Below, piece by piece: positions 1 to 64,000 of a stretch of 64,000 nt of DNA (positions within the stretch are counted from its first letter, which is position 1; each line of letters begins with the position of its first letter). A program made the translations under genes and the position numbers. The stretch lies in contig NZ_BBYM01000019.1 in assembly GCF_001570405.1 (NCBI RefSeq), positions 126,323 through 190,322 of the forward strand. Direction: 5' to 3'. The notes beneath the pieces were generated by a model that saw nothing but the letters and a program-made list of their open reading frames with translations, was not told where the DNA came from and ran no database searches. The stretch is from Microtetraspora niveoalba (GTDB lineage Bacteria; Actinomycetota; Actinomycetes; Streptosporangiales; Streptosporangiaceae).

Positions 1-119
1 TCACGCTGAAGGGCGAGGGCCACGGAGCCTACGGGCAGAACAACCCGTGCATCGACAACGCGGTCAACTCCTACCTGCTGGAGGGGAAGGTCCCGGCCAA
101 GGGGCTCGTCTGCTCCTGA
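1..119 (+). CDS. C-terminus of a TAP-like alpha/beta-hydrolase (partial)
   Basis: This is the 3' end of a gene that begins before the window; the reading frame starts at base 3 and ends at the TGA at 117-119. The visible 38 residues contain GEGHGAYGQNNPCIDNAV and end in KGLVCS. This matches the C-terminal TAP-like segment of secreted actinobacterial tripeptidyl aminopeptidases of peptidase family S33, where the His of GHG is the catalytic histidine and the paired Cys residues are typical of the exported form. Nothing can be said about the signal peptide or the nucleophile, which lie upstream. The family assignment rests on this short tail only. Confidence 0.72.
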   Translation, partial: TLKGEGHGAYGQNNPCIDNAVNSYLLEGKVPAKGLVCS

Positions 120-131
120 CCGGGCGCACAT

Positions 132-170
132 GGAAAAGCACCCGCCGGATGATCCGGCGGGTGCTTTTCC
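132..170. terminator. Bidirectional hairpin terminator
   Basis: A perfect 19-bp inverted repeat, GGAAAAGCACCCGCCGGAT and its complement, is separated by one base. The A-rich and T-rich outer ends supply a U-tract in both directions. It sits between the convergent peptidase gene and glyS, so it probably terminates both. Confidence 0.9.
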
Positions 171-218
171 GTGTCCCTGCGCCGAGCCGCCCCGGGGCGG
201 CCGGTGGCGCCTCGGGCC

Positions 219-1604
<1,386 letters not shown>

Positions 1605-1752
1605 AGGTGAGAACTCCATCCGGCTGGGTGTCGGGTTGGGATCGTGCGCGCACGCGCTGGGCAGCGCCGGCGTCTCGCCGGCGCTCGGGCGGAGTCGCGC
1701 CCGCTACCTGCTCGATCTCATCCAAGCTTAGGGGACCCGCGGGCCCCCTCGC

Positions 1753-2055
1753 TCATTCCTCGCCCCCGCCCGCCGCCGGGGCGCCGTCGACCGGCTCGAA
1801 CGCGCTGGGCTCGTTGATCATCAGAGTCATCAGCGGGTACATGGCCATCCGGGCGGCGCCCAGCGCCCTGCGGTAGAAACCGGCGCCCTCCCACTCGCTC
1901 ACCAGGGCCCACAGGTCCGGCTCGTCCACCGACCTGCCGATCTGCCCGCGCACATAACCTGGCTGGGCGGCGAACAGGTCGAGGATGTCACGGGCCTGCG
2001 CGGCGAAGTCCTCCGTGCGCGCGGCGGGCACGGAGTAACGGATCAGGGCGAGCAT
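1753..2055 (-). CDS. Antibiotic-biosynthesis-monooxygenase-fold (ABM) small protein
   Basis: This is a 100-residue protein with a dimeric alpha-beta barrel (ABM) pattern: an N-terminal strand MLALIRYSV, the helix FAAQARDILDLF, a central QPGYVRGQIGRS strand turn, LWALVSEWEG and a C-terminal helix. ABM-fold proteins include small cofactorless monooxygenases and heme-degrading enzymes, but many are uncharacterised and no specific substrate can be named here. The start MLALIRY is chosen by family shape; upstream in-frame ATGs (up to 2109) exist and no clear ribosome binding site separates them. The gene is divergent from the DUF6703 gene at 2127 and lies about 150 nt upstream of glyS on the same strand. 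The C-terminal GAPAAGGGEE tail is low complexity. Confidence 0.75.
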   Translation of the reverse strand: MLALIRYSVPAARTEDFAAQARDILDLFAAQPGYVRGQIGRSVDEPDLWALVSEWEGAGFYRRALGAARMAMYPLMTLMINEPSAFEPVDGAPAAGGGEE

Positions 2056-2126
2056 GCGGCCCAGCATGCCATGGCCCCGCGGGTGACCGGGTGCGCCGAT
2101 GCGCCCCACCTGACTAGGCTCGGCAC

Positions 2127-2600
2127 GTGGCAGGTGACACAGGGCAGGACAAGGGGCCCGGCGGGCCGAGGGTTCCGGCGCATCCCCTGGCCAGGAAGCC
2201 GGCCGGCGACCCGCGCGGGCAGGGACGCGGCTCCGGACGCCCCGGCACGGGATCGGTGGCGCGCAAGGGAGGCAAACGCCCGCTCCCGCCCGGCGAGCAG
2301 TTCTTCACGCCGGGCGCGACCGGGCTGCGGCGGACGGTGGAGACCAGGAGCGCGACCGCCCTGGTGTTCCTCTTCCAGCTCCCGCGCTGGGTGGTCCCGA
2401 TCGTCATGGTCGCCCTGATGCTGACCGGCGTCGTGGTGGACTCCTGGCTCGGCGGCCTGGCCGTGCTGCCCGTGCTCGCGTTCGTGTTGTGGCTCGCGTA
2501 CATGTCGTGGCCGTCGCTGCGACCGGGCGCGCGCCTGCTGCGGGTCGCGCTGGTCACCTTTCTCGTGTTGCTGGCGGCCACCCGCTTCGGGCTGTTCTGA
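2127..2600 (+). CDS. DUF6703-type small membrane protein
   Basis: A 157-residue protein with a basic, Pro/Gly-rich, presumably cytoplasmic N-terminal half (residues 1-70) followed by about three hydrophobic segments: VFLFQLPRWVVPIVMVALML, the GGLAVLPVLAFVLWLAY region, and LLRVALVTFLVLLAA. It resembles the uncharacterised actinobacterial DUF6703 family; no function is known to me. The GTG start is supported by a -10-like TAGGCT at 2115-2120 placed 6 nt upstream, which suggests a leaderless transcript. It is divergent from the ABM-fold gene and about 100 nt upstream of the zinc operon promoter, and is not obviously part of that operon. Confidence 0.7.
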   Translation: MAGDTGQDKGPGGPRVPAHPLARKPAGDPRGQGRGSGRPGTGSVARKGGKRPLPPGEQFFTPGATGLRRTVETRSATALVFLFQLPRWVVPIVMVALMLTGVVVDSWLGGLAVLPVLAFVLWLAYMSWPSLRPGARLLRVALVTFLVLLAATRFGLF

Positions 2601-2666
2601 CACGGGTCTGTTCGGGTTCGGGATACTGCGATCGCATCCGCACCGCTCCGTCACACTCTGCCGGTT

Positions 2667-2703
2667 TTGACAACGGTTTTCATTTTGCCGGATACTTGAG
2701 GGC
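2667..2703 (+). promoter_or_regulatory. znuA promoter with overlapping Zur-box-like palindrome
   Basis: TTGACA (2667-2672) and GATACT (2691-2696), 18 bp apart, form a SigA-type promoter that ends 7 nt before the GTG at 2704. The 15-bp sequence TGACAACGGTTTTCA (2668-2682) is a 7-1-7 inverted repeat with one mismatched pair and resembles actinobacterial Zur boxes. It covers the -35, so bound zinc-loaded Zur would block polymerase. Zur itself is the last gene of the operon, implying autoregulation. Confidence 0.75.
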
Positions 2704-3651
2704 GTGATGTCCCGTATGCGCTCCCTCACCCTCACCGGCGCCCTGCTGGCCGCCACCGCCGTCACGACCGCCGCGTGCGGTGCGGGCGGCAATGCCGCCG
2801 ACGACAGCAAACCCACCGTGATGGCCGCCTTCTATCCCCTCCAGTGGATCTCGCAGCGGGTGGGCGGGCCGGACGTATCCGTCACCGGCCTCACCAAGCC
2901 GGGCACCGAGCCGCACGACCTCGAACTGACCGCGCGCCAGGTCGCCGACATCCAGGACTCCTCGCTCGTCGTCTACATCAAGGGCGTCCAGCCGGCCGTG
3001 GACGAGGCGGTCCAGGGACACGCCTCCGGCAAGGCGTTCGACGCCGCGGGAGCCGTGTCCACGCTCCCCGCGACCGCGGAGGACGAGGGACACGACGAGC
3101 ACGACGGGCACGAGCACGCCGACGTCTCCTACGACCCGCACATCTGGCTCGACCCGAGCCGGTTCGCCGCCGTCGCCACCCAACTGGGCGAGCGGCTGGC
3201 CGCGGCCGACCCCGCCCACGCCGCGGCGTACCGGCAGCGCGCCGCCGACACGGCCGCCGAGCTGAACAAGGTGGACGAGTCGTACCGGACCGGCCTGGCC
3301 ACGTGCGGCAAGAAGGCGATCGTGACCAGCCACGCCGCCTTCGGCTACCTGGCCGACCGGTACGGCCTGGAGCAGATCTCGGTCAGCGGCATCGACCCCG
3401 ACGCCGAGCCCTCCCCCACGCGCCTCGCCCAGGTGGCCGATGTCGCCAAGCGAAAGAATGTGACTACCATTTTCACCGAGGAGCTCGTCAGCCCCAAGGT
3501 GGCCGAGATCCTGGCCAAGGAGGTCGGCGCCGCCACCGCGGTACTCAACCCGCTCGAGAGCGAGCCCGACGGCGGGGACTATCTCTCCGCGGCCAAGCTG
3601 AACCTGGACGTCCTGAGGAAGGCGCTCGAATGCCCCACCACGGAAGGGTGA
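2704..3651 (+). CDS. znuA: Zinc ABC transporter substrate-binding lipoprotein ZnuA/AdcA type
   Basis: This is a 315-residue cluster A-I (SBP_bac_9) metal-binding lipoprotein that captures Zn2+ outside the membrane for ZnuBC. The N-terminus is a lipoprotein signal ending in TAAC (Cys near 25). Metal ligands are expected at the His of EPHDLELT (near 75), the His of DPHIWLD (near 145), the His of TSHAAFGYL and a late Glu/Asp. A His/Asp/Glu-rich loop, EDEGHDEHDGHEHADVS (near 127-143), sits just before DPHIWLD and is the hallmark of zinc rather than manganese binders. GTG 2704 fits a leaderless start 7 nt from the -10; ATG 2707 is the alternative. The znuC start follows 7 nt after the stop. Confidence 0.94.
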   Translation: MMSRMRSLTLTGALLAATAVTTAACGAGGNAADDSKPTVMAAFYPLQWISQRVGGPDVSVTGLTKPGTEPHDLELTARQVADIQDSSLVVYIKGVQPAVDEAVQGHASGKAFDAAGAVSTLPATAEDEGHDEHDGHEHADVSYDPHIWLDPSRFAAVATQLGERLAAADPAHAAAYRQRAADTAAELNKVDESYRTGLATCGKKAIVTSHAAFGYLADRYGLEQISVSGIDPDAEPSPTRLAQVADVAKRKNVTTIFTEELVSPKVAEILAKEVGAATAVLNPLESEPDGGDYLSAAKLNLDVLRKALECPTTEG

Positions 3652-3658
3652 TCCTGCG

Positions 3659-4477
3659 GTGAGTGCCGCGTTCACGATGGCCGGCGGCGAGGTCGCCCTC
3701 GACGGCCGGCCCATCCTGCGGGGCGTCGACCTGTCGGTCGGCGAGGGGGAGTTCCTCGTCGTCCTGGGCGCCAACGGCTCCGGCAAGTCCACGCTCGTCC
3801 GCGCCCTGCTCGGCCTGGTCCCGCTGTCCGGCGGCTCCGTCCGGCTGTACGGCACGCCGCCCGCGAAGTTCCGGGAGTGGCGGCGGATCGGCTACGTGCC
3901 GCAACGCCTGTCCATCGGCGGCGGGGTGCCCGCCACGGTCCGCGAGGTGGTGTCCTCCGGGCGCATCGCCCGGCGCGGCCGCTTCCGGCGCACCGGCGCC
4001 GCCGACCGGCGCGCCGTGGCCGACGCCCTCGACGCCGTCGGCCTCGCCGACCGGGCCGCGTACCCGGTGCACGCCCTCTCGGGGGGCCAGCAGCAGCGGG
4101 TGCTCATCGCCCGCGCGCTGGCCGGCGAGCCGGACGCGTTCGTCATGGACGAGCCCACGGCCGGGGTGGACGCGGACAGCCAGCGGCTCCTCGCGGCGAC
4201 CCTCGCCGGGCTGAGGGAGCGCGGCAAGACGGTGGTCCTGGTGGCGCACGAGCTCGGCCCGCTCGAACCGCTCATCACCCGGGCGATCGTCCTCCGTGGC
4301 GGCCGCGTCGCGTACGACGGGGCGCCTCCGGCGGCCGTCGAGGCGGGGGTCGGCGCGGGCGGGCACGTCCATGCCCACGCCCACGCCCACGCCCACAGCG
4401 GCCCGCTGAACGGCTGGCCGGACGTCATCGGGTCACGATCCTCGGCCGGCGAGGCCGGCGCGGCGGGAGAGGCATGA
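3659..4477 (+). CDS. znuC: Zinc ABC transporter ATP-binding protein with His-rich tail
   Basis: This 272-residue ABC ATPase energises zinc import through ZnuB. It has Walker A GANGSGKST (near 37), the Q-loop in IGYVPQR, signature LSGGQQQR (near 140), Walker B FVMDEPT and the switch His in LVAHELG. The GTG start has GGAAGG about 11 nt upstream. After the conserved ATPase core comes an unusual tail of alternating His and Ala, HVHAHAHAHAHS, at residues 236-247, encoded by repeated GCCCAC units (4364-4399). Such a stretch could bind zinc on the cytoplasmic side, as a chaperone or as feedback on transport; that role is inference. The stop overlaps the znuB start by one base. Confidence 0.94.
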   Translation: MSAAFTMAGGEVALDGRPILRGVDLSVGEGEFLVVLGANGSGKSTLVRALLGLVPLSGGSVRLYGTPPAKFREWRRIGYVPQRLSIGGGVPATVREVVSSGRIARRGRFRRTGAADRRAVADALDAVGLADRAAYPVHALSGGQQQRVLIARALAGEPDAFVMDEPTAGVDADSQRLLAATLAGLRERGKTVVLVAHELGPLEPLITRAIVLRGGRVAYDGAPPAAVEAGVGAGGHVHAHAHAHAHSGPLNGWPDVIGSRSSAGEAGAAGEA

Positions 4478-5307
4478 TGGGGATCTTCCAGTACGACTTC
4501 ATGGTCCTCGGACTGCTCGCGGCCGTGTTCGTCGGCCTGGCCGCCCCGGTCGTCGGCACGTTCATCGTCCAGCGCCGTCTGGCGCTGCTCGGCGACGGCA
4601 TCGGCCACATCGCGCTCACCGGCGTCGCGCTGGGCTTCCTGACCGGCACCGCCCCCGTGCTGACCGCCGTCGTCGTGGCCACGCTCGGGGCCGTCGCCAT
4701 CGAGATGGTGCGCGCACGCGGCCGGACCAGCGGCGACGTCGCCCTGGCCCTGCTGTTCTACGGCGGGATCGCGGGCGGCGTGCTGCTCATCTACCTGTCG
4801 CCCGGGCAGAGCAACTCCACGCTGACGTCCTACCTGTTCGGCTCGATCTCCACGGTGGCCGCCCAGGACGTGTGGGTGATCGGCGGGCTGGCCGCGGCCG
4901 TGCTCGGCGTGGTCGCGATCTTCGGGCGGGAGCTGTTCGTGCTCTGCCAGGACGAGGAGGTCGCGCGCGCGAGTGGCCTCCCGGTGCGTTTCCTCAGCCT
5001 GCTGCTCGCGGTGACCGCCGCCCTCACGGTCGTCATCGCCATGCGCGTGGTGGGCCTGCTCCTCGTGAGCGCCCTGATGGTCGTCCCCGTGGCGACCAGC
5101 CAGCAGATCATGCGCAGCTTCCGGGGCACCATGGTCCTCGCCACGGCGCTCGGCGTGGTCGCCACCGTCGGCGGTCTGACCTCCGCGTTCTACATCGACG
5201 TCCCCCCGGGCTCGGCGATCGTGCTGATCGCGCTCGCCGGGTTTGTGCTCTCCCTGGCGATAGGTAGATTCGTACGGCGAAGCCGTACCTGGGAGTCGAC
5301 ATCATGA
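4477..5307 (+). CDS. znuB: Zinc ABC transporter permease
   Basis: This is a 276-residue integral membrane permease of the ABC-3 family with eight or nine hydrophobic segments, for example GLLAAVFVGLAAPVVGTFIV at the N-terminus and SAIVLIALAGFVLSLAIG at the C-terminus. The RRLALLGDGIGHIALTGVALG segment is diagnostic of the ZnuB/MntB group. It forms the membrane channel for the ZnuA-ZnuC importer. ATG 4477 is preferred over ATG 4474 because GGAG lies 7 nt before it. The gene overlaps znuC by one base and zur by four (ATGA), so the four genes are translationally coupled. Confidence 0.94.
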   Translation: MGIFQYDFMVLGLLAAVFVGLAAPVVGTFIVQRRLALLGDGIGHIALTGVALGFLTGTAPVLTAVVVATLGAVAIEMVRARGRTSGDVALALLFYGGIAGGVLLIYLSPGQSNSTLTSYLFGSISTVAAQDVWVIGGLAAAVLGVVAIFGRELFVLCQDEEVARASGLPVRFLSLLLAVTAALTVVIAMRVVGLLLVSALMVVPVATSQQIMRSFRGTMVLATALGVVATVGGLTSAFYIDVPPGSAIVLIALAGFVLSLAIGRFVRRSRTWESTS

Positions 5308-5693
5308 GCAAGAGCAGCGACGCCGTTCACGCGATCCTCCGGCAGAGCGAGGGGTTCCGGAGCGCCCAGGACATCTTCACCAAGATGCGGGCGGACGGCG
5401 CCAAGATCGGTCTGACCACCGTCTACCGGGCGCTCCAGTCGCTCTCGGACGACGGCCGGGTGGACATGCTGCGCACCGACGAGGGCGAGTCGGTCTATCG
5501 CGCCTGCGAGAGCGACGTCCACCACCACCATCTCGTGTGCCGCCGCTGCGGGCGCACCGTCGAGGTGGCCGGGCCCGACGTCGAGCGCTGGGCCGAGGCC
5601 ATCGGAGCCGAGTACGGCTTCACCGAGGTCACCCACACGGTCGAGGTCTTCGGCACCTGCCCCGAGTGCGCCGCCGCCGCCGGGAGCCGCTGA
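5304..5693 (+). CDS. zur: Zinc uptake regulator, Fur family
   Basis: This 129-residue Fur-family repressor has a winged helix at residues 1-80, with TTVYRALQSLSDDGRVD as the recognition region, and a C-terminal dimerisation/metal domain. The motif DVHHHHLVCRRCGRTVEV supplies the His-rich regulatory site and the first CxxC; GTCPECAAA supplies the second CxxC for structural zinc. Position at the end of a znuACB operon identifies it as Zur rather than Fur or PerR. Zinc-bound Zur should repress the operon through the palindrome at 2668-2682. It starts at ATG overlapping the znuB stop. Confidence 0.94.
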   Translation: MSKSSDAVHAILRQSEGFRSAQDIFTKMRADGAKIGLTTVYRALQSLSDDGRVDMLRTDEGESVYRACESDVHHHHLVCRRCGRTVEVAGPDVERWAEAIGAEYGFTEVTHTVEVFGTCPECAAAAGSR

Positions 5694-5775
5694 CCGGTTC
5701 ATGACGATCCGCCGCTCGGCCGCCCCCCGGCCCGCTCCGCGGGGTACGCTGCCCCCGCCGACGTAGGGAGATGCC

Positions 5776-6324
5776 GTGCCGTTCAGCCATGACATGGTGT
5801 ACTCGCTGGCCACCGTGGTCGATCTGATCAACACCTCGCCCGCCGCGGGCGGCGAGGAGGGCCTGCGGAGCGTCGAGGACCTGCGCGCGTTCGTGGGGCG
5901 CCGCGTGATCAGCGACGTGGAGGACCTGGACTCCCGCGACCTGTCCGAGGTGCGGGAGCTGCGCGACGCCTTCCACGAGGTCTTCACCGCGCCCGACCGG
6001 GACACCGCGGTGTCCCTGCTCAACACGCTGCTCGGCCGTACGCGCATCACGCCGAGCCTGGCCGAGCACGACGGGTTCTCGCTGCACGTCCACTACTTCG
6101 CCCCGGGGGCGTCGCTGGCCGAGCACCTGGCGGCCGACTGCGGCGTGGCGCTCGCCCACGTGCTGGTCGAGGACGAGCGCGAGCGGCTGCGCACGTGCGC
6201 CGCGCCCGACTGCTCCCACGTGTTCGTGGACGAGTCGCGCAACCGCTCGCGGGTCTACTGCGACAGCCGTACGTGCGGGAACCGGATGCACGTCGCCGCC
6301 TACCGGGCCCGCCGCCGCGCCTAG
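5776..6324 (+). CDS. ABATE/CGNR zinc-finger putative transcriptional regulator
   Basis: This 182-residue protein has an N-terminal ABATE-like domain (residues 1-125, including the DLINT motif near 17) and a C-terminal CGNR zinc finger. The finger reads LRTCAAPDCSHVFVDESRN, then a YC pair and TCGNRMHVAAYRARRR, so four Cys ligands and the family CGNR signature are present. Such proteins are presumed stress-related transcription regulators; the ligand is unknown. GTG 5776 is preceded by a GGGAG ribosome binding site, and TACGCT about 25 nt further up could be the -10. It is separate from the zinc operon (82-nt gap) and converges on the GH18-like gene. Confidence 0.85.
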   Translation: MPFSHDMVYSLATVVDLINTSPAAGGEEGLRSVEDLRAFVGRRVISDVEDLDSRDLSEVRELRDAFHEVFTAPDRDTAVSLLNTLLGRTRITPSLAEHDGFSLHVHYFAPGASLAEHLAADCGVALAHVLVEDERERLRTCAAPDCSHVFVDESRNRSRVYCDSRTCGNRMHVAAYRARRRA

Positions 6325-6370
6325 AAGGCCGCTCGGGTCCCGGAACCGGTGGCCCGGTCCCGGGATGCGG

Positions 6371-7444
6371 TCAGCTCTGCCGTAGGGCGGGCATCGGGAT
6401 GGGGACGGCGTACGCGGTGGCGCCGCCGCCCACTCCTCCTTCGCAGGAGTTCGGAGGCGTGGTGGTCACGCCCTTGGTGGAGGGGCGTTCCGCGGCCCAG
6501 AACATGTAGCCGAGCATGCCGGGGGTGAGTCCGGCCCCCTTCGGCGCGGCCGTCTGGACGAACGATCCCGTGGACTTCTGCAGCGAGGCGTTGAAATCCG
6601 CGCATTCGGGGCGGACCTTGTTTCCTTCGGCGATGTAGAACGCGCCGGTGAACTTGGCCGGAGCCAGCGGCGGGATCGGCGGGGCGTAGGTGGGCTTGCC
6701 GTCGATGTGCTCCTGCCAGTTGGCGATGGCGTCGGAGCTGCTGGGCTGGCGGGCGGGCACCATCGCGTTGGCGTAGTCCAGGACCGGGGTGTCGGTGCGC
6801 AGCCAGTCCGCGGTGGCCTTCCTGCCGATGTCGATGAGCCAGCGGTCACCTGCGGCGAGGTCGATGGTGAGCCGGGCGGCCGGGTTCGCGCCGCTCGGAT
6901 CGTACGGCAGGACGGAGCGGTAGGCGTCGATGAAGGCCTGCAGACCGACCAGGTCGGGCTTGCTGTTCTCCTCGTAGTCGATCTCGATGCCGACGCCGAG
7001 CCGCTGGGCGACCTCGGCCGCGTTGCGCCCGAACTGCGCCGCGTTCTCCGCCAGGGCGGAGTTCCACGCGGTGGTGTAGGTGATGCCGCCGATGGAGAGC
7101 ATCACCCGAATGCCGCGGCCGGCGAAGTAGTTCACGATGTCGGCGGTCATGCCGCGCGGCACGCCGTCGAGCGTCTGCGCATCGGTGGTCTTGTGCAACA
7201 GCTTGACCGGGTGGACGAAGCTGAGCACCACGAGGTTGACCGACGGGCGGCCGTCGCCACGGTCGATCAGCCAGTGGTTCTTGGCGTCGAAGTCCGCCGT
7301 GCTGCGGACGTTGCCCCAGATGCAGGCGTCATCACCGCAGTGCCAGGCGCCGTAGACCTGCAACGGGGTCGCCGCGGCCTGTGCGGGGGTGGGAAGGAAG
7401 AGGGAGAGGAGGAGTAAGGAGACGAGAGCGGCCAGGCGGCGCAT
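6371..7444 (-). CDS. Secreted GH18-family chitinase-like protein with altered active-site motif
   Basis: A 357-residue exported protein with a clear Sec signal (MRRLAALVSLLLLSLFLPTPAQA) and a TIM-barrel pattern of glycoside hydrolase family 18: LVVLSFVHP, VMLSIGGI and a MLGYMFWAAERP end strand. The catalytic strand reads VGIEIDYEEN (near 165) instead of the usual DxxDxDxE; the last Asp and the proton-donor Glu remain while the first Asp is Val and the second is Glu. It could still cleave chitin-like polymers slowly or act as a lectin. Start ATG 7444 begins the signal peptide. It converges on the CGNR gene. No chitin-binding module was seen. Confidence 0.82.
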   Translation of the reverse strand: MRRLAALVSLLLLSLFLPTPAQAAATPLQVYGAWHCGDDACIWGNVRSTADFDAKNHWLIDRGDGRPSVNLVVLSFVHPVKLLHKTTDAQTLDGVPRGMTADIVNYFAGRGIRVMLSIGGITYTTAWNSALAENAAQFGRNAAEVAQRLGVGIEIDYEENSKPDLVGLQAFIDAYRSVLPYDPSGANPAARLTIDLAAGDRWLIDIGRKATADWLRTDTPVLDYANAMVPARQPSSSDAIANWQEHIDGKPTYAPPIPPLAPAKFTGAFYIAEGNKVRPECADFNASLQKSTGSFVQTAAPKGAGLTPGMLGYMFWAAERPSTKGVTTTPPNSCEGGVGGGATAYAVPIPMPALRQS

Positions 7445-7779
7445 GCTGATACCTCCGTACGCGAGAGATCAGTGCCCCTCCTGGCAATCTTTGCCTCGTC
7501 GCGTCGTCAGGACGGCGGCTCGCCGCGCTATCGCGCCACCCGCGAAAACTCCTTACAAGCTCGGACTTTCCGCGGGTCCGGGAATGTCGGCCGTATCCGC
7601 CACGGCCTCTTCCGCTTTGCGATGCACCACCCTGGACACCGCTCCTTCCGAGCCAAACCCTGCCGATCACGGCACTGGAAAGAAGGTTAACCAATCTGCG
7701 TGGTGCCGTCCCTCGCCTGGAGGACACATCCGCGCGACCAAGGCGCCCGGCCGGCGGGAAGAACTCAGGCCGGCCGCCT
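7445..7779. other. Intergenic region, no gene seen
   Basis: This 335-nt gap lies upstream of the GH18-like gene and downstream of uppS. It must hold the promoter of the secreted protein and the uppS terminator, but no clear -35/-10 pair, palindrome or coding frame with family resemblance was recognised. Confidence 0.5.
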
Positions 7780-8556
7780 CTAGGGTGAGACCTGGTTGGG
7801 GACGGCTCCGCCGTACCGCCGGTCGCGCTTGGCGTAGACCTCGCAGGCCTGCCAGAGGTCGCGGCGGTCGAAGTCGGGCCAGAGCTGGTTGAGGAAGACC
7901 ATCTCGGCGTACGCGGCCTGCCAGATGAGGAAGTTGGACGTGCGCTGCTCCCCGGACGAGCGCACAAACAGGTCCACGTCCGGGATCTCGGGCTCGTCGA
8001 GATAGCGGGCGAAGAGCTTCTCCGACACCTTGTCCGGCTTGACCCGGCCGGACGCGACGTCCCGGGCGAGCTTGACCGCCGCGTCCACGATCTCGGCTCG
8101 GCCGCCGTAGTTGACGCAGAACTGCAGCGTCATCGTCCTGTTGTCCTTCGTCATCTCCTCGGCGTCGCACAGCTCGGAGATGACACTCTTCCACAGCCGG
8201 CCGGGGCGGCCGGCCCAGCGGACCCGCACGCCCATCGCGTGGAGCTGGTCGCGGCGGCGGCGGATCACGTCCCGGTTGAAGCCCATCAGGAAGCGCACCT
8301 CGTCGGGCGAGCGCTTCCAGTTCTCCGTGGAGAACGCGTACGCCGACAGGTAGGGGATGCCCAGCTCGATCGCGCCCTCGATGACGTCGAAGAGCGACGC
8401 CTCGCCCATCTTGTGGCCCTCGGTCCTGGGCAGGCCCCGGGCCTTGGCCCAGCGGCCGTTGCCGTCCATGACGATCGCGACGTGGCGCGGCACGAGGTCG
8501 CGCGGGATCGCGGGCGGCGTGGCGCCCGAGGGATGCGGAGACGGAGGACGAACCAT
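7780..8556 (-). CDS. uppS: Isoprenyl transferase (polyprenyl diphosphate synthase, UppS type)
   Basis: This 258-residue cis-prenyltransferase extends an allylic diphosphate with isopentenyl diphosphate to make the polyprenyl lipid carrier for cell-wall synthesis. Family motifs are present: [13 protein letters not shown] with the catalytic Asp (near 28), [15 protein letters not shown] and the C-terminal [19 protein letters not shown] with the Arg/Ser diphosphate site. ATG 8556 is preferred because TACGCT (8564-8569) lies 7 nt upstream, giving a leaderless internal promoter. It follows recO by 31 nt on the same strand and may also be read through from it. In actinobacteria two cis-prenyltransferases are common; chain length cannot be told from the sequence. 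Confidence 0.93.
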
Positions 8557-8587
8557 GACCACGAGCGTATTGCGTGCGACAGGGTCC

Positions 8588-9436
8588 TCAGGCGCGGAAA
8601 ATGTGAGAGTCCGGTGTGGATTCCGGTCCGAAGCCGCGCGTCCCGTCCCACGGTGACGCGCGTCCGGGCTCCCGTGCCGGAGTCCACGGCGGCTCGGGTC
8701 CCCGCGCCGGCTCGCGCTCGACGTGCCGCAGCGAGCGGATCCCGTGCTCGAGGTGCCACTGGAGATAGGCCGCGACCAGGCCGCTGCACTCGGTGCGGTG
8801 CCGCGGCTCCGACGCGTCCGCCATGGGCCAGTCACCGCGCAGCAGCGCGATCATCAGCGCGATGGTCTCCGCCGCGGGCACCGCCGCCCCCGGCGGGCGG
8901 CAGGCTCCGCACACGACGCCGCCCGCGACGATCGCGAACGCGCGCACGGCCTCGGCGCCGCAGCGGGCGCATTCCGACAGGGCGGGGGCGTACCCCGCGA
9001 CGGCGAGCGAGCGCAGGAAGTAGGCGTCGAGCACCAGCCGGGCCTCGTGCTCGCCCTCGACGAGGGTGCGCAGCCCTCCCACCAGCAGCAGGAACTGGCG
9101 CAGGGCGGGCTCCTTCTCCCCCAGGGTCAGCCGGTCGGCGGTCTCCAGCATGGCGGTCCCGGCGGTGTAGCGGGGGTAGTCCGCGACCAGCGCCTCGCCG
9201 TACGGGCGGAGGGTCTCGACCTGGGTGATCACGTCGAGCGAGCGGCCCTCGTGGAGCTGCAGGTCGACGTGGGTGAACGGCTCCAGCCGGGCGCCGAAGC
9301 GCGACATGGTCTTGCGCACGCCCTTGGCGACGCCGCGCACCTTTCCGGTGCGCTTGGTGAGGACCGTGATGATGCGATCGGCCTCGCCCAGCTTCTGGGT
9401 GCGCAGCACGACGCCCTCGTCCCGGTACAGACTCAC
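8588..9436 (-). CDS. recO: DNA repair protein RecO
   Basis: This 282-residue recombination mediator works in the RecFOR pathway, loading RecA onto SSB-coated single-stranded DNA. It has the N-terminal OB fold ([20 protein letters not shown] to about residue 80), a helical core and the zinc finger CARCG...CGAC (near 155-180). The start is GTG 9436. The C-terminus beyond about residue 245 is a Pro/Arg-rich extension ([20 protein letters not shown]) that looks unstructured. Placement next to uppS on the minus strand matches the usual actinobacterial order era-leuA-recO-uppS, although several inserts separate recO from leuA here. Confidence 0.94.
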
Positions 9437-9668
9437 CAGGCCATCGTATGACCTCCCGCTGACTCCCTCCTGAGATCACAAACGGTGAAATTTCGGTAAT
9501 GATGCGGACTCGGCCCGAACTGCACATCGCCACCAAGCTGGACATTTCGGAAAGGTCCCGAGAGCCTGGATGCACCGACTTGACCGAAAGGTCACTAAGC
9601 TTTGCCCCCTGGCGGAACTTCCCCGCGCCTCTTCTAAAGGCCCTGCCCCCGCTGTTTGAAAGGGTGCC

Positions 9669-11258
9669 ATGACCCTCGTGGTCCTGCTGGGCTCATCGCC
9701 CGGCCCGATCGGTTCTCTGCCGCCGGGATCCGGCGGCCGGCCCGTCCTGCCGACGGACCTCAAGCTGACATCACTCCCCGGCGCCCCCACGGCGTACGGC
9801 AGGCTGCTCGGGCAGGTGGCCTCGCTCGGCCCGCAGCCGATCACGATCGCCCGCCCCGCCGACGCCGCCGCCTACCGCGAGCAGGGCGGCCGGGTCGTCG
9901 AGAGCGCCGGTGTCGCGGAAGACCTGTGGGCGCTCGCCGACGCGGTCGAGCACACGACCGACAACGTGCTGATCATGCCCGCGAACTCGCTCGTCCACGA
10001 CGAGCTGATCTACCAGATCACCAAGGCGAAACGCGCCGCGCTCGCCCTGATCCTCCGCGAGGAGCGCGACGAGAACGCTCCGGAGCCGCCCCCGATCGAG
10101 GAGGCCGAGCCCGAGATCGGACGCGGCGTCCTGGAGGGCCTGCCGCAGCGGACGCGCGCCGGCCGCGGCCGCGTCATCTCCGTGGGCACGTCCTACCACG
10201 CGGTCACCCGGCCGAACGCGGCGCTGCTCGGGCCGATCCACCTCCACCAGCGGCACGCGGCGGTGCTCGCCGACGTCGCCCGCGAGCTGGCCGGCATGGC
10301 GCACCTGTTCGGCCCCGAGGACGACGTCACCGAGCTGCTCGTCCTCGGCCTCGTCCGGCGCGGTGTGTCGGTCGGCGTCCGCGGCCGCCGCGACCTGTTC
10401 TACCGCCGCCTCCACACGCCGCAGGACACGTTCGAGGCCGAGCGGGAGTTCGCCGGGTTCGACGAGGACCGGGCGCGCCTGAACAACGCGGTGAAGGGCG
10501 CGGACGGCTTCTTCACCACGTTCTTCGTCAGCACGTACTCCCGGTTCATCGCGCGCTGGGCGGCCCGCCGCGGGCTCACGCCGAACCAGATCACCCTGGT
10601 CTCGATCTTCTTCGGCCTGCTGTCGGCCGGAGCGTTCGCCACCGGGACGCGGGCCGGCTGGATCGCGGGCGGCGTGCTCATCTACTTCGCGTTCGTCTTC
10701 GACTGCGTCGACGGCCAGGTGGCGCGGTACGCCAGGAAGTTCGGCGTCCTGGGCGCCTGGCTGGACGCGACGTTCGACCGGTTCAAGGAGTACGCGGTCT
10801 TCGTCGGCCTGGCGGTCGGCGCCACCGTCTCCGGTCAGTTCGGCGACGGCGAGGGCGTGTGGACGCTCGCCCTGGCCGCGATCGCGCTCCAGTCCGTCAA
10901 GCACCTCCTGGACTTCTCGTTCGGCGCGGCCAACCGGCGCAAGGCCCCGGTCCCGCTCCCGACGCTGGACCTGCACGTCGCCGACGACAGCCAGTTGCGC
11001 GTCGCCCTGGAGGAGCGCCGGGCCAGCCGCAGCGGCGGCCTGCGCGGCCTGCTCAAGCTCTGGACCAAGGCCGGGAAGTTCCGTCCCGTGCACTGGGCCC
11101 GCAAGATGATCGTGTTCCCCATCGGCGAGCGCTTCGCCGCGATCGCGATCACCGCGGCCTTCTTCGACCCCCGCGTCACCTTCATCACGCTGCTGATCTG
11201 GGGCGGCGTCGCGGCCACCTACACCCTCACCGGACGCATCCTGAGGTCTCTCGCATGA
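9669..11258 (+). CDS. CDP-alcohol phosphatidyltransferase with nucleotidyltransferase-like N-terminal domain
   Basis: This 529-residue protein is likely bifunctional in origin. Residues about 25-280 resemble a degenerate sugar-nucleotidyltransferase fold (SLPGAPTAYGRLLGQ, DNVLIMPANSLVHDELI), but no canonical GxGxR loop was seen. Residues about 295-529 are a membrane-embedded CDP-alcohol phosphatidyltransferase with the complete D-x2-DG-x2-AR-x8-G-x3-D-x3-D motif starting at DCVDGQVAR (near 344). Such enzymes transfer an alcohol phosphate from a CDP-activated donor to make phosphodiester lipids; the architecture recalls inositol-phosphate cytidylyltransferase/synthase fusions, but the substrate is unproven. 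It is coupled (ATGA) to the membrane gene at 11255. Confidence 0.8.
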   Translation: MTLVVLLGSSPGPIGSLPPGSGGRPVLPTDLKLTSLPGAPTAYGRLLGQVASLGPQPITIARPADAAAYREQGGRVVESAGVAEDLWALADAVEHTTDNVLIMPANSLVHDELIYQITKAKRAALALILREERDENAPEPPPIEEAEPEIGRGVLEGLPQRTRAGRGRVISVGTSYHAVTRPNAALLGPIHLHQRHAAVLADVARELAGMAHLFGPEDDVTELLVLGLVRRGVSVGVRGRRDLFYRRLHTPQDTFEAEREFAGFDEDRARLNNAVKGADGFFTTFFVSTYSRFIARWAARRGLTPNQITLVSIFFGLLSAGAFATGTRAGWIAGGVLIYFAFVFDCVDGQVARYARKFGVLGAWLDATFDRFKEYAVFVGLAVGATVSGQFGDGEGVWTLALAAIALQSVKHLLDFSFGAANRRKAPVPLPTLDLHVADDSQLRVALEERRASRSGGLRGLLKLWTKAGKFRPVHWARKMIVFPIGERFAAIAITAAFFDPRVTFITLLIWGGVAATYTLTGRILRSLA

Positions 11259-11968
11259 TCACCCAGCCACAGGTCACCCCCACTCCCGACCCGGACGAGG
11301 AGCGCCGCCGCATCCAGACGGAGCGGCTGCTCGCCTACCGCGACGACGGCCCCCTGGTCGCCGCGCTCAAGGGTCGTCTCGGCCGGGGCCTGCCGCCGGT
11401 GCCCGCGGTGCTCGTCTCGCTGCTCGCGATCATCGCGCTGGCCGCCACCGGCTCGCTGAAGGACGGCCCGATCCTGATCGTCCCGGTGCTGGTCCTGGTG
11501 GTGCTGGTCGTCCCCTCCGCCGCGCGTGACCACCTCGGGCGGCTCGACTGGCTGACGCCGCCGCTGCTGCGCGGCACCGAGTTCCTCACGATCATCCTGC
11601 TCGGCCTCGCCGCCGGCACGCCCAAGTGGCTGCTGTTCGTGCTCCTCTACGTGATCGGCTACCACACGTACGACACGGTGTACCGGACGCGGCAGAGCAT
11701 CTGGCCGCCCGCCTGGATCTTCCTGGCCGGGCTCGGCTGGGAGGTGCGCCTGCTCATCCTCGGCGCGGGCGCGGCCACCGGGCAGCTCACCCCGGTCGCC
11801 GTGGTCCTCACCGCCTACCTGCTGCTGCTGTTCTCCATCGAGAGCGTGGTGAGCTGGGTCGGCCTGGACAAGGCGTCCGCGCAGGCCAACGCCGACCACG
11901 AACAGGACCTGGAGCAGTCCCCCGAGGAAGCCGCCGAGCAGGTCACCGGCGACGCCGAGCACGTCTGA
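11255..11968 (+). CDS. Membrane protein, DUF5941-like partner of the phosphatidyltransferase
   Basis: A 237-residue protein with about five or six hydrophobic segments between residues 45 and 200 (for example ILIVPVLVLVVLVVP and LLFVLLYVIGYHTYDTVYR) and charged ends; the C-terminus is acidic (EQDLEQSPEEAAEQ). It resembles the C-terminal DUF5941 part that in other actinobacteria is fused to a CDP-alcohol phosphatidyltransferase. Here it is a separate gene whose ATG overlaps the upstream stop by 4 nt, so the two products are probably made together and form a complex. The function is unknown beyond that association. A hairpin terminator follows at 11989. Confidence 0.7.
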   Translation: MITQPQVTPTPDPDEERRRIQTERLLAYRDDGPLVAALKGRLGRGLPPVPAVLVSLLAIIALAATGSLKDGPILIVPVLVLVVLVVPSAARDHLGRLDWLTPPLLRGTEFLTIILLGLAAGTPKWLLFVLLYVIGYHTYDTVYRTRQSIWPPAWIFLAGLGWEVRLLILGAGAATGQLTPVAVVLTAYLLLLFSIESVVSWVGLDKASAQANADHEQDLEQSPEEAAEQVTGDAEHV

Positions 11969-11988
11969 CCGGGATCCTCACCGTCACC

Positions 11989-12023
11989 GGCCCCGTACGA
12001 TCACCCGATCGTGCGGGGCCTTT
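11989..12023 (+). terminator. Hairpin terminator of the phosphatidyltransferase operon
   Basis: GGCCCCGTACGAT pairs with ATCGTGCGGGGCC through a short loop, with one G-U pair, and is followed by TTT. It lies about 20 nt after the operon stop and faces the convergent ATPase-fold gene. Confidence 0.8.
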
Positions 12024-12052
12024 CCGGTTCCGGGTACGGCACGCGGCCCGGC

Positions 12053-12538
12053 TCAGGCGGGGTGGTCGAGCAGAGCCCAGACGATCTTTCCGCTGCCCCT
12101 GATCAGGATCCAGCCCCAGGTGAGGCTGACGGCCTCGACCAGGTGCAGGCCCCGGCCGGTCTCGGCGAAGTCGTCGCCGGGCGGCCCGGGCAGCGGGGCG
12201 GCCTCGCTGGGGTCGCGCACCGCGCAGAGCACGTGGAGGCCCTGGGAGAGCAGCCGCAACTGGATCGGGGCCTCCGGACCGGCGGCGAGCGCGTGACGCA
12301 GGGCGTTGGTCACCAGCTCCGAGACCACGAGCTGCGCGTCGTCGATCAACCCGGCCAGGCCCCACCCGCCGAGGGTGTGGGCGGTGAAGTCGCGGGCGGC
12401 GGAGGCGGAGGCGGTGTCCCCGTGGAGCGCGCAGGTCGCGAGCGGCGCGGCCGCCGGGCCGGGGCTGTCAGGACCGAACGCCGGCGTGGCCCACGAAGGT
12501 GCGGCGCCGGCTCTTCTGCCTGCCAGGTCTGCGGTCAT
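12053..12538 (-). CDS. Serine-kinase-like ATP-binding protein (RsbW/HATPase_c family)
   Basis: This 161-residue protein has a GHKL ATPase fold of the anti-sigma-factor kinase type: N-box ELVTNALRHA near 84-93 and G-box ETGRGLHLVEAVS near 135-147. Actinobacteria carry many such orphan regulators, usually beside XRE/DUF5753 genes as here (the divergent gene at 12812), and most have no assigned partner. The ATG at 12538 has AGGGA 5 nt upstream and is preferred over an in-frame GTG nine codons earlier. The N-terminal 40 residues are Ala/Pro-rich and probably disordered. The substrate or sigma target cannot be named. Confidence 0.83.
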   Translation of the reverse strand: MTADLAGRRAGAAPSWATPAFGPDSPGPAAAPLATCALHGDTASASAARDFTAHTLGGWGLAGLIDDAQLVVSELVTNALRHALAAGPEAPIQLRLLSQGLHVLCAVRDPSEAAPLPGPPGDDFAETGRGLHLVEAVSLTWGWILIRGSGKIVWALLDHPA

Positions 12539-12811
12539 CGGGTCCCTACGCGAGTCGGGTGTCACACGGTGCGCTGCCGCCGTCTATCGTTCCCTGAGCC
12601 TTAAGGAGGCAAGCGCGCCCGCACTCGCGAATGCGGGAACTTGGACGTGTCCTGGGTTGATTTACCGTAACCGTGACGTTGTCCGTCCGGAACCACGATT
12701 CTCTACTCGTCACTCTGACGAAATGAGACACTGGTTGGCCGCCGTAGCCGGCGGCGGCAGGAACCCTGATAGCACAACGTCGTAGGAATCCGTCCGCGTC
12801 ATGGAGTCCAT

Positions 12812-13714
12812 GTGAAATCGTTGCAGGTCGCCCACGCCGAACCCCGATTAACGGGGCGCCCGAAAGGCGGGCCCACCGTCCTGCGCATGCTGCTCGGAGC
12901 CCAGCTCCGCAAGCTCCGGCGGGAGAGGGAGATCACCCCCGAGGAGGCGGGGCACGCCATCCGGGCCTCGCACGCCAAGATCAGCCGCCTGGAGCTCGGC
13001 CGGGTCAGCTTCAAGGAGCGCGACGTCGCCGACCTGCTCACGCTGTACGGCCTGACCGACCCGGACCGGCGGGCGACGCTGCTCGACCTCGCCCGGCAGG
13101 CCAACGCCCCCGGCTGGTGGCACAAGTTCAACGACGTCCTCCCGCACTGGTTCGAGGTCTACGTGGGCCTGGAGGAGGCCGCCTCGGTCATCCGCACGTA
13201 CGAGTTGCAGTTCGTGCCCGGGCTGCTGCAGAGCCCCGACTACGCGCGCGCGGTCATCCTGCTCGGCAACGCGGGCGCGCCCGAGGACGAGATCTCCCGC
13301 CGGATCGACCTGCGGATGCGCCGCCAGGAGCGGCTGACCGGCCCGGACGCGGTCCGGCTGTGGGCGGTGGTGGACGAGGCCGCGCTGCGCCGCCCCATCG
13401 GCGGTGCCGCGGTGATGCGCGGCCAGATCGAGCACCTCATCGAGGCCACCCGCAACCCGAATGTGACGGTGCAGGTCGTCCCCTTCGACCAGGGCGGGCA
13501 CTCGGCGGCGGGAGGGCCGTTCACGATCCTCCGCTTCGAGGAGTCCGAGCTGCCCGACGTCGTCTATCTCGAACAGCTCACCAGCGCCCTCTACCTCGAC
13601 AAGCCCGAGGAGACCGACGCGTACAAGCAGGTGATGAACACGCTGTGCGTGGAGGCGCGGCCCGCGTCCGCCACGGCCGCCTATCTTGAGGGGATCCTCG
13701 CCGACCTGGAGTGA
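12812..13714 (+). CDS. XRE-family regulator with DUF5753 domain
   Basis: A 300-residue DNA-binding protein: helix-turn-helix at about residues 28-85 (LGAQLRKLRREREITPEEAG, with ASHAKISRLELGR as the recognition helix region) and a DUF5753 domain from about 115 to 290 (PGLLQSPDYARAVI, RQERLTGPD, TVQVVPFDQGGHSA and LPDVVYLEQLTSALYLD). These regulators are abundant in filamentous actinobacteria and pair with small DUF397 or RsbW-like proteins; the latter is divergent 270 nt away. The ligand and regulon are unknown. The start is GTG 12812; about 22 residues precede the HTH, so a later start is possible. Confidence 0.85.
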   Translation: MKSLQVAHAEPRLTGRPKGGPTVLRMLLGAQLRKLRREREITPEEAGHAIRASHAKISRLELGRVSFKERDVADLLTLYGLTDPDRRATLLDLARQANAPGWWHKFNDVLPHWFEVYVGLEEAASVIRTYELQFVPGLLQSPDYARAVILLGNAGAPEDEISRRIDLRMRRQERLTGPDAVRLWAVVDEAALRRPIGGAAVMRGQIEHLIEATRNPNVTVQVVPFDQGGHSAAGGPFTILRFEESELPDVVYLEQLTSALYLDKPEETDAYKQVMNTLCVEARPASATAAYLEGILADLE

Positions 13715-13728
13715 GCCGGTCGGAGCGC

Positions 13729-14640
13729 TCAGGAGACGCTCGCGAAGAACGCCTCGCAGGTCTCGGTGAACGCGGTGGCGCGGGCGGTCAGCCGCACACC
13801 GCGCATCGAGGCCAGGACGATGTCGAGGAACGGGACCTCCTCGCTGATCGGCCGGGCGACGACGTATCCGCCGTCGTACGTCTGGTCGGTCGCGGCGCGC
13901 TGGTTGAGTATGGAGTAGCCGTGGCCTCCGGCGACCAGCGCCCGCACGGTCTCGTAGCTGGAGCTGCGGAACCGGACGCGCGGCTCCACGGGGTGCAGCG
14001 CGCGGAAGTAGTCCCGGCTGTGCGGCAGGTCGAGCAGGATCATCGGCTCGCCGGCCAGCTCGACGAGCGAGACCGTCTCCGCCTCCGCCATCGCGTGCCC
14101 GGACGGCAGCAGCACGTACGGCCGGACCCGGGTGAGGACCCGGACGTCGAGGTCGAGGGCGAGGTCGATCGCGTAGAGCAGGGCCACCTCGCACCGGCCG
14201 TCCACGAGCGCGCGCTGGACGGCCGAGATCTCCCCTTCGGCGAGGGTCACCCGCACCCCCGGGTGCCTGTCGGCGAACTGGCGCAGAAGTCTGGGCAGGT
14301 AGAACGGCGACAGCGTGGTGAAGCAGCCGACCGCCAGCTCGCCGGTGAGCGAGCCGGCGAGGCCCCGGGCGGACTCGGCGAGCGCCGCCGCGTGGGAGAG
14401 GAAGTCGCGCGCCTCGACCAGGAAACGTTCGCCCGCGCGGGTGAGCGAGAGCCCACGGGCGTGGTGCCGGATGAGAAGCTGGACGCCGAGCTCACGCTCC
14501 ACCTGGGCGATGGCCGCCGAGATCGCCGACTGCGCCACCATCAGCTCCCGGCTGGCCGCGGTCATACTCCCCAACTCGGCCGCGGTCACGAAGTAACGAA
14601 GCTGGACGAGTGTGAAATTGACGTCCGCCACGTCACCCAT
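13729..14640 (-). CDS. LysR-family transcriptional regulator
   Basis: This 303-residue regulator has an N-terminal winged helix (LVQLRYFVTAAELGSMTAAS, QSAISAAIAQVERELGVQLL) and a two-lobed effector domain from about residue 95. The start ATG 14640 is fixed by a near-perfect AGGAGG 5-6 nt upstream. LysR proteins usually regulate a divergent neighbour; here the divergent gene, 346 nt away, is the AsnC regulator at 14987, and the only nearby metabolic genes are the amidinohydrolase and rocD beyond it. Whether it controls them is unknown. It converges with the XRE gene, 14 nt stop to stop. Confidence 0.88.
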   Translation of the reverse strand: MGDVADVNFTLVQLRYFVTAAELGSMTAASRELMVAQSAISAAIAQVERELGVQLLIRHHARGLSLTRAGERFLVEARDFLSHAAALAESARGLAGSLTGELAVGCFTTLSPFYLPRLLRQFADRHPGVRVTLAEGEISAVQRALVDGRCEVALLYAIDLALDLDVRVLTRVRPYVLLPSGHAMAEAETVSLVELAGEPMILLDLPHSRDYFRALHPVEPRVRFRSSSYETVRALVAGGHGYSILNQRAATDQTYDGGYVVARPISEEVPFLDIVLASMRGVRLTARATAFTETCEAFFASVS

Positions 14641-14986
14641 TGTGACCTCCTGACCGTAGGGCGCTCGCAGAAATCACTTCAAGGCTGCGTCGCGGTTCCG
14701 GCTGGATTCTTCGCGTTTCAGGCGTTCTCGCTCTGGAGGGTCCGTACGCCGGCGGTCACGCTTGCGACGGCGAGTACCAGCCGCACCGCGGTCCCCGGGC
14801 AGGACGGGGGCCGAGGCGTACGAGCCGGCGAACAGCCCGCGGACGGCTTCGACAAGATACCGGAAAGGCGTGAGCCTGGACAGGAGGTCGGGCCACCCCG
14901 GCGCCGGCGAAATCGGGACGAGATGGAGCGCGGGCTCCACGGCGCCGATCACGGGTTCCCGCTCGGTTCGCGGTATACAGGTCCGC
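14641..14986. other. Divergent regulatory region between LysR and AsnC genes
   Basis: No coding gene is seen in this 346-nt stretch. It holds the LysR ribosome binding site at its left edge and, at its right edge, TATACA (14974-14979) 7 nt before the AsnC GTG, a likely -10 of a leaderless transcript. LysR proteins commonly bind such regions, but no specific T-N11-A box stood out. Confidence 0.6.
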
Positions 14987-15427
14987 GTGAAGTTGGACGG
15001 ATTGGATCGCGCCATCATCGGGGTCCTCGTGGAGGACGCCCGAGCAACATATGCCGAAATAGGCGCTCACGTCGGCCTGTCCGCCCCGGCGGTCAAGCGG
15101 CGGGTCGACCGGCTTCTCGCCAGCGGCGCGATCACCGGGTTCAGCGCGCGGGTCGAGCCCTCGGCCCTGGGCTGGACCACCGAGGCGTACGTGGAGCTCT
15201 TCTGCCGGGGGAAGACGTCACCGGCCGAGATCGGCGTGGCGATCGCCCGGCACCCCGAGGTGGTCTCCGCCTGCACGGTGACCGGCGAGGCCGACGCCCT
15301 GCTGCACATCCGCGCCACCGACGTGCGGGACGTGGAGCGGGTGATCGAGCGCATCGCGGCCGAGCCGTTCGTGGTCCGCACCAAGAGCGCGATCGTGCTG
15401 TCGCGGCTGATCGACGAGAAACCCTGA
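14987..15427 (+). CDS. Lrp/AsnC-family transcriptional regulator
   Basis: A 146-residue Lrp/AsnC protein: N-terminal HTH (LDGLDRAIIGVLVEDARATYAE, then VGLSAPAVKRRVDRLLASGAI) and a C-terminal RAM ligand-binding domain (ACTVTGEADALLHIRATD). Such proteins sense amino acids. It sits directly upstream of the amidinohydrolase-rocD pair, 160 nt away, and probably controls them in response to arginine or ornithine; that is inference from context. GTG 14987 is chosen because a -10-like TATACA lies 7 nt upstream and there is no Shine-Dalgarno sequence, as expected for a leaderless message. Confidence 0.88.
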   Translation: MKLDGLDRAIIGVLVEDARATYAEIGAHVGLSAPAVKRRVDRLLASGAITGFSARVEPSALGWTTEAYVELFCRGKTSPAEIGVAIARHPEVVSACTVTGEADALLHIRATDVRDVERVIERIAAEPFVVRTKSAIVLSRLIDEKP

Positions 15428-15499
15428 CCCGTCGCCGCCGAGGACGCCCGGTCGATTAACGGATCGCCACAAAAACCGCGAACAACGCAACCGATCCAC

Positions 15500-15550
15500 G
15501 GTATGGCGCAATGGCGCGGCATTGGCCGGTCATGTCCATGTTTCTAGGCT
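15500..15550 (+). promoter_or_regulatory. Promoter and candidate operator of the amidinohydrolase-rocD operon
   Basis: TTGGCC (15522-15527) and TAGGCT (15545-15550) are 17 bp apart. Immediately upstream and over the -35 is the imperfect inverted repeat GGCGCAATG-N6-CATTGGCC, a plausible site for the neighbouring AsnC regulator. The promoter lies about 40 nt before the ATG at 15588. Confidence 0.6.
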
Positions 15551-15587
15551 GAGGAGCAGTTCAACCGCCTTCTCCCTGGAGTTCCGC

Positions 15588-16439
15588 ATGGCTCTTGCGA
15601 CCCTGCCCGCCGTCACGAACGGCGACCGTACGGGTACGGCACGGCACTATCTGATGTGCCGCCCCGAGTTCTTCGCCGTGACCTACGCGATCAACCCGTG
15701 GATGGACCCGGACCAGGGCGCGGACGCGGCTCGGGCCGTGCGGCAGTGGGAGGAGCTGCGCGCGGCCTACGAGCGGCTGGGGCACAAGGTGAGCCTCATC
15801 GACCCCGTGGACGGGCTCCCCGACATGGTCTTCGCCGCGAACGGCGCCCTCGTGGTGGACAGCCGGGTGTACGGCGCCAAGTTCACCCACAAGGAGCGGG
15901 CCGCCGAGGGGCCGGCCTACCTGCGCTGGTTCGCCGAGCGTGGCTTCGAGACGATGGAGCCCGCGCACACGAACGAGGGCGAGGGCGACTTCCTCACGCT
16001 CGACGACGTGGTGCTCGCGGGCACCGGCTTCCGCACCGACGTGGCGGCGCACGTGGAGGCGCAGGAGTTCATCGGCCGCCCGGTCGTCACGCTGCGGCTC
16101 GTCGATCCGCGCTTCTACCACCTGGACACCGCCCTGTTCCCGCTGGACGGCCACAACGTGGCCTACTACCCGGGGGCGTTCTCCGAGGGGAGCCGCAACG
16201 TGCTGCGGCGCATGTTCCCCGACGCGGTCATCGCCACCGAGGAGGACGCGGCGGTCCTCGGGCTCAACGCGGTCAGCGACGGCGCCAACGTCGTCGTCAA
16301 CGCCGAGGCGACCGGCCTCTCCCTGGAGCTGGAGCGGCTCGGCTACAACGTCGTCCCCGTCGACCTGTCGGAGCTGCGCAAGGCGGGCGGCGGTCCCAAG
16401 TGCTGCACCCTGGAGATCAGGGAGGTCACGGGAGCATGA
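15588..16439 (+). CDS. DDAH-like amidinohydrolase (dimethylargininase or arginine dihydrolase)
   Basis: This 283-residue enzyme belongs to the guanidino-group-modifying superfamily. Catalytic features visible are the His of FYHLDTALFP (near 180), the Cys of GGGPKCCTLE (Cys272, aligned to the DDAH nucleophile) and an early PDMVFAANGAL segment. Close homologues are usually annotated dimethylargininase (dimethylarginine to citrulline). However, the position where DDAH has Asp in VFVED is Asn85 here, and the gene is coupled (4-nt overlap) to ornithine aminotransferase, which would fit an arginine dihydrolase giving ornithine directly. The ATG at 15588 has a GGAG site; an upstream ATG at 15522 falls on the promoter and is rejected. 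The exact reaction is uncertain. Confidence 0.85.
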   Translation: MALATLPAVTNGDRTGTARHYLMCRPEFFAVTYAINPWMDPDQGADAARAVRQWEELRAAYERLGHKVSLIDPVDGLPDMVFAANGALVVDSRVYGAKFTHKERAAEGPAYLRWFAERGFETMEPAHTNEGEGDFLTLDDVVLAGTGFRTDVAAHVEAQEFIGRPVVTLRLVDPRFYHLDTALFPLDGHNVAYYPGAFSEGSRNVLRRMFPDAVIATEEDAAVLGLNAVSDGANVVVNAEATGLSLELERLGYNVVPVDLSELRKAGGGPKCCTLEIREVTGA

Positions 16440-17647
16440 ACGCCGCCGACCTCATCGAGCTGAGCGAGCGCCGGAGCGCGCACAACTACCACCCCCTGCC
16501 CGTCGTCATCCGGTCCGCCGAGGGCGCCTGGGTGACCGACGTCGAGGGCCGCCGGTACCTCGACTGCCTGGCCGGATACTCCTCGCTCAACTTCGGCCAC
16601 GGCAACCCGGCGATCCTCGCCGCGGCCCGCGAGCAGCTCGACCGGCTGACGCTGACCAGCCGGGCGTTCTTCCACGACCGGTTCGCGGAGTTCGCCGCGG
16701 GCCTCGCCGACCTGTGCGGCAAGGACATGATCCTGCCGATGAACACCGGCGCCGAGGCCGTGGAGACCGCCATCAAGGTGGCGCGCAAGTGGGGCTACGA
16801 GGTCAAGGGCGTCCCCGCGGGCCAGGCGAACATCGTCGTGATGGAGGACAACTTCCACGGCCGCACCACCACGATCGTGAGCTTCTCCACCGACCCGGAC
16901 GCCCACGACGGCTTCGGGCCGTACACGCCGGGGTTCAAGCTGGTGAAGTACGGCTCCGCCGAGGCGATCGCCGAAGCGATCGACGAGAACACGGTGGCCG
17001 TGCTGCTCGAACCGATCCAGGGCGAGGCGGGCGTGCTCGTGCCGCCGGACGGCTACCTGCGGGCGGTACGCGACCTGTGCTCGGAGCGGGGCGTCCTGTT
17101 CATCGCGGACGAGATCCAGTCCGGGCTCGGCCGCACCGGCGACACCTTCGCGTGCGACCACGAGGGCGTCGTCCCCGACATCTACATCCTGGGCAAGGCG
17201 CTCGGCGGCGGCGTGGTCCCGGTCTCGGCCGTGGCCGCGAACGCCGACGTCCTCGGCGTCATCCGGCCCGGTCAGCACGGCTCGACGTTCGGCGGCAACC
17301 CGCTCGCCTGCGCGGTCGGCGACGCGGTGATCGGGCTGCTGCGCACCGGGGAGTTCCAGGCCAGGGCGCGCGAGCTGGGCGGCCACCTGCACGAACGGCT
17401 GCGCGAGCTGGTCGGCGCGGGCGTGGTCGCCGTACGCGGGCGCGGCCTGTGGGCGGGCGTGGACATCGACCCCTCGCTCGGCACCGGCCGCGAGGTGAGC
17501 GAGGCCCTGCTGCGCCGCGGCGTGCTCGTCAAGGACACGCACGGCTCGACGATCCGCCTCGCCCCGCCGATCGTGGTCTCCCGCGAGGACCTCGACTGGG
17601 CGGTCGACCAGCTCTCCGACGCCCTCCGGGAGCTCAGGGCGGCCTGA
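16436..17647 (+). CDS. rocD: Ornithine--oxo-acid aminotransferase
   Basis: This 403-residue class III PLP-dependent aminotransferase moves the delta-amino group of ornithine to 2-oxoglutarate, giving glutamate-5-semialdehyde for proline or glutamate synthesis. Key features: LPMNTGAEAVETAIKVARKWGY (phosphate-binding and substrate helix, near 100-120), NFHGRTT, LLEPIQGEAGV, FIADEIQSGLGRTG and the PLP Lys in ILGKALGGG (near 255). Length and motifs match RocD/OAT rather than acetylornithine aminotransferase, though these are close relatives. The ATG overlaps the stop of the preceding amidinohydrolase, so the two act in one pathway, probably arginine breakdown. Confidence 0.92.
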   Translation: MNAADLIELSERRSAHNYHPLPVVIRSAEGAWVTDVEGRRYLDCLAGYSSLNFGHGNPAILAAAREQLDRLTLTSRAFFHDRFAEFAAGLADLCGKDMILPMNTGAEAVETAIKVARKWGYEVKGVPAGQANIVVMEDNFHGRTTTIVSFSTDPDAHDGFGPYTPGFKLVKYGSAEAIAEAIDENTVAVLLEPIQGEAGVLVPPDGYLRAVRDLCSERGVLFIADEIQSGLGRTGDTFACDHEGVVPDIYILGKALGGGVVPVSAVAANADVLGVIRPGQHGSTFGGNPLACAVGDAVIGLLRTGEFQARARELGGHLHERLRELVGAGVVAVRGRGLWAGVDIDPSLGTGREVSEALLRRGVLVKDTHGSTIRLAPPIVVSREDLDWAVDQLSDALRELRAA

Positions 17648-17668
17648 GCCGGTCCGACCCCGCCGGTC

Positions 17669-17694
17669 CCCGGCGCCGCCGTCGAGGCGCCGGG
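17669..17694. terminator. Hairpin between convergent rocD and phosphatase genes
   Basis: A perfect 9-bp repeat CCCGGCGCC/GGCGCCGGG with an 8-nt loop lies midway between the two stops. There is no U-tract, so it may act as an intrinsic-like terminator without one, as is common in high-GC genomes. Confidence 0.55.
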
Positions 17695-17703
17695 CTCGCA
17701 CGC

Positions 17704-19401
17704 TCAGGGCAGCCGGACCGACCCGAGCTCGGCCTCGTCGGTCCGCCAGGTGACGGTGGCGGCGTCCGGGGTGAGGTCCACGGTCGCCAGCGCGTTGTCG
17801 AACCACGGCCCGGCCGCCAGCCGCCACCGGATCGGCGGCCGGGGCAGCCGGGCCGCCAGCGCCGCCAGGCGTCCGAGCGCGCCCGCCCCGGGCACGCAGG
17901 CGGCGACGTTCGCCAGCCGCAGCGTACGGCTGAGCGGGTTGCGGATCGGCGAGCAGACGACCTGGTGGATCCGGGAACGCCCGCCGCCTCGCGGCGGGCG
18001 CGCCGAGGCGAGGTAGGAGTAGTGGACGTCGCCCGAGAGCAGGAGCACGGTGGCGGGCGCACGCCCGCGGCGGCCCCCGGCGACGTCGGCGAGCAGCCGG
18101 GCCAGGTGCTCGAACGAGGCGCGGAACGCCGCCCAGTGCTCCAGGTCGAGGAACCGGCGCAGGCGCTCGCCCCACCGGGCGGCCCGCCGCCCCCACGCCC
18201 CGTCGCAGACGGCCTCGTTCCAGCTCTCCGCATGGTGGATGGCCGGAGGCAGCAGCACCGGCAGTGAGGAGCCGACGATCAGGTGGTCGACGCCGCCGGT
18301 CGCCGCCTCCTCGAGCCACGCGCGCTCGGCGTCGTTCACGATCCGGCGCGCGCCGGGGGTGAGGACGCGGCCGCACCTGCTGTCCAGCATGATCAACCGG
18401 CTGGATCCGATGTCGCGGCGGTAGCTCCAACGGGTGGAGCCGGGGTCGGCGTCCGCCCGCTCCGCGAACGCGTCGAGCACCGCCCCGCCGTCCACTCCGC
18501 TCGGCGCGCCGGTGAACTCGGTCCTGCCGCCGCCCTCGCCGTCCTCGACACCGGGCGCGGCGCCATGGCCCCTCTCCCCCGTGGCCCCGCCGTTCTCCCC
18601 GAGGCCGGTGTGGGCCCTGAGCGCGGCGAACACGGGGTCGGAGGCGCGCTCGCCCGCCGTCAGGTTGCCGAGGTGCTGGTAGAGGTAGTAGGCGCCCAGC
18701 CCCGACACGACGCGCCGCCGCCACCAGGGCACCCCGGCCATCTCCTCGCGCCACGCGGCGGACGTGTTCCAGTCGTCCCTGATGTCGTGGTCGTCGAACA
18801 TCATCAGGGTCGGCACGCTCGCCATCAGCCACCGCACGGCCGGGTCCGACCACGCCCGTCGGTAGAGCTCGGCGTACTCGTCGAAGTCCACGACCTCCTC
18901 AGGCCCGCCGCTCCGCCGCCCGGCGATGAACTCCTTCATGTCCGGCGACGGCTCGTCGGCGTACACCTGGTCGCCGAGGAGGATCAGCAGGTCCGGCGGC
19001 TCTCCCGACTCCATCAGCCGCCGGCCGTACGCGCGCAGGACGTCCACGCCGTGCGTACGCGCATGCGGCTCGTCGTGCGGGACGGCGGTCCGGCAGGTGC
19101 CGAAGAGCAGGCGCCGCAGCCGGGTGAGCGGCCGGATCGCGGTGGCGGGCCCGCCCGGCGCCGGCCACACCGCCGCGCCGTCCAGCTCCACCGTGTACGG
19201 CACGCCGCCGGGCGGCGGGACCTCCGGCAGGGCGACGTCGAGGACCGCGTAGTGATGCCCGTGGACGGTGAAGGTGCGCTCCGTCACCGTGGCGTCGCCC
19301 GCCCGCACGGTGACCGCGCAGGGCTCGCTCGTCTCCACCCATACGGTCGCGCTCGCCGCGTCCACGTGACGGAGCAGCGGACCGATCACCAGTTGCGCCA
19401 C
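17704..19401 (-). CDS. PhoD-like alkaline phosphatase/phosphodiesterase family protein
   Basis: This 565-residue protein belongs to the PhoD metallophosphatase group: an N-terminal fibronectin-like domain (ATVWVETSEPCAVTVRAG, to about 100) and a metallophosphatase core with LILLGDQVYADEP (near 140), LMMFDDHDIRDDW (near 205) and LLSGDVHYSY near 465 supplying metal-binding Asp/His. No signal peptide or Tat motif is present, so unlike classical PhoD it appears cytoplasmic. A low-complexity Gly/Glu-rich insertion spans about residues 270-310. The start is GTG 19401. The substrate is unknown. The gene lies head-to-tail downstream of the MarR gene and converges on rocD. Confidence 0.82.
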   Translation of the reverse strand: MAQLVIGPLLRHVDAASATVWVETSEPCAVTVRAGDATVTERTFTVHGHHYAVLDVALPEVPPPGGVPYTVELDGAAVWPAPGGPATAIRPLTRLRRLLFGTCRTAVPHDEPHARTHGVDVLRAYGRRLMESGEPPDLLILLGDQVYADEPSPDMKEFIAGRRSGGPEEVVDFDEYAELYRRAWSDPAVRWLMASVPTLMMFDDHDIRDDWNTSAAWREEMAGVPWWRRRVVSGLGAYYLYQHLGNLTAGERASDPVFAALRAHTGLGENGGATGERGHGAAPGVEDGEGGGRTEFTGAPSGVDGGAVLDAFAERADADPGSTRWSYRRDIGSSRLIMLDSRCGRVLTPGARRIVNDAERAWLEEAATGGVDHLIVGSSLPVLLPPAIHHAESWNEAVCDGAWGRRAARWGERLRRFLDLEHWAAFRASFEHLARLLADVAGGRRGRAPATVLLLSGDVHYSYLASARPPRGGGRSRIHQVVCSPIRNPLSRTLRLANVAACVPGAGALGRLAALAARLPRPPIRWRLAAGPWFDNALATVDLTPDAATVTWRTDEAELGSVRLP

Positions 19402-19522
19402 GTCTACAGATCTACGTCAGGCGCCGCTCCCTCGCGCGTCCGGACCGGAGCAGGCGGCGGGAGGAATGGGACAAGGCCCCCGGGTCCCACAGCTCGGGGT
19501 CCCCGGGGTCCTCTGGACCCGC

Positions 19523-20023
19523 TCAGCCGTCGATGGAGCACACCAGGTCCTCCAGCTCGCGCATGAGCCGCTCGGTGCGGGCCGCACCGTACGCCGCGAG
19601 GATGGCCCGGCGGTGCTCGCCGATGCCCGCTTCCAGGCGGCCGAGCAGGTCGCGCCCCCGGTCGGCGAGGAAGGCCGCCACCTTGCGCCGGTCGAGGGGG
19701 TCGTGCCCGCGGTAGACGAGGGCGCGTTCCACCAGCCGGTCGACCGCCTTCGTGAGGGTGGGGTGCGGCATCAGCGCCGCCTCGGCGAGGTCGCCCATGG
19801 AGTGGCCGCGCCCGTCGGCGAGCGCCTGGAGGATGCGCCACTGCTCGACGGTGACCTCCTCGGCCGCCAGCGCCGCCGACAGGCCGCGGTTGACCGCGCG
19901 TTCGGCCCGGCTCAGCAGGTACGCGAGCGATGACCCGAGGCCCGAGGGCGACGACTGCTCGCCCGCGCCCTCGCCCGTCGCTTCGCCCGTCGCTTCGCGC
20001 GTCCCTTCGCATGTCCCTTCCAC
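19523..20023 (-). CDS. MarR-family transcriptional regulator
   Basis: A winged-helix regulator: AYLLSRAERAVNRGLSAALA dimer helix, EEVTVEQWRILQALADG, then GHSMGDLAEAALMPHPTLTKAVDRLVERALVYRGHDPLDRRK (recognition helix and wing) and a C-terminal dimerisation helix. The start is uncertain: GTG 20023 gives 166 residues, GTG 20089 gives 188 with a Gly/Glu-rich disordered lead, and neither has a good ribosome binding site. The lead is encoded by short tandem repeats (near 19965-20020). The divergent neighbour is the AmiC-like gene at 20310, so it may regulate the amide-use genes; this is inference. Confidence 0.8.
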   Translation of the reverse strand: MEGTCEGTREATGEATGEGAGEQSSPSGLGSSLAYLLSRAERAVNRGLSAALAAEEVTVEQWRILQALADGRGHSMGDLAEAALMPHPTLTKAVDRLVERALVYRGHDPLDRRKVAAFLADRGRDLLGRLEAGIGEHRRAILAAYGAARTERLMRELEDLVCSIDG

Positions 20024-20309
20024 GGACCGCCCGACCGGCTCCCCGACCGGCCCCGCCCGGCGCTCTCCGGTGGATCCCGCGGCCGTCACGACGCCACCGG
20101 CCCGTCCGCGGGGTGGCGCCGTACCGTCATCGTGGCCACCGCCGTCCCTTTCCCGCGCTCCGCTGTGCTTTCCAGTGCCTTCCCGCCTTCCTGCGCGCCC
20201 TCGTGCGGGCTTTCCCGATGTGATTCTTCGTGATTTTCGGTGCTGTCCCGATTTTCGAGTGGTTTCCGGCGGTTTCCTTCGCGGGTGGGGATGGACGATA
20301 CTCTCCCCC

Positions 20310-21413
20310 GTGATCGATCCCGCCGCGATGGTCATCGATCCCCTGGAAGCGCACCTCCTCAGGGCCGACACGCTGCGCGTGTGCCTGGTGGTGCCCGTCT
20401 CCGGCGTGCTCGGCCTCGTCGGACCGTGCGCGATCAACTGCGCGGTCCTGGCCGCGGCGGAGGTGAACGGCGCGGGCGGGCTGCTCGGCAGGCCGGTAGA
20501 GCTGGTCCTGGTGGACGGCGGCCGGAGTCCGGCCGAGGTCGGCGCGGAGGTCGCCGGCCTGGTGCGGGCGGGAGCCGTACAGGCGGTCGTCGGCACCCAC
20601 GCGAGCGACGTGCGCGTCGGGATCGAGCGCGCGCTGCGGGGGGCGGCCCCGTTCGTCTACACGCCCCCGTACGAGGGCGGCGCGCGTTCCCCGGGGGTCT
20701 ACTTCCTCGGCGAGCAGGCGTCCTCGCAGGTCGCCCCGGGGATCGACTGGCTGATCGCCCACCGGAGGGCGAGGCGCTGGTTCCTGCTGGGCAACGACTA
20801 CATCTGGCCGTACCTGGTCCACGCGTCCGCGCGGGTGCACCTGACGTCCCGCTCCGCGCGCATCGTCGGCGAGCGGTTCCTCCCCGCCGGCACCCGCGAC
20901 ATGGAGCGGGTGATCGAGGAACTGGCCGCCGTACGGCCCGACGCCGTGCTGCTCAACCTGATCGGCAGCGATCTGATCGAGTTCAACCGGGCGTTCGCGG
21001 CGAGCGGGCTGCACTGCGCCCGCCTGTGCGGCGCGCTGGAGGAGCACGGCCTGCTGGCCATCGGGGGCGACTCCAGCGGCGAGCTGTACACCGCGATGGG
21101 CTATTTCGGGGGCATCGCCACCGACGACAACCTCTGGCTCCACGAGCGCTACACGCGACGGTTCGGCCCGGACGCGCCGCTGCTCAACGGGCACGGGCAC
21201 GGATGTTACGAAGGGGTGCTCATGCTCGCGGCCCTCGCCGCCCGCGCGGGCTCCCTGGCGGTGCCGGCGGTCGAGGCGGTCGCCGACGGGACCACGGTCA
21301 TCACCGGCCGCGGCCCGCTCACGCTGCGGGACCGGCACGTGTTGCAGCGCGTCTACCTGGGACGCGCCGACGGCCTGGACTTCGATCTCGTGACCTCCTC
21401 CCCCACACCGTGA
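20310..21413 (+). CDS. AmiC-like cytoplasmic substrate-binding protein (type I periplasmic-binding fold)
   Basis: This 367-residue protein has the two-lobe periplasmic-binding fold of the branched-chain amino acid/amide/urea group: RVCLVVPVSGVLGLVG, NGAGGLLGRPVELVLVDGG, AVVGTHASDV, WFLLGNDYIWPY and YEGVLMLAALA. It has no signal peptide or lipobox, so it should stay in the cytoplasm, like Pseudomonas AmiC, the amide sensor of the amidase operon. The next two genes encode a permease and an acetamidase/formamidase, supporting amide sensing. No AmiR-like antiterminator partner is present nearby. The GTG start has TACTCT (20299-20304) 5 nt upstream, indicating a leaderless message; ATG 20328 is the alternative. 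Confidence 0.82.
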   Translation: MIDPAAMVIDPLEAHLLRADTLRVCLVVPVSGVLGLVGPCAINCAVLAAAEVNGAGGLLGRPVELVLVDGGRSPAEVGAEVAGLVRAGAVQAVVGTHASDVRVGIERALRGAAPFVYTPPYEGGARSPGVYFLGEQASSQVAPGIDWLIAHRRARRWFLLGNDYIWPYLVHASARVHLTSRSARIVGERFLPAGTRDMERVIEELAAVRPDAVLLNLIGSDLIEFNRAFAASGLHCARLCGALEEHGLLAIGGDSSGELYTAMGYFGGIATDDNLWLHERYTRRFGPDAPLLNGHGHGCYEGVLMLAALAARAGSLAVPAVEAVADGTTVITGRGPLTLRDRHVLQRVYLGRADGLDFDLVTSSPTP

Positions 21414-21529
21414 GTCCGCCGACGCCCACCGGACCGTCCGGCGCGCCTGGGGGCGCCCGCCGAGGCGGGGCAGGCCCGTCTGACCGCCGCCGTGACGAGG
21501 CCGGCGCCGAAATTTTCAAACGAAATCTT

Positions 21530-21561
21530 TTCCTTTTCAAGGAATAGTCCTATCGTACGCT
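21530..21561 (+). promoter_or_regulatory. Promoter with palindromic operator upstream of the permease-amidase operon
   Basis: A perfect inverted repeat TTCCTT-TTC-AAGGAA spans 21530-21544 inside an unusually A/T-rich stretch. It overlaps the expected -35 region of -10 candidates TATCGT (21551-21556) or TACGCT (21556-21561). It is a likely operator for a repressor or activator of amide use. Confidence 0.55.
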
Positions 21562-21589
21562 CTGCCCCCAGCGTTCGAAGGAGTTCTCG

Positions 21590-23017
21590 ATGTCGTCCCC
21601 CTCCACGACGCCGTCCTCACCGACGTCACCGCAAGGCGCCGCGACCGGCGTCGAGCGTTTCGGATACCAGCAGGAGCTGCAGCGCTCGCTGAGCTTCACC
21701 GACCTGCTCATCTACGGCCTGATCTTCATGGTGCCCATCGCGCCGTTCGGCATCTTCGGATCCGTTTTCGAAGGCTCGGGCGGCATGGTCGCGCTGGCCT
21801 ACGTCATCGGCATGGTGGCGATGGCCTTCACCGCCCTCTCGTACGCCCAGATGTCGAAGGCGTTCCCGATGGCCGGCTCCGTCTACACCTACGCGGGCCG
21901 CGGGATCGGCGCCCCGGTCGGCTTCCTCGCCGGATGGGTGATCCTGCTCGACTACGTGCTCGTGCCCGCGCTGCTCTACCTCGTGGCCGGCGCGGCCATG
22001 ACGTCGTTCGTGCCCGCGGTGCCCGTCTGGGCCTGGATGATCATGTTCATCGTCCTCAACACGGCGGTGAACTACTTCGGCATCCAGATGACCGCGCGCA
22101 TGAACAAGATCATGCTGGTCGCCGAGCTGATCGTGCTGGCGATCTTCCTGGTCATCGGCGTCGTCGCCCTGGCCCAGGGCAAGGGTCACGGCGACGTGTT
22201 CAGCCCGATCTTCGACTCCTCGACGTTCTCCTGGCCGCTGGTGTTCGGCGCCGTCTCGGTCGCGGTGCTGTCCTTCCTCGGCTTCGACGGCATCTCGATG
22301 CTCGCCGAGGAGAGCCGGGAGGACGCGCGCAAGCTCGGCCGCTCCATGGTCGGCGCGCTCATGCTCGCGGGCGCCCTGTTCATCGCCCAGACCTGGGTCG
22401 CCGCGCTGCTCGCCCCGAACCGCGAGGAGCTGCTCGCCCAGGGCTCCACGATGGACTCGGCGTTCTACGACGTCGCCGAGTACGCCGGCGGCCACTGGCT
22501 GAGCGTGCTGACCGCCGTCGCCACCGCGATCGCCTGGGGTTTCGCGAACTCGCTGGTCGCCCAGGCCGCCACCTCGCGCCTGCTGTTCGCCATGGCCCGT
22601 GACCGGCAGCTCCCCCGCTTCCTGAGCAAGATCCACCCCAAGCACAAGGTGCCGGTCAACGCCACGTTCCTCACCGCCGCCGTCTCGCTCGTCCTCGGCC
22701 TCTACCTGTCCAACCAGGAGGACGGCATCGGGCTGCTCAGCTCGCTGATCAACTTCGGCGCGATGACCGCGTTCCTCGCGCTGCACGTCTCCGTCGTCGT
22801 CCACTACGTCGTACGGCACCGCAGCCGGGACTGGTGGCGGCACCTGATCGCCCCGGCCATCGGCTTCCTGATCCTGCTGTACGTTGTGATCAACGCCAAG
22901 GTCGCGGCGCAGGCGGTCGGCCTGACCTGGCTGGCGATCGGCGTGCTGATCCTTCTCGGCTCCATCATGATGGGCCGGCGCCCCTCCCTTCCCGACGAGA
23001 CGGAGGTCTCCGAGTGA
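21590..23017 (+). CDS. APC-superfamily amino acid/amide permease
   Basis: This 475-residue inner-membrane transporter has about 12 hydrophobic segments. FTDLLIYGLIFMVPIAPFGI begins TM1, with the family G-rich helix break, and SYAQMSKAFPMAGSVYTYAGRGIGAPVGF is the conserved TM2-TM3 loop of the amino acid-polyamine-organocation group. It ends in a short acidic tail. Coupling by a 4-nt overlap to the acetamidase/formamidase suggests that it imports the amide or a related small nitrogen compound. Start ATG 21590 has AAGGAG 7 nt upstream. Substrate specificity cannot be read from the sequence. Confidence 0.88.
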   Translation: MSSPSTTPSSPTSPQGAATGVERFGYQQELQRSLSFTDLLIYGLIFMVPIAPFGIFGSVFEGSGGMVALAYVIGMVAMAFTALSYAQMSKAFPMAGSVYTYAGRGIGAPVGFLAGWVILLDYVLVPALLYLVAGAAMTSFVPAVPVWAWMIMFIVLNTAVNYFGIQMTARMNKIMLVAELIVLAIFLVIGVVALAQGKGHGDVFSPIFDSSTFSWPLVFGAVSVAVLSFLGFDGISMLAEESREDARKLGRSMVGALMLAGALFIAQTWVAALLAPNREELLAQGSTMDSAFYDVAEYAGGHWLSVLTAVATAIAWGFANSLVAQAATSRLLFAMARDRQLPRFLSKIHPKHKVPVNATFLTAAVSLVLGLYLSNQEDGIGLLSSLINFGAMTAFLALHVSVVVHYVVRHRSRDWWRHLIAPAIGFLILLYVVINAKVAAQAVGLTWLAIGVLILLGSIMMGRRPSLPDETEVSE

Positions 23018-24024
23018 ACGTCGTCTCCTACCGCCCCTCGGCGGAGGACCTGGCCTACACCTTCGGCGGGCGGCCCGCCGTGGCCCGCGTCGCCCCCGGC
23101 ACGGTCCTCGAACTCTTCACCGAGGACTGCTTCGGCGGCCGGGTGCGCGGGCCGGAGGACCTTCCGTCGAGGGTGTGCGAGTTCCCCTTCCTCAACCCCG
23201 TCACCGGCCCCTTCCACGTGGAGGGCGCCGAGCCGGGTGACACGCTCGCCCTGCACTTCGTCTCCATCGAGCCCGCCCGCGACTGGGCCGTGTCCACGAC
23301 GTTCCCCCACTTCGGGGCGCTCACCGGCACCCACACCACCGCGATGCTCCAGCCTCCCCTCGAGGAGGTCGTCTGGATGTACGAGGTGGACGCGGAGAAG
23401 CGGACCGTCCGCTACCGCGCCCGGCGCGGCGACTTCACGGTGGAGATGCCGCTCGACCCGATGCACGGCACCGTGGGCGTCGCGCCCGCCGCGTCCGAGG
23501 CGCGGATGACGATCACCCCGGACGCGCACGGCGGCAACATGGACACGCCCGAGCTGCGGGCCGGCGTCACCGTCTACCTCGGGGTGAACGTGGAGGGCGG
23601 CCTGTTCTCCATCGGCGACGGGCACTGCCGCCAGGGCCACGGCGAGGTCTGCGGCACCGCCGTGGAGGCCGCGATGAACACGGTCGTCGCGGTCGAGCTC
23701 GTCAAGGGCGTCGCCACGCCGTGGCCGCGCCTCGAGGACGACGACCACCTGATGTCCACGGGTTCGGCGCGGCCCCTCGAGGACGCCTACCGCATCAGCC
23801 AGCACGACCTGGTCACCTGGTCGGCCGCGCTCACCGGGCTCGACGAGCTCGACGCGTACCAACTGGTCAGCCAGGGCGGCGAGGCCCCCGTGGGCAACGT
23901 GTGCGACACCAACTACACGATGGTCGCCAAGCTGCCGAAGGCGTACCTCGGCCGTCCCGAGATCTACGAGTCGGCGCACGCGCGCCTGCGGACCCTCGGC
24001 GAGCAGTACCTCTCCTCCCGCTGA
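23014..24024 (+). CDS. Acetamidase/formamidase family protein
   Basis: This 336-residue hydrolase of the FmdA/AmdA family releases ammonia from short amides such as formamide or acetamide. Diagnostic motifs are LELFTEDCFGG (near 30), HGGNMDTPEL (near 170) and FSIGDGHCRQGHGEVCGTAVE (near 205), the conserved metal-site region in which the family usually has GDGHAAQGDGE. GTG 23014 overlaps the permease stop, so uptake and hydrolysis are co-expressed, and the AmiC-like sensor upstream completes an amide-utilisation unit. A strong hairpin follows. The preferred substrate is unknown. Confidence 0.92.
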   Translation: MNVVSYRPSAEDLAYTFGGRPAVARVAPGTVLELFTEDCFGGRVRGPEDLPSRVCEFPFLNPVTGPFHVEGAEPGDTLALHFVSIEPARDWAVSTTFPHFGALTGTHTTAMLQPPLEEVVWMYEVDAEKRTVRYRARRGDFTVEMPLDPMHGTVGVAPAASEARMTITPDAHGGNMDTPELRAGVTVYLGVNVEGGLFSIGDGHCRQGHGEVCGTAVEAAMNTVVAVELVKGVATPWPRLEDDDHLMSTGSARPLEDAYRISQHDLVTWSAALTGLDELDAYQLVSQGGEAPVGNVCDTNYTMVAKLPKAYLGRPEIYESAHARLRTLGEQYLSSR

Positions 24025-24038
24025 CCGCCGAGTCGCTC

Positions 24039-24076
24039 CGGCCGGTCCCGTTCCCCTGTCGGGCCGGGACCGGCCG
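24039..24076. terminator. Bidirectional hairpin terminator
   Basis: A perfect 12-bp inverted repeat CGGCCGGTCCCG/CGGGACCGGCCG with a 14-nt loop lies between the convergent amidase and oxidoreductase genes. Confidence 0.8.
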
Positions 24077-24105
24077 CGGGCTCCCGGCGGACGCGACCGG
24101 CCCGG

Positions 24106-25026
24106 TCAGCCCGCCGCCTCCAGGGGGCGTACGGCGTCGGCGAGCGCGGCCGACACGACGTCTTCGCACATCGCGTGGGTGACGAGCGCGTCGTCGGCGT
24201 GGAGCACCCGGCCCGCGCGGACCGCGTCCAGGAACGCGTGGCAGATCTGCTCGATGCCGCGCTGCCGGGCGACCGGCGTCCACGGCGGCCTCCGGGACAG
24301 CGTCTCGCCCCCGGCGTGGTCGACCACGTCGCCGAGATCGACCACCCGCCGCTTGCGCCCGTCGCCCATGACCTCGCAGGTCTCCTCCGCCGCGCCGCCG
24401 AGCCTGTTCATGATCCCGATGGCGGTGAATCCGTCGCCGCCCAGTTCGAGGACGACGTGTTCGAGCAGCCCGCCCCGCACGCGGGTGCGCACCCGGACGT
24501 CCGTGACCTCGCCCGGCGCGAGGAACCGCAGCGTGTCGACCACGTGGATGAAGTCGTCGAAGACCACCGAGCGCGGGTCCGCCGCCGCCCCCACCCGGTT
24601 CTTCTCCAGGATCACCAGGTCTCTCGGCAGGTCGCGCAGGGCCGCGTAGCCGGGCGCGTACCTGCGGTTGAATCCCACCATCAGTGACCTGTCCCGCGCC
24701 CGCGCGAGCCGTACGAGCCGCTCGGAGTCGGCGAGGTTGTCGGTGAGCGGCTTGTCCACGTAGACGTGTACGCCGGCCTCCAGCAGCGCCTCGACGATCG
24801 GCCCGTGCGCGGCCGTCGCCGCGTGGACGAACGCGGCCTCGATGCCCGCCCCGAGCAGCGCCTCGACGGTGGTGTACCGGCGATCGACGCGGTAGGCCGC
24901 CCCGAGCCTGGCCAGGGTGTCCTCGTTGCGCGTGCACAGGTGGGGCACGATCCCCGGCGTCGACGCGAGCACCGGCAGATACGCCTTCTCGGCGATGTCC
25001 CCGAGCCCGATGATCCCGATCTTCAC
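24106..25026 (-). CDS. Gfo/Idh/MocA-family NAD(P)-dependent oxidoreductase
   Basis: This 306-residue oxidoreductase has an N-terminal Rossmann fold with IGIIGLGDIAEKAYLP (GxGxxA, residues 3-18), the VDKPLT motif (EKP-like, near 93) that positions the catalytic Lys, and a C-terminal alpha/beta domain with DDFIHVVDTLRF (near 158). Members act on sugars, inositols or related polyols; the substrate is not evident and no transporter accompanies it. GTG 25026 lies 6 nt downstream of TAGGAT, indicating a leaderless transcript. It shares the strand with the DUF2568 gene upstream but has its own apparent promoter. Confidence 0.88.
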   Translation of the reverse strand: MKIGIIGLGDIAEKAYLPVLASTPGIVPHLCTRNEDTLARLGAAYRVDRRYTTVEALLGAGIEAAFVHAATAAHGPIVEALLEAGVHVYVDKPLTDNLADSERLVRLARARDRSLMVGFNRRYAPGYAALRDLPRDLVILEKNRVGAAADPRSVVFDDFIHVVDTLRFLAPGEVTDVRVRTRVRGGLLEHVVLELGGDGFTAIGIMNRLGGAAEETCEVMGDGRKRRVVDLGDVVDHAGGETLSRRPPWTPVARQRGIEQICHAFLDAVRAGRVLHADDALVTHAMCEDVVSAALADAVRPLEAAG

Positions 25027-25071
25027 GCACGGATCCTATGCGCCGCATCGAGGAGGCCGGCGGCCGCACGC

Positions 25072-25419
25072 TCAGACCTGGTGCCAGACCAAGCGCAGAA
25101 CGGCGTTCACGACGTAGAGGGCGGCGAAGACGGCACCGCCCGTCACGAGCCCGGACGCGACCAGGGCCGCCGCGCCGCCGCCGAACCAGGCGATCTCGAA
25201 CGCCGCCCTGGCCGGGCCGTGCAGCTTGAACCTCGCGCCGTTCGCCGCCGCGAAGAGCCCCCAGAGAGTGGCGAACACCGCGGGTGCGCCGAGCCCGGCG
25301 AGGATCCTGACCGCGAGGGGAGCGCCGAGGGTGAACCCCCAGTACCCCACCGAGACCAGCACGCCGAGTTCGAGGAAGAACATCAGGGCGAGGTTGGTCC
25401 CCTTGGCGGCGGTGAGCAT
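25072..25419 (-). CDS. YrdB-like DUF2568 membrane protein
   Basis: A 115-residue small membrane protein with four hydrophobic segments (LALMFFLELGVLVSVGYWGF, ILAGLGAPAVFATLWGLFA, AFEIAWFGGGAAALVASGLV and AVFAALYVVNAVLRLVW), matching the YrdB/DUF2568 family. The function is unknown. ATG 25419 has AAGGAG 6 nt upstream. It is divergent from the TetR gene at 25532 across a short region packed with palindromes (25439-25497), so it is almost certainly the TetR target. Confidence 0.85.
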   Translation of the reverse strand: MLTAAKGTNLALMFFLELGVLVSVGYWGFTLGAPLAVRILAGLGAPAVFATLWGLFAAANGARFKLHGPARAAFEIAWFGGGAAALVASGLVTGGAVFAALYVVNAVLRLVWHQV

Positions 25420-25438
25420 CGGCACTCCTTCGATTGTC

Positions 25439-25497
25439 GCTCTCGTTCGAGAGCAATGCTCTCTTATGAGAGCGAGTGTCGTCAAGAGCAGTGCTCT
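25439..25497. promoter_or_regulatory. Palindrome array, TetR operators
   Basis: Four overlapping or adjacent inverted repeats of one half-site (AGAGC) are present: GCTCTCG-TT-CGAGAGC (25439-25454), GAGAGCA-A-TGCTCTC (25449-25463), GCTCTC-TTAT-GAGAGC (25458-25473) and AGAGCA-G-TGCTCT (25485-25497). The 7-1-7 forms are classic TetR operators; their centres at 25456 and 25491 are about 3.5 helical turns apart. They cover the whole divergent promoter region. Confidence 0.85.
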
Positions 25498-25531
25498 CGA
25501 TTGCCGCCCCCGCTCTGGTAGCCTCCGGGAC

Positions 25532-26230
25532 ATGAACGCCAGCCGTACCGCACGTGAACGAGTCAGAGCCGAGCTGACCAGGGAGATCACCGACATCGCG
25601 CGCCGCCATCTCGCCGTGGACGGCGCGGCGGGCCTCTCCCTGCGGGCCGTGGCCCGGGAGATGGGCATGGTCTCCTCGGCGATCTACCGCTACTTCCCGA
25701 GCCGCGACGACCTGCTCACCGCCCTGATCATCGACGGGTACAACGCGCTCGGCGAGGCGGTCGAGAAGGCCGACGCGACCGTCCCCCGGGACGACTTCAC
25801 CGGCCGCTGGCTGGCGGTCTGCCGGGCCGTACGCGAGTGGGCCGTCGCCCGCCCGCACGAGTACGCCCTGCTGTACGGTTCGCCGGTGCCGGGCTACCGC
25901 GCGCCCGAGGACACCATCGCCCCGGGCGCCCGGGGCGTCGCCGTGTTCGGCCGGATCGTCGCGGAAGCCGTCGCGGCCGAGCGCCTGGCCCCGCCCGCCG
26001 TCCTGCCCGAGCCGCCGCCGGCCATCGCCCCCGACGCCGAGGTCGTGCGCACGCTCATCCCGGGCGCGTCCGACGACGTGATCAGCCGGGCCGTCACCGC
26101 CTGGACCGGCCTGTTCGGCATGGTGAGCTTCGAGGTGTTCGGCCAGTTCACCAACACGATCGACCACCGGGCCGAGTTCTTCGAGCACGCCATGACGTGC
26201 CTCGCCCGCGTGCTCGGCCTCCCCGCCTGA
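25532..26230 (+). CDS. TetR-family transcriptional regulator
   Basis: A 232-residue repressor: N-terminal HTH (REITDIARRHLAVDGAAGLSL, then VAREMGMVSSAIYRYFPSRDDLLTALI) and a C-terminal ligand-binding domain of the TetR_C type with WTGLFGMVSFEVFGQF near the dimer interface. It is divergent from the DUF2568 membrane gene, with the operator array between them. It should repress itself and that gene until an unknown small molecule binds. ATG 25532 begins 35 nt after the last palindrome. It converges on leuA. Confidence 0.88.
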   Translation: MNASRTARERVRAELTREITDIARRHLAVDGAAGLSLRAVAREMGMVSSAIYRYFPSRDDLLTALIIDGYNALGEAVEKADATVPRDDFTGRWLAVCRAVREWAVARPHEYALLYGSPVPGYRAPEDTIAPGARGVAVFGRIVAEAVAAERLAPPAVLPEPPPAIAPDAEVVRTLIPGASDDVISRAVTAWTGLFGMVSFEVFGQFTNTIDHRAEFFEHAMTCLARVLGLPA

Positions 26231-26332
26231 CCGCGTCCCGGCACGAATCTCCTGGCCGAGACAGCGGAGGGATCCCGGTCACGGCGGAGCTGGAAGTGAT
26301 CTTCCAGCGTGCCGCGGCCGCACGCAACGGAA

Positions 26333-26370
26333 AGGGGCGGCGGCCGTGGATCTACACGGACGCCGCCCCT
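26333..26370. terminator. Hairpin terminator of leuA
   Basis: AGGGGCGGCG pairs with CGCCGCCCCT, with an inner CCGTG/CACGG stem. On the minus strand it is followed by TTTCC. It lies about 110 nt after the leuA stop and faces the TetR gene. Confidence 0.75.
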
Positions 26371-26477
26371 GTTCAGGTGGTCGTCGCGGCCTCATGGGCG
26401 ACGCGACCGGTCGTCTCTCGGCGGTGCGGGGCAGGTGGGGCAGGTCGTGCCCCGCCCTGCCCGTGGTCTACGGACGG

Positions 26478-28337
<1,860 letters not shown>

Positions 28338-28356
<19 letters not shown>

Positions 28357-28382
28357 CGGATAAGAAGAAGCCCGCGCAGCAC
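28338..28382 (-). CDS. leuL: Leucine leader peptide MLRGLLLIRRGEGL
   Basis: A 14-codon frame, GTG CTG CGC GGG CTT CTT CTT ATC, then CGC CGC GGC GAG GGC CTG TAA, encodes MLRGLLLIRRGEGL. Five of the 14 residues are Leu, with three consecutive CTT codons followed by Ile, and CTT is rare in this G/C-ending genome. There is no Shine-Dalgarno sequence, but TAATCT (28390-28395 on the complement) lies 7 nt upstream, so the RNA probably starts at the GTG. Its end overlaps the 5' arm of the hairpin before leuA. Low charged tRNA-Leu should stall ribosomes here. Leu leader peptides before leuA are known in actinobacteria; this instance is inferred from the sequence. Confidence 0.82.
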
Positions 28383-28471
28383 GCCTTGCAGATTAGCAGA
28401 CGGCGTCGACCGCTCCGGACCGCCCGGGGCGGGGACACATATCCGGTTCGCCGGTGGAAAGGGGGTCGGGC

Positions 28472-28717
28472 ATGAAGGACGACGAGATCCTCGGCCGCAT
28501 CGGCGAGCTCATCGACGAGGAGCACATCCTGCGCGGGAGGCTGGCGGCGGGCGAGCTCACCACCGACGAGGAACACGAGCGGATCAGGACGCTGGAGCAG
28601 TCCCTCGACCAGTGCTGGGACCTGCTCAGACGGCGCCGGGCCAGCAGGGACGCCGGAGAGGACCCCGACTTCGCCGCGCCGCGGCCGGTGAACGAGATCG
28701 AGGACTACGAGCAGTGA
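28472..28717 (+). CDS. DUF2630 family protein
   Basis: An 81-residue acidic, helical protein: DDEILGRIGELIDEEHILRG, a second helix with EEHERIRTLEQSLDQCWDLLRRRRA and a C-terminal RDAGEDPDFAAPRPVNEIEDYEQ. This matches DUF2630, a conserved actinobacterial family with no known function. ATG 28472 has a purine-rich GGAAAGGGGG upstream; an in-frame ATG six codons earlier is disfavoured. It is divergent from leuA and lies 144 nt before the GNAT gene. Confidence 0.85.
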   Translation: MKDDEILGRIGELIDEEHILRGRLAAGELTTDEEHERIRTLEQSLDQCWDLLRRRRASRDAGEDPDFAAPRPVNEIEDYEQ

Positions 28718-28860
28718 TCCGCCGCCGCGCAGCCCGTACGCGGCGCGCGGCGGCCGGAGCGAGCGGGGCGGCCGGAGCCGGCGGGGCGGCCGGGAGCGCG
28801 GAGGACGGCGGCCCGGATAATCGCTCGCGCCCCGATCGGGGGTGGGGTTTCCTGGTGGAC

Positions 28861-29844
28861 ATGGACTTCGAGCGCCTCCGCCTCTCCGAGCCCGGCGACC
28901 GGCTCACCGGTCTGTACGCGATCCACCAGGCACTGGACGAGCGGGGCGCCCCGACCTCGCTGCGGCACTTCTCGGCCTCGCTGGAGAGCGGCTGGTCGGG
29001 CGAGCGCGGGGAGAGCTGGGTCGTCAGGGTGGACGGCGAGATCGCCGGCGGCTGCACGCTGCACTACCCGGACGAGGACAACACCCACCTGGCGAAGCTG
29101 ATCACGCTGGGCGTCCACCCCGACCGGCGACGCCGGGGGCTGGGCGGGGCGCTGCTCGACCACGCGATCGGCCGCGCCCGCGGCGAGGGCCGCAGCCTGC
29201 TCATCTGCGAGACCCCGACCGACGGCCCGGGCGCCGCCTTCGCCCGGGCCCGGGGGTTCGCCCCGGCCACCGCGGAGGCGCGCCGGGTCCTCGACCTGCG
29301 CACGGTGGACTGGGCGTCCTTCGAGCTCATGCGGGCGGACGCGGCGCGGCACGCCCGGGGATACACCCTCCAGCGGTGGGCCGGGCCGGCCGACGAGGAA
29401 CTGCTCGACGACCTGGCCCTGCTGACCACGTCCATGAACGACGAGCCGCTCGGCGATCTGGAGATGCGGGCCCACCGCTGGACCGCCGAACGGATCCGGG
29501 CCTCCGACCTGGCCGTGGCGAACGCCGGGCTCACGGTCTACACGATGATCGCCCGGCACGCCGCGAGCGGCGAGCCGGCCGGTTTCACCCGGATCCTGGT
29601 GGACGCGGAGGACGCGCGCGGCTGGGCGCGACAGGTCGACACCGGGGTGCTGCGGGCGCACCGCGGCCACCGGCTCGGGACGGTGCTCAAGCTGGCGAAC
29701 GCCGCCTGGCTGCACGCCTGCGAGCCGGACATCGAACGCGTCATCACCTGGAACGCCGACTACAACGCGTACATGCTGCGGATCAACGAGCTGATGGGGT
29801 TCCGGCTGCTGGACCAGTGGAACGCATGGCAGCTCCGCATCTGA
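28861..29844 (+). CDS. Tandem-GNAT acetyltransferase
   Basis: This 327-residue protein has two GNAT folds. The first, about residues 5-150, carries the acetyl-CoA loop LITLGVHPDRRRRGLGGALLDHAI (near 77-100). The second, about 160-327, carries QVDTGVLRAHRGHRLGTVLKLAN (near 258-280) and ends with NADYNAYMLRINELMGFR. Both loops retain the R/Q-x-x-G-x-G/A pattern, so both could bind acetyl-CoA. The acceptor is unknown. A -10-like GATAAT lies at 28816-28821. ATG 28861 is used; GTG 28855 is possible. It is followed 40 nt later by the first kinase-GH6 gene. Confidence 0.85.
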   Translation: MDFERLRLSEPGDRLTGLYAIHQALDERGAPTSLRHFSASLESGWSGERGESWVVRVDGEIAGGCTLHYPDEDNTHLAKLITLGVHPDRRRRGLGGALLDHAIGRARGEGRSLLICETPTDGPGAAFARARGFAPATAEARRVLDLRTVDWASFELMRADAARHARGYTLQRWAGPADEELLDDLALLTTSMNDEPLGDLEMRAHRWTAERIRASDLAVANAGLTVYTMIARHAASGEPAGFTRILVDAEDARGWARQVDTGVLRAHRGHRLGTVLKLANAAWLHACEPDIERVITWNADYNAYMLRINELMGFRLLDQWNAWQLRI

Positions 29845-29872
29845 TCCGGTGGATGCTCCCGGTGCCGCTGGT

Positions 29873-29884
29873 TATGATCCCGCA
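29873..29884 (+). promoter_or_regulatory. -10 box of the kinase-GH6 operon
   Basis: TATGAT (29873-29878) lies 6 nt before GTG 29885, which has no Shine-Dalgarno sequence. This fits a leaderless transcript for the first receptor-kinase gene. The -35 region (near 29850) is weak. Confidence 0.6.
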
Positions 29885-32122
29885 GTGGTGTCAAACGGTG
29901 GAAACCACGATGAATCCCCGATAGGTGACGACCTGCGCGAGGGGGATCCACGTCAGGTCGGGCCCTTCGCGCTCCTGCGCAGGCTGGGGCAGGGCGGCAT
30001 GGGCGCGGTCTACCTCGGCCGCGCCCCCGACGGACGACAGGTCGCCGTCAAACTCATCCACCCGCAATGGGCCGCGGACCCCGGATTCCGCCGCCGGTTC
30101 ACCCGCGAGATCACCGCGGCCCAGCGCGTCGCCCGCTTCTGCACCGCCCCCGTCCTCGCCGCCGACGTCGAGGGCGACACCGCCTACCTCGTCACCGAGT
30201 ACGTCCCCGGCCCCACACTCCAGAACGCCGTACGCGCGGGAGGGCCCCTCAGCGGATCCCATCTCGAAAGCGTGGCCGTAAGCGTCGCGGTCGCGTTGCA
30301 GGCCATCCACGCGGCCGGGATCGTCCACCGTGATCTCAAACCGGCCAACGTCATCCTGTCGCCGCTCGGGCCCAAGGTCATCGACTTCGGCATCGCCCAG
30401 CTCGCCGAACCCGGAGCCCACACCAGCGCCGCCATCGTCGGCACCCCCGCCTACATGCCACCCGAACAGGCCAGAGGCGAACGCGTCACCCCCGCCTCCG
30501 ACATCTTCGCCTGGGGAGCACTCGTCGCCTACGCCGCCTCAGGCCACGCCCCCTTCGGCGACGGAACCCCACCCAGCGTCATCTACCGGATCGTCCACCA
30601 CGAACCCGACCTCACCGCACTCGAACCCCACCTGCGCACCATCGTCGCCCACACGCTCGCCAAAGAACCCACCCACCGCCCCACCGCGCAACAACTCCTC
30701 GACACCCTCACCAAGGGAGCCCACCCCGTTACGGCGGGGATGCCGGACACCGGCAGAGCCGGGCGTACGGGCGACCTCGACGGCACCGGCGCGACCGCCG
30801 AGACCGGCGGTACGGCGGGCACGGTCGTCGCGCGGCGCAGGACCGGGCTCCTCGCCGGGGCGGCGGCCGCCACCCTGGCGCTCGTGACGGCGGGGGTCGT
30901 CGTCGCCCTGCGGATCGGCGCGACCGGCGGAGACGACGGATCGCACGGGCGGACGGCCGCCTCCCCGGCGGCGTCCGCGTCGTCCGCGGCGGCCACCTCG
31001 GGCGCCTCACCCGGCGCCGCGCAGGACGGAACGAACGACGGGGCGAAGGACGGCTCCGGAGGCGGCGCGAAGAACGGCAACCCGCTGACCGGCTCCGCCG
31101 TACGGTTCTATGTCAGCCCGGACGGCGCGGCGGCCCGCCAGGCGTCCACCTGGCAGGCGGCCGGACGGGACGGCGACGCCGCCCTCATGCGGGCGGTGGC
31201 CCGGGTCCCGCAGGCGGTCTGGCTGGAGGCGCGCATGTCGGACGCCGACGCCGCGCGGATCGTGAACGCGACGCTCGACGTCGCCGGGAAGCAAGGATCG
31301 GTCCCCGTGTTCGTCACGGACCGCATCCCGCTGCGCGACTGCTACCCCAACGGCGCGCCCGACTCGCGGGCGTACTCCTCGTGGATCGACGCGATCGCCA
31401 CCGCGATCGGCGACCGCCCGGCGGTGGTCGTCCTGGAGCCGAACAGCCTGAGCAAGGTCCCGGGCACCCAGGGTTGCGCGCTCGGGGGACGCGGCGGCGA
31501 GCAGGCCCGTTACGACCAGCTCTCCGGCGCGGTCGGGCGGCTCGGCGCGCTCCCGCGGACCGCCGTCTACCTCGACGGCGGGCAGCGGTACTGGCCGTCG
31601 ATCGAGAACGCCGCGAACCGCCTGATCAAGGCGGGGCTGGACCGGGCCGACGGATTCTTCCTCAACGCCTCCGGCTTCCAGCCGACCGAGACCATCGAGG
31701 CGTACGGCGTCAAGCTGGCCAAGTGCGTCCATCTCACGAAGACGCGCGGCCCGAGCCGCTGCCTCGACGCCGAGGTCGACGTGGTCCCCGACGAAACGCC
31801 GGGGCTGCCCCACTTCGTCGTCGACACCGGACGGAACGGCAAGGGCGAGTGGCGTCCGCCCGACGGGAAGTACAAGAAGGCCCAGGAGTGGTGCAACCCT
31901 CCCGGACGGGGGCTCGGCCCGCGCCCCACGACGGACACCGCGAGCGGCCTCACCGACGCCTACCTGTGGCTACGCGACCCCACCAAGTCGAACGGCACCT
32001 GCACGCGCGGCACCTCGGGGCCGGAGGACCCCGCCTACCGGGTGGTCGCCCCGCCCGGCGGCGAGTTCTGGCCGGACCTCGCCCTCCAGCGGGCCAAGAA
32101 CGCCGTCCCGCCCCTTTCGTGA
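29885..32122 (+). CDS. Transmembrane Ser/Thr protein kinase fused to a degenerate GH6 cellulase domain (copy A)
   Basis: This 745-residue protein has three parts. Residues about 28-280 are a Hanks-type kinase with GQGGMGAVYLGR, VAVK, IVHRDLKPANVI, DFGIAQ and GTPAYMPPEQ all intact. Residues about 320-345 form one membrane helix after RRR, followed by an Ala/Ser/Gly linker. Residues about 399-745 are glycoside hydrolase family 6: RDC (Asp485), YLDGG (Asp564), HFVVDTGRNGKG, EWCNPPGRGLG and DAYLWLRDP. The catalytic acid Asp of the family VVLEPD motif is Asn520 here, and the later WCD position is Asn671, so hydrolysis is doubtful. By topology the kinase is inside and the GH6 domain outside, suggesting a glucan-sensing receptor. 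A near-duplicate follows 22 nt downstream. GTG 29849 is an alternative start. Confidence 0.9.
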   Translation: MVSNGGNHDESPIGDDLREGDPRQVGPFALLRRLGQGGMGAVYLGRAPDGRQVAVKLIHPQWAADPGFRRRFTREITAAQRVARFCTAPVLAADVEGDTAYLVTEYVPGPTLQNAVRAGGPLSGSHLESVAVSVAVALQAIHAAGIVHRDLKPANVILSPLGPKVIDFGIAQLAEPGAHTSAAIVGTPAYMPPEQARGERVTPASDIFAWGALVAYAASGHAPFGDGTPPSVIYRIVHHEPDLTALEPHLRTIVAHTLAKEPTHRPTAQQLLDTLTKGAHPVTAGMPDTGRAGRTGDLDGTGATAETGGTAGTVVARRRTGLLAGAAAATLALVTAGVVVALRIGATGGDDGSHGRTAASPAASASSAAATSGASPGAAQDGTNDGAKDGSGGGAKNGNPLTGSAVRFYVSPDGAAARQASTWQAAGRDGDAALMRAVARVPQAVWLEARMSDADAARIVNATLDVAGKQGSVPVFVTDRIPLRDCYPNGAPDSRAYSSWIDAIATAIGDRPAVVVLEPNSLSKVPGTQGCALGGRGGEQARYDQLSGAVGRLGALPRTAVYLDGGQRYWPSIENAANRLIKAGLDRADGFFLNASGFQPTETIEAYGVKLAKCVHLTKTRGPSRCLDAEVDVVPDETPGLPHFVVDTGRNGKGEWRPPDGKYKKAQEWCNPPGRGLGPRPTTDTASGLTDAYLWLRDPTKSNGTCTRGTSGPEDPAYRVVAPPGGEFWPDLALQRAKNAVPPLS
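29972..30717 (+). repeat. Kinase-coding segment duplicated at 32220-32965 (copy A)
   Basis: Aligned with copy B at a constant offset of 2,248 bp and no indels. About 29972-30236 and 30347-30717 differ at only a handful of bases, whereas about 30237-30346 differ at many synonymous and non-synonymous sites. The pattern suggests recent duplication or gene conversion in patches. Confidence 0.85.
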
Positions 32123-32144
32123 GGACACCCCGACGAGCCGACAG

Positions 32145-34325
32145 ATGGGAACCATGACGAGCGACGACGCGGGCGAGCCGCTGCGCGACGGCGATCCCCG
32201 GGAGGCGGGCGGGTACACGCTCCTGCGCAGGCTGGGGCAGGGCGGCATGGGCGCGGTCTACCTCGGCCGCGCCCCCGACGGACGACAGGTCGCCGTCAAA
32301 CTCATCCACCCGCAGTGGGCCGCCGACCCCGGATTCCGCCGCCGGTTCACCCGCGAGATCACCGCCGCCCAGCGCGTCGCCCGCTTCTGCACCGCCCCCG
32401 TCCTCGCCGCCGACGTCGAGGGCGACACCGCCTACCTCGTCACCGAGTACGTCCCCGGCCCCACCCTCCAGCAGGCCGTACGCGCCGGGGGACCGCTGAC
32501 CGGGGCCAGCCTGGAGGCGGTCGCGGTCAACGTGGCGGTGGCACTGCGGGCGATCCACGACGCGGGCGTGGTGCATCGGGACCTGAAGCCCGCCAACGTC
32601 ATCCTGTCGCCGGTCGGGCCCAAGGTCATCGACTTCGGCATCGCCCAGCTCGCCGAACCCGGAGCCCACACCAGCGCCGCCATCGTCGGCACCCCCGCCT
32701 ACATGCCCCCCGAACAGGCCAGAGGCGAACGCGTCACCCCCGCCTCCGACATCTTCGCCTGGGGAGCACTCGTCGCCTACGCCGCCTCAGGCCACCCCCC
32801 CTTCGGCGACGGAACCCCACCCAGCGTCATCTACCGGATCGTCCACCACGAACCCGACCTCACCGCACTCGAACCCCACCTGCGCACCATCGTCGCCCAC
32901 ACCCTCGCCAAAGAACCCACCCACCGCCCCACCGCGCGACAACTCCTCGACACCCTCACCAGGGGAACTCACTCCGGCTCCCTCCCGGGCGGCCCGGATG
33001 TCCGTACGGGCGAGGAGACGGGCGCGGGCGGCGCCGAGGGCGGAACGGCGCTCAGCCGCCGGCGCCGCGGAAGCGTGGTCGCGGGGACGGTCGTCGCCGC
33101 GCTCGTCACGGCGGGCGTGGTCATCGCCACGCGGGCGCCGGGGGCGCACGACGGGCAGGACGATACGGCGCGGTCCACCGCAGCGCCATCCACAACGGGG
33201 CCATCCACCACCGGGCGGACCGCGCCTGCGGGGGATCCGTCGCCGGGCTCGGGAACGGGGCCGAAACCGGGCGGGCATCCGCTGTCCGGAACCGGCGTCC
33301 GGTTCTACGCGAGCCCCGACGGCGACGCCGCCCGCCAGGCGTCCATCTGGAAGGCCGCCGGACGGGACCACGACGCCGCCCTCATGCGGGCGCTCGCGCG
33401 GGTCCCGCAGGCGGTCTGGCTGGACCGTCTCACCCCGGCCGAAGCCGCCGCCTCCGTCAGCTCGATCATGGGCACGGCGTCGCGGCAGGGCGCGGTGCCG
33501 GTCCTGGTCACCGACCGCATCCCGCTGCGCATCTGCGGCGGCGGCGAGGACAGCGGCGCGGCGAGCTCGGCCGACTACCTCGCCTGGATCGACGCGATCG
33601 CCGCCGCGATCGGCGACCACCCGGCCGTGGTCGTCCTGGAACCCAACAGCCTCACCGTGCCGCCCGGGTCGCGGGGATGCGCCCGGGAAGGCGCCGAGCA
33701 GACGGAGGCCAGGTTCCGCGACCTGGCCGCGGCCGCCGACCGCCTCGGGAAGCTGCCGCGCACGGCCGTCTATCTCGACGGCGGCGTGGAGGGCTGGCCC
33801 GACCTCCGCACCACCGCCGCGCGGCTGATCAGGGCGGGCGTCGGCAGGACCGCGGGCTTCTACCTCAACGTGTACGACCACCAGCGCACGGAGCGTCTCG
33901 TCGCGTACGGGACGAGGCTCTCCCGATGCGTCCGCGTCATCACGTCGAACGCGAACGGGACCTGCGCCGACGCCGAGCTCGACGCGGTCCCCGCGGACGG
34001 CCCCGGGCTCACCCACTTCGTGATCGACACGGCCAGGAACGGCAGGGGTGTGTGGCGGCCGCCGGCCGGTGAGTACGCGGAGCCGCAGGAGTGGTGCAAC
34101 CCTCCGGGGCGCGGCGTGGGGGTCCGCCCCACCACCGGCACCGCGAGCGAACTGGCCGACGCCTACCTGTGGATCCGCCCGCCCGGCGTCTCCAGCGGTG
34201 TCTGCGCCCGTGGCGGCCGCGGCCCCGAGGACCCGTTGTACGGGACCGTCGCCCCGCGCTTCGGCGCGTGGTGGGCCCGGATGGCCCTCGAACGCGCGAA
34301 GAACGCCGTCCCGCCCCTGTCGTGA
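32145..34325 (+). CDS. Transmembrane Ser/Thr protein kinase fused to a degenerate GH6 cellulase domain (copy B)
   Basis: This 726-residue paralogue of the preceding gene has the same order: kinase (about 25-275, all catalytic motifs intact), one membrane helix (about 308-330), a Thr/Pro/Gly-rich linker, and a GH6 domain (about 380-726) with TAVYLDGG (Asp545), HFVIDTARNGRG, EWCNPPGRGVG and DAYLWIRPPG. It is more eroded than copy A: the RDC Asp is Ile463 (RIC) and the catalytic acid is Asn501 (EPN). The kinase half is nearly identical in DNA to copy A while the linker and GH6 halves have diverged, so the two may sense different ligands yet signal alike. ATG 32145 or 32154 starts it; the 22-nt gap suggests one operon. 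Confidence 0.9.
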   Translation: MGTMTSDDAGEPLRDGDPREAGGYTLLRRLGQGGMGAVYLGRAPDGRQVAVKLIHPQWAADPGFRRRFTREITAAQRVARFCTAPVLAADVEGDTAYLVTEYVPGPTLQQAVRAGGPLTGASLEAVAVNVAVALRAIHDAGVVHRDLKPANVILSPVGPKVIDFGIAQLAEPGAHTSAAIVGTPAYMPPEQARGERVTPASDIFAWGALVAYAASGHPPFGDGTPPSVIYRIVHHEPDLTALEPHLRTIVAHTLAKEPTHRPTARQLLDTLTRGTHSGSLPGGPDVRTGEETGAGGAEGGTALSRRRRGSVVAGTVVAALVTAGVVIATRAPGAHDGQDDTARSTAAPSTTGPSTTGRTAPAGDPSPGSGTGPKPGGHPLSGTGVRFYASPDGDAARQASIWKAAGRDHDAALMRALARVPQAVWLDRLTPAEAAASVSSIMGTASRQGAVPVLVTDRIPLRICGGGEDSGAASSADYLAWIDAIAAAIGDHPAVVVLEPNSLTVPPGSRGCAREGAEQTEARFRDLAAAADRLGKLPRTAVYLDGGVEGWPDLRTTAARLIRAGVGRTAGFYLNVYDHQRTERLVAYGTRLSRCVRVITSNANGTCADAELDAVPADGPGLTHFVIDTARNGRGVWRPPAGEYAEPQEWCNPPGRGVGVRPTTGTASELADAYLWIRPPGVSSGVCARGGRGPEDPLYGTVAPRFGAWWARMALERAKNAVPPLS
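32220..32965 (+). repeat. Kinase-coding segment duplicated at 29972-30717 (copy B)
   Basis: Second member of the duplicated pair. The blocks about 32220-32484 and 32595-32965 are almost base-identical to copy A. The second block uses codons such as AAA, GAA and AGA that are scarce in neighbouring genes, hinting at an origin outside this genome. Confidence 0.85.
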
Positions 34326-34340
34326 GGACAGGTGAACCCG

Positions 34341-34430
34341 ATGGGGGCGCTCGCCCGGGTCCGGCGGGCGGTCCCGGCCGGACCGTCTCACCCCGGCCGA
34401 CGCCGCCCTGTCGCCAGCTCGATCATGGGC
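34341..34430 (+). pseudogene. Decayed fragment of a GH6 domain
   Basis: These 90 bases align with 33384-33473 inside copy B at roughly 85% identity, with one inserted and one deleted base, from ATG-GGGCGCTCGC to AGCTCGATCATGGGC. The frame is broken between the indels and nothing else of the gene remains. It lies 15 nt after copy B and is probably the relic of a third copy or a misaligned duplication. Confidence 0.75.
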
Positions 34431-34540
34431 GCTGAGGGCGCGGGCCCGTCGCCCGCGCTGAGCGTGGGCCGTAGGCGCCGGACACGGTTCTGTCACTCGC
34501 GGCTGCTAAGAATCTTGACATCACTCCCGACGACCAAGGG

Positions 34541-36106
34541 ATGGCCTCCGTGTCCCTCTCGCCCGTCGCGCTGGCCGTGCGCGCGCTCATGACCGACCCG
34601 GCCGCGGACGCCCCGCTCCACTGGCCGGACACGTCCCAGTTGACCGCGTCCGACGTGGGCACGCTCCTGCCGTACGCGTACCGGACGGTCAGGAGCGGCG
34701 GCCCGGCGATGTCGGCGAGGTTCCTGGTGGAGGACGCCGTCAGGAAAGGCCGGGCGTCGTTCACGCCGGAGGCGTGCGCCGACCTGTTCCAGGCCCTGGT
34801 GGACGGGCTGGAGGCGCGGCGATGGTCCGACCTGCCGCTGGCCGTGGCGTCGCTGCCGCGCTGTCCCGACGGCCCGCCGCTCGCCGACCTCGCCGGCCCC
34901 GCGCACACGCTGGTGCGCTTCCACCTGAGCGCGCGCCGCGTCGAGGACAGGTACGCGCTGCTGACCGTCGCCGGGCTCGCCGGGCTGGACGACGAGGTGG
35001 CCGAGCTGCTCAAGGACGGTCTCGGGCCGATCGCCACGGGAGAGGTCGATCTGATGCTCGGCTGGACGCCGGAGCGTCGGGCCCTGCTGGCGGAGGTCGT
35101 CCGGGAGAGGTCCTACGGCTGCCCTCCCCAGTTGCCCGACGTATGGGAGCGGCTGGCCGCGATCCCGGAGTACGTCGCCTTCGCCCGTTCCGCGCTGGAC
35201 GCCGCCGAGGCGCGGCTCGCCGCGATCCACGCGGGCGAGATCCCCTACCGCGCCGACCGCGCCTTCGACGACGGGGAGAAGGCCGTGCTCGGCCGGGCCG
35301 TACGGCTGGCGCTGTGGCAGGACGAACCGTGGCTCCCCGACCTGCTCGACCGGCTGCTGCGCCGCGCGGTCGTCGCGCCCACCACGGCGAAGACGCTGCC
35401 CTCCCGGGGTCTGCTGTTCGAGATCGCCCGCGCGGCCGAGGAGCTCCCGACCCCGGAGGTGATCGACGCGCTGCGGGCCGCGGGGAGGATGACGCGGCAC
35501 GCGGGGGTGCCCAAGCAGCTAGACCGCATGCTCAAGCGGATCGAACACGCGCTGGCCGACCGGGTCGAGACGGCCTTCCGGATGCCGGACCTCGGGTTCG
35601 GGCCCGGCGGGCGGCTCCGCCTGCCCGTGGGCGGGCACGAGGCCGTGATCTGTGTCGACGACGACGACGTCGAGCTGACCTGGTGGCAGGGTGGGAAGCG
35701 GCTCAAGGGGGCGCCCGCGACGGTGCGGCGGGACCACGCGGACGAGGTCAAGCACGTGCGCGAGCTGACCGCGCGGACCCGCCGGCACGTCGCCACGCTG
35801 ATCCGCGCGCTGGAGACGGGCCGTACGGACGGCACCGCCCACCCCTACGCGGCCTGGCGCGAGCGGCTGGCGGACCATCCGATCGCCGGGACCGTCGTAC
35901 GGCGCCTGATCTGGGAGGTCGAGGTCTCCCCCGGACGGTGGATCACCACGCTGGGCGCCGCCGACGTCGCCGGGGCAGCGCCCGACGCCCCGGTGCGGCT
36001 GTGGCATCCGGCCCGCGCCTCCGCCGACGAGGTGCGCGCCTGGCGCGAACGGATCACCGATGAACGGATCAGACAGCCGTTCGAGCAGGCGTTCCACGAG
36101 GTCTGA
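34541..36106 (+). CDS. DUF4132 family protein, apparently C-terminally truncated
   Basis: This 521-residue protein is mostly helical with a late beta-rich part: GHEAVICVDDDDVELTWWQGGKRLKG (near 365), EVSPGRWITTLGAAD and PVRLWHPARASADEVRAWRERITDERIRQPFEQAFHEV at the very end. In DUF4132 proteins known to me the last stretch marks the start of the DUF4132 domain, which normally continues for a few hundred residues (REVY...). Here a stop follows at once. The gene may be a broken remnant or a shortened functional form. ATG 34541 is preceded by AAGGG; GTG 34550 is possible. The function of the family is unknown. Confidence 0.72.
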   Translation: MASVSLSPVALAVRALMTDPAADAPLHWPDTSQLTASDVGTLLPYAYRTVRSGGPAMSARFLVEDAVRKGRASFTPEACADLFQALVDGLEARRWSDLPLAVASLPRCPDGPPLADLAGPAHTLVRFHLSARRVEDRYALLTVAGLAGLDDEVAELLKDGLGPIATGEVDLMLGWTPERRALLAEVVRERSYGCPPQLPDVWERLAAIPEYVAFARSALDAAEARLAAIHAGEIPYRADRAFDDGEKAVLGRAVRLALWQDEPWLPDLLDRLLRRAVVAPTTAKTLPSRGLLFEIARAAEELPTPEVIDALRAAGRMTRHAGVPKQLDRMLKRIEHALADRVETAFRMPDLGFGPGGRLRLPVGGHEAVICVDDDDVELTWWQGGKRLKGAPATVRRDHADEVKHVRELTARTRRHVATLIRALETGRTDGTAHPYAAWRERLADHPIAGTVVRRLIWEVEVSPGRWITTLGAADVAGAAPDAPVRLWHPARASADEVRAWRERITDERIRQPFEQAFHEV

Positions 36107-36144
36107 CCGTTCACCTCGCCGCATCCGCGCCGTAGCCTGTGATC

Positions 36145-36642
36145 GTGGGCCACCTCACCCCGTCCTCGCAGGGGGTTCCCGCCGGGAGCGGCGGGGGCGC
36201 GCTCCTCTCCACGGCCGTGGTCGTCGCCGGCCTGGCGCTCGCCGTCACCGCCGTCCTCCCCTGGGCGGGGCTGACGGCGGAGTTCGGCCTGACGGGCACC
36301 GAGCTGACCCAGGCGATCCGCGGCATCGACAAGGGACCGGGCTGGTTCGTCCTCGGCGCCGGCCTCGCGGCGACGCTGCTGGGCGTTCTGGGGGTGACCC
36401 GGAGCCGGCTGTTCACCGGGTTCGCGATCCTGCCCGGCGCCGTCGCCGCGCTCGCGCTGGCCATGTTCCTGACCGACCCGCAGGACTGGGGCCGGCGGCT
36501 GAGCTTCCGCGTCCCCGGCCTGGTGGACGTGCATCCCACCGTCGAGTACGGCTGGTTCGCCGCCCTGATCGCCTCCATCGTGGTGGCGGCCCTGTCCGCC
36601 GCCACCCTCCTCCGCGCGCGTCCCGGACCCGGCCGCCGCTGA
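36145..36642 (+). CDS. Small four-helix membrane protein of unknown function
   Basis: A 165-residue protein with four predicted membrane segments: STAVVVAGLALAVTAVLPWA, GWFVLGAGLAATLLGVLGV, FTGFAILPGAVAALALAMFL and GWFAALIASIVVAALSAATL, with a longer outside loop (ELTQAIRGIDKGP). I do not recognise a characterised family. GTG 36145 is favoured over GTG 36139 because TAGCCT (36133-36138) lies 6 nt upstream, consistent with leaderless expression. It converges on era (45-nt gap). Confidence 0.72.
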   Translation: MGHLTPSSQGVPAGSGGGALLSTAVVVAGLALAVTAVLPWAGLTAEFGLTGTELTQAIRGIDKGPGWFVLGAGLAATLLGVLGVTRSRLFTGFAILPGAVAALALAMFLTDPQDWGRRLSFRVPGLVDVHPTVEYGWFAALIASIVVAALSAATLLRARPGPGRR

Positions 36643-36686
36643 CGGCACGTGGAGCGGATGCCGCACAACCGAGAGCCGCGGACGGC

Positions 36687-37592
36687 TCAGTCGTAGAAGC
36701 CGAGGCGGCGGAGCTGCTTGGGATCGCGCTGCCACTCCTTGGCGACCTTGATCCGCAGGTCGAGGTAGACGTGGGTGCCGAGCAGCGCCTCGATCTGCTT
36801 GCGGGCCCGGGTGCCGACGTCCTTGAGCCGGGCGCCTCCGGGGCCGATCACGATCGCCTTCTGCGACGGCCGCTCGACGTACATGAAGGCGTAGATGTCG
36901 AGGAGGTCGTCGCGGCCCTCGCGCGGGGCCATCTCCTCCACCACGACCGCGATCGAGTGCGGCAGCTCGTCGCGGACCCCCTCCAGCGCGGCCTCGCGGA
37001 TCAGCTCGGCGACGAGGACCTGCTCGGGCTCGTCGGTCAGCTCGCCCCCGGCGTACAGGGGCGGCGACTCGGGCAGCCGCGCGGTCAGCAGGTCGGCGAG
37101 CACGTCGAGCTGCTCCCCGCTCTCCGCCGAGACGGGCACGATCTCCTCGAAGTTCGCCAGGGACGAGACCGCGAGGAGCTGTTCCGCGATCTGCTCGCGG
37201 GTGGCCAGGTCGCACTTGGTCACGACGGCGACCAGCGGCGTCTTCTTGATCGCCGAGATCTTCTCGGCGATGAACCTGTCGCCCTTGCCGATCGGCTCGT
37301 TCGCCGGCACGCAGAAGCCGATCACGTCGACCTCGGTCAGCGTCGACAACACGAGGCTGTCGAGCCGCTCGCCGAGCAGGGTGCGCGGGCGGTGCAGGCC
37401 CGGGGTGTCCACGATGACGAGCTGGGAGCCGGGCCGGTGCACGATCCCGCGGATGGCCCGGCGCGTGGTCTGCGGTTTGGACGAGGTGATGGCGACCTTC
37501 GTGCCGACCAGCGCGTTCATCAGCGTGGACTTGCCCACGTTCGGCCGCCCGACGAAGCAGGCGAAACCGGCGCGGAATTCGGGAGTGCTCAC
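36687..37592 (-). CDS. era: GTPase Era
   Basis: This 301-residue GTPase binds the 3' end of 16S rRNA and assists small-subunit maturation. The G domain shows G1 GRPNVGKST (near 15), G3 DTPG, G4 TKCD and G5 SAESG. The C-terminal KH domain has VIGPGGARLKDVGTRARKQIE (near 250), and the protein ends in RRLGFYD. The start is GTG 37592, one base after the stop of the deaminase-fold gene, so the two are co-transcribed. The pairing with a cytidine-deaminase-like gene, and location downstream of phoH-ybeY-corC, follow the usual actinobacterial order. Confidence 0.96.
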   Translation of the reverse strand: MSTPEFRAGFACFVGRPNVGKSTLMNALVGTKVAITSSKPQTTRRAIRGIVHRPGSQLVIVDTPGLHRPRTLLGERLDSLVLSTLTEVDVIGFCVPANEPIGKGDRFIAEKISAIKKTPLVAVVTKCDLATREQIAEQLLAVSSLANFEEIVPVSAESGEQLDVLADLLTARLPESPPLYAGGELTDEPEQVLVAELIREAALEGVRDELPHSIAVVVEEMAPREGRDDLLDIYAFMYVERPSQKAIVIGPGGARLKDVGTRARKQIEALLGTHVYLDLRIKVAKEWQRDPKQLRRLGFYD

Positions 37593-37593
37593 G

Positions 37594-37929
37594 TCAGACG
37601 TACCGGCCCTTCACGGCGCCGTCGGGGCCGGCCAGGAAGATGGGGGCCTTGCCGAGATCGGCGACCACGGCGACGTCCCGCTCGTCCGGCTCGTCCGCCT
37701 CGCTGACCAGCGCCACCGCCTCCAGGGAGGCCGCCCCGCTGGAGACCGCCATCGCCACCGCGACCTGGGTCGCGGACAGCTCCAGCGAGGGCAGGGCGAC
37801 GTTCGTCGCCGCGTAGGTGCGGCCGGTCTCGTCCCGTACGGCGGCGCCCTCGGCGGAGCCGTTGCGCGCCCGGGCCGACCGGGCCAGCGTTATGATCTTG
37901 AGGTCTTCGGAGTCCAGTGTCTCAGTCAC
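37594..37929 (-). CDS. Cytidine-deaminase-fold protein lacking the catalytic motifs
   Basis: A 111-residue protein with the cytidine deaminase fold: LKIITLARSARARNGSAEGAAVRDETGRTYAATNVALPSLELSATQVAVAMAVSSGA. In active enzymes the helix after this strand reads CAERTA and a later PCxxC supplies zinc ligands; here the first site reads ATQVAV and no PCxxC is present, so zinc binding and deamination are not expected. Conservation of the gene before era in actinobacteria suggests a structural or regulatory role. It overlaps the lipoprotein gene upstream by 4 nt and abuts era, and is probably translated with both. Confidence 0.82.
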   Translation of the reverse strand: MTETLDSEDLKIITLARSARARNGSAEGAAVRDETGRTYAATNVALPSLELSATQVAVAMAVSSGAASLEAVALVSEADEPDERDVAVVADLGKAPIFLAGPDGAVKGRYV

Positions 37930-38582
37930 AGGTCAAGGGTACTGACCCTTCCGGCGAGCACCCTGGCGAGTTCCGCGGTGCCCGCAGCGTCCGGGGCCGC
38001 GACGCCCTGATGGACGAGGGTGATCACCGCGTTCCCCTCCCGTGCCACCACCAGGTGCATCTCGTACGGATATCCGCCGACCCGTCCCCTGAACCGCCGT
38101 GCCTCGGCGCCGTCGCCGACGTCCGGTATCGCCAGACGCGACGCGCGCAGCCGGTCGCCCTTCCCCGCGCCTCCGGCGGCGGCGACGTGGCAGCCCCGCA
38201 TGGCCCGCTCCAGCCGGTCGAGCCCGCCGCCCGCGGCGTCGTCCCCGTACACGGCGAGCCCGACGGCCGCCGTCTCGCCCAGACTGTCCCCTTCGTACGC
38301 GGTGGCGGTGCCGGCGACGAGGCCGCGCCCGGGCGGCCTGCCGGCCGCCGCGTCGAACAGGGCGCGGCAGTCGCCGTCCTTGGCGCGGAACGGCGGGCGC
38401 CACCGCTCACGCTGCCGGTCGGAGAAGCCCTGTGGCATGCCCTCGATCCCGCCGAGCAGGACCTTCAACCGCCCGGCGTCCACCGCGGCGCGCCGTCCCG
38501 GGTCGCCGCCGGCGCCGCATCCCGCGAGCGCGGCCACGAGACAGGCGGCGGCCGCGCAGACAGCACCGCCGATGATCCGCAT
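37926..38582 (-). CDS. Hypothetical lipoprotein
   Basis: A 218-residue exported lipoprotein with signal MRIIGGAVCAAAACLVAALAGC; the lipobox is LAGC (Cys22). The mature part has two further Cys (DGDCRALFD near 72 and RGCHVAAAG near 129), possibly a disulfide, and beta-rich segments such as GYPYEMHLVVAREGNAVITLVHQG. The pattern loosely recalls the extracellular sensor-type lipoproteins of mycobacteria, but I do not recognise the family. It starts at ATG 38582 and overlaps the deaminase-fold gene by 4 nt, so it heads the era operon here, which is unusual. Confidence 0.72.
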   Translation of the reverse strand: MRIIGGAVCAAAACLVAALAGCGAGGDPGRRAAVDAGRLKVLLGGIEGMPQGFSDRQRERWRPPFRAKDGDCRALFDAAAGRPPGRGLVAGTATAYEGDSLGETAAVGLAVYGDDAAGGGLDRLERAMRGCHVAAAGGAGKGDRLRASRLAIPDVGDGAEARRFRGRVGGYPYEMHLVVAREGNAVITLVHQGVAAPDAAGTAELARVLAGRVSTLDL

Positions 38583-38932
38583 TCCGGTATCCCCCGTTCT
38601 CCGGCGGGTCCGGAAGATCCCCGCCGACGGCTTTCTTCCCCCTCAGCAAAAGCCGCAATCCCCCACAGTGACCAACATGGGCCTCTCACCCGATGAAGTC
38701 GGGCGAGAGGCCCCATGGGTCTCCCCCGTGATCGCCCCCCCGTAAGGAAGGCGGGCCGGTGCGCCGCGAACCCCTCCCGGCGCGCCGGTATTCCCCCTCG
38801 GGACACCCAACCCCCGGGCGTCCTGAGACGATCCTCACGGATGCCACTTGTAGTCCACTTGCGGACGGCTTGCCCCATGCCCGGCGGCACCGCACCTAGG
38901 GGCTTCCAACTGGCCGGATGCACCCTTGACAG
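38583..38932. other. Divergent intergenic region with a long hairpin
   Basis: No gene is seen in this 350-nt region between the lipoprotein and the split-barrel protein. It contains a hairpin at 38677-38716: CCTCTC-A-CCCGA, loop TGAAG, TCGGG-C-GAGAGG, extended by GGG/CCCC and AT/AT. There is no U-tract after it. It could terminate an unseen small RNA or form part of one; nothing else stands out. Confidence 0.55.
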
Positions 38933-39352
38933 GTGATCAACGAACTGGAGCGGCGGCTGGCCGGCGCCCCTGAGCGAGGGACCCTCATGCACCTCGCCAC
39001 CCTGCGCGCCGACGGCTCCCCCGCGCTCTGCAACGTCCGATGCCATGCCACCTTCGCCCCCGACCGCCTCTATTTCGTCGCCCATCGGGACCGGAGGTAC
39101 GCCCGCGACCTGCGGACCGACATCCGGGTGGCCGGCTCGATCCTGACCCCCGACCGCGCGGGGTCGTCCGCGGCCGAGTCACTGACCTTCACGGGCACCG
39201 CGCGCGAGCTGCCCGAGGACGCCCAGATCCCCGGCCATCCCGTACGGCTGTCGCCCGGCGAGCGGGTCTACCGGCTGGACGTCTCCGAGTGGACGCTGTT
39301 CGACCCGGACCGGCTCGATCACGAACCGCGGGTGATCCCCGCCAGTCCTTGA
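38933..39352 (+). CDS. Flavin/F420-binding split-barrel protein (PPOX class)
   Basis: A 139-residue pyridoxamine-5'-phosphate-oxidase-like split barrel: HLATLRADGSPALCNVRCHATFAPDRLYFVAHRDRRYARDLRTDIRVAGSILT, then LTFTGTARELPED and WTLFDPDRLDHEPRVI. Actinobacterial members of this size usually bind F420 or FMN; no cofactor can be assigned from the sequence. The GTG at 38933 lacks a clear ribosome binding site; ATG 38987, after GAGGGA, is an alternative but would cut the first helix. Its last 34 bases overlap the 3' end of the convergent SARP-type regulator gene. Confidence 0.75.
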   Translation: MINELERRLAGAPERGTLMHLATLRADGSPALCNVRCHATFAPDRLYFVAHRDRRYARDLRTDIRVAGSILTPDRAGSSAAESLTFTGTARELPEDAQIPGHPVRLSPGERVYRLDVSEWTLFDPDRLDHEPRVIPASP

Positions 39353-42300
39353 CGGGCGGCCTCGGCCCACACCGTCGCGCCCGCCGCCGTGGCGCGGCGG
39401 AGTGCCGCGCCGTACCGCTCGGCGGCCTCGTCGGGACGGCCGAGGAAGGCCGCGAGATCCCCCAGCACCTGGGCGACCGGCCACAGCGGGACGAGGCCGG
39501 TGCCGTTGGTGACCACGTCCTCCGGGTACGGGGCCAGCGCCTCGTACGTCGCCTCCACCCTGTCGCGGTCGGCGATGGCGACCCCGAGCAGGCCGCGGAC
39601 CGCGACGAAGAGCCGCGAGTAGTAGTCGGGCCGGATCGGCTGGGGCTCGCCCGCCACCTTCCGCGCCTCGTCCACCCGCCCGGCCCGGGCCAGCACGAGC
39701 GCGTACGGCTCGACGGCGACGTCCCAGTGCCCGGCGATCAGCTCGGCCTCGGCGAGCAGGTGGCCGAGATCGCCGCGGAGCAGGCCGAGGCAGTACCTCC
39801 CCATGTACGACAGGCCGATCTCGAACCGCCACGCGCCGACGGTCGCGTGGGCCCGCGCCCCCTCCCGGTAGAGCCGTTCGGCCGCCTCGTGGTCGCCCAC
39901 GATCGCGTGCCGGAACGCGCGGTAGAAGGTGACGAGCGATCCCGGCAGCAGCAGGTCGTACTGCTCGGCGAGCCGTTCCGCGTGCGCGGCGTGCTCGTCC
40001 GCGCTCCGGAAGTCGAGGCCGCCGATGGCGTGCTGCATGAGGATCAGGCGGGCCACGACCTCGGCGACGGCCATGCCGTTCTCCTGGGCCAGCTTGAGCA
40101 GTTCGGGGCCGATCAGGCCGCGTTCGGCCCGGCCGTCCTCGCGGAAGGTGTGGAAGTGCCGCGCGTTGAGCGCCCGGGCCAGCGCGTGGGCGTCGCCGAG
40201 CCGCCGGGCCATCGCCACCGCCCGCCGCGCCGCCTCGGCCCCGCGCGCGCTCAGCTCCCCTTCGAGCTCGAACGCCAGGGAGGTGAGCAGCGCGCACCTG
40301 GCCGCGCCGTCCCCGGGCGGGAGCAGCGACAGCGTCTCCTCGACGGCCCTGACCACCTCCCGCGACACCGTGCCGTAGTCCCTGGTGCTCCACAGGGTGG
40401 GCGTGTCGAAGGCGCCGATGACCCGGGCGGTGAGCACGGGGTCGCCCTTCGGCAGCGCCAGGCCGATCGCGCGTTCGCGCATCTCCCTGGCCGCCACGAG
40501 CCGGTTGCCGTACGCCAGGGCCTGGACCCGCCGCATGATCAGCTCCAGGTCGTCCCCGTCGCCGAGGTCGAGCGCCTGCTGCCAGAGGGCCGCGGCCTCG
40601 ACGTAGGCGAACCGCCGCTCCGCCTGCTCCGCGGCGAGGGCGCTGTAGCGGGCCCCTTTGACCCGTTCCCCTCCCGCCGCGAAGTGGTGGGCCAGCGCGC
40701 CGATGCCGTCGGGGCGGAGCCGTTCGAGCACCTCGGCGACCCGGGCGTGCGTGCGGGAGCGTCGTAGTCGCGACATGTCCTCATAGAGGGTGTCCCGGAC
40801 GAGGGCGTGCGCGAACCGCAGCCCGCCGCCCTCGGGCTCGACGAGCAGGCCGGCCATCAGCGCCGCCTCGACGGCGTCGACCACGCCGTCCTCGCCGCCT
40901 CCGTTCACCTCGGCGAGCACGTCCACGTCGACGTCCCCGCCGATCACCGCGGCCTCGCGCAGCACGGTCTGGGCGGGTACGGGAAGCCGGGCCAGCCGGC
41001 GTCGCAGCACGTCGCGCACCCCGGCGGGGACGACGGAGAGTGCGGCGGCCTCCCCCTCGGAGGCGATCAGCCGGGCGGTCTCGCGCAGGAAGAACGGGTT
41101 GCCTCCGGTGCGTTCGGCGACCGCGTCCGAGGTCTCGTCCGTGATGTCCGCGCCGGATACCACGGTGAGCAGCTCCGCGGCGGCGTCCCGGTCGAGCCCG
41201 GGCAGCACGATCCGCAGGGGCTCGTGCCGGGCCAGCGCGGCCGACGTCTCGGCCAGCCGTTCGGCCTCCTCCTGCCGGAGCGTGCCGACGATCAGCGCGG
41301 GCGCGTCCCGCAGGTCCGCGGCCAGGTGGACGAGGATGGCCAGCGTCTCCGCGTCCGCGCGGTGCAGGTCGTCGAGGACCAGCAGCAGGGGCGCCTCCCG
41401 CACCACCTCCAGCAGGTACGACGCGAGCGACATGCGGAGCCGGAACCGCTCGGCGGTCATGTCCGCGTCCTCCGGCGCGCGCCCGCCCCCGTCGTCCGGC
41501 TCGTCGAGCAGCCGCCGGATCTGCGCGGCGAGCGCGGCACTGGGCGGGACCTCCGCGGTCAACGTCCTGAGGATCTCCGCCCAGGCCCATCCGGCGGGGG
41601 CGCCCTCGGTCTCGGGCGCCCTGCCGACGGCGACCCGCCAGCCCGCACGCGACCGTTCGTTCGCGAGCGCCCGCGCGAGCGCCGACTTGCCCATGCCCGC
41701 CTCGCCGCCGATCAGGGCGACCCCTCCACTGCGCCCGAGCAGCAGGCCGAGCTCCCGCTCCCGCCCGAACAGCCGGTCCGCGTCCGGAGTGGGCGGCTCG
41801 GGTGTCACCGTGAGGCTCCGGACGCCGTCGATCACGCCGCCGTCCGCCGGGCCGGGGTCGAGCGAGATGGAATGGGCGAGGATGTCGCTCTCCAGCCGCC
41901 GCAGCGCCGGCCCCGGGTCCACGCCCAACTCCTCGGCGAGCCGTTCGCGGGCCTGCCGCAGCACGGCGAGCGCGTCTCCCTGCCTGCCCTGGCGGTAGAG
42001 CGCGACGGCCAGCAGCCGCCAGCCCTCCTCGCGCAACGGGTGTCCGGCGACGTGCGCCTGAAGGTCGGCGACGGCCGCCCCGGACGCGCCGAGCGCGATC
42101 GCCGCCGCCGCCCGCTGCTCGACCGCCATCGCGTGCATCTCGTCCAGCCGCATGATCTCGGTGACGGCCCACTCCGCCGCCCCGAACTCCGCGTACGCCG
42201 GACCGTTCCACAGGCGGAGCGCCTCCTCGGTCTGCCGCAGCGCCGCCCGCGCGTCGCCCCCGGCCAGCAGTTCGGCCCCCCGGCGTACGAGTTCCTCGAA

Positions 42301-42615
42301 CCGCCAGGCGTCGACCTCGCCCTCGCGGATCGCGTACCCGGGAGGGACGGTGACCAGCACCCGGGCCGGGGTCCGGGCGGTGCGCCGGGGTTCGAGCACC
42401 CGGCGCAGGTTCGAGACGTAGGCCTGTACCGAGGCCAACGCGCTCGGAGGGGGCTGTTCACGCCACAGATCGTCGATGATGCGCTCGACCGGGACGACGT
42501 GTCCCCGAGCGACCAGCAGCCGTGCGAGCACGGATCGCTGCCGCGGGCCCCCCAGCTCCGCGACCCCCCTGTCCCCTATGGCGTCGAACGTACCAAGAAC
42601 CCGAAATGTCGCCAC
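39319..42615 (-). CDS. Large SARP/LAL-type regulator (winged helix-BTAD-ATPase-TPR)
   Basis: A 1,098-residue AfsR-like regulator. Residues 1-95 are an OmpR-type winged helix (GPRQRSVLARLLVARGHVV, VQAYVSNLRRVLEP). Residues about 100-245 are the BTAD domain (HPLREEGWRLLAVALYRQGRQGDALAVL). Residues about 285-600 are a STAND ATPase with Walker A GGEAGMGKSA and LLLVLDDLHRADA as Walker B. The rest is helical TPR-like repeats. Such proteins activate secondary metabolism or stress clusters, gated by ATP and TPR ligands; no target cluster is in the window. GTG 42615 has TAGCGT 6 nt upstream, so the message is probably leaderless. Confidence 0.88.
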   Translation of the reverse strand: MATFRVLGTFDAIGDRGVAELGGPRQRSVLARLLVARGHVVPVERIIDDLWREQPPPSALASVQAYVSNLRRVLEPRRTARTPARVLVTVPPGYAIREGEVDAWRFEELVRRGAELLAGGDARAALRQTEEALRLWNGPAYAEFGAAEWAVTEIMRLDEMHAMAVEQRAAAAIALGASGAAVADLQAHVAGHPLREEGWRLLAVALYRQGRQGDALAVLRQARERLAEELGVDPGPALRRLESDILAHSISLDPGPADGGVIDGVRSLTVTPEPPTPDADRLFGRERELGLLLGRSGGVALIGGEAGMGKSALARALANERSRAGWRVAVGRAPETEGAPAGWAWAEILRTLTAEVPPSAALAAQIRRLLDEPDDGGGRAPEDADMTAERFRLRMSLASYLLEVVREAPLLLVLDDLHRADAETLAILVHLAADLRDAPALIVGTLRQEEAERLAETSAALARHEPLRIVLPGLDRDAAAELLTVVSGADITDETSDAVAERTGGNPFFLRETARLIASEGEAAALSVVPAGVRDVLRRRLARLPVPAQTVLREAAVIGGDVDVDVLAEVNGGGEDGVVDAVEAALMAGLLVEPEGGGLRFAHALVRDTLYEDMSRLRRSRTHARVAEVLERLRPDGIGALAHHFAAGGERVKGARYSALAAEQAERRFAYVEAAALWQQALDLGDGDDLELIMRRVQALAYGNRLVAAREMRERAIGLALPKGDPVLTARVIGAFDTPTLWSTRDYGTVSREVVRAVEETLSLLPPGDGAARCALLTSLAFELEGELSARGAEAARRAVAMARRLGDAHALARALNARHFHTFREDGRAERGLIGPELLKLAQENGMAVAEVVARLILMQHAIGGLDFRSADEHAAHAERLAEQYDLLLPGSLVTFYRAFRHAIVGDHEAAERLYREGARAHATVGAWRFEIGLSYMGRYCLGLLRGDLGHLLAEAELIAGHWDVAVEPYALVLARAGRVDEARKVAGEPQPIRPDYYSRLFVAVRGLLGVAIADRDRVEATYEALAPYPEDVVTNGTGLVPLWPVAQVLGDLAAFLGRPDEAAERYGAALRRATAAGATVWAEAARQGLAGITRGS

Positions 42616-42680
42616 GGTGGGACGCTACAGATCATCCCGTCCCGGGCGGCAGGCTCCGGAGTCCCTCCGGAGCCGGGACA

Positions 42681-43970
42681 TCAGTCCCGTTCCACCCGGG
42701 CGCTCACGGGATCCTCCTCGACCGGCTCGACCCGGCGCACCACCACGGTGCTGATCCGGTTGCGGCGGCCCGCGAGGTTCTCCGCGGTCAGCCGCAGCCC
42801 GTCCACGGTGGCCTCGGAGCCGGCGATGGGCACCCGGCCGAGCGCGTGCGCGAGCAGCCCGCCCACGGTGTCCACGTCGTCGACCTCGATCTCGACGTCG
42901 AACAGCTCGCCCAGCTCGTCGACCGGCAACCGCGCCGTCACCCGGACCGACCCGTCCTCCAGCCACTCGACCGGCGGGATCTCCTGGTCGTACTCGTCGG
43001 TGATCTCACCGACGATCTCCTCGATCACGTCCTCGATCGTGACCAGGCCGGCGGTGCCGCCGTACTCGTCGATCACGATGGCCAGGTGGATCTGCCGCGC
43101 CTGCATCTCGCGCAGCAGGTCGTCGATCGGCTTGCTGTCCGGCACGAAGGTCGCGGGCCGCATCAGCTCCTGGACCCGGGCGGTGCCGTCGCCGGTCTCC
43201 TGCATCCGGCGGACGATGTCCTTCATGTACGCGATGCCGACGACGTCGTCCTCGTTCTCGCCGGTCACCGGGATGCGCGAGAAGCCGCTGCGCAGGGCCA
43301 GCGACAGCGCCTGGCTCAGCGTCTTGTGCCGCTCGATGATGACCATGTCCGTACGCGGGACCATGACCTCGCGGACCAGCGTGTCGCCCAGCTCGAACAC
43401 CGAGTGGATCATCTCGCGCTCGTCCGGCTCGATCACCCGGCGCTCCTCGGCGAGATCGACCAGGTCGCGCAACTCGGCCTCGGAGGTGAACGGCCCCTCG
43501 CGGAAGCCCTTGCCCGGCGTCAGCGCGTTGCCCAGCAGGATCAGCAGCTTGGGCAGCGGGCCGAAGATCCGGGTCAGGCCGTAGACGACGGGCGCGCTCG
43601 CCAGCGCCACCCGGTCGGCGTGCTGCCGGCCGAGCGTACGCGGCGAGACGCCGACGATGACGTAGCTGACCAGGACCATCACGACCGCCGCCGAGGCGTA
43701 TGCCTGCCCCGTGTCACCGAACCAGTCGATGAACAGCAGCGTCGCGATCACCGTCGCGACCAGCTCGCAGATCAGCCGCAGCAGGAGCAGCAGGTTGAGG
43801 TAGCGGGGAGGGTCCTTGACGATCGCCTGCAGGCGCGGCGCGCCGCGCCTGCCCTCCTTGACGAACTCCTCGGCCCGTACGCGGGAGATGCGCGACAGCG
43901 CCGTCTCGGCGCTCGCCAGGAGGCCGCCGACCACGATCAGGACGACGGCCGAGAACAACCAGCCGTTCAT
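42681..43970 (-). CDS. Hemolysin-family CNNM/CorC membrane protein with CBS domains
   Basis: This 429-residue protein has an N-terminal DUF21/CNNM membrane domain (about 1-180, with FSAVVLIVVGGLLASAETALSRISRVR), a CBS pair (about 200-330, including VPRTDMVIIERHKTLSQALS and MQARQIHLAIVIDEYGGTAGLVTIEDVIEEIVGEI) and a C-terminal CorC_HlyC domain (about 345-425). Relatives act in Mg2+/Co2+ export or resistance. It is the third gene of the phoH-ybeY-corC cluster, 7 nt after ybeY. In other actinobacteria the deaminase-fold gene and era come next; here the SARP-type gene interrupts. Confidence 0.9.
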   Translation of the reverse strand: MNGWLFSAVVLIVVGGLLASAETALSRISRVRAEEFVKEGRRGAPRLQAIVKDPPRYLNLLLLLRLICELVATVIATLLFIDWFGDTGQAYASAAVVMVLVSYVIVGVSPRTLGRQHADRVALASAPVVYGLTRIFGPLPKLLILLGNALTPGKGFREGPFTSEAELRDLVDLAEERRVIEPDEREMIHSVFELGDTLVREVMVPRTDMVIIERHKTLSQALSLALRSGFSRIPVTGENEDDVVGIAYMKDIVRRMQETGDGTARVQELMRPATFVPDSKPIDDLLREMQARQIHLAIVIDEYGGTAGLVTIEDVIEEIVGEITDEYDQEIPPVEWLEDGSVRVTARLPVDELGELFDVEIEVDDVDTVGGLLAHALGRVPIAGSEATVDGLRLTAENLAGRRNRISTVVVRRVEPVEEDPVSARVERD

Positions 43971-43977
43971 CGGTCGC

Positions 43978-44454
43978 TCACCGCTTTCCGCGTGACTCCC
44001 GCCACGACTCGAGCAGCTCGCCCTGGAGCCCGAACATCTCGGCGTGCTCCTCGGGCTCGGCGTGATCGTAGCCGAGCAGGTGCAGGATCCCGTGGGTGCA
44101 GAGCAGCTCCAGCTCGTCCTGCGTGCCGTGCCCGGCCTCGACCGCCTGCCGGGCGGCCACCTGCGGGCAGAGCACCACGTCGCCGAGAAGCGCCGGGTCG
44201 GGCGACGCGTCCTCGTCCCGGCCGCCGCCCGGGCCCGGGCGCAGCTCGTCCATCGGGAAGGCGAGCACGTCCGTGGGGCCGGGCTCGCCCATCCACTGCT
44301 CGTGCAGCTCGGCCATCGCCGGCTCGTCCACGATCAGGATGGACAGCTCGGCGAGGGGATTGATCCCCATCCGCCCCAGGACGTGACCGGCCAGCTCCGC
44401 GAACACCGCCTCGTCGACCTCGACGCCCGACTCGTTGGCGACCTCGACGCTCAC
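43978..44454 (-). CDS. ybeY: rRNA maturation RNase YbeY
   Basis: This 158-residue metal-dependent endoribonuclease is involved in 16S rRNA 3' maturation and ribosome quality control. The catalytic zinc motif H-G-x-L-H-L-x-G-Y-D-H is intact as HGILHLLGYDH (near 119-129), preceded by DVLAFPMDE (near 61). The family MSVEVANESG start supports GTG 44454. An acidic Gly-rich insertion (GPGGGRDEDASPDP) near 73-86 is common in actinobacterial versions. It lies between phoH and corC, the standard arrangement. Confidence 0.95.
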   Translation of the reverse strand: MSVEVANESGVEVDEAVFAELAGHVLGRMGINPLAELSILIVDEPAMAELHEQWMGEPGPTDVLAFPMDELRPGPGGGRDEDASPDPALLGDVVLCPQVAARQAVEAGHGTQDELELLCTHGILHLLGYDHAEPEEHAEMFGLQGELLESWRESRGKR

Positions 44455-44515
44455 CGGTTCTCCTCGCTCCGCGGCCCGGCCAGGGGGCGCGGGCCGCGCC
44501 GTTCCGTTCTCTCGT

Positions 44516-45535
44516 TCACCGTCTCCCCCGGGGACGCTTGTCGATCGTCCTCGGCTCCGACGCCATCGCCGCGTCGTACTTGCCGTACGCGTCGACGATG
44601 TCGCTCACCAGCCGGTGGCGGACGACGTCGGCGCTGGTCAGCCGGCTGAAGTGGATGTCGTCGATGCCGTGGAGGATGTTCTGCACGACCTTGAGGCCGC
44701 TGTCCTGTCCGCCCGGGAGGTCGATCTGGGTCACGTCGCCCGTGACGACGATCTTGGAGTTGAACCCCAGCCGGGTCAGGAACATCTTCATCTGCTCCGG
44801 CGACGTGTTCTGCGCCTCGTCGAGGATGATGAACGCGTCGTTCAGCGTGCGCCCGCGCATGTACGCCAGGGGCGCGACCTCGATCGTGCCCGCCGCCATC
44901 AGCCGCGGGATCGAGTCGGGATCGAGCATGTCGTGCAGCGCGTCGTACAGCGGCCGCAGATACGGGTCGATCTTCTCGTAGAGGGTGCCCGGCAGGAAGC
45001 CCAGCCGCTCTCCCGCCTCGACCGCGGGCCGGGTCAGGATGATGCGGTTGACGTGCTTGTTCTGCAGGGCCTTCACGGCCTTGGCCATGGCGAGATACGT
45101 CTTGCCCGTGCCGGCGGGGCCGATGCCGAACACGATCGTGTGCTTGTCGATCGCGTCGACGTACCGCTTCTGGTTGACCGTCTTGGGGCGGATGGTGCGG
45201 CCGCGCGCGGAGAGGATGTCCAGGGACAACACCTCGGCGGGCCGGTCGCTGGTCATCCGCAGCATCGCGATGCTGCGCTCGACGGAGTCGGTGGTCAGCT
45301 CCGCGCCCGAGCCGAGGAGCTCCACCAGCTCCTCGAAGAGCCGCACGACGATGCCGCTCTCCTCGGGAGAGCCGGTGATGGTGATCTCGTTGCCGCGCAC
45401 GTGGACGTCGGCGCGGAAGGCCTTCTCGATGACCCGCAGCAGCTCGTCCTGCGAGCCGAGCAGGCCGATCATCGCCTGTCCTTCGGGGATGAGGACCTTG
45501 GCCTGCGTCTTGTTGGTGCTCTGTGACTCGGACAT
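44516..45535 (-). CDS. phoH: PhoH family ATPase
   Basis: A 339-residue PhoH-like protein with an N-terminal KH-like region (about 20-100) and a P-loop RNA-helicase-type ATPase core: Walker [12 protein letters not shown] (near 138), [25 protein letters not shown], Walker [10 protein letters not shown] (near 235) and [15 protein letters not shown]. Members are linked to RNA turnover and are usually coupled to ybeY, as here. Start ATG 45535. It ends with a basic tail (KRPRGRR). A 61-nt gap precedes ybeY. Confidence 0.93.
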
Positions 45536-45588
45536 GGGCGGCCGTTACGGCCTGCTCGCCTCCCTAATTCCTACGGTCATGCTATCCG

Positions 45589-45933
45589 CTACCCCGGAGG
45601 CCACGTCAGCCCGCGACCGCCCAGCACGTGCGCGTGGACGTGGAGCACGGTCTGGCCGGCTCCCTCGCCGGTATTGAAAACGACGCGGTATCCCGTGTCG
45701 GAGACGCCCTCCTGAAGGGCCACGTCATGGCATGCTTTGAGCACGTCGTCGGCGAGGCCGTCGTCCGCCCGGGCGAGCGCCGCGGCGTTCTCGTGATGAG
45801 ACTTGGGGACGACCAGGACGTGTGTGGGCGCCTGTGGATTGATGTCGCGGAACGCCAGCGCCCGCTCGGTCTCCAGGACGATGTCGGCGGGAATCTCCCT
45901 GGCCACGATCTTGCAGAACAGGCAGTCGGTCAC
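45589..45933 (-). CDS. HIT-family nucleotide-binding hydrolase
   Basis: A 114-residue histidine-triad protein of the Hint branch: DCLFCKIVAREIPADIV (zinc Cys pair near residues 3-6), RDINPQAPTHVLVVPKSHHEN and the catalytic triad HVHAHVLGG near the C-terminus. It hydrolyses nucleoside phosphoramidates or adenylated amines. GTG 45933 is the likely start: TACGCT lies 8 nt upstream and no Shine-Dalgarno sequence is present. It follows the actinobacterial order rsmE-HIT-phoH and lies 54 nt before phoH. Confidence 0.93.
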   Translation of the reverse strand: MTDCLFCKIVAREIPADIVLETERALAFRDINPQAPTHVLVVPKSHHENAAALARADDGLADDVLKACHDVALQEGVSDTGYRVVFNTGEGAGQTVLHVHAHVLGGRGLTWPPG

Positions 45934-46054
45934 GATCGAGAAGCGTAGCCGTTGCCAATCGGTGATTGCGTTGAAAGATCCCCCGGATAGTGTGAATGTG
46001 CGACACTGCACCGACCAAAACACCCCTAGTGTCGGGCGAGGACACAACTGGGTC

Positions 46055-46660
46055 ATGCCCCCTAATGATTCGCAAGAGCGTAAACCCCCCGGGGATGACG
46101 AGCGTCCAACTGACGTGACCACCGAGACCCTCGTGGCCGACAGGTCGTTGGGGGCGGTGCCCGTCGGATGGGACGCCGACATGGCCGTGACCGCGCTCTA
46201 CAGCGCGCACTATCGGTCACTTGTGCGTCTCGCCGTGTTGCTGGTCCGTGACGTGGCCAGCGCCGAGGAAGTCGTGCAGGACGCTTTCGTCGCCATCCAT
46301 GGGGCTTGGAGGCGCCTGCGGGACACCGACAAGGCACTCGCCTACCTGCGCCAATCGGTCGTCAACCGATCGCGCTCCGTGTTGCGTCATCGCGCCGTCG
46401 TGGAGAAGTACGCTCCGAAGGGGCTCCCGGACGCGCCGAGCGCCGAGAACGGCGCCATCGGCGAGCTGGAGCGTTCCGCGGTCATCGAGGCTCTGCGCCA
46501 CCTGCCGACCCGGCAGCGCGAGGCACTCGTCCTGCGCTACTACGGCGACCTGTCCGAGGCCGAGATCGCGCACGCGATGGGCATCAGCAAGGGCGCGGTG
46601 AAGAGTCACACGGCCCGCGGCATGGCCGCCCTACGGATGGCACTGGAGCAGTTCTCATGA
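46055..46660 (+). CDS. SigE-family ECF RNA polymerase sigma factor
   Basis: This 201-residue sigma factor has an N-terminal extension of about 50 residues, region 2 (SAHYRSLVRLAVLLVRDVASAEEVVQDAFVAIHGAW, near 51-86) and region 4 (LRHLPTRQREALVLRYYGDLSEAEIAHAMGISKGAVKSHTARGMAAL, near 148-194). These match the SigE subfamily common in Streptosporangiales and Streptomyces. The downstream gene overlaps by 4 nt and is its likely membrane partner. Start ATG 46055 has no strong ribosome binding site. Upstream, the inverted repeat CGACACT/AGTGTCG brackets the putative leader. Confidence 0.88.
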   Translation: MPPNDSQERKPPGDDERPTDVTTETLVADRSLGAVPVGWDADMAVTALYSAHYRSLVRLAVLLVRDVASAEEVVQDAFVAIHGAWRRLRDTDKALAYLRQSVVNRSRSVLRHRAVVEKYAPKGLPDAPSAENGAIGELERSAVIEALRHLPTRQREALVLRYYGDLSEAEIAHAMGISKGAVKSHTARGMAALRMALEQFS

Positions 46661-47352
46661 CCTTCCCCACCGACGACGAGTACGGCGAGTTCCTGCGCCG
46701 TGCCATGCGGGCGGAGGCGGACTCGGTCGTGCCTTCGCCCGAAGGGCTCGACATCATCCGGCACCGCATCGAGGAGAAGAACGCCCGCGGCCTGCGCGGC
46801 CTGTTCTGGTGGCGTGTCGGCGCCTCCGTGGCCGGGGCGGCGCTGGTGGCGGGCACCGTCGTGATGCTCGTCCCCGACCTGCGCACCCAGGTGATCCACA
46901 GCACGGTCTCCAACACGGGCGACGACTCCCGGCTCCCCCCGGACACCTCGTCGGTGAACCGCCCTCCGAACACGCACACCGGTCCGCCCGCCGTCACCGG
47001 CCCGCCGTCCCGGGGCGAGGCGTCGTCGGTGGAGACGCCGCGCAGCAGCCCGACCGTCGCCCAGCCGTCGCCGTCGCCCTCTCCGAGCGACCCGTGCGCG
47101 ACGCCGGAGACGCCGGCCCAGGTCGTCGAGCCGAGCGCCTCGGGCTCTCCCGCGTGCCCGACCACGACGACGCCGACGCCGCCGGTCGGCCCGTCCTCCG
47201 GTCCCACTCCGAGCCGTACGCCGACCGGGTGCTCGCGCGGTCAGTGCGAGACGCCGACGCCCCACCCGTCGACCACGCCGACGCCGGCGGCCAGCCCGTC
47301 GGCCAGCGACGTGGTCACTCCTGATCCCCCGGCCGAGTCGCCCTCGCCGTAG
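46657..47352 (+). CDS. Single-pass membrane protein, putative anti-sigma partner
   Basis: A 231-residue protein with a short cytoplasmic N-terminus (about 48 residues, DDEYGEFLRRAMRAEADSVVPSPEGLDII), a membrane helix (RVGASVAGAALVAGTVVMLVP, about 51-71) and a long extracellular Pro/Ser/Thr-rich tail with four Cys. Position and translational coupling to the sigma gene suggest that it restrains the sigma factor. However, the HxxxCxxC zinc anti-sigma motif is absent, so the mechanism would differ from RsrA-like proteins. The tail could reach into the cell wall as a sensor. It converges with rsmE (18-nt gap). Confidence 0.72.
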   Translation: MTFPTDDEYGEFLRRAMRAEADSVVPSPEGLDIIRHRIEEKNARGLRGLFWWRVGASVAGAALVAGTVVMLVPDLRTQVIHSTVSNTGDDSRLPPDTSSVNRPPNTHTGPPAVTGPPSRGEASSVETPRSSPTVAQPSPSPSPSDPCATPETPAQVVEPSASGSPACPTTTTPTPPVGPSSGPTPSRTPTGCSRGQCETPTPHPSTTPTPAASPSASDVVTPDPPAESPSP

Positions 47353-47370
47353 CGGCCGGGGCGCGGCCGG

Positions 47371-48114
47371 TCACCAGCGGCCGCAGCGCGACAGCAGCAC
47401 GGCCGCCGCGGCCACACCCGCCGTCGAGGTGCGCAGCACCGTCGGCCCCAGCAGGGCGGGTACGGCTCCCGCCGCCCGGAACGCGGCGATCTCCTCGTCC
47501 GTGATGCCGCCCTCGGGCCCCACGACCACGACGACGTCTCCGTCGCCGGGCAGGGGGATGCCGCTCAGCGGCCGGGCGGCCTCCTCGTGGAGCACGACCC
47601 CGAGCGCGGCTCCGGCGAGCAGCTCGGCGGCCCGGGCGGTGGTCACCTGCTCGGTCACCTCGGGGAGGTGGAAGCGGCGGGCCTGCTTGCCCGCCTCGCG
47701 AGCGGTGCTCCGCCAGCGAGCGAGCGCCTTGCCGGCCCGGTCGCCCTTCCACTGTGTGACGCAGCGGGACGCCGCCCACGGGACGATCACGTCCACGCCG
47801 GCCTCGGTCATCATCTCGACCGCGAGCTCTCCCCTGTCGCCCTTGGGCAGCCCCTGGACCACGATCAGGCGCGGGCGGGCCGCCTCCACGTCGTACCGCC
47901 GGAGCACCTCGGCGGTGAGCGTGTCCTTGGCGACGTCGCGGACCACGCACTCGGCGACCCGGCCGGCGCCGTCCGTCAGGTCGAGCCGCTCTCCGGGGCG
48001 GAGCCTGCGGACGGCGGCGGCGTGCCGGCCCTCGGGGCCGTCGAGCAGGATGCGGTCGCCCTGACCGCCGGACGACGCGCCGGACAGGTCGGCGAGGAAC
48101 ACGGGAACGCTCAT
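47371..48114 (-). CDS. rsmE: 16S rRNA (uracil1498-N3)-methyltransferase
   Basis: This 247-residue SPOUT-class methyltransferase modifies U1498 of 16S rRNA with S-adenosylmethionine. It shows an N-terminal PUA-like domain (HAAAVRRLRPGERLDLTDG) and the SPOUT knot with LPKGDRGELAVEMMTEAGVD (near 90), VVVVVGPEGGITDEEI (near 195) and LGPTVLRTSTAGVAA (near 222). The start is ATG 48114, 27 nt after dnaJ2. It forms part of hrcA-dnaJ2-rsmE. Confidence 0.94.
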   Translation of the reverse strand: MSVPVFLADLSGASSGGQGDRILLDGPEGRHAAAVRRLRPGERLDLTDGAGRVAECVVRDVAKDTLTAEVLRRYDVEAARPRLIVVQGLPKGDRGELAVEMMTEAGVDVIVPWAASRCVTQWKGDRAGKALARWRSTAREAGKQARRFHLPEVTEQVTTARAAELLAGAALGVVLHEEAARPLSGIPLPGDGDVVVVVGPEGGITDEEIAAFRAAGAVPALLGPTVLRTSTAGVAAAAVLLSRCGRW

Positions 48115-48141
48115 GACGTCACCAGTCGCGCGGGCACGGCG

Positions 48142-49275
48142 TCAGCGGCCGTTGAACGCGTCTCTCAGGCGCGAGAAGAACCCCTGCTGCCCGGGGGAGA
48201 ACTTCCCGGGCGGCCGCTCCTCGCCGCGCAGCTTGGCCAGCTCGCGCAGGAGCTCCTCCTGCTGCGCGTCGAGCTTGGCGGGCGTCTCGACGTTCACGTG
48301 GATGAGCAGGTCGCCCCTGCCGGTCTCGTTGAGCCGCTGGACGCCCCTGCCGTACAGAGGGATGACCTGGCCGGCCTGGGTGGCGGGGCGCACGTCGATC
48401 TCCTCCGCGCCGTCCAGGGTCTCGATCGTGAGGATGGTGCCCAGCGCCGCCGCGGTCATCGGGATCTGGACCGTGCAGTGCAGGTCGTCGCCGCGCCGCT
48501 CGAAGATCGGGTGCGGACGCTCGGCGATCTCCAGGAAGAGGTCTCCGGGCGGGCCACCGCCGGGGCCGACCTCGCCCTCGCCGGCGAGCTGGATGTGCGT
48601 GCCGTCCTCGACGCCCGCCGGGATGCGGACCTTGATCGTACGGCGGGTGCGGACCCGGCCCTCGCCCGAGCACTCCAGACAGGGGTTGCGGATGACGCTG
48701 CCGTAGCCGCCGCACTGGGGGCACGGCCGCGAGGTCATCACCTGGCCGAGGAACGAGCGGGTGACCTGCGAGACCTCTCCCCGGCCGTGGCACATGTCGC
48801 AGGTGTCGGGGTGGGTGCCCGCGGCGGCGCCGGAGCCCTGGCACACGTCGCACAACACCGCGGTGTCGACCACGATCTCGCGGGTGGTGCCGAACGCGGT
48901 CTCCGCCAGGTCGAGCTCGACCCGGATCGTCGCGTTGCGGCCGCGCCTGGCCCGGGAACGCGGCCCGCGGGCGCCTCCGGCGCTGCCGAAGAAGGCGTCC
49001 ATGATGTCGCTGAACGGGAACCCGGCGCCGAACCCGCCGGCCCCGGCACCCGCTCCGGAGCTGAACGGATCGGCTCCGAGGTCGTACATCTGGCGCTTGT
49101 TGGTGTCGGACAGGACCTCGTAGGCCTGTGTGATGTCCTTGAACCGCTCCTGCGTCTCCGGGTCAGGATTGACGTCCGGGTGCAGCTCACGGGCAAGGCG
49201 GCGATAGGCCTTCTTGATCTCTTCCTGGCTGGCGTCCCGCCGGACCCCGAGGGTCGCGTAATAGTCCTTGGCCAC
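48142..49275 (-). CDS. dnaJ: Chaperone protein DnaJ (DnaJ2)
   Basis: A 377-residue type I DnaJ that delivers clients to DnaK and stimulates its ATPase. It has a J domain (1-70, HPD motif in [11 protein letters not shown]), a Gly/Phe-rich linker (75-95), a zinc domain with four CxxCxGxG repeats ([32 protein letters not shown], near 140-210) and the C-terminal substrate domains. Its location right behind hrcA, with no gap, marks it as DnaJ2, the heat-inducible copy under HrcA/CIRCE control, rather than the dnaK-operon copy. Start GTG 49275. Confidence 0.95.
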
Positions 49276-50289
49276 TTACGACCCCGCCAGGATCTGCCCG
49301 ACGTAGCGCGCCACCGCGCGCACCGCACCCATCGTCACCGGATAGTCCATTCGCGTCGGGCCCAGCACTCCGAGCCGGGCCAGTTCCTTGTCGCCCGCAC
49401 CGTATCCCGCGGCCACGATCGAGGTGCCGCGAAGTCCGGTGTACGGGTTCTCGGAGCCGATCCTGACGGTCAGCCCCGGCAGGTCGCCGGTCTCGCCGAG
49501 CAGCCGCATCAGCACGACCTGCTCCTCCAGCGCCTCCAGCACCGCGCGCAGGCCCACGCTGAAGTCGGCGGCCGCGAGGTTGGCGGCACCGGCGAAAACG
49601 ATCTTTTCTTCGTGCCGCTCGACCAGGGTCTCCAGCAGCACCGACAGGATGGTCGCCGCCACCGGCCGATCCTCGATCGGCAGCCTGTCGGGAAGCTCCG
49701 CCACCGTCTCCGGCACGTCGGACAGGCCGCAGCCGTCCAGGCAGGAGTTCAGCACGGCGCGCAGGTGGGCGATGCGGTCGTCCGCCACCGGATCGGGCAG
49801 CTCGATCACCCGCTGCTCGACCCGGCCGGTGTTCGTGATCAGCACCAGCATGACCCGCCGCTCCGCCACCGGCACGATCTCCACGTGCCGGACCGTCGAG
49901 CGGGTCAGCGAGGGGTACTGCACGACGGCGACCTGCCGCGTGAGCTGGGCGAGCAGCCGGACGGTCCGCATGACGATCTCGTCCAGGTCCACGGCGCCGG
50001 CGAGGAAGGTCTCGATCGCCCGGCGTTCCGCCGCGGACAGGGGCTTGATGTGCGAGAGGCGGTCGACGAACAGGCGGTACCCCTTGTCCGTCGGCACCCG
50101 TCCCGCGCTGGTGTGCGGCTGGTGGATGTATCCCTGCTCCTCCAGCGCCGCCATGTCGTTGCGGATCGTGGCCGGCGAGACGCCGAGGTTGTGCTTGTCG
50201 GCGAGAGCCTTGGACCCGACCGGCTCATTGGTGGACACGTAGTCCTCGACGATGGCGCGGAGCACGGCCAGCTTGCGTTCGTCGAGCAA
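49276..50289 (-). CDS. hrcA: Heat-inducible transcription repressor HrcA
   Basis: This 337-residue repressor binds CIRCE and blocks heat-shock genes until misfolded protein rises. It has an N-terminal winged helix ([28 protein letters not shown], then [19 protein letters not shown]), a GAF-like core and an inserted dimerisation domain. Start choice: the TTG at 50289 is the first plausible start, with GGGAGG about 8 nt upstream, and gives the family N-terminus MLDERKL; no ATG or GTG fits. A CIRCE element lies 36 nt upstream, indicating autoregulation together with dnaJ2. Confidence 0.94.
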
Positions 50290-50324
50290 AGTGTCACCTC
50301 CCTGTGCATCGGGAAACACGCTAT

Positions 50325-50351
50325 CTGGCACTCCGTGTTCCCGAGTGCCAA
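50325..50351 (-). promoter_or_regulatory. CIRCE operator of hrcA-dnaJ2
   Basis: CTGGCACTC-N9-GAGTGCCAA is an 8-bp perfect inverted repeat (TGGCACTC/GAGTGCCA) with the standard 9-nt spacer, close to the consensus TTAGCACTC-N9-GAGTGCTAA. On the minus strand TTGGCA overlaps its distal arm as a candidate -35. Confidence 0.92.
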
Positions 50352-50450
50352 GTGTACGGCTACCGCCCACAGGGTGCGATAACACCAATCGGGCCGAGTA
50401 GACAAGCCGGTCGCAAACGGTTCACAAGTCGTGCTCCCTAGGGTCCGGTC

Positions 50451-51140
50451 ATGACCGAGAACCAGAACTCCCTCCCTGGTGACGCCCGGGCCCCGTCACC
50501 GGCGTACGCCCAGGCCGGGCCGTACGCGCAGGGGCCGGGGCACGCGCAGGGCACACCGTACCCTCCGGGCGGGTACGGCATGCCGCCGTCACCGGCGCCG
50601 GGCCCGGTGCGGCCGAGGATCCTGTGGATCGTCCTCGCCTGGCTGCTCTTCGTCGTGCTGATCGTCGTGGGTGTCGCCGGGTTCGCCGGCGGGTTGACCT
50701 CGACCATCAAGGACGCCGCCGCGATCACGACGTTCACGGGCGGCGAATCCGTGAGCGTGCGGCTCGATCCGAAGGACAAGCCCGCGATCTACGCCTCGTC
50801 CGAGCAGCCGACCGACGTGAGCTGCCAGGTCGAGGGGGCGCCGGGCATGGACATCCGGCTCACCCGGCCGACCACCTCGCAGACCATCACGTTCGGCGAC
50901 GTCACCTGGGAGATGGTCTTCCAGATCGGCGCCCCCACCGCGGACACGTACCAGGTCTCGTGCGAGGGCGGGGACGTCAGGTTCGGCGTCGGCAAGGAGA
51001 TCCTGGGCAACGCGGGCAAGGTGATCGGCGGCGCGGTCGGGATGATCGTCCTTCCGCTCGTGGGCTTCCTGATCGCCGTCGTCGTCACGATCGTCGTGCT
51101 GGTACGGCGCTCCGGCTTCCGTAGAAGGGCGATGCGCTGA
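50451..51140 (+). CDS. Membrane protein with Pro/Gly-rich N-terminus
   Basis: A 229-residue protein: a cytoplasmic Pro/Gly/Tyr-rich lead (about 1-50, YAQAGPYAQGPGHAQ), a first membrane helix (ILWIVLAWLLFVVLIVVGVAG, about 57-78), an outside beta-rich domain with two Cys (DVSCQVEGAPGMD, YQVSCEGGDV) and a second helix near 195-220 (IVLPLVGFLIAVVVTIVVLV). I do not recognise a characterised family. TAGGGT 6 nt before the ATG suggests a leaderless transcript. It is divergent from hrcA. Confidence 0.75.
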   Translation: MTENQNSLPGDARAPSPAYAQAGPYAQGPGHAQGTPYPPGGYGMPPSPAPGPVRPRILWIVLAWLLFVVLIVVGVAGFAGGLTSTIKDAAAITTFTGGESVSVRLDPKDKPAIYASSEQPTDVSCQVEGAPGMDIRLTRPTTSQTITFGDVTWEMVFQIGAPTADTYQVSCEGGDVRFGVGKEILGNAGKVIGGAVGMIVLPLVGFLIAVVVTIVVLVRRSGFRRRAMR

Positions 51141-51212
51141 CCATCGGCGGACGGCGGCGACGCCCCGGCGGACTCCGGCCCGCGGATGCCCGATTTTGCT
51201 AGCGTTCCCGGC

Positions 51213-52028
51213 ATGTATGGGCAGGACGTGCTTTCCGGGGACTGGCGGCGGCCCGGGCGAGGGAAGATCCCCGAGGTGCCCGCCGAACGGGATCTCGTGG
51301 TGGAGGACGCCGAAGGACGCTTCTGCGGCGCCGTGGTGGCCTGTGACAAGGAGGCCGTCACCCTGGAGGACCGGTTCGGCAGGCGGCGGGTCTTCCCGCT
51401 CGCGCCCGCCGGGTTCCTCCTGGAGGGCAGGCCGGTGACCCTCGTGCGGCCGTCCGAGGACGCGGGCGGGCCGCGGCGCAGCGCCTCCGGGTCGATCGCG
51501 GTCGAGGGCCTGCGCGCCCGCGTGGCCAGGGAGAGCCGCATCTACGTGGAGGGCGTCCACGACGCCTCCCTCGTGGAGAAGATCTGGGGACACGACCTGC
51601 GGGTCGAGGGAGTGGTCGTCGAGTTCCTCGAAGGCGTCGACGACCTGCCCGCGATCGTGGAGGAGTTCGCCCCCGGCCCCGGGCGGCGGCTCGGCGTGCT
51701 GGTCGACCACCTCGTCCCCGGGTCCAAGGAGAGCCGCATCGCCTCCCAGGTGTCCGGTTCGGACGTGCTGATCGTGGGCCACCCGTACGTGGACATCTGG
51801 CAGGCGGTCAAACCGTCCGTCCTCGGCATACCGTCGTGGCCCGCGGTGCCGCGCGGCGTCCCGTGGAAGGAGGGGGTGATCGCGGCGCTCGGCTGGCGGA
51901 TGGACCCCTCCGAGGCCTGGCGGCACATCCTGGGCCGCGTGACGGCGTACACGGACCTGGAGCCGGAGCTTCTCGGCCGGGTCGAGGAGCTGATCGACTT
52001 CGTCACGGAGCCCTGCGAGGACGGCTGA
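51213..52028 (+). CDS. DUF3097 family protein
   Basis: A 271-residue conserved actinobacterial protein: an N-terminal DWRRPGRGKIPEVPAERDLVVE, a small beta barrel (about 25-80), then VARESRIYVEGVHDASLVEKIWGHDLRVEGVVVE (near 108), LGVLVDHLVPGSKESRIA and VLIVGHPYVDIWQAVKP. This looks like a TOPRIM-like region with acidic residues (VEGVHD and VDHLVPGSKE), which hints at nucleic-acid processing; that is inference. The function is unknown. ATG 51213 has TAGCGT 7 nt upstream. Synteny between hrcA and hemW is typical. Confidence 0.85.
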   Translation: MYGQDVLSGDWRRPGRGKIPEVPAERDLVVEDAEGRFCGAVVACDKEAVTLEDRFGRRRVFPLAPAGFLLEGRPVTLVRPSEDAGGPRRSASGSIAVEGLRARVARESRIYVEGVHDASLVEKIWGHDLRVEGVVVEFLEGVDDLPAIVEEFAPGPGRRLGVLVDHLVPGSKESRIASQVSGSDVLIVGHPYVDIWQAVKPSVLGIPSWPAVPRGVPWKEGVIAALGWRMDPSEAWRHILGRVTAYTDLEPELLGRVEELIDFVTEPCEDG

Positions 52029-52138
52029 CCGGCCCCGGGGAGAACCGGCGCGGCCGTCATGCGGGACATGAAACATGATCCACCCGGCCGCGTCCGCGGC
52101 CGTTATCTTGAGTCAAGACGACGTAAAGGAGAGGTCGC

Positions 52139-52879
52139 ATGGCTGGCGATCCACGGGGACCGTACGAAGGCGACGCCGGGTACGGAACACCCGGTCAGGG
52201 GGATCCGGGCTACGGCGGACACGGGTACGCGGGGCCGGGCCACGGGGCCCCGGGCCACGGCTCACAGGGGTACGGGTCACAGGGCTACGGGTCACAGGGC
52301 TACGGCTCACAGGGGCACGGGTCACAGGGGTACGGCACCTCGGGGCACAGCGCCCCCGGCTATGGGACACCGGGCTACGGCACCCCCGGCTACGGACCGG
52401 ATCAGGGCGCGCCCGGCTACGGGCAGCCGGGGTATGCCCAGGGCTACGGCGCCGGTGGTCACGGCACTCCCGGCTACGGCCTGGCGGCGCCGCACGTGCC
52501 GGGGCAGTACGGCCCCCGGCCCGGCACCGACGACACCAACATGGCGATGCTCTCCCACCTGTCCGGCCTGGCGAACCTCATCGCCTGGCCGCTCGGCTCG
52601 GTCGGCTCGCTCGTGATCTACATGACGCGCAAGGACCGCTCGCCGTACGTGCGGGACCAGGCGGCGGAGGCGCTGAACTTCTGGATCACCAACACGATCG
52701 CCTTCATCACGGTGATCGTGCTTTCGACCATCCTGTCCTTCGTCCTGGTCGGGATCATCGGGTTCCTGCTGCTGCCGGTCATCTGGCTGTACACGCTCGT
52801 GGTGGGGATCATGGGCACGATGGCCGCCAACCGCGGGGAGAGCTACCGCTATCCGATGACCATCCGGATGATCACCTGA
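52139..52879 (+). CDS. DUF4870 membrane protein with Gly-Tyr repeat N-terminus
   Basis: A 246-residue protein. The first 125 residues are a low-complexity Gly/Tyr/Gln/Pro/His region, including five tandem [10 protein letters not shown] units (residues 41-65). The C-terminal half is a DUF4870 (Tic20-like) membrane domain: [41 protein letters not shown], then two or three hydrophobic helices. The repeat region should be disordered and could mediate self-association. The function is unknown. ATG 52139 has AAAGGAG 8 nt upstream. It converges with hemW. Confidence 0.83.
52259..52333 (+). repeat. 15-bp coding tandem repeat, five copies
   Basis: The unit GGGTCACAGGGCTAC (variants GGCTCACAGGGGTAC and GGGTCACAGGGGCAC) repeats five times in frame and encodes [10 protein letters not shown]. 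Copy number could vary by slippage without breaking the frame. Confidence 0.85.
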
Positions 52880-52945
52880 TCACCGCCCCCTGGTGACCGG
52901 CTCCCGCCCGATCAGGCGTCACCGCCCTCGGGCCGGGTCGCGTGG

Positions 52946-54163
52946 TCAGGCCAGGTCGCGGATCAGGGCGTCCGCGAGGAGCCGGCCGCGCAGCGTCAGC
53001 ACGGCGCGGCCGCTCTTGAACGGCTCGACCTCCAGCAGCCCGTCGGCCAGCGCCTTGGCGCAGGCCGGACGCGCGGACGGCCGCACGTCGGCGAGCGGGA
53101 ACCCGGTCGCGAGCCGGAGCTCCAGCATCAGGCGCTCGACCGCCCGGTCGTCCGCCGTCAGCACCTCGCGCGCGTGGCCGGGCGACTCGCCCGACGCGAG
53201 ACGCGCGGCGTACGGCGCCGGGTGCTTGACGTTCCACCAGCGTGTGCCGCCGACGTGGCTGTGCGCGCCCGGACCGACCCCCCACCAGTCGCCGCCGGTC
53301 CAGTAGAGGAGGTTGTGGCGGCACCGCGCCTCGTCGGAGACCGCCCAGTTGGAGACCTCGTACCAGCGGAACCCGGCGGAGGCGAGCATCTCCTCCGCGA
53401 TGAGGTAGCGGTCGGCGGCCACGTCGTCGTCCGGCATCGGCAGCTCGCCGCGCCGGATCCTGGCCGCCAGGCGGGTGCCCTCCTCGACGATCAGCGAGTA
53501 CGCCGAGACGTGGTCGGGACCGGCGGCCAGCGCGGCGTCGAGCGATGCCCTCCAGTCGTCGTCGGTCTCACCCGGCGTCGAATAGATCAGGTCCAGGTTG
53601 ACGTGGTCGAACCCGGCCTTCCTGGCCTCCTGTACGGCCGTGCCGGCCCGGCCCGGGGTGTGACGGCGGTCGAGCACGGTGAGGACGTGCTCGCTGGCGC
53701 TCTGCATGCCGAAACTCACCCGGGTGAACCCGCCGTCGCGCAGGACCTCCAGGGAGTGCTGGGTGACGGACTCGGGATTGGCCTCCGTGGTGACCTCGGC
53801 TCCGGGCGCCAGTCCGAACTCCTCGTCCACGGCGCCGAGGATGCGGACCAGGTCCTCGGGCGGGAGCAGGGTCGGCGTCCCCCCGCCGAAGAACACGGTC
53901 TCCACGGGCGGCGCGGCGTCGCCGAGGACGCGCCGGGCGAGCCGCACCTCCTCGATCGCCGTCGAGGCGTAGTCCCGCTGGGAGGCACCCGGCCCGAGCT
54001 CGGCCGCCGTGTACGTGTTGAAGTCGCAGTATCCGCACCGGGTGAGGCAGAACGGCACATGTACGTAGAAGCCGAACGGGCGGGAGCCGAGGCCGTCGAG
54101 AGCGCTGGGGGGCAACTCGCCGGACGCGGGAACCGGGTCGCCGTCGGGAAGAACGGAAGGCAC
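52946..54163 (-). CDS. hemW: Radical SAM heme chaperone HemW
   Basis: This 405-residue protein is a radical SAM relative of coproporphyrinogen dehydrogenase. The cluster motif is FCLTRCGYCDF, the HemW-type CxxxCxxC, near residue 38; GGGTPT is near 93 and ANPES near 127, with a C-terminal HemN-like domain (from about 325). The fourth Cys of HemN is absent, as expected for HemW, which inserts heme rather than oxidising porphyrin. The GTG start at 54163 follows GGAGG closely; alternatives in the N-terminal extension are possible. Tandem 79/80-bp repeats lie directly upstream. Confidence 0.9.
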   Translation of the reverse strand: MPSVLPDGDPVPASGELPPSALDGLGSRPFGFYVHVPFCLTRCGYCDFNTYTAAELGPGASQRDYASTAIEEVRLARRVLGDAAPPVETVFFGGGTPTLLPPEDLVRILGAVDEEFGLAPGAEVTTEANPESVTQHSLEVLRDGGFTRVSFGMQSASEHVLTVLDRRHTPGRAGTAVQEARKAGFDHVNLDLIYSTPGETDDDWRASLDAALAAGPDHVSAYSLIVEEGTRLAARIRRGELPMPDDDVAADRYLIAEEMLASAGFRWYEVSNWAVSDEARCRHNLLYWTGGDWWGVGPGAHSHVGGTRWWNVKHPAPYAARLASGESPGHAREVLTADDRAVERLMLELRLATGFPLADVRPSARPACAKALADGLLEVEPFKSGRAVLTLRGRLLADALIRDLA

Positions 54164-54187
54164 CCCTCCAGTCTGCCGGTACCCGCC

Positions 54188-54375
54188 CGGTGCCCTTGAC
54201 CGTCCTCCACAACCACCGCCTCCCGGCCCGGTTCCTGTCCCGCATGAACCGGGCCCGGCCGTCGAGCGGTGCCCTTGACCGCCCTCCACAACCACCGCCT
54301 CCCGGCCCGGCTCCCGCTGCCGCATGAACCGGGCCCGGCCGTCGTGCGGTGCCCTTGACCGCCCTCCACAACCGA
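54188..54375. repeat. Tandem 79/80-bp repeats upstream of hemW
   Basis: Units begin CGGTGCCCTTGACCG at 54188, 54267 and 54347 and contain CCTCCACAACC and GCATGAACCGGGCCCGG; the third breaks off near 54375. The units are nearly identical. They lie between hemW and the divergent chitinase gene and probably multiply a hemW promoter segment. Confidence 0.85.
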
Positions 54376-54512
54376 GGCCGCTCGGGGTCGTCCGCTTCGG
54401 GGCCCAGGTTCGGGCCGCGTACCGGCCGGGCCACGAGGGGCGAGGAGCGCGGATCCGGGCGGGTTCCGAGCATTGACCGCCGCGTTCCCCGGAGCTACGA
54501 TCCAGCAAACTT

Positions 54513-54529
54513 TAAGGAAACTTTCCTAA
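54513..54529 (+). promoter_or_regulatory. Palindromic operator before the chitinase gene
   Basis: TAAGGAAACTTTCCTAA contains the perfect core AGGAAA-C-TTTCCT (54515-54527). It lies 15 nt before the GTG, in an A/T-rich patch. Position and symmetry suggest a carbohydrate-responsive repressor site. Confidence 0.6.
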
Positions 54530-54543
54530 GAGTAGGGGATAGC

Positions 54544-55908
54544 GTGCGTCGACTCCTTCTCGCCGTGGCTCTGGCCACGGGAATCGCGGCCGCGGCCGCC
54601 TCCTCGCCCGCGCAGGCCGCGCAGGCCCGATCAGCACTCGACGAACCGGCGGCAGAGGTCACGGCGGGAGCGTCCGCGGACGCGGCGCGGAGCGGCGCGC
54701 AGGCCGAGGCGGCGCGCGGCCGGACCGGCGGGCACGACCGCTACAAGCGCGTCGGCTACTTCATCCAATGGGGCGTCTACGGCCGGAACTTCCACGTCAA
54801 GGATCTGGAGACCAGCGGCGCCGCCGCGAAACTGACCCACATCAACTACGCCTTCGGCTTCGTCGGCGCCGAGGGGACGTGTTACTCGGCGGACCCGTGG
54901 GCCGACTGGCAGCGCGGCGTGCCCGCCGAACAGAGCGTGGACGGGATCGCGGACGGCGACGACCAGGCGCTCAAGGGAAACCTCAACCAGCTCAGGAAGC
55001 TCAAGGCCAAGCACCCGAACCTGAAGGTGCTGATCTCGCTCGGCGGATGGTCCGGCTCCACGTACTTCTCCGACGCGGTGCTCACCCCGGAGTCGCGGGC
55101 GAAGCTGGCCGCGTCCTGCGTGGACCTGTGGCTCAAGGGCAACCTGCCGGACCTCCCGCAGGGCGCGGCGGCCGGGATCTTCGACGGCATCGATCTCGAC
55201 TGGGAATGGCCCGGCTCCGCCGGGAACGACGGGAACGTCATCCGGCCGGAGGACAAGCAGAACTTCACGCTGTTCCTGGCAGAGCTCCGGCGGCAGATGA
55301 CGGCGGCCGACCGGCACTCCGAGCTCACCGCCTTCCTGCCCGCGGCGGCGGCGAAGATCGACGCCGGGTTCGAGGTCGCCCCGGTCTTCCGCCTGCTCGA
55401 CTTCGCCACGGTCCAGGGCTATGACCTGCACGGCTCCTGGGAGCTCAGGACCGGCCACAACGGCAACCTGCTGTCCGACCGCAAGGACCCGAACCCGGTG
55501 CGGTTCAGCGTGGACCAGACCGTCAAGGACTACGTGTCGCGCGGCGCGCCCAAGAGCAAGATCGTCGTGGGCGTCCCGGCGTACGGGCAGGGCTGGACCG
55601 GCGTGCGGTCCGGCGGCAACGGGCTGTACGCGCCGGCGACCGGTCCCGCCCCGGGTACCTTCGCCGCGGGCACCGAGGACTACAAGATCCTCGCCGGCAA
55701 GCCGGGCAAGCGGTACCGGGACCTGCTGACCGGCACCATGTGGCTCTACGACGGCAACGAGTTCTGGTCGTACGACGACCCCGCGGTCCTGGTACAGAAG
55801 GCGGCCTACATCCGCCTCAAGGGCCTCGGCGGCTCGATGATGTGGTCACTCGATCAGGACGACGCCAAGGCGTCGCTGACCTCGGCACTCTATTCCGTGC
55901 TGCGCTGA
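54544..55908 (+). CDS. Secreted GH18 chitinase
   Basis: A 454-residue exported enzyme with a Sec signal (MRRLLLAVALATGIAAAAASSPAQA), an Ala-rich linker to about residue 65 and one GH18 catalytic domain: KRVGYFIQWGVYGRNF, LKVLISLGGWSGSTYFSD, the complete DxxDxDxE motif in GIDLDWEW (near 218), then QGYDLHGSW and GGSMMWSLDQDD. All catalytic Asp/Glu are present, so it should hydrolyse chitin; no chitin-binding domain is attached. GTG 54544 has AGGGGAT upstream. The palindrome at 54513 probably controls it. A strong hairpin follows. Confidence 0.93.
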   Translation: MRRLLLAVALATGIAAAAASSPAQAAQARSALDEPAAEVTAGASADAARSGAQAEAARGRTGGHDRYKRVGYFIQWGVYGRNFHVKDLETSGAAAKLTHINYAFGFVGAEGTCYSADPWADWQRGVPAEQSVDGIADGDDQALKGNLNQLRKLKAKHPNLKVLISLGGWSGSTYFSDAVLTPESRAKLAASCVDLWLKGNLPDLPQGAAAGIFDGIDLDWEWPGSAGNDGNVIRPEDKQNFTLFLAELRRQMTAADRHSELTAFLPAAAAKIDAGFEVAPVFRLLDFATVQGYDLHGSWELRTGHNGNLLSDRKDPNPVRFSVDQTVKDYVSRGAPKSKIVVGVPAYGQGWTGVRSGGNGLYAPATGPAPGTFAAGTEDYKILAGKPGKRYRDLLTGTMWLYDGNEFWSYDDPAVLVQKAAYIRLKGLGGSMMWSLDQDDAKASLTSALYSVLR

Positions 55909-55921
55909 CCGCCCCCGCGCG

Positions 55922-55959
55922 GCGGGGGCCGGTGTGCCTGGGTTCACATCGGCCCCCGC
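55922..55959 (+). terminator. Hairpin terminator after the chitinase gene
   Basis: GCGGGGGCCGGTGTG pairs with CACATCGGCCCCCGC across a short loop; a competing smaller hairpin (CCCCCGC/GCGGGGG) overlaps its 5' arm. It begins 14 nt after the stop. Confidence 0.75.
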
Positions 55960-56083
55960 TCTCCCCCGGCGACGATCCGATGCCGGGACGCACCACCTCG
56001 GGGACACCGCTCCTACGCCACCGTCCCCAGGGAACCTCGTCACACGCACCGCATCGCGGACAGGACTCTCCCGCCGGCCCGGC

Positions 56084-56383
56084 TCAGGCGGGCGGGCCGG
56101 GAGACTTCGCGAGGGTCGCCAGTTCGAGCAGCGGAGCGAGAACCGCCTGCCGGGGATCCTCCGCCGGGTCGCCCGGCGGCTGGAAACAGCCGGCGGCCGC
56201 GTCGAGCACCGCCGTGATCACGGTCGAGTCCGGAAAGGGGATCTCGACCCCGACGGTGCCGTCCCGGTCGGGCGGGGAGTCTCCGGCATGGAGCCGAAGT
56301 ATCCGTTGCGTCTCCACGGCCATGGCCACGCCGAGCATCGCGGCGCGCATGAACCGCTCGGCGGCGCGGGCGTCTGCGATCAT
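56084..56383 (-). CDS. Hypothetical protein
   Basis: A 99-residue protein, MIADARAAERFMRAAMLGVA at the start, then AVETQRILRLHAGDSPPDRDGTVGVEIPFPDSTVITAVLDAAAGCFQPP and a helical C-terminus. I do not recognise the family; no membrane segment, signal or catalytic motif is seen. The ATG at 56383 is well supported by GGAGG 6-7 nt upstream. It lies alone between the chitinase terminator and the lepA terminator, on the lepA strand but about 200 nt after it. Confidence 0.65.
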   Translation of the reverse strand: MIADARAAERFMRAAMLGVAMAVETQRILRLHAGDSPPDRDGTVGVEIPFPDSTVITAVLDAAAGCFQPPGDPAEDPRQAVLAPLLELATLAKSPGPPA

Positions 56384-56582
56384 TTCCGACCTCCGAATCG
56401 CACAGGCGTTCGATCCGAAGGTATGCCAGAGGACCGACATTTTCCGGGCTATCGAGGTTTCCGCCGGCCCGCCCCTCGCGTAACCGCCGTTCGATGCGCG
56501 TCCGGGCGAGCGCCCCCACGTGCCCGGCACATCGGCCGCCGGGTCCCGGGGGGCGGCGCGGCCGGGAAAAGCCGCCACCGAA

Positions 56583-56621
56583 CGCTGACGCGGCGCGGAA
56601 CACGCCGCATCAGCGTCAGCG
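56583..56621 (-). terminator. Hairpin terminator of lepA
   Basis: CGCTGACGC pairs with GCGTCAGCG (9 bp), with an inner GGCG/CGCC stem. It begins 3 nt after the lepA stop. Confidence 0.75.
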
Positions 56622-56623
56622 GC

Positions 56624-58450
56624 TCACTTCTTCGGCTTGTCGGCCGAGGACGTCTCGGTGGAGAGGGCGGCCACGAACGCCTCCTGCGGAACCTCGACGC
56701 GGCCGACCATCTTCATCCGCTTCTTGCCTTCCTTCTGCTTCTCCAGCAGCTTGCGCTTACGGCTGATGTCGCCGCCGTAGCACTTGGCGAGGACGTCCTT
56801 GCGGATGGCGCGGATGTTCTCACGGGCGATGACGCGGGCCCCGATGGCCGCCTGGATGGGCACCTCGAACTGCTGCCTCGGGATGAGGTCCTTGAGCTTC
56901 TTGGCCATCTCGACGCCGTACGCGTACGCCTTCTCGCGGTGGACGATCGCGCTGAAGGCGTCGACGGCCTCGCCCTGCAGGAGGATGTCGACCTTGACGA
57001 GGTCGGCGGACTGCTCGCCGGAGGGCTCGTAGTCGAGCGAGGCGTAGCCGCGCGTCTTCGACTTGAGCTGGTCGAAGAAGTCGAAGATGATCTCGCCGAG
57101 CGGCAGGGTGTAGCGGATCTCGACCCGGTCCTCCGACAGGTAGTCCATGCCCTCGAGGCTGCCGCGCCGTCCCTGGCAGAGCTCCATGATGGCGCCGATG
57201 AACTCGGCGGGGGCGAGCAGCGTGGCCTTGACCATCGGCTCGTAGATCTCGGCGATCTTGCCTTCGGGGAACTCGGACGGGTTGGTGACGATCAGCTCGC
57301 GGCCGTCCTCCATGATCACCCGGTAGATCACGTTGGGCGCGGTGGAGATGAGCGAGAGGTTGAACTCGCGCTCCAGCCGCTCCCGCACGATCTCCATGTG
57401 GAGCAGGCCGAGGAAGCCGCAGCGGAAGCCGAAGCCGAGCGCGGCCGAGGTCTCGGGCTCGTAGACGAGCGCGGCGTCGTTGAGCCGCAGCTTGTCGAGG
57501 GCCTCGCGCAGCTCGGGGTAGTCGTCGCCGTCGATCGGATAGAGCCCGGAGTAGACCATGGGCTTGGGGTGCTCGTACCCGCCGAGCGGGTCCTGCGCCG
57601 ACCGGGACGCGCTGGTGACCGTGTCGCCGACCCGCGACTGGCGGACGTCCTTCACGCCGGTGATGAGGTAGCCCACCTCGCCGACGCCGAGTCCGGCGGA
57701 CGGCATGGGCTCGGGCGAGATGACGCCGATCTCCAGGAGCTCGTGCTGCGCGCCGGTGGACATCATGAGCAGCCGCTCGCGCTTGGAGAGCTGCCCGTCC
57801 ACGACCCGGACGTACGTGACGACGCCCCGGTAGGTGTCGTAGACCGAGTCGAAGATCAGCGCGCGGGCGGGCGCGTCCGCGTCGCCGACGGGCGCGGGGA
57901 TGGTCGCGACCACGTGGTCGAGCAGCTCCGTGACGCCGACGCCGGTCTTGCCGGAGACGCGCAGCACGTCGGACGGGTCGCACCCGATGAGCCCGGCCAG
58001 CTCCTCGGCGTACTTCTCGGGCTGGGCCGCGGGCAGGTCGATCTTGTTGAGGACCGGGATGATGTGCAGGTCGGCGCTCATGGCCAGATAGAGGTTGGCC
58101 AGCGTCTGGGCCTCGATGCCCTGGGCCGCGTCGACGAGCAGGATCGCACCCTCGCACGCCTCGAGCGAGCGGGACACCTCGTAGGAGAAGTCCACGTGAC
58201 CGGGCGTGTCGATCATGTTGAGCACGTGGCCGTTCCACGGGAGCCGCACGGCCTGCGACTTGATCGTGATGCCGCGCTCTCGCTCGATGTCCATGCGGTC
58301 GAGGTACTGCGCGCGCATGGAGCGGTCGTCGACCACACCGGTGAGCTGCAGCATCCGGTCGGCGAGAGTTGACTTGCCATGGTCGATATGCGCGATGATG
58401 CAGAAGTTGCGGATCAACGCGGGGTCGGTCTGGCCAGGCTGAGTGCGCAC
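56624..58450 (-). CDS. lepA: Elongation factor 4
   Basis: This 608-residue ribosomal GTPase back-translocates stalled ribosomes or helps initiation. G1 [10 protein letters not shown] (near 18), G2 [11 protein letters not shown]3 DTPGHVDF, G4 NKID and G5 VSGKTG are intact, followed by domains II, III, V-like ([12 protein letters not shown]) and the EF4-specific C-terminal domain ([46 protein letters not shown]). The start is uncertain: GTG 58450 ([17 protein letters not shown]) fits family length, while upstream in-frame codons add an unconserved Arg-rich lead. It is divergent from the GH18-like anchored protein. Confidence 0.95.
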
Positions 58451-58572
58451 CGAGGTCCGTTTCAACAGGGTTTGTGACTGCGAGCGACGGATCGGGCCGT
58501 GCCGTCTCCGGAGCGGCCCTCTCTCCCGTCGTCGGCTGGCGAACCAGCCAACCTCCATGGTGGCATGTCCGG

Positions 58573-59565
58573 ATGCTTGCCTTGACCATCACCAAGCGGG
58601 TGATCAGGTGGAGCGCGATCGTCCTGGCCGTGCTGCTCGCCGCCGGACTGATCGCGCTCGCGGCGTTGCGCCTCCAGTTCACCGGCTCCCCGGCCGCCTG
58701 GGCGAGGAGCACGGGCCACGACGCGCTGTGGATGGGACACGCGTGGGTCGACGGCCGCCGCACAGCCGCCGACGTCGACGCCCTCGCCGCACGGCTGGGC
58801 TCCGTCAGGGACGTGTACGTGCACAGCGGCCCCTACTCGTACGACGGCACACTTCCCCCCGACAAATATCCCAATGCCAAAAATTTTTTGAAATGGTGGA
58901 AGGAGCGGCTTCCCGGGGTGCGGGTGTCCGCGTGGCTGGGGCAGCGCCTCGATCCGGGATTTCTCGACCTGAGCGACCCCGCGACCAGGAAACGCGTCGT
59001 CGCCGGCGCCAAGGCCCTCGTCGATCTCGGCTACGACGGCATCCATTACGACTTCGAACCGGTGCCCGACGGCGACCCCGACTTCCTGGACGTGCTCCGC
59101 GAGACCCGGCGGGTCATCGGCTCGCGCCCCTTGTCCGTCGCCACCCAGCAGATCGAGCCGCTGCCCGGCGCCGCCCTCCCCGCCCGGCTCGTCATCGGCC
59201 ACGAGAAGTACTGGAGCCGCGGCTACTTCCGCGAGGTGACCGGCCTCACCGACCAGGTCGCGATCATGACGTACGACTCCTGGACCTTCCTCCCCTCGCT
59301 CTACGGCGGCCACGTCGTACGGCAGGCGGACATCGCGTTGGACCTCGTACCCGAGGACAAGACCCTGCTCATCGGGGCCCCGGCGTACCACGACCACGTC
59401 GGGGACCACGCGGAGAGCGTGGCGACGGCGGCGGAGGGCGCCCGCCTGGCCCTGACCGGCCGCGGCCGCCGCGCCAACGTGGGCCTCGCGATGTACGTCG
59501 ACTTCGCGGCGACGGAGGACGACTGGCGGGAGTACGAGGATTCCTGGGTCAGGCCGCACCCCTGA
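58573..59565 (+). CDS. Membrane-anchored GH18-like glycosidase-fold protein
   Basis: A 330-residue protein with an N-terminal anchor helix ([20 protein letters not shown]) and a TIM-barrel domain outside the membrane: [29 protein letters not shown], the catalytic strand [18 protein letters not shown] (near 155) and [14 protein letters not shown]. Compared with the GH18 DxxDxDxE motif it reads DGIHYDFE: the second Asp is His, while the third Asp and the catalytic Glu remain. It may act on cell-wall or capsule glycans; the substrate is unknown. ATG 58573 starts before the anchor; no strong ribosome binding site is seen. It is divergent from lepA. Confidence 0.75.
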
Positions 59566-59618
59566 CGGCGTCCGTCCGGGTTAGGATTGCGACGCAGGTG
59601 ACCACCCGTTCGCTCGAT

Positions 59619-59648
59619 TTGAGCGACATCGCGGGCTGTTGGTACCCT
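59619..59648 (+). promoter_or_regulatory. rpsT promoter
   Basis: TTGAGC (59619-59624) and TACCCT (59643-59648) are 18 bp apart, about 75 nt upstream of the rpsT start. The intervening leader (59655-59724) may carry autoregulatory structure, but none was obvious. Confidence 0.7.
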
Positions 59649-59724
59649 GTTCAACTGCGTGTGGCGCGCCCTCTCTCGAGCCCGCGCGCCCCATCCGACC
59701 AAGACTCACACCGAGGCTTTCTTC

Positions 59725-59997
59725 GTGGCGAACATCAAGTCCCAGATCAAGCGCAACCGGCAGAACGAGAAGGCCCGGGTGCGCAACAAGGCCGTCAAGT
59801 CCTCCCTGAAGACGGCGGTCCGCAAGTTCCGCGAGGTCGCCGACCAGGGCGACGTCGAGGCGACCCTGGCCGCCCTGCGCTCCGCGAGCCGTCAGCTCGA
59901 CAAGGCCGTCAGCAAGGGCGTCATCCACAAGAACCAGGCCGCCAACCGCAAGTCGGCGATCGCCAAGCGCGCCGCCGCCCTGCAGGCCGCCAAGTAG
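59725..59997 (+). CDS. rpsT: 30S ribosomal protein S20
   Basis: A 90-residue, highly basic, all-helical protein that binds the 5' and 3' minor domains of 16S rRNA. The family start [22 protein letters not shown] and the [20 protein letters not shown]-terminus are diagnostic. It starts at GTG 59725. Opposite orientation to lepA with one gene between is a variant of the usual holA-rpsT-lepA neighbourhood; holA is not in the window. A terminator hairpin follows. Confidence 0.96.
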
Positions 59998-60041
59998 TCC
60001 CCGCTGTCGCCCGCCTCGGCGCGGGCCGCGGAGGTACGCCA

Positions 60042-60070
60042 CGCCGCATCCCCCCGGGGGTGCGGCGTTT
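60042..60070 (+). terminator. rpsT terminator
   Basis: CGCCGCA-T-CCCCC pairs with GGGGG-TGCGGCG (12 bp with one bulged T), followed by TTT. Confidence 0.88.
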
Positions 60071-60407
60071 CGGCGTTCTCCTCCCGTTTTCGGCCTGTTT
60101 CCGGGCTGTCCCCCAGGTCCCCGCTTTTCCCGGGATCCCGCCTGCCGAGCGGTTCCCCGGCGCGCGATCCGCGGAGCGGCCGCGGTTTCGCCGACGCTGG
60201 ACACCGGCTTTATTGTGATTTAGCGGATTCGATTACAGGGACCGTGCCGGGAATTCAATCCCGATCAAGTCAGAAAATGTCACGGTTTCGATATCACGTC
60301 CGGGTCGCCGCCCCGCATCGACTCCGTCACCTAACTACCTGACCGATCGTCAAGCGTCTTATGGTGAGGCGATCGAGAGGTCAATCGGGCGAACACGAGG
60401 ACGGCAC
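60071..60407. other. Intergenic region upstream of the FtsX-like operon
   Basis: No gene is seen in this 337-nt region. It is unusually A/T-rich around 60200-60290 for this genome. Near its right end TATGGT (60360-60365) could be a -10, and TGAC-CGATC-GTCA (60340-60352) is a small symmetric site overlapping the upstream promoter region that might bind a repressor. Confidence 0.5.
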
Positions 60408-63065
60408 ATGCGGGGGCGGGCACCGCTGGTATTCCGGCGCGCGTTGAGCGAGCCGCTCCTCCTGGCGGCGGCGTTCGGATCCATTCTTCTGGCCACGACC
60501 ACACTGGTCGCACTCATGACGTACGCCGCCTCGGTCACCGATCGGGGCGTGCGGCAGGCGGTGGAGACCGCGTCGCTCACCGTCACCTCCACCACCGTCA
60601 CCTCCTCGGTCCGGGCGAACGACTACGCCCGCATCGACACGATGGTCCGCGACGAGATCGACCGCGGGTACGCCTCGGTCCCCCACCGCGTGGTGAGCGG
60701 CGCCAAGTCCGACTCGTACGCGATGCCCGGCCAGGAGGGGCGCGAGCGGCCCGACCTGACCCGGTTCGCCACGTACGACGACCTCCAGGAGCACGCCGAC
60801 CTGGTCGCCGGCGCGTGGCCGTCCGAGAGCGCCGCGAGCACGGGCACGGGTGACGGCGCCACGGTGAAGGCCGCCCTCTCGGAGCCCGCCGCCGAGGCCA
60901 TGCGGGTCGCGGCGGGCGGCGCCTTCGAGGTCGTCGGACGGCTGGACGGCCGCACGGTCAAGGTCGAGGTCACCGGCGTCTTCCGGCTGCGCGCCTCGGA
61001 CCGCGACCGGTGGGCGGGTGACGAACTGCTCCGCGACGGGACCCAGGTCGGCGACTACACGACGTACGGGCCGCTCGTGGTCCCCGCGAAGACGTTCCTC
61101 GGCCGGTTCGCCACCGGCGTCTCGGCGAGCTGGATGGCCGTGCCCGACCTGGGCGGTCTGACCCGTGAGGACCTGCGTCCCCTGGCCGCGTCGGTCACCG
61201 GCATCGCGGGCGCGCTCAAGGGCGGATGCACGGGATGCACGGTCTCCACCGGGCTCCCCGGAATGCTCACCCAGCTCGACCGGGCCGCGCTCGTCGCCCG
61301 CTCGACGATGCTGATCCCGGTGCTCCAGCTCCTGGTGCTCGCCGCGTACGCGCTGACCCTGACCGCCCGGCTGCTGACCGACCACCGCAGGATGGAGATC
61401 GCGCTGCTGCGCTCGCGCGGCGCGGGATCGGTCCGCCTGGCCGCCCTCGCGGGCGGCGAGGCGCTGCTGGTCGCGCTGCCCTGCGCGATCGCCGCGCCGT
61501 ACCTGGCGCCGCTCCTGCTCGCGCTCATCGGCGGGTCCGGGACGCCGCTGTGGCAGGCGCCCGGCGTTGCCACCTTCGCCGTCGCGGTCGGCGTGGCGCT
61601 CGCCTGCGCCGTGCTCCTCGCGCTTCCCGCCGTCCGCGGCGCCCGCAGGACGTACGTCGAGGAGCAGGGGGCGCGCGGGCGCGGCGAGCGGCAGGGCCTG
61701 ATCCAGCGGGCCGGTGCCGACCTCGCGCTGCTCGTGGTGGCGGCGCTGGCGATCTGGCAGCTCCAGCGTTACGGCGCGCCGGTGACCGAGACGACGAGCG
61801 GCGATCTGGGCATCGACCCGCTCATCGTGACGGGGCCGGCGCTCGCGCTGCTGTGCGGCGGCCTGCTGGGCCTGCGGCTGGTCCCCCTCATCTCCCGGCT
61901 CCTGGAGCGGGTGACGGCGCGGCGGCCCGGGTTCGCCGCCGCCGTCGGAGTGCGGCAGGTGAGCAGGCGGTCCGCCCGCTATTCGGGCCCGGCGCTGCTG
62001 CTGACCATGGCCGTCGCGATCGGCGCGCTGTCCCTCGCCACCACGGCCACCTGGCGGCAGTCGCAGGACGACCAGGCCAGGCATCTCTCCGGTGCCGACC
62101 TGCGGGTGACCGCCGCGCAGGGCGACACGGCGGACGGCTACGCGTCGCTGCCCGGGGTCACCTCGATCATGCCGGTCCACCGGGTGCGGGCGGCCATGGG
62201 AGGCGGCGACGTCGACCTCGTCGCGGCGGACGCGGCCAAGCTGCCCGAGGTCATGCTGATGCGTCCGGATCTGTCCGACCTGCCGCTCGCCACGCTGGCC
62301 GCCCGTCTCGTCCCGAACGGCCCGGCGCTGCCGGTCGTGGTCACCGACGACCTGGCCAAGGAGCGCACGCTGACCGTCGGCACGTCGCCCGTCCCGATCG
62401 AGGTGGTGGGCACCGTACGGGCCATGCCGGGCACGCCCGCGGGTTCCTCGGCGGTCCTCGCCGACCTGTCCGCGCTGCGTACGGCGGGCAAGGTCCCGGC
62501 CGCGGCGACGGAGTGGTGGCTGGCCGTCTCCGGCGACGACACCTCTGCCGCGGCGGCGGCCCTGGCGAAGCGGGACACGGACGTGATCGAGATCGGCGCC
62601 CTGACCCGGCAGCTCAGGGACGACCCGCTGGCGGGCGGCCTGCGGGGGGCGCTGCTTCTCGGGTTCGTCGCCGCGCTCGCGTTCGCCGTGCTGGGCTTCC
62701 TGGTGAACGCGGCCGTGTCCGCGAGGGAGCGGCGGTCGGAGTTCGCGCTGCTCGGGGCGCTCGGCGTCGGTTTCCGGCAGATGCTCGGCCTGCTCGCCGT
62801 CGAGCAGTCGTTCGTCATCGCGCTGTCGCTGGTCGCCGGAGTGCTGCTCGCGGTGATCGTGGCCATGGCGGTGGTGCCGTCCATCGTGCTGACCGGGCAG
62901 GCGACGGCGGTGACGCCGTCGGTGATGCTGGACATCCCGTGGCCGGGCATCGCCGCGCTCGGCCTCGCGGTCGCGGCGGTGCTCGTGGTGGTCGTGTACG
63001 GGCTGGCCCGCTCGCTGCACCGGCGCGGGCCGGGCGGCGTGCTGCGTTCGGGGGAGGACCGATGA
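60408..63065 (+). CDS. FtsX-like ABC transporter permease
   Basis: An 885-residue integral membrane protein of the MacB/FtsX superfamily: one N-terminal helix (LLAAAFGSILLATTTLVALM), an extracellular domain (about 50-295), a first FtsX-like core of helices near 300-420 (LIPVLQLLVLAAYALTL, RRMEIALLRSRGAGSVRLAAL), a second external domain (about 560-735) and a second FtsX core (about 740-870, with RERRSEFALLGALGVGFRQMLGLLAVEQSF). It likely acts with the overlapping second permease and an ATPase outside the window, moving lipids, peptides or proteins across the envelope. Start ATG 60408. Confidence 0.88.
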   Translation: MRGRAPLVFRRALSEPLLLAAAFGSILLATTTLVALMTYAASVTDRGVRQAVETASLTVTSTTVTSSVRANDYARIDTMVRDEIDRGYASVPHRVVSGAKSDSYAMPGQEGRERPDLTRFATYDDLQEHADLVAGAWPSESAASTGTGDGATVKAALSEPAAEAMRVAAGGAFEVVGRLDGRTVKVEVTGVFRLRASDRDRWAGDELLRDGTQVGDYTTYGPLVVPAKTFLGRFATGVSASWMAVPDLGGLTREDLRPLAASVTGIAGALKGGCTGCTVSTGLPGMLTQLDRAALVARSTMLIPVLQLLVLAAYALTLTARLLTDHRRMEIALLRSRGAGSVRLAALAGGEALLVALPCAIAAPYLAPLLLALIGGSGTPLWQAPGVATFAVAVGVALACAVLLALPAVRGARRTYVEEQGARGRGERQGLIQRAGADLALLVVAALAIWQLQRYGAPVTETTSGDLGIDPLIVTGPALALLCGGLLGLRLVPLISRLLERVTARRPGFAAAVGVRQVSRRSARYSGPALLLTMAVAIGALSLATTATWRQSQDDQARHLSGADLRVTAAQGDTADGYASLPGVTSIMPVHRVRAAMGGGDVDLVAADAAKLPEVMLMRPDLSDLPLATLAARLVPNGPALPVVVTDDLAKERTLTVGTSPVPIEVVGTVRAMPGTPAGSSAVLADLSALRTAGKVPAAATEWWLAVSGDDTSAAAAALAKRDTDVIEIGALTRQLRDDPLAGGLRGALLLGFVAALAFAVLGFLVNAAVSARERRSEFALLGALGVGFRQMLGLLAVEQSFVIALSLVAGVLLAVIVAMAVVPSIVLTGQATAVTPSVMLDIPWPGIAALGLAVAAVLVVVVYGLARSLHRRGPGGVLRSGEDR

Positions 63066-64000
63066 TCCGGCTGCTCGCGGCCCACAGAGGCACGGCGGCC
63101 CTGCTCGCGCTGCTCACGCTGGCCGGGTCGCTGCTGCTGGCCGGGCTCCCCCGGGCCCTGGAGACGTCCCTGGACGAGAGCGCGGCAACCACGCTGCGCA
63201 CCTCGCCTCCGCTGACGACCGCGCTGACCGTCAACTTGAACGGCTCCTACAGCTTCACCCCGCCGAAGAGCATCGATGAGATTGCGCGGGCGAACGAGTC
63301 CTGGCGGTCCTCGATGCCGCCGACCATACGCGGCGTCCTGGACGGCGTCCCCAGGTTCGGCCACGTCATAGAGCACAAGATGCAGATCGGGCGGCACCGC
63401 TACCTGCTCCTCGGCTGGGCCAACGACATGGCCTCCCGGATCAGGTACGTCGCGGGCGAGGCCCCCGGGCCGGGTGACGGGCCCAAGCGGCTCGAGATCT
63501 CCCTCCCGGCCAAGCCCGCCGCCGAGTTCGGGATCAAGCTCGGCGACACGATCTCGTTCGAGGGCTACCAGGCCGTCGTCACCGGCATCTGGGAGCCGCT
63601 GGCCCCTGAGGACCCGTACTGGAGCACCTACCAGAACGGGAGGACGGAGGTCGTCAAGACCCGTCCGCCGCTCGCCGACGAGGACGACCTGCAGATCTTC
63701 GGCCTGGCCAACGGAGACGCGCTGGCGAGCGGGGCCCTCCGGGTGCTCTATAGCTGGACGTTCCAGGTGAACCCGGCGGCCGTCACCGCCCGCAACGCGC
63801 GGGACGTGCTCGACGCGGTGGCCGAGGCGGACCGCATGGTGACGTCCGGCCCGCAGACCGTCTCCGTCACCACGGGAATCCCCGTCCAAGGAGGGGGCAG
63901 CACCCTCTTCACCGGGCTCGACCGGATTCTCACGGAGTTCCTCGACCGGCTCGCCACCACACGCGCGCTGATGGTGGTCCTCCTCGGCGGGTTCGCCGTG
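63062..64000 (+). CDS. Second FtsX-like permease (partial, runs off the window)
   Basis: The first 313 codons of a membrane protein coupled to the preceding permease by an ATGA overlap. It has an N-terminal helix (TAALLALLTLAGSLLLAGLP) and then a long extracellular domain rich in beta structure (VIEHKMQIGRHRYLLLGWAN, GIKLGDTISFEGYQAVVTGIWEPL). A second hydrophobic stretch begins at the window end (ALMVVLLGGFAV). This is the same plan as its neighbour, so the two probably form a heterodimeric transporter. No stop or ATP-binding domain is visible before the edge. Confidence 0.83.
   Translation, partial: MIRLLAAHRGTAALLALLTLAGSLLLAGLPRALETSLDESAATTLRTSPPLTTALTVNLNGSYSFTPPKSIDEIARANESWRSSMPPTIRGVLDGVPRFGHVIEHKMQIGRHRYLLLGWANDMASRIRYVAGEAPGPGDGPKRLEISLPAKPAAEFGIKLGDTISFEGYQAVVTGIWEPLAPEDPYWSTYQNGRTEVVKTRPPLADEDDLQIFGLANGDALASGALRVLYSWTFQVNPAAVTARNARDVLDAVAEADRMVTSGPQTVSVTTGIPVQGGGSTLFTGLDRILTEFLDRLATTRALMVVLLGGFAV

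Follow-up and report, generated by a model that had tools for sequence, protein, structure and literature searches.

Within the window, the 64,000-nucleotide stretch of Microtetraspora niveoalba DNA that we analysed, two adjacent genes on the forward strand each encode a protein with a kinase domain in its N-terminal half and a GH6 fold in its C-terminal half. The protein of gene 1 (P0001, 745 aa) is encoded by positions 29885-32119 and that of gene 2 (P0002, 726 aa) by positions 32145-34322, with 22 nt between the stop of gene 1 and the start of gene 2 on the same strand. For gene 1, both the GTG at 29885 and the GTG at 29849 are possible starts. Both genes are complete and real, and the features of the locus are as follows, with cellulase residues numbered as in T. 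fusca Cel6A (TfCel6A) from a phmmer alignment with the window proteins:

29885..32122, + strand: gene 1, predicted transmembrane Ser/Thr kinase with putative pseudo-GH6 ectodomain (P0001, 745 aa); alternative start GTG 29849
29972..30703, + strand: gene 1 Hanks-type kinase domain, residues 30-273; Lys56, Glu75, Asp150, Asn155 and Asp167 present
30848..30904, + strand: gene 1 predicted membrane helix, residues 322-340; Kyte-Doolittle 2.23
31082..32119, + strand: gene 1 ectodomain, GH6 fold, residues 400-745; Pfam match 426-709 at 31160-32011
31442..31444, + strand: gene 1 Asn520, replacing the catalytic acid TfCel6A Asp117 in the alignment
31991..31993, + strand: gene 1 Asn703, replacing TfCel6A Asp265 in the alignment
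32145..34325, + strand: gene 2, tandem paralogue of like architecture (P0002, 726 aa)
32214..32951, + strand: gene 2 Hanks-type kinase domain, residues 24-269
33075..33131, + strand: gene 2 predicted membrane helix, residues 311-329; Kyte-Doolittle 2.31
33276..34322, + strand: gene 2 ectodomain (residues 378-726), GH6; matched by Pfam at residues 405-690 (33357-34214)
33645..33647, + strand: gene 2 Asn501, replacing the catalytic acid TfCel6A Asp117 in the alignment
34194..34196, + strand: gene 2 Ser684, replacing TfCel6A Asp265 in the alignment
28174..29844, + strand: GNAT acetyltransferase open frame directly upstream, start tentative; family from a homologue in L086; also found next to the fusion in related genera
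26478..28307, - strand: leuA (2-isopropylmalate synthase), conserved neighbour; family from a homologue in L144

Both halves of the two proteins matched their Pfam profiles far over the cut-offs, with E-values for PF00069 (Pkinase) of 8.2e-40 in P0001 and 2.8e-40 in P0002, and for PF01341 (Glyco_hydro_6) of 2.7e-50 (P0001, residues 426-709) and 2.4e-48 (P0002, residues 405-690). The PF01341 matches also have the length of family members, covering profile positions 10-300 of 305, and the two ectodomains are 60% identical to each other. Structure prediction for residues 400-745 of P0001 confidently yielded a GH6 fold (pLDDT 94.6, pTM 0.93). Profile search and predicted fold thus agree that the C-terminal half belongs to GH6, and a placement outside this family does not hold. 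Between the kinase and the GH6 half, the top hydrophobic 19-mer lies at residues 322-340 in P0001 (2.23 on the Kyte-Doolittle scale) and 311-329 in P0002 (2.31), with Lys and Arg enriched on its kinase side in both proteins and a low-complexity linker between the helix and the GH6 half; lesser hydrophobic peaks of 1.89 and 1.54 sit within the kinase domain and were treated as part of the kinase fold. From the positive-inside rule and from six ectodomain cysteines that are invariant in 35 sequences, we infer that the GH6 half faces outward. Among 61 kinase fusions from the best 80 of 516 relatives, hydropathy and the positive-inside rule each fit the prediction of a single helix with the sensor outside in 59. 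The tandem kinase-helix-GH6 architecture that the original prediction had read at these coordinates was therefore right by Pfam matches, hydropathy and predicted fold, and it recurs in tandem in M. malaysiensis (L089), which carries two fusions.

We compared the pair with a set of 78 loci (L085-L162) drawn from the best 80 of 516 relatives (589 stretches), in which open frames were taken from stop to stop. This set holds 82 full-length GH6 frames, 61 with and 21 without an in-frame kinase. L132, which begins at a contig end, was left out of the kinase-free frames, leaving 20 rows, 19 of them distinct (L160 and L161 are identical); the 61 kinase rows are all distinct. A further set, L001-L084, overlaps with it in species, and counts from the two were not summed.

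The kinase half appears catalytically intact and the GH6 half does not. The six catalytic residues of the kinase (Gly loop, VAVK Lys, alpha-C Glu, HRD Asp, Asn and DFG Asp) are complete by alignment in 62 of the 63 proteins checked, namely the 61 fusions of L085-L162 (best 80 of 516) and both window proteins, and the sole exception, L116, has a broken frame; with its Hanks residues intact, the kinase is predicted to be active. For the GH6 half, Tyr73 is reportedly tied to ring distortion, and we take Asp265 and the remaining cleft positions to be active-site residues. The established catalytic acid, supported by experiment, is TfCel6A Asp117 (TrCel6A D221), and Asp79 (TrCel6A D175) is the proposed remote base, according to the cited sections of PMC6091422 and PMC5968413. 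In the phmmer alignments, the EPD of the enzymes reads EPN in both window proteins. Profile and fold place both in GH6, but neither has the catalytic Asp of an active member, and judged by these residues their GH6 domains are putative pseudoenzymes. The replacement of catalytic residues in both proteins had gone unmentioned in the original prediction.

The same loss runs through the relatives. In L085-L162 (best 80 of 516), Asp117 is kept in 1/61 kinase-fused as against 20/20 kinase-free frames, and comparable losses affect Asn190 (0/61), Lys259 (0/61), Glu263 (4/61), Tyr73 (5/61) and Asp265 (8/61), each of which is kept in 20/20 kinase-free frames, as well as His159 (2/61 vs 19/20). Arg78 (26/61), Trp41 (30/61), Asp79 (44/61) and Trp162 (52/61, with Tyr in 8) are partly retained in the fusions and present in 20/20 kinase-free frames, while Asp156, Arg221 and Trp231 are kept in all 61 and all 20 (best 80 of 516 throughout). 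Of the four residues Tyr73, Asp79, Asp117 and Asp265, fusions keep at most two each and kinase-free frames keep all four. At position 117, the other 60 of the 61 fusions carry Asn, Ser, Gly, Gln, Ala, Glu or Lys, and these seven different substitutes would fit relaxed constraint there. The fusions that keep Asp117 are L139 (set L085-L162) and L018 (duplicate L007; set L001-L084), both of which lack Tyr73 and His159. As Asp79 is kept in 44/61 fusions and Asp117 in one (best 80 of 516), weak residual hydrolysis may persist in single members.

The loss is concentrated in the cleft. Among 110 enzyme-conserved alignment columns (rows: 64 kinases, including the window pair and L132, and 19 enzymes), 14 are cleft columns, which we chose after the first residue table had been seen; 96 lie elsewhere. 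Only a minority of the kinases retains the enzyme residue in 8/14 cleft columns vs 14/96 of those elsewhere, and the median share of kinases with the enzyme residue is 0.28 in the cleft vs 0.98 elsewhere. The corresponding p-values (Fisher 0.001, Mann-Whitney 0.002) are descriptive only, given the kinship among the sequences and a choice of the 14 positions that followed that first table. The whole ectodomain is under purifying selection: comparing gene 1 with M. malaysiensis gives a dN/dS of 0.18 in the kinase, 0.31 in GH6 and 0.71 in the linker, and for the same three regions the values are 0.19, 0.41 and 0.65 for gene 1 vs M. fusca and 0.37, 0.38 and 0.52 for gene 2 vs M. malaysiensis.

The kinase itself belongs to a large set of paralogues. 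In the genome of the window, the kinase domain of gene 1 has 50 matches, gene 1 itself and gene 2 among them, and the other paralogues are at most 58% identical to it. Upon scanning eight of them against Pfam, we found a solute-binding domain in L169, PASTA repeats in L183 and nSTAND1/WD40 in L173, and no outer domain in the remaining five. As the paralogues carry varied C-terminal domains, the pseudo-GH6 domain is apparently one among several sensors on a common kinase chassis.

Searching the family of the window, we found some GH6 match in 237/341 genomes, and 58/84 GH6-bearing frames in the first loci compared (some loci present twice) had an in-frame kinase. It was absent from 17 close relatives (L042-L058) and from ordinary cellulases, even in frames above 900 aa (L051, L061). 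A sampled search of the class gave 19/394 genomes at E 1e-60 or better, of which 12 matches fall within the family (frames of 699-899 aa) and 7 outside it (399-526 aa, by length too short for kinase plus GH6). Among the matches listed, fusions occur in Microtetraspora, Microbispora, Nonomuraea, Planobispora, Planomonospora, Planotetraspora, Sphaerimonospora and Sphaerisporangium, as well as in one MAG and one [Actinomadura] parvosata with a Nonomuraea-like leuA-GNAT context; kinase-free relatives, again among the matches listed, come from Actinomadura, Thermomonospora, Streptomyces, Kitasatospora, Actinacidiphila, Catellatospora and a Saccharothrix MAG. Further fusions may exist beyond the best 80 of 516 relatives. 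In a tree of 57 rows chosen from both sets, all 36 fusions formed one clade (SH-aLRT 100), which is nested in a kinase-free group when rooted on ordinary endoglucanases, so that one change explains the kinase label; the branch uniting the fusions with Streptomyces-type enzymes had a support of 88. This was a quick tree with long-branch warnings for L059 and L150, and L060 and L061 meet the outgroup. Its simplest reading would be a single fusion of an active secreted enzyme, followed by loss of its activity. As the ectodomain of a receptor kinase in these soil actinomycetes is a cellulase that has lost catalytic residues, the data suggest an old enzyme turned into a sensor.

The fusions also differ from their enzyme relatives in regulation. 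Actinobacterial cellulases are repressed by CebR (CelR) through TGGGAGCGCTCCCA, as described in the cited part of PMC5332605. A perfect TGGGAGCGCTCCCA box lies within 800 bp 5' of the GH6 domain in 18/20 kinase-free genes (best 80 of 516), and of the two others one has a box with one mismatch and one (L155) has none. Upstream of the kinase domain, we found this box in 0/61 fusions of L085-L162 (best 80 of 516; 60 with the full 800 bp and L087 with 92). The overlapping set L001-L084 gave 19/20 kinase-free genes vs 0/58 fusions, of which only 20 had the full 800 bp. In the genome of the window, two of 10 perfect CebR sites lie 5' of its two ordinary GH6 genes, and a scan of the whole window allowing up to 2 mismatches found none. 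With 18/20 enzymes vs 0/61 kinases carrying the box, the receptors appear to stand outside the regulon of their kindred enzymes, and we rejected membership of the fusions in the CebR/CelR regulon. As the box is missing both at the 61 kinases and in the window, the window genes themselves show no tie to cellulose. The absent box would suit a sensor that is needed before induction and equally a role unrelated to cellulose.

Gene neighbourhoods differ by genus. In 20/57 loci of L085-L162 (best 80 of 516), as in the window, the next gene upstream encodes a GNAT acetyltransferase beside leuA, a block that is probably old and vertically inherited, since it is common to Microtetraspora and part of the Nonomuraea fusions. 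In five Planobispora and Planomonospora species (5/57 loci; best 80 of 516), the fusion is flanked by a lacI-type gene on one side and by GH48-GH9-GH5 cellulase genes on the other: 3' on the same strand are homologues of the GH48-CBM2, GH9-CBM and GH5-CBM2 genes of P. longispora, the genes on the 5' side encode a regulator of the lacI type, a second Ser/Thr kinase and a STAS protein, and perfect CebR boxes occur at the lacI gene and before GH48 in all five species. In Planobispora, the second kinase is GH6-free, overlaps lacI and adjoins the fusion. One member each of the lacI (three members), second kinase, STAS and cellulase clusters was scanned against Pfam, and the rest were assigned by BLAST clustering. 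In 14 Nonomuraea-group loci among the matches listed, an MFS transporter gene follows 3' of the fusion, a scanned member of which matches Sugar_tr, and the Microbispora and Sphaerisporangium fusions have other neighbours. We found no GH48-cluster member in the flanks of up to 8 kb at 52/57 loci (best 80 of 516). A single partner gene conserved across all lineages was not found either, the largest neighbour cluster besides the fusion reaching at most 22/58 loci, window included (best 80 of 516).

On the grounds of the architecture, the intact kinase, the dead but maintained outer domain and the apparent single origin, we consider it likely that these proteins are receptor kinases with a dead-cellulase sensor, standing outside the cellulase regulon. 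We suggest that, in an ancestral member of the Streptosporangiaceae, a secreted cellulase was joined once to a kinase and later turned into a pseudoenzyme. The result would be a single-pass receptor with its N-terminal Hanks kinase in the cytoplasm, one membrane helix, a linker and the C-terminal GH6 fold outside. Within its cleft or at its surface, the dead GH6 domain would bind a ligand, for which a fragment of beta-glucan or a related wall glycan is most likely; binding would alter the clustering of the receptor, the clustered kinase would phosphorylate itself and downstream proteins, and the cell would respond without degrading the signal. The sensor role, which we infer here and which had been proposed from the outset, is consistent with an ectodomain that is catalytically dead but kept by selection, attached to an intact kinase. 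Two components of this account are more tentative: that the ligand is of the glucan type at all, which we put somewhat below even chances, and, to a similar degree, that a cellulase captured once by a receptor kinase was disarmed and kept across many genera as a glycan sensor with diversified cleft specificity.

The ligand is where the alternatives diverge. According to the original prediction, the proteins are surface receptors for a glucan or cello-oligosaccharide; bound in the old cleft, such a ligand might switch on cellulose use, a reading that we regard as possible, if slightly more doubtful than a glucan-type ligand as such. GH6 kinship speaks for it, and part of the cleft survives, as Trp231, Arg221 and Asp156 (61/61) and mostly Trp162 (52/61) are kept (best 80 of 516). 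The five Planobispora and Planomonospora species with GH48-GH9-GH5 genes on one side and lacI on the other point in the same direction, as do lacI-adjacent Ser/Thr kinases tied to CelR sites in Streptosporangium roseum and Thermobispora bispora in the cited portion of PMC3377646. Against it, the residues that hold glucose are mostly lost (Lys259 in 0, Asn190 in 0, Glu263 in 4, His159 in 2 and Tyr73 in 5 of 61, with Trp41 gone in half; best 80 of 516), the kinase genes have no CebR boxes, and 52/57 loci show no GH48-cluster member within flanks of up to 8 kb (best 80 of 516). Kinship and the Planobispora context favour a beta-glucan, while the loss of glucose-binding residues would argue against simple cello-oligosaccharide binding in the old subsites. 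A beta-glucan ligand, guessed from kinship and the gene context of one genus group, stays at plausible because most of the glucose-binding residues are gone. The proposed link to cellulose stands only in part: it is backed by kinship with secreted cellulases and by the cellulase cluster at 5/57 loci, and opposed by the 0/61 count of CebR boxes and by the 20/57 loci that lie beside leuA-GNAT (best 80 of 516).

Alternatively, the ectodomain may serve as a platform for protein-protein contacts, binding a secreted partner, which could for instance be an active cellulase, a protein of the wall or another receptor, with the sugar cleft as a relic. Constraint on the cleft is gone and the rest of the fold is kept (0.28 vs 0.98), and some positions, such as Arg736 (Leu in the enzymes), Trp423 and Pro571, are conserved in the kinases only. 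Yet no neighbour cluster besides the fusion exceeds 22/58 loci (best 80 of 516), and the cleft residues Trp231 and Trp162 are retained in most fusions; we regard this role as rather unlikely. Less probable still is that the receptor senses the cell's own hyphal-tip beta-glucan and not food cellulose. In Streptomyces, tip glucan is made by CslA/GlxA, and such a signal would suit expression outside the cellulose regulon. A search of the window's genome with PF09118, which we take to be the GlxA-type domain, gave no match, and neither did its controls. A membrane-tethered cellulase that is still or weakly active, with a kinase attached, is very improbable and was rejected on the residue tables, since Asp79 in 44/61 fusions and Asp117 in L139 and L018 (among the matches listed) stand against the loss of the experimentally supported acid in 60/61 (best 80 of 516) and of Tyr73 and His159 in those two.

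To our knowledge, few bacterial receptor kinases have a known stimulus, a matter that is called an outstanding question in the cited passage of PMC6069109. For a receptor kinase with a dead-cellulase sensor, the ancestral ligand of the sensor domain is known, which makes ligand candidates directly testable, and the kinase-free enzymes, with their intact active site and CebR box, provide a natural control for the fusion. It would also show cleanly how an enzyme can become a receptor. If it binds a glycan, phosphorylation would be added to the ways in which actinomycetes perceive plant polysaccharide, and a sensor outside the regulon would report the polysaccharide before, or independently of, cellulase induction. 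It would then be, as far as we know, the first bacterial pseudo-glycosidase receptor kinase, convergent with plant glycosidase-like receptor kinases and with RsgI of Clostridium.

Our searches of the open-access literature found no description of a GH6-kinase fusion, in line with the original prediction, which likewise knew of no described receptor kinase with a GH6 sensor. The plant protein CHRK1, whose domain order is reportedly opposite to that of the window fusions, offers an analogy only, its ectodomain being GH18 and theirs bacterial GH6. CHRK1 is likewise a receptor kinase with a glycoside hydrolase fold outside (cited parts of PMC4707873 and PMC5485988), but its outer domain is predicted to be enzymatically active in the section cited (PMC5485988), whereas the window GH6 domains have lost their catalytic residues. 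The RsgI anti-sigma factors of Clostridium thermocellum, as presented in the cited text of PMC12203970, likewise combine a cytoplasmic signalling domain, one helix and an extracellular carbohydrate enzyme or binding domain (CBM3, CBM42, PA14 or GH10) as polysaccharide sensor; their output, however, is sigma factor release via RsgI proteolysis, while the window proteins carry Pkinase and no anti-sigma domain, and their GH domain is GH10 in a Clostridium host as opposed to GH6 in an actinomycete. With actinobacterial Hanks kinases (PknB/PASTA, AfsK-like) the fusions share the kinase domain and the predicted inside-to-outside order. The best NCBIfam match of the window kinases is AfsK, far below cut-off (236.8 of 1300 bits), and in place of the PASTA repeats of PknB-type kinases they have a pseudo-GH6 sensor and no PF03793. 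Secreted GH6 endoglucanases (M. tuberculosis Cel6, T. fusca Cel6A) share the fold and most of the sequence core, the nearest kinase-free kin among the matches listed being from Actinomadura and Streptomyces; relative to them, the fusions have lost the catalytic acid, cleft residues and CebR box and gained a kinase and a membrane anchor. Related in regulatory theme are two CelR-linked Ser/Thr kinases of a 2012 survey, Sros_0943 and Tbis_0860, encoded beside a lacI gene and tied to cellulose regulation in related genera; no GH6 is mentioned for them in the cited part of that survey (PMC3377646), and they are set apart by description only. We propose that the fusions may form a new class of sensor, spread over many genera and built on a receptor chassis that is already known, which resembles CHRK1 and RsgI and would belong to neither.

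Downstream of the fusions, the neighbouring genes differ between groups. In the window, the pair of kinase-pseudo-GH6 genes is followed on its 3' side by one such neighbour:

34541-36106, DUF4132 protein

Homologues of this protein were found in the remaining Microtetraspora loci (L085, L086 and L089). Among the matches listed, the Nonomuraea group carries an MFS transporter gene directly 3' of the fusion, at L144:9074-10429 and in 13 other loci, the L144 member matching Sugar_tr.

Within the fusions themselves, we observed the GH6 catalytic acid Asp117 (T. fusca Cel6A numbering) to be kept, among the matches listed, only in L139 (Nonomuraea sediminis) and L018 (genome G003), while Tyr73 and His159 are missing from both, and these two fusions are possible intermediates. 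The fusion of Microbispora sp. H13382 (L116:7059-9029) has a kinase domain broken in frame and a full-length GH6 part. Microbispora rosea holds a third GH6 copy, a shortened remnant lacking a kinase (L093:13891-14508), positioned 3' of two intact kinase-pseudo-GH6 genes, and the corresponding match in the genome search for GH6 contained an internal stop.

Beside the fusion in L091, a second, GH6-free Ser/Thr kinase (L091:3433-6425) shares an overlap with a lacI-type gene, and a STAS gene comes after this kinase; the arrangement is also present next to the fusion in four further Planobispora/Planomonospora loci (L097, L105, L108 and L112). This kinase may be the counterpart of the CelR-linked kinases Sros_0943 of Streptosporangium roseum and Tbis_0860 of Thermobispora bispora (PMC3377646).
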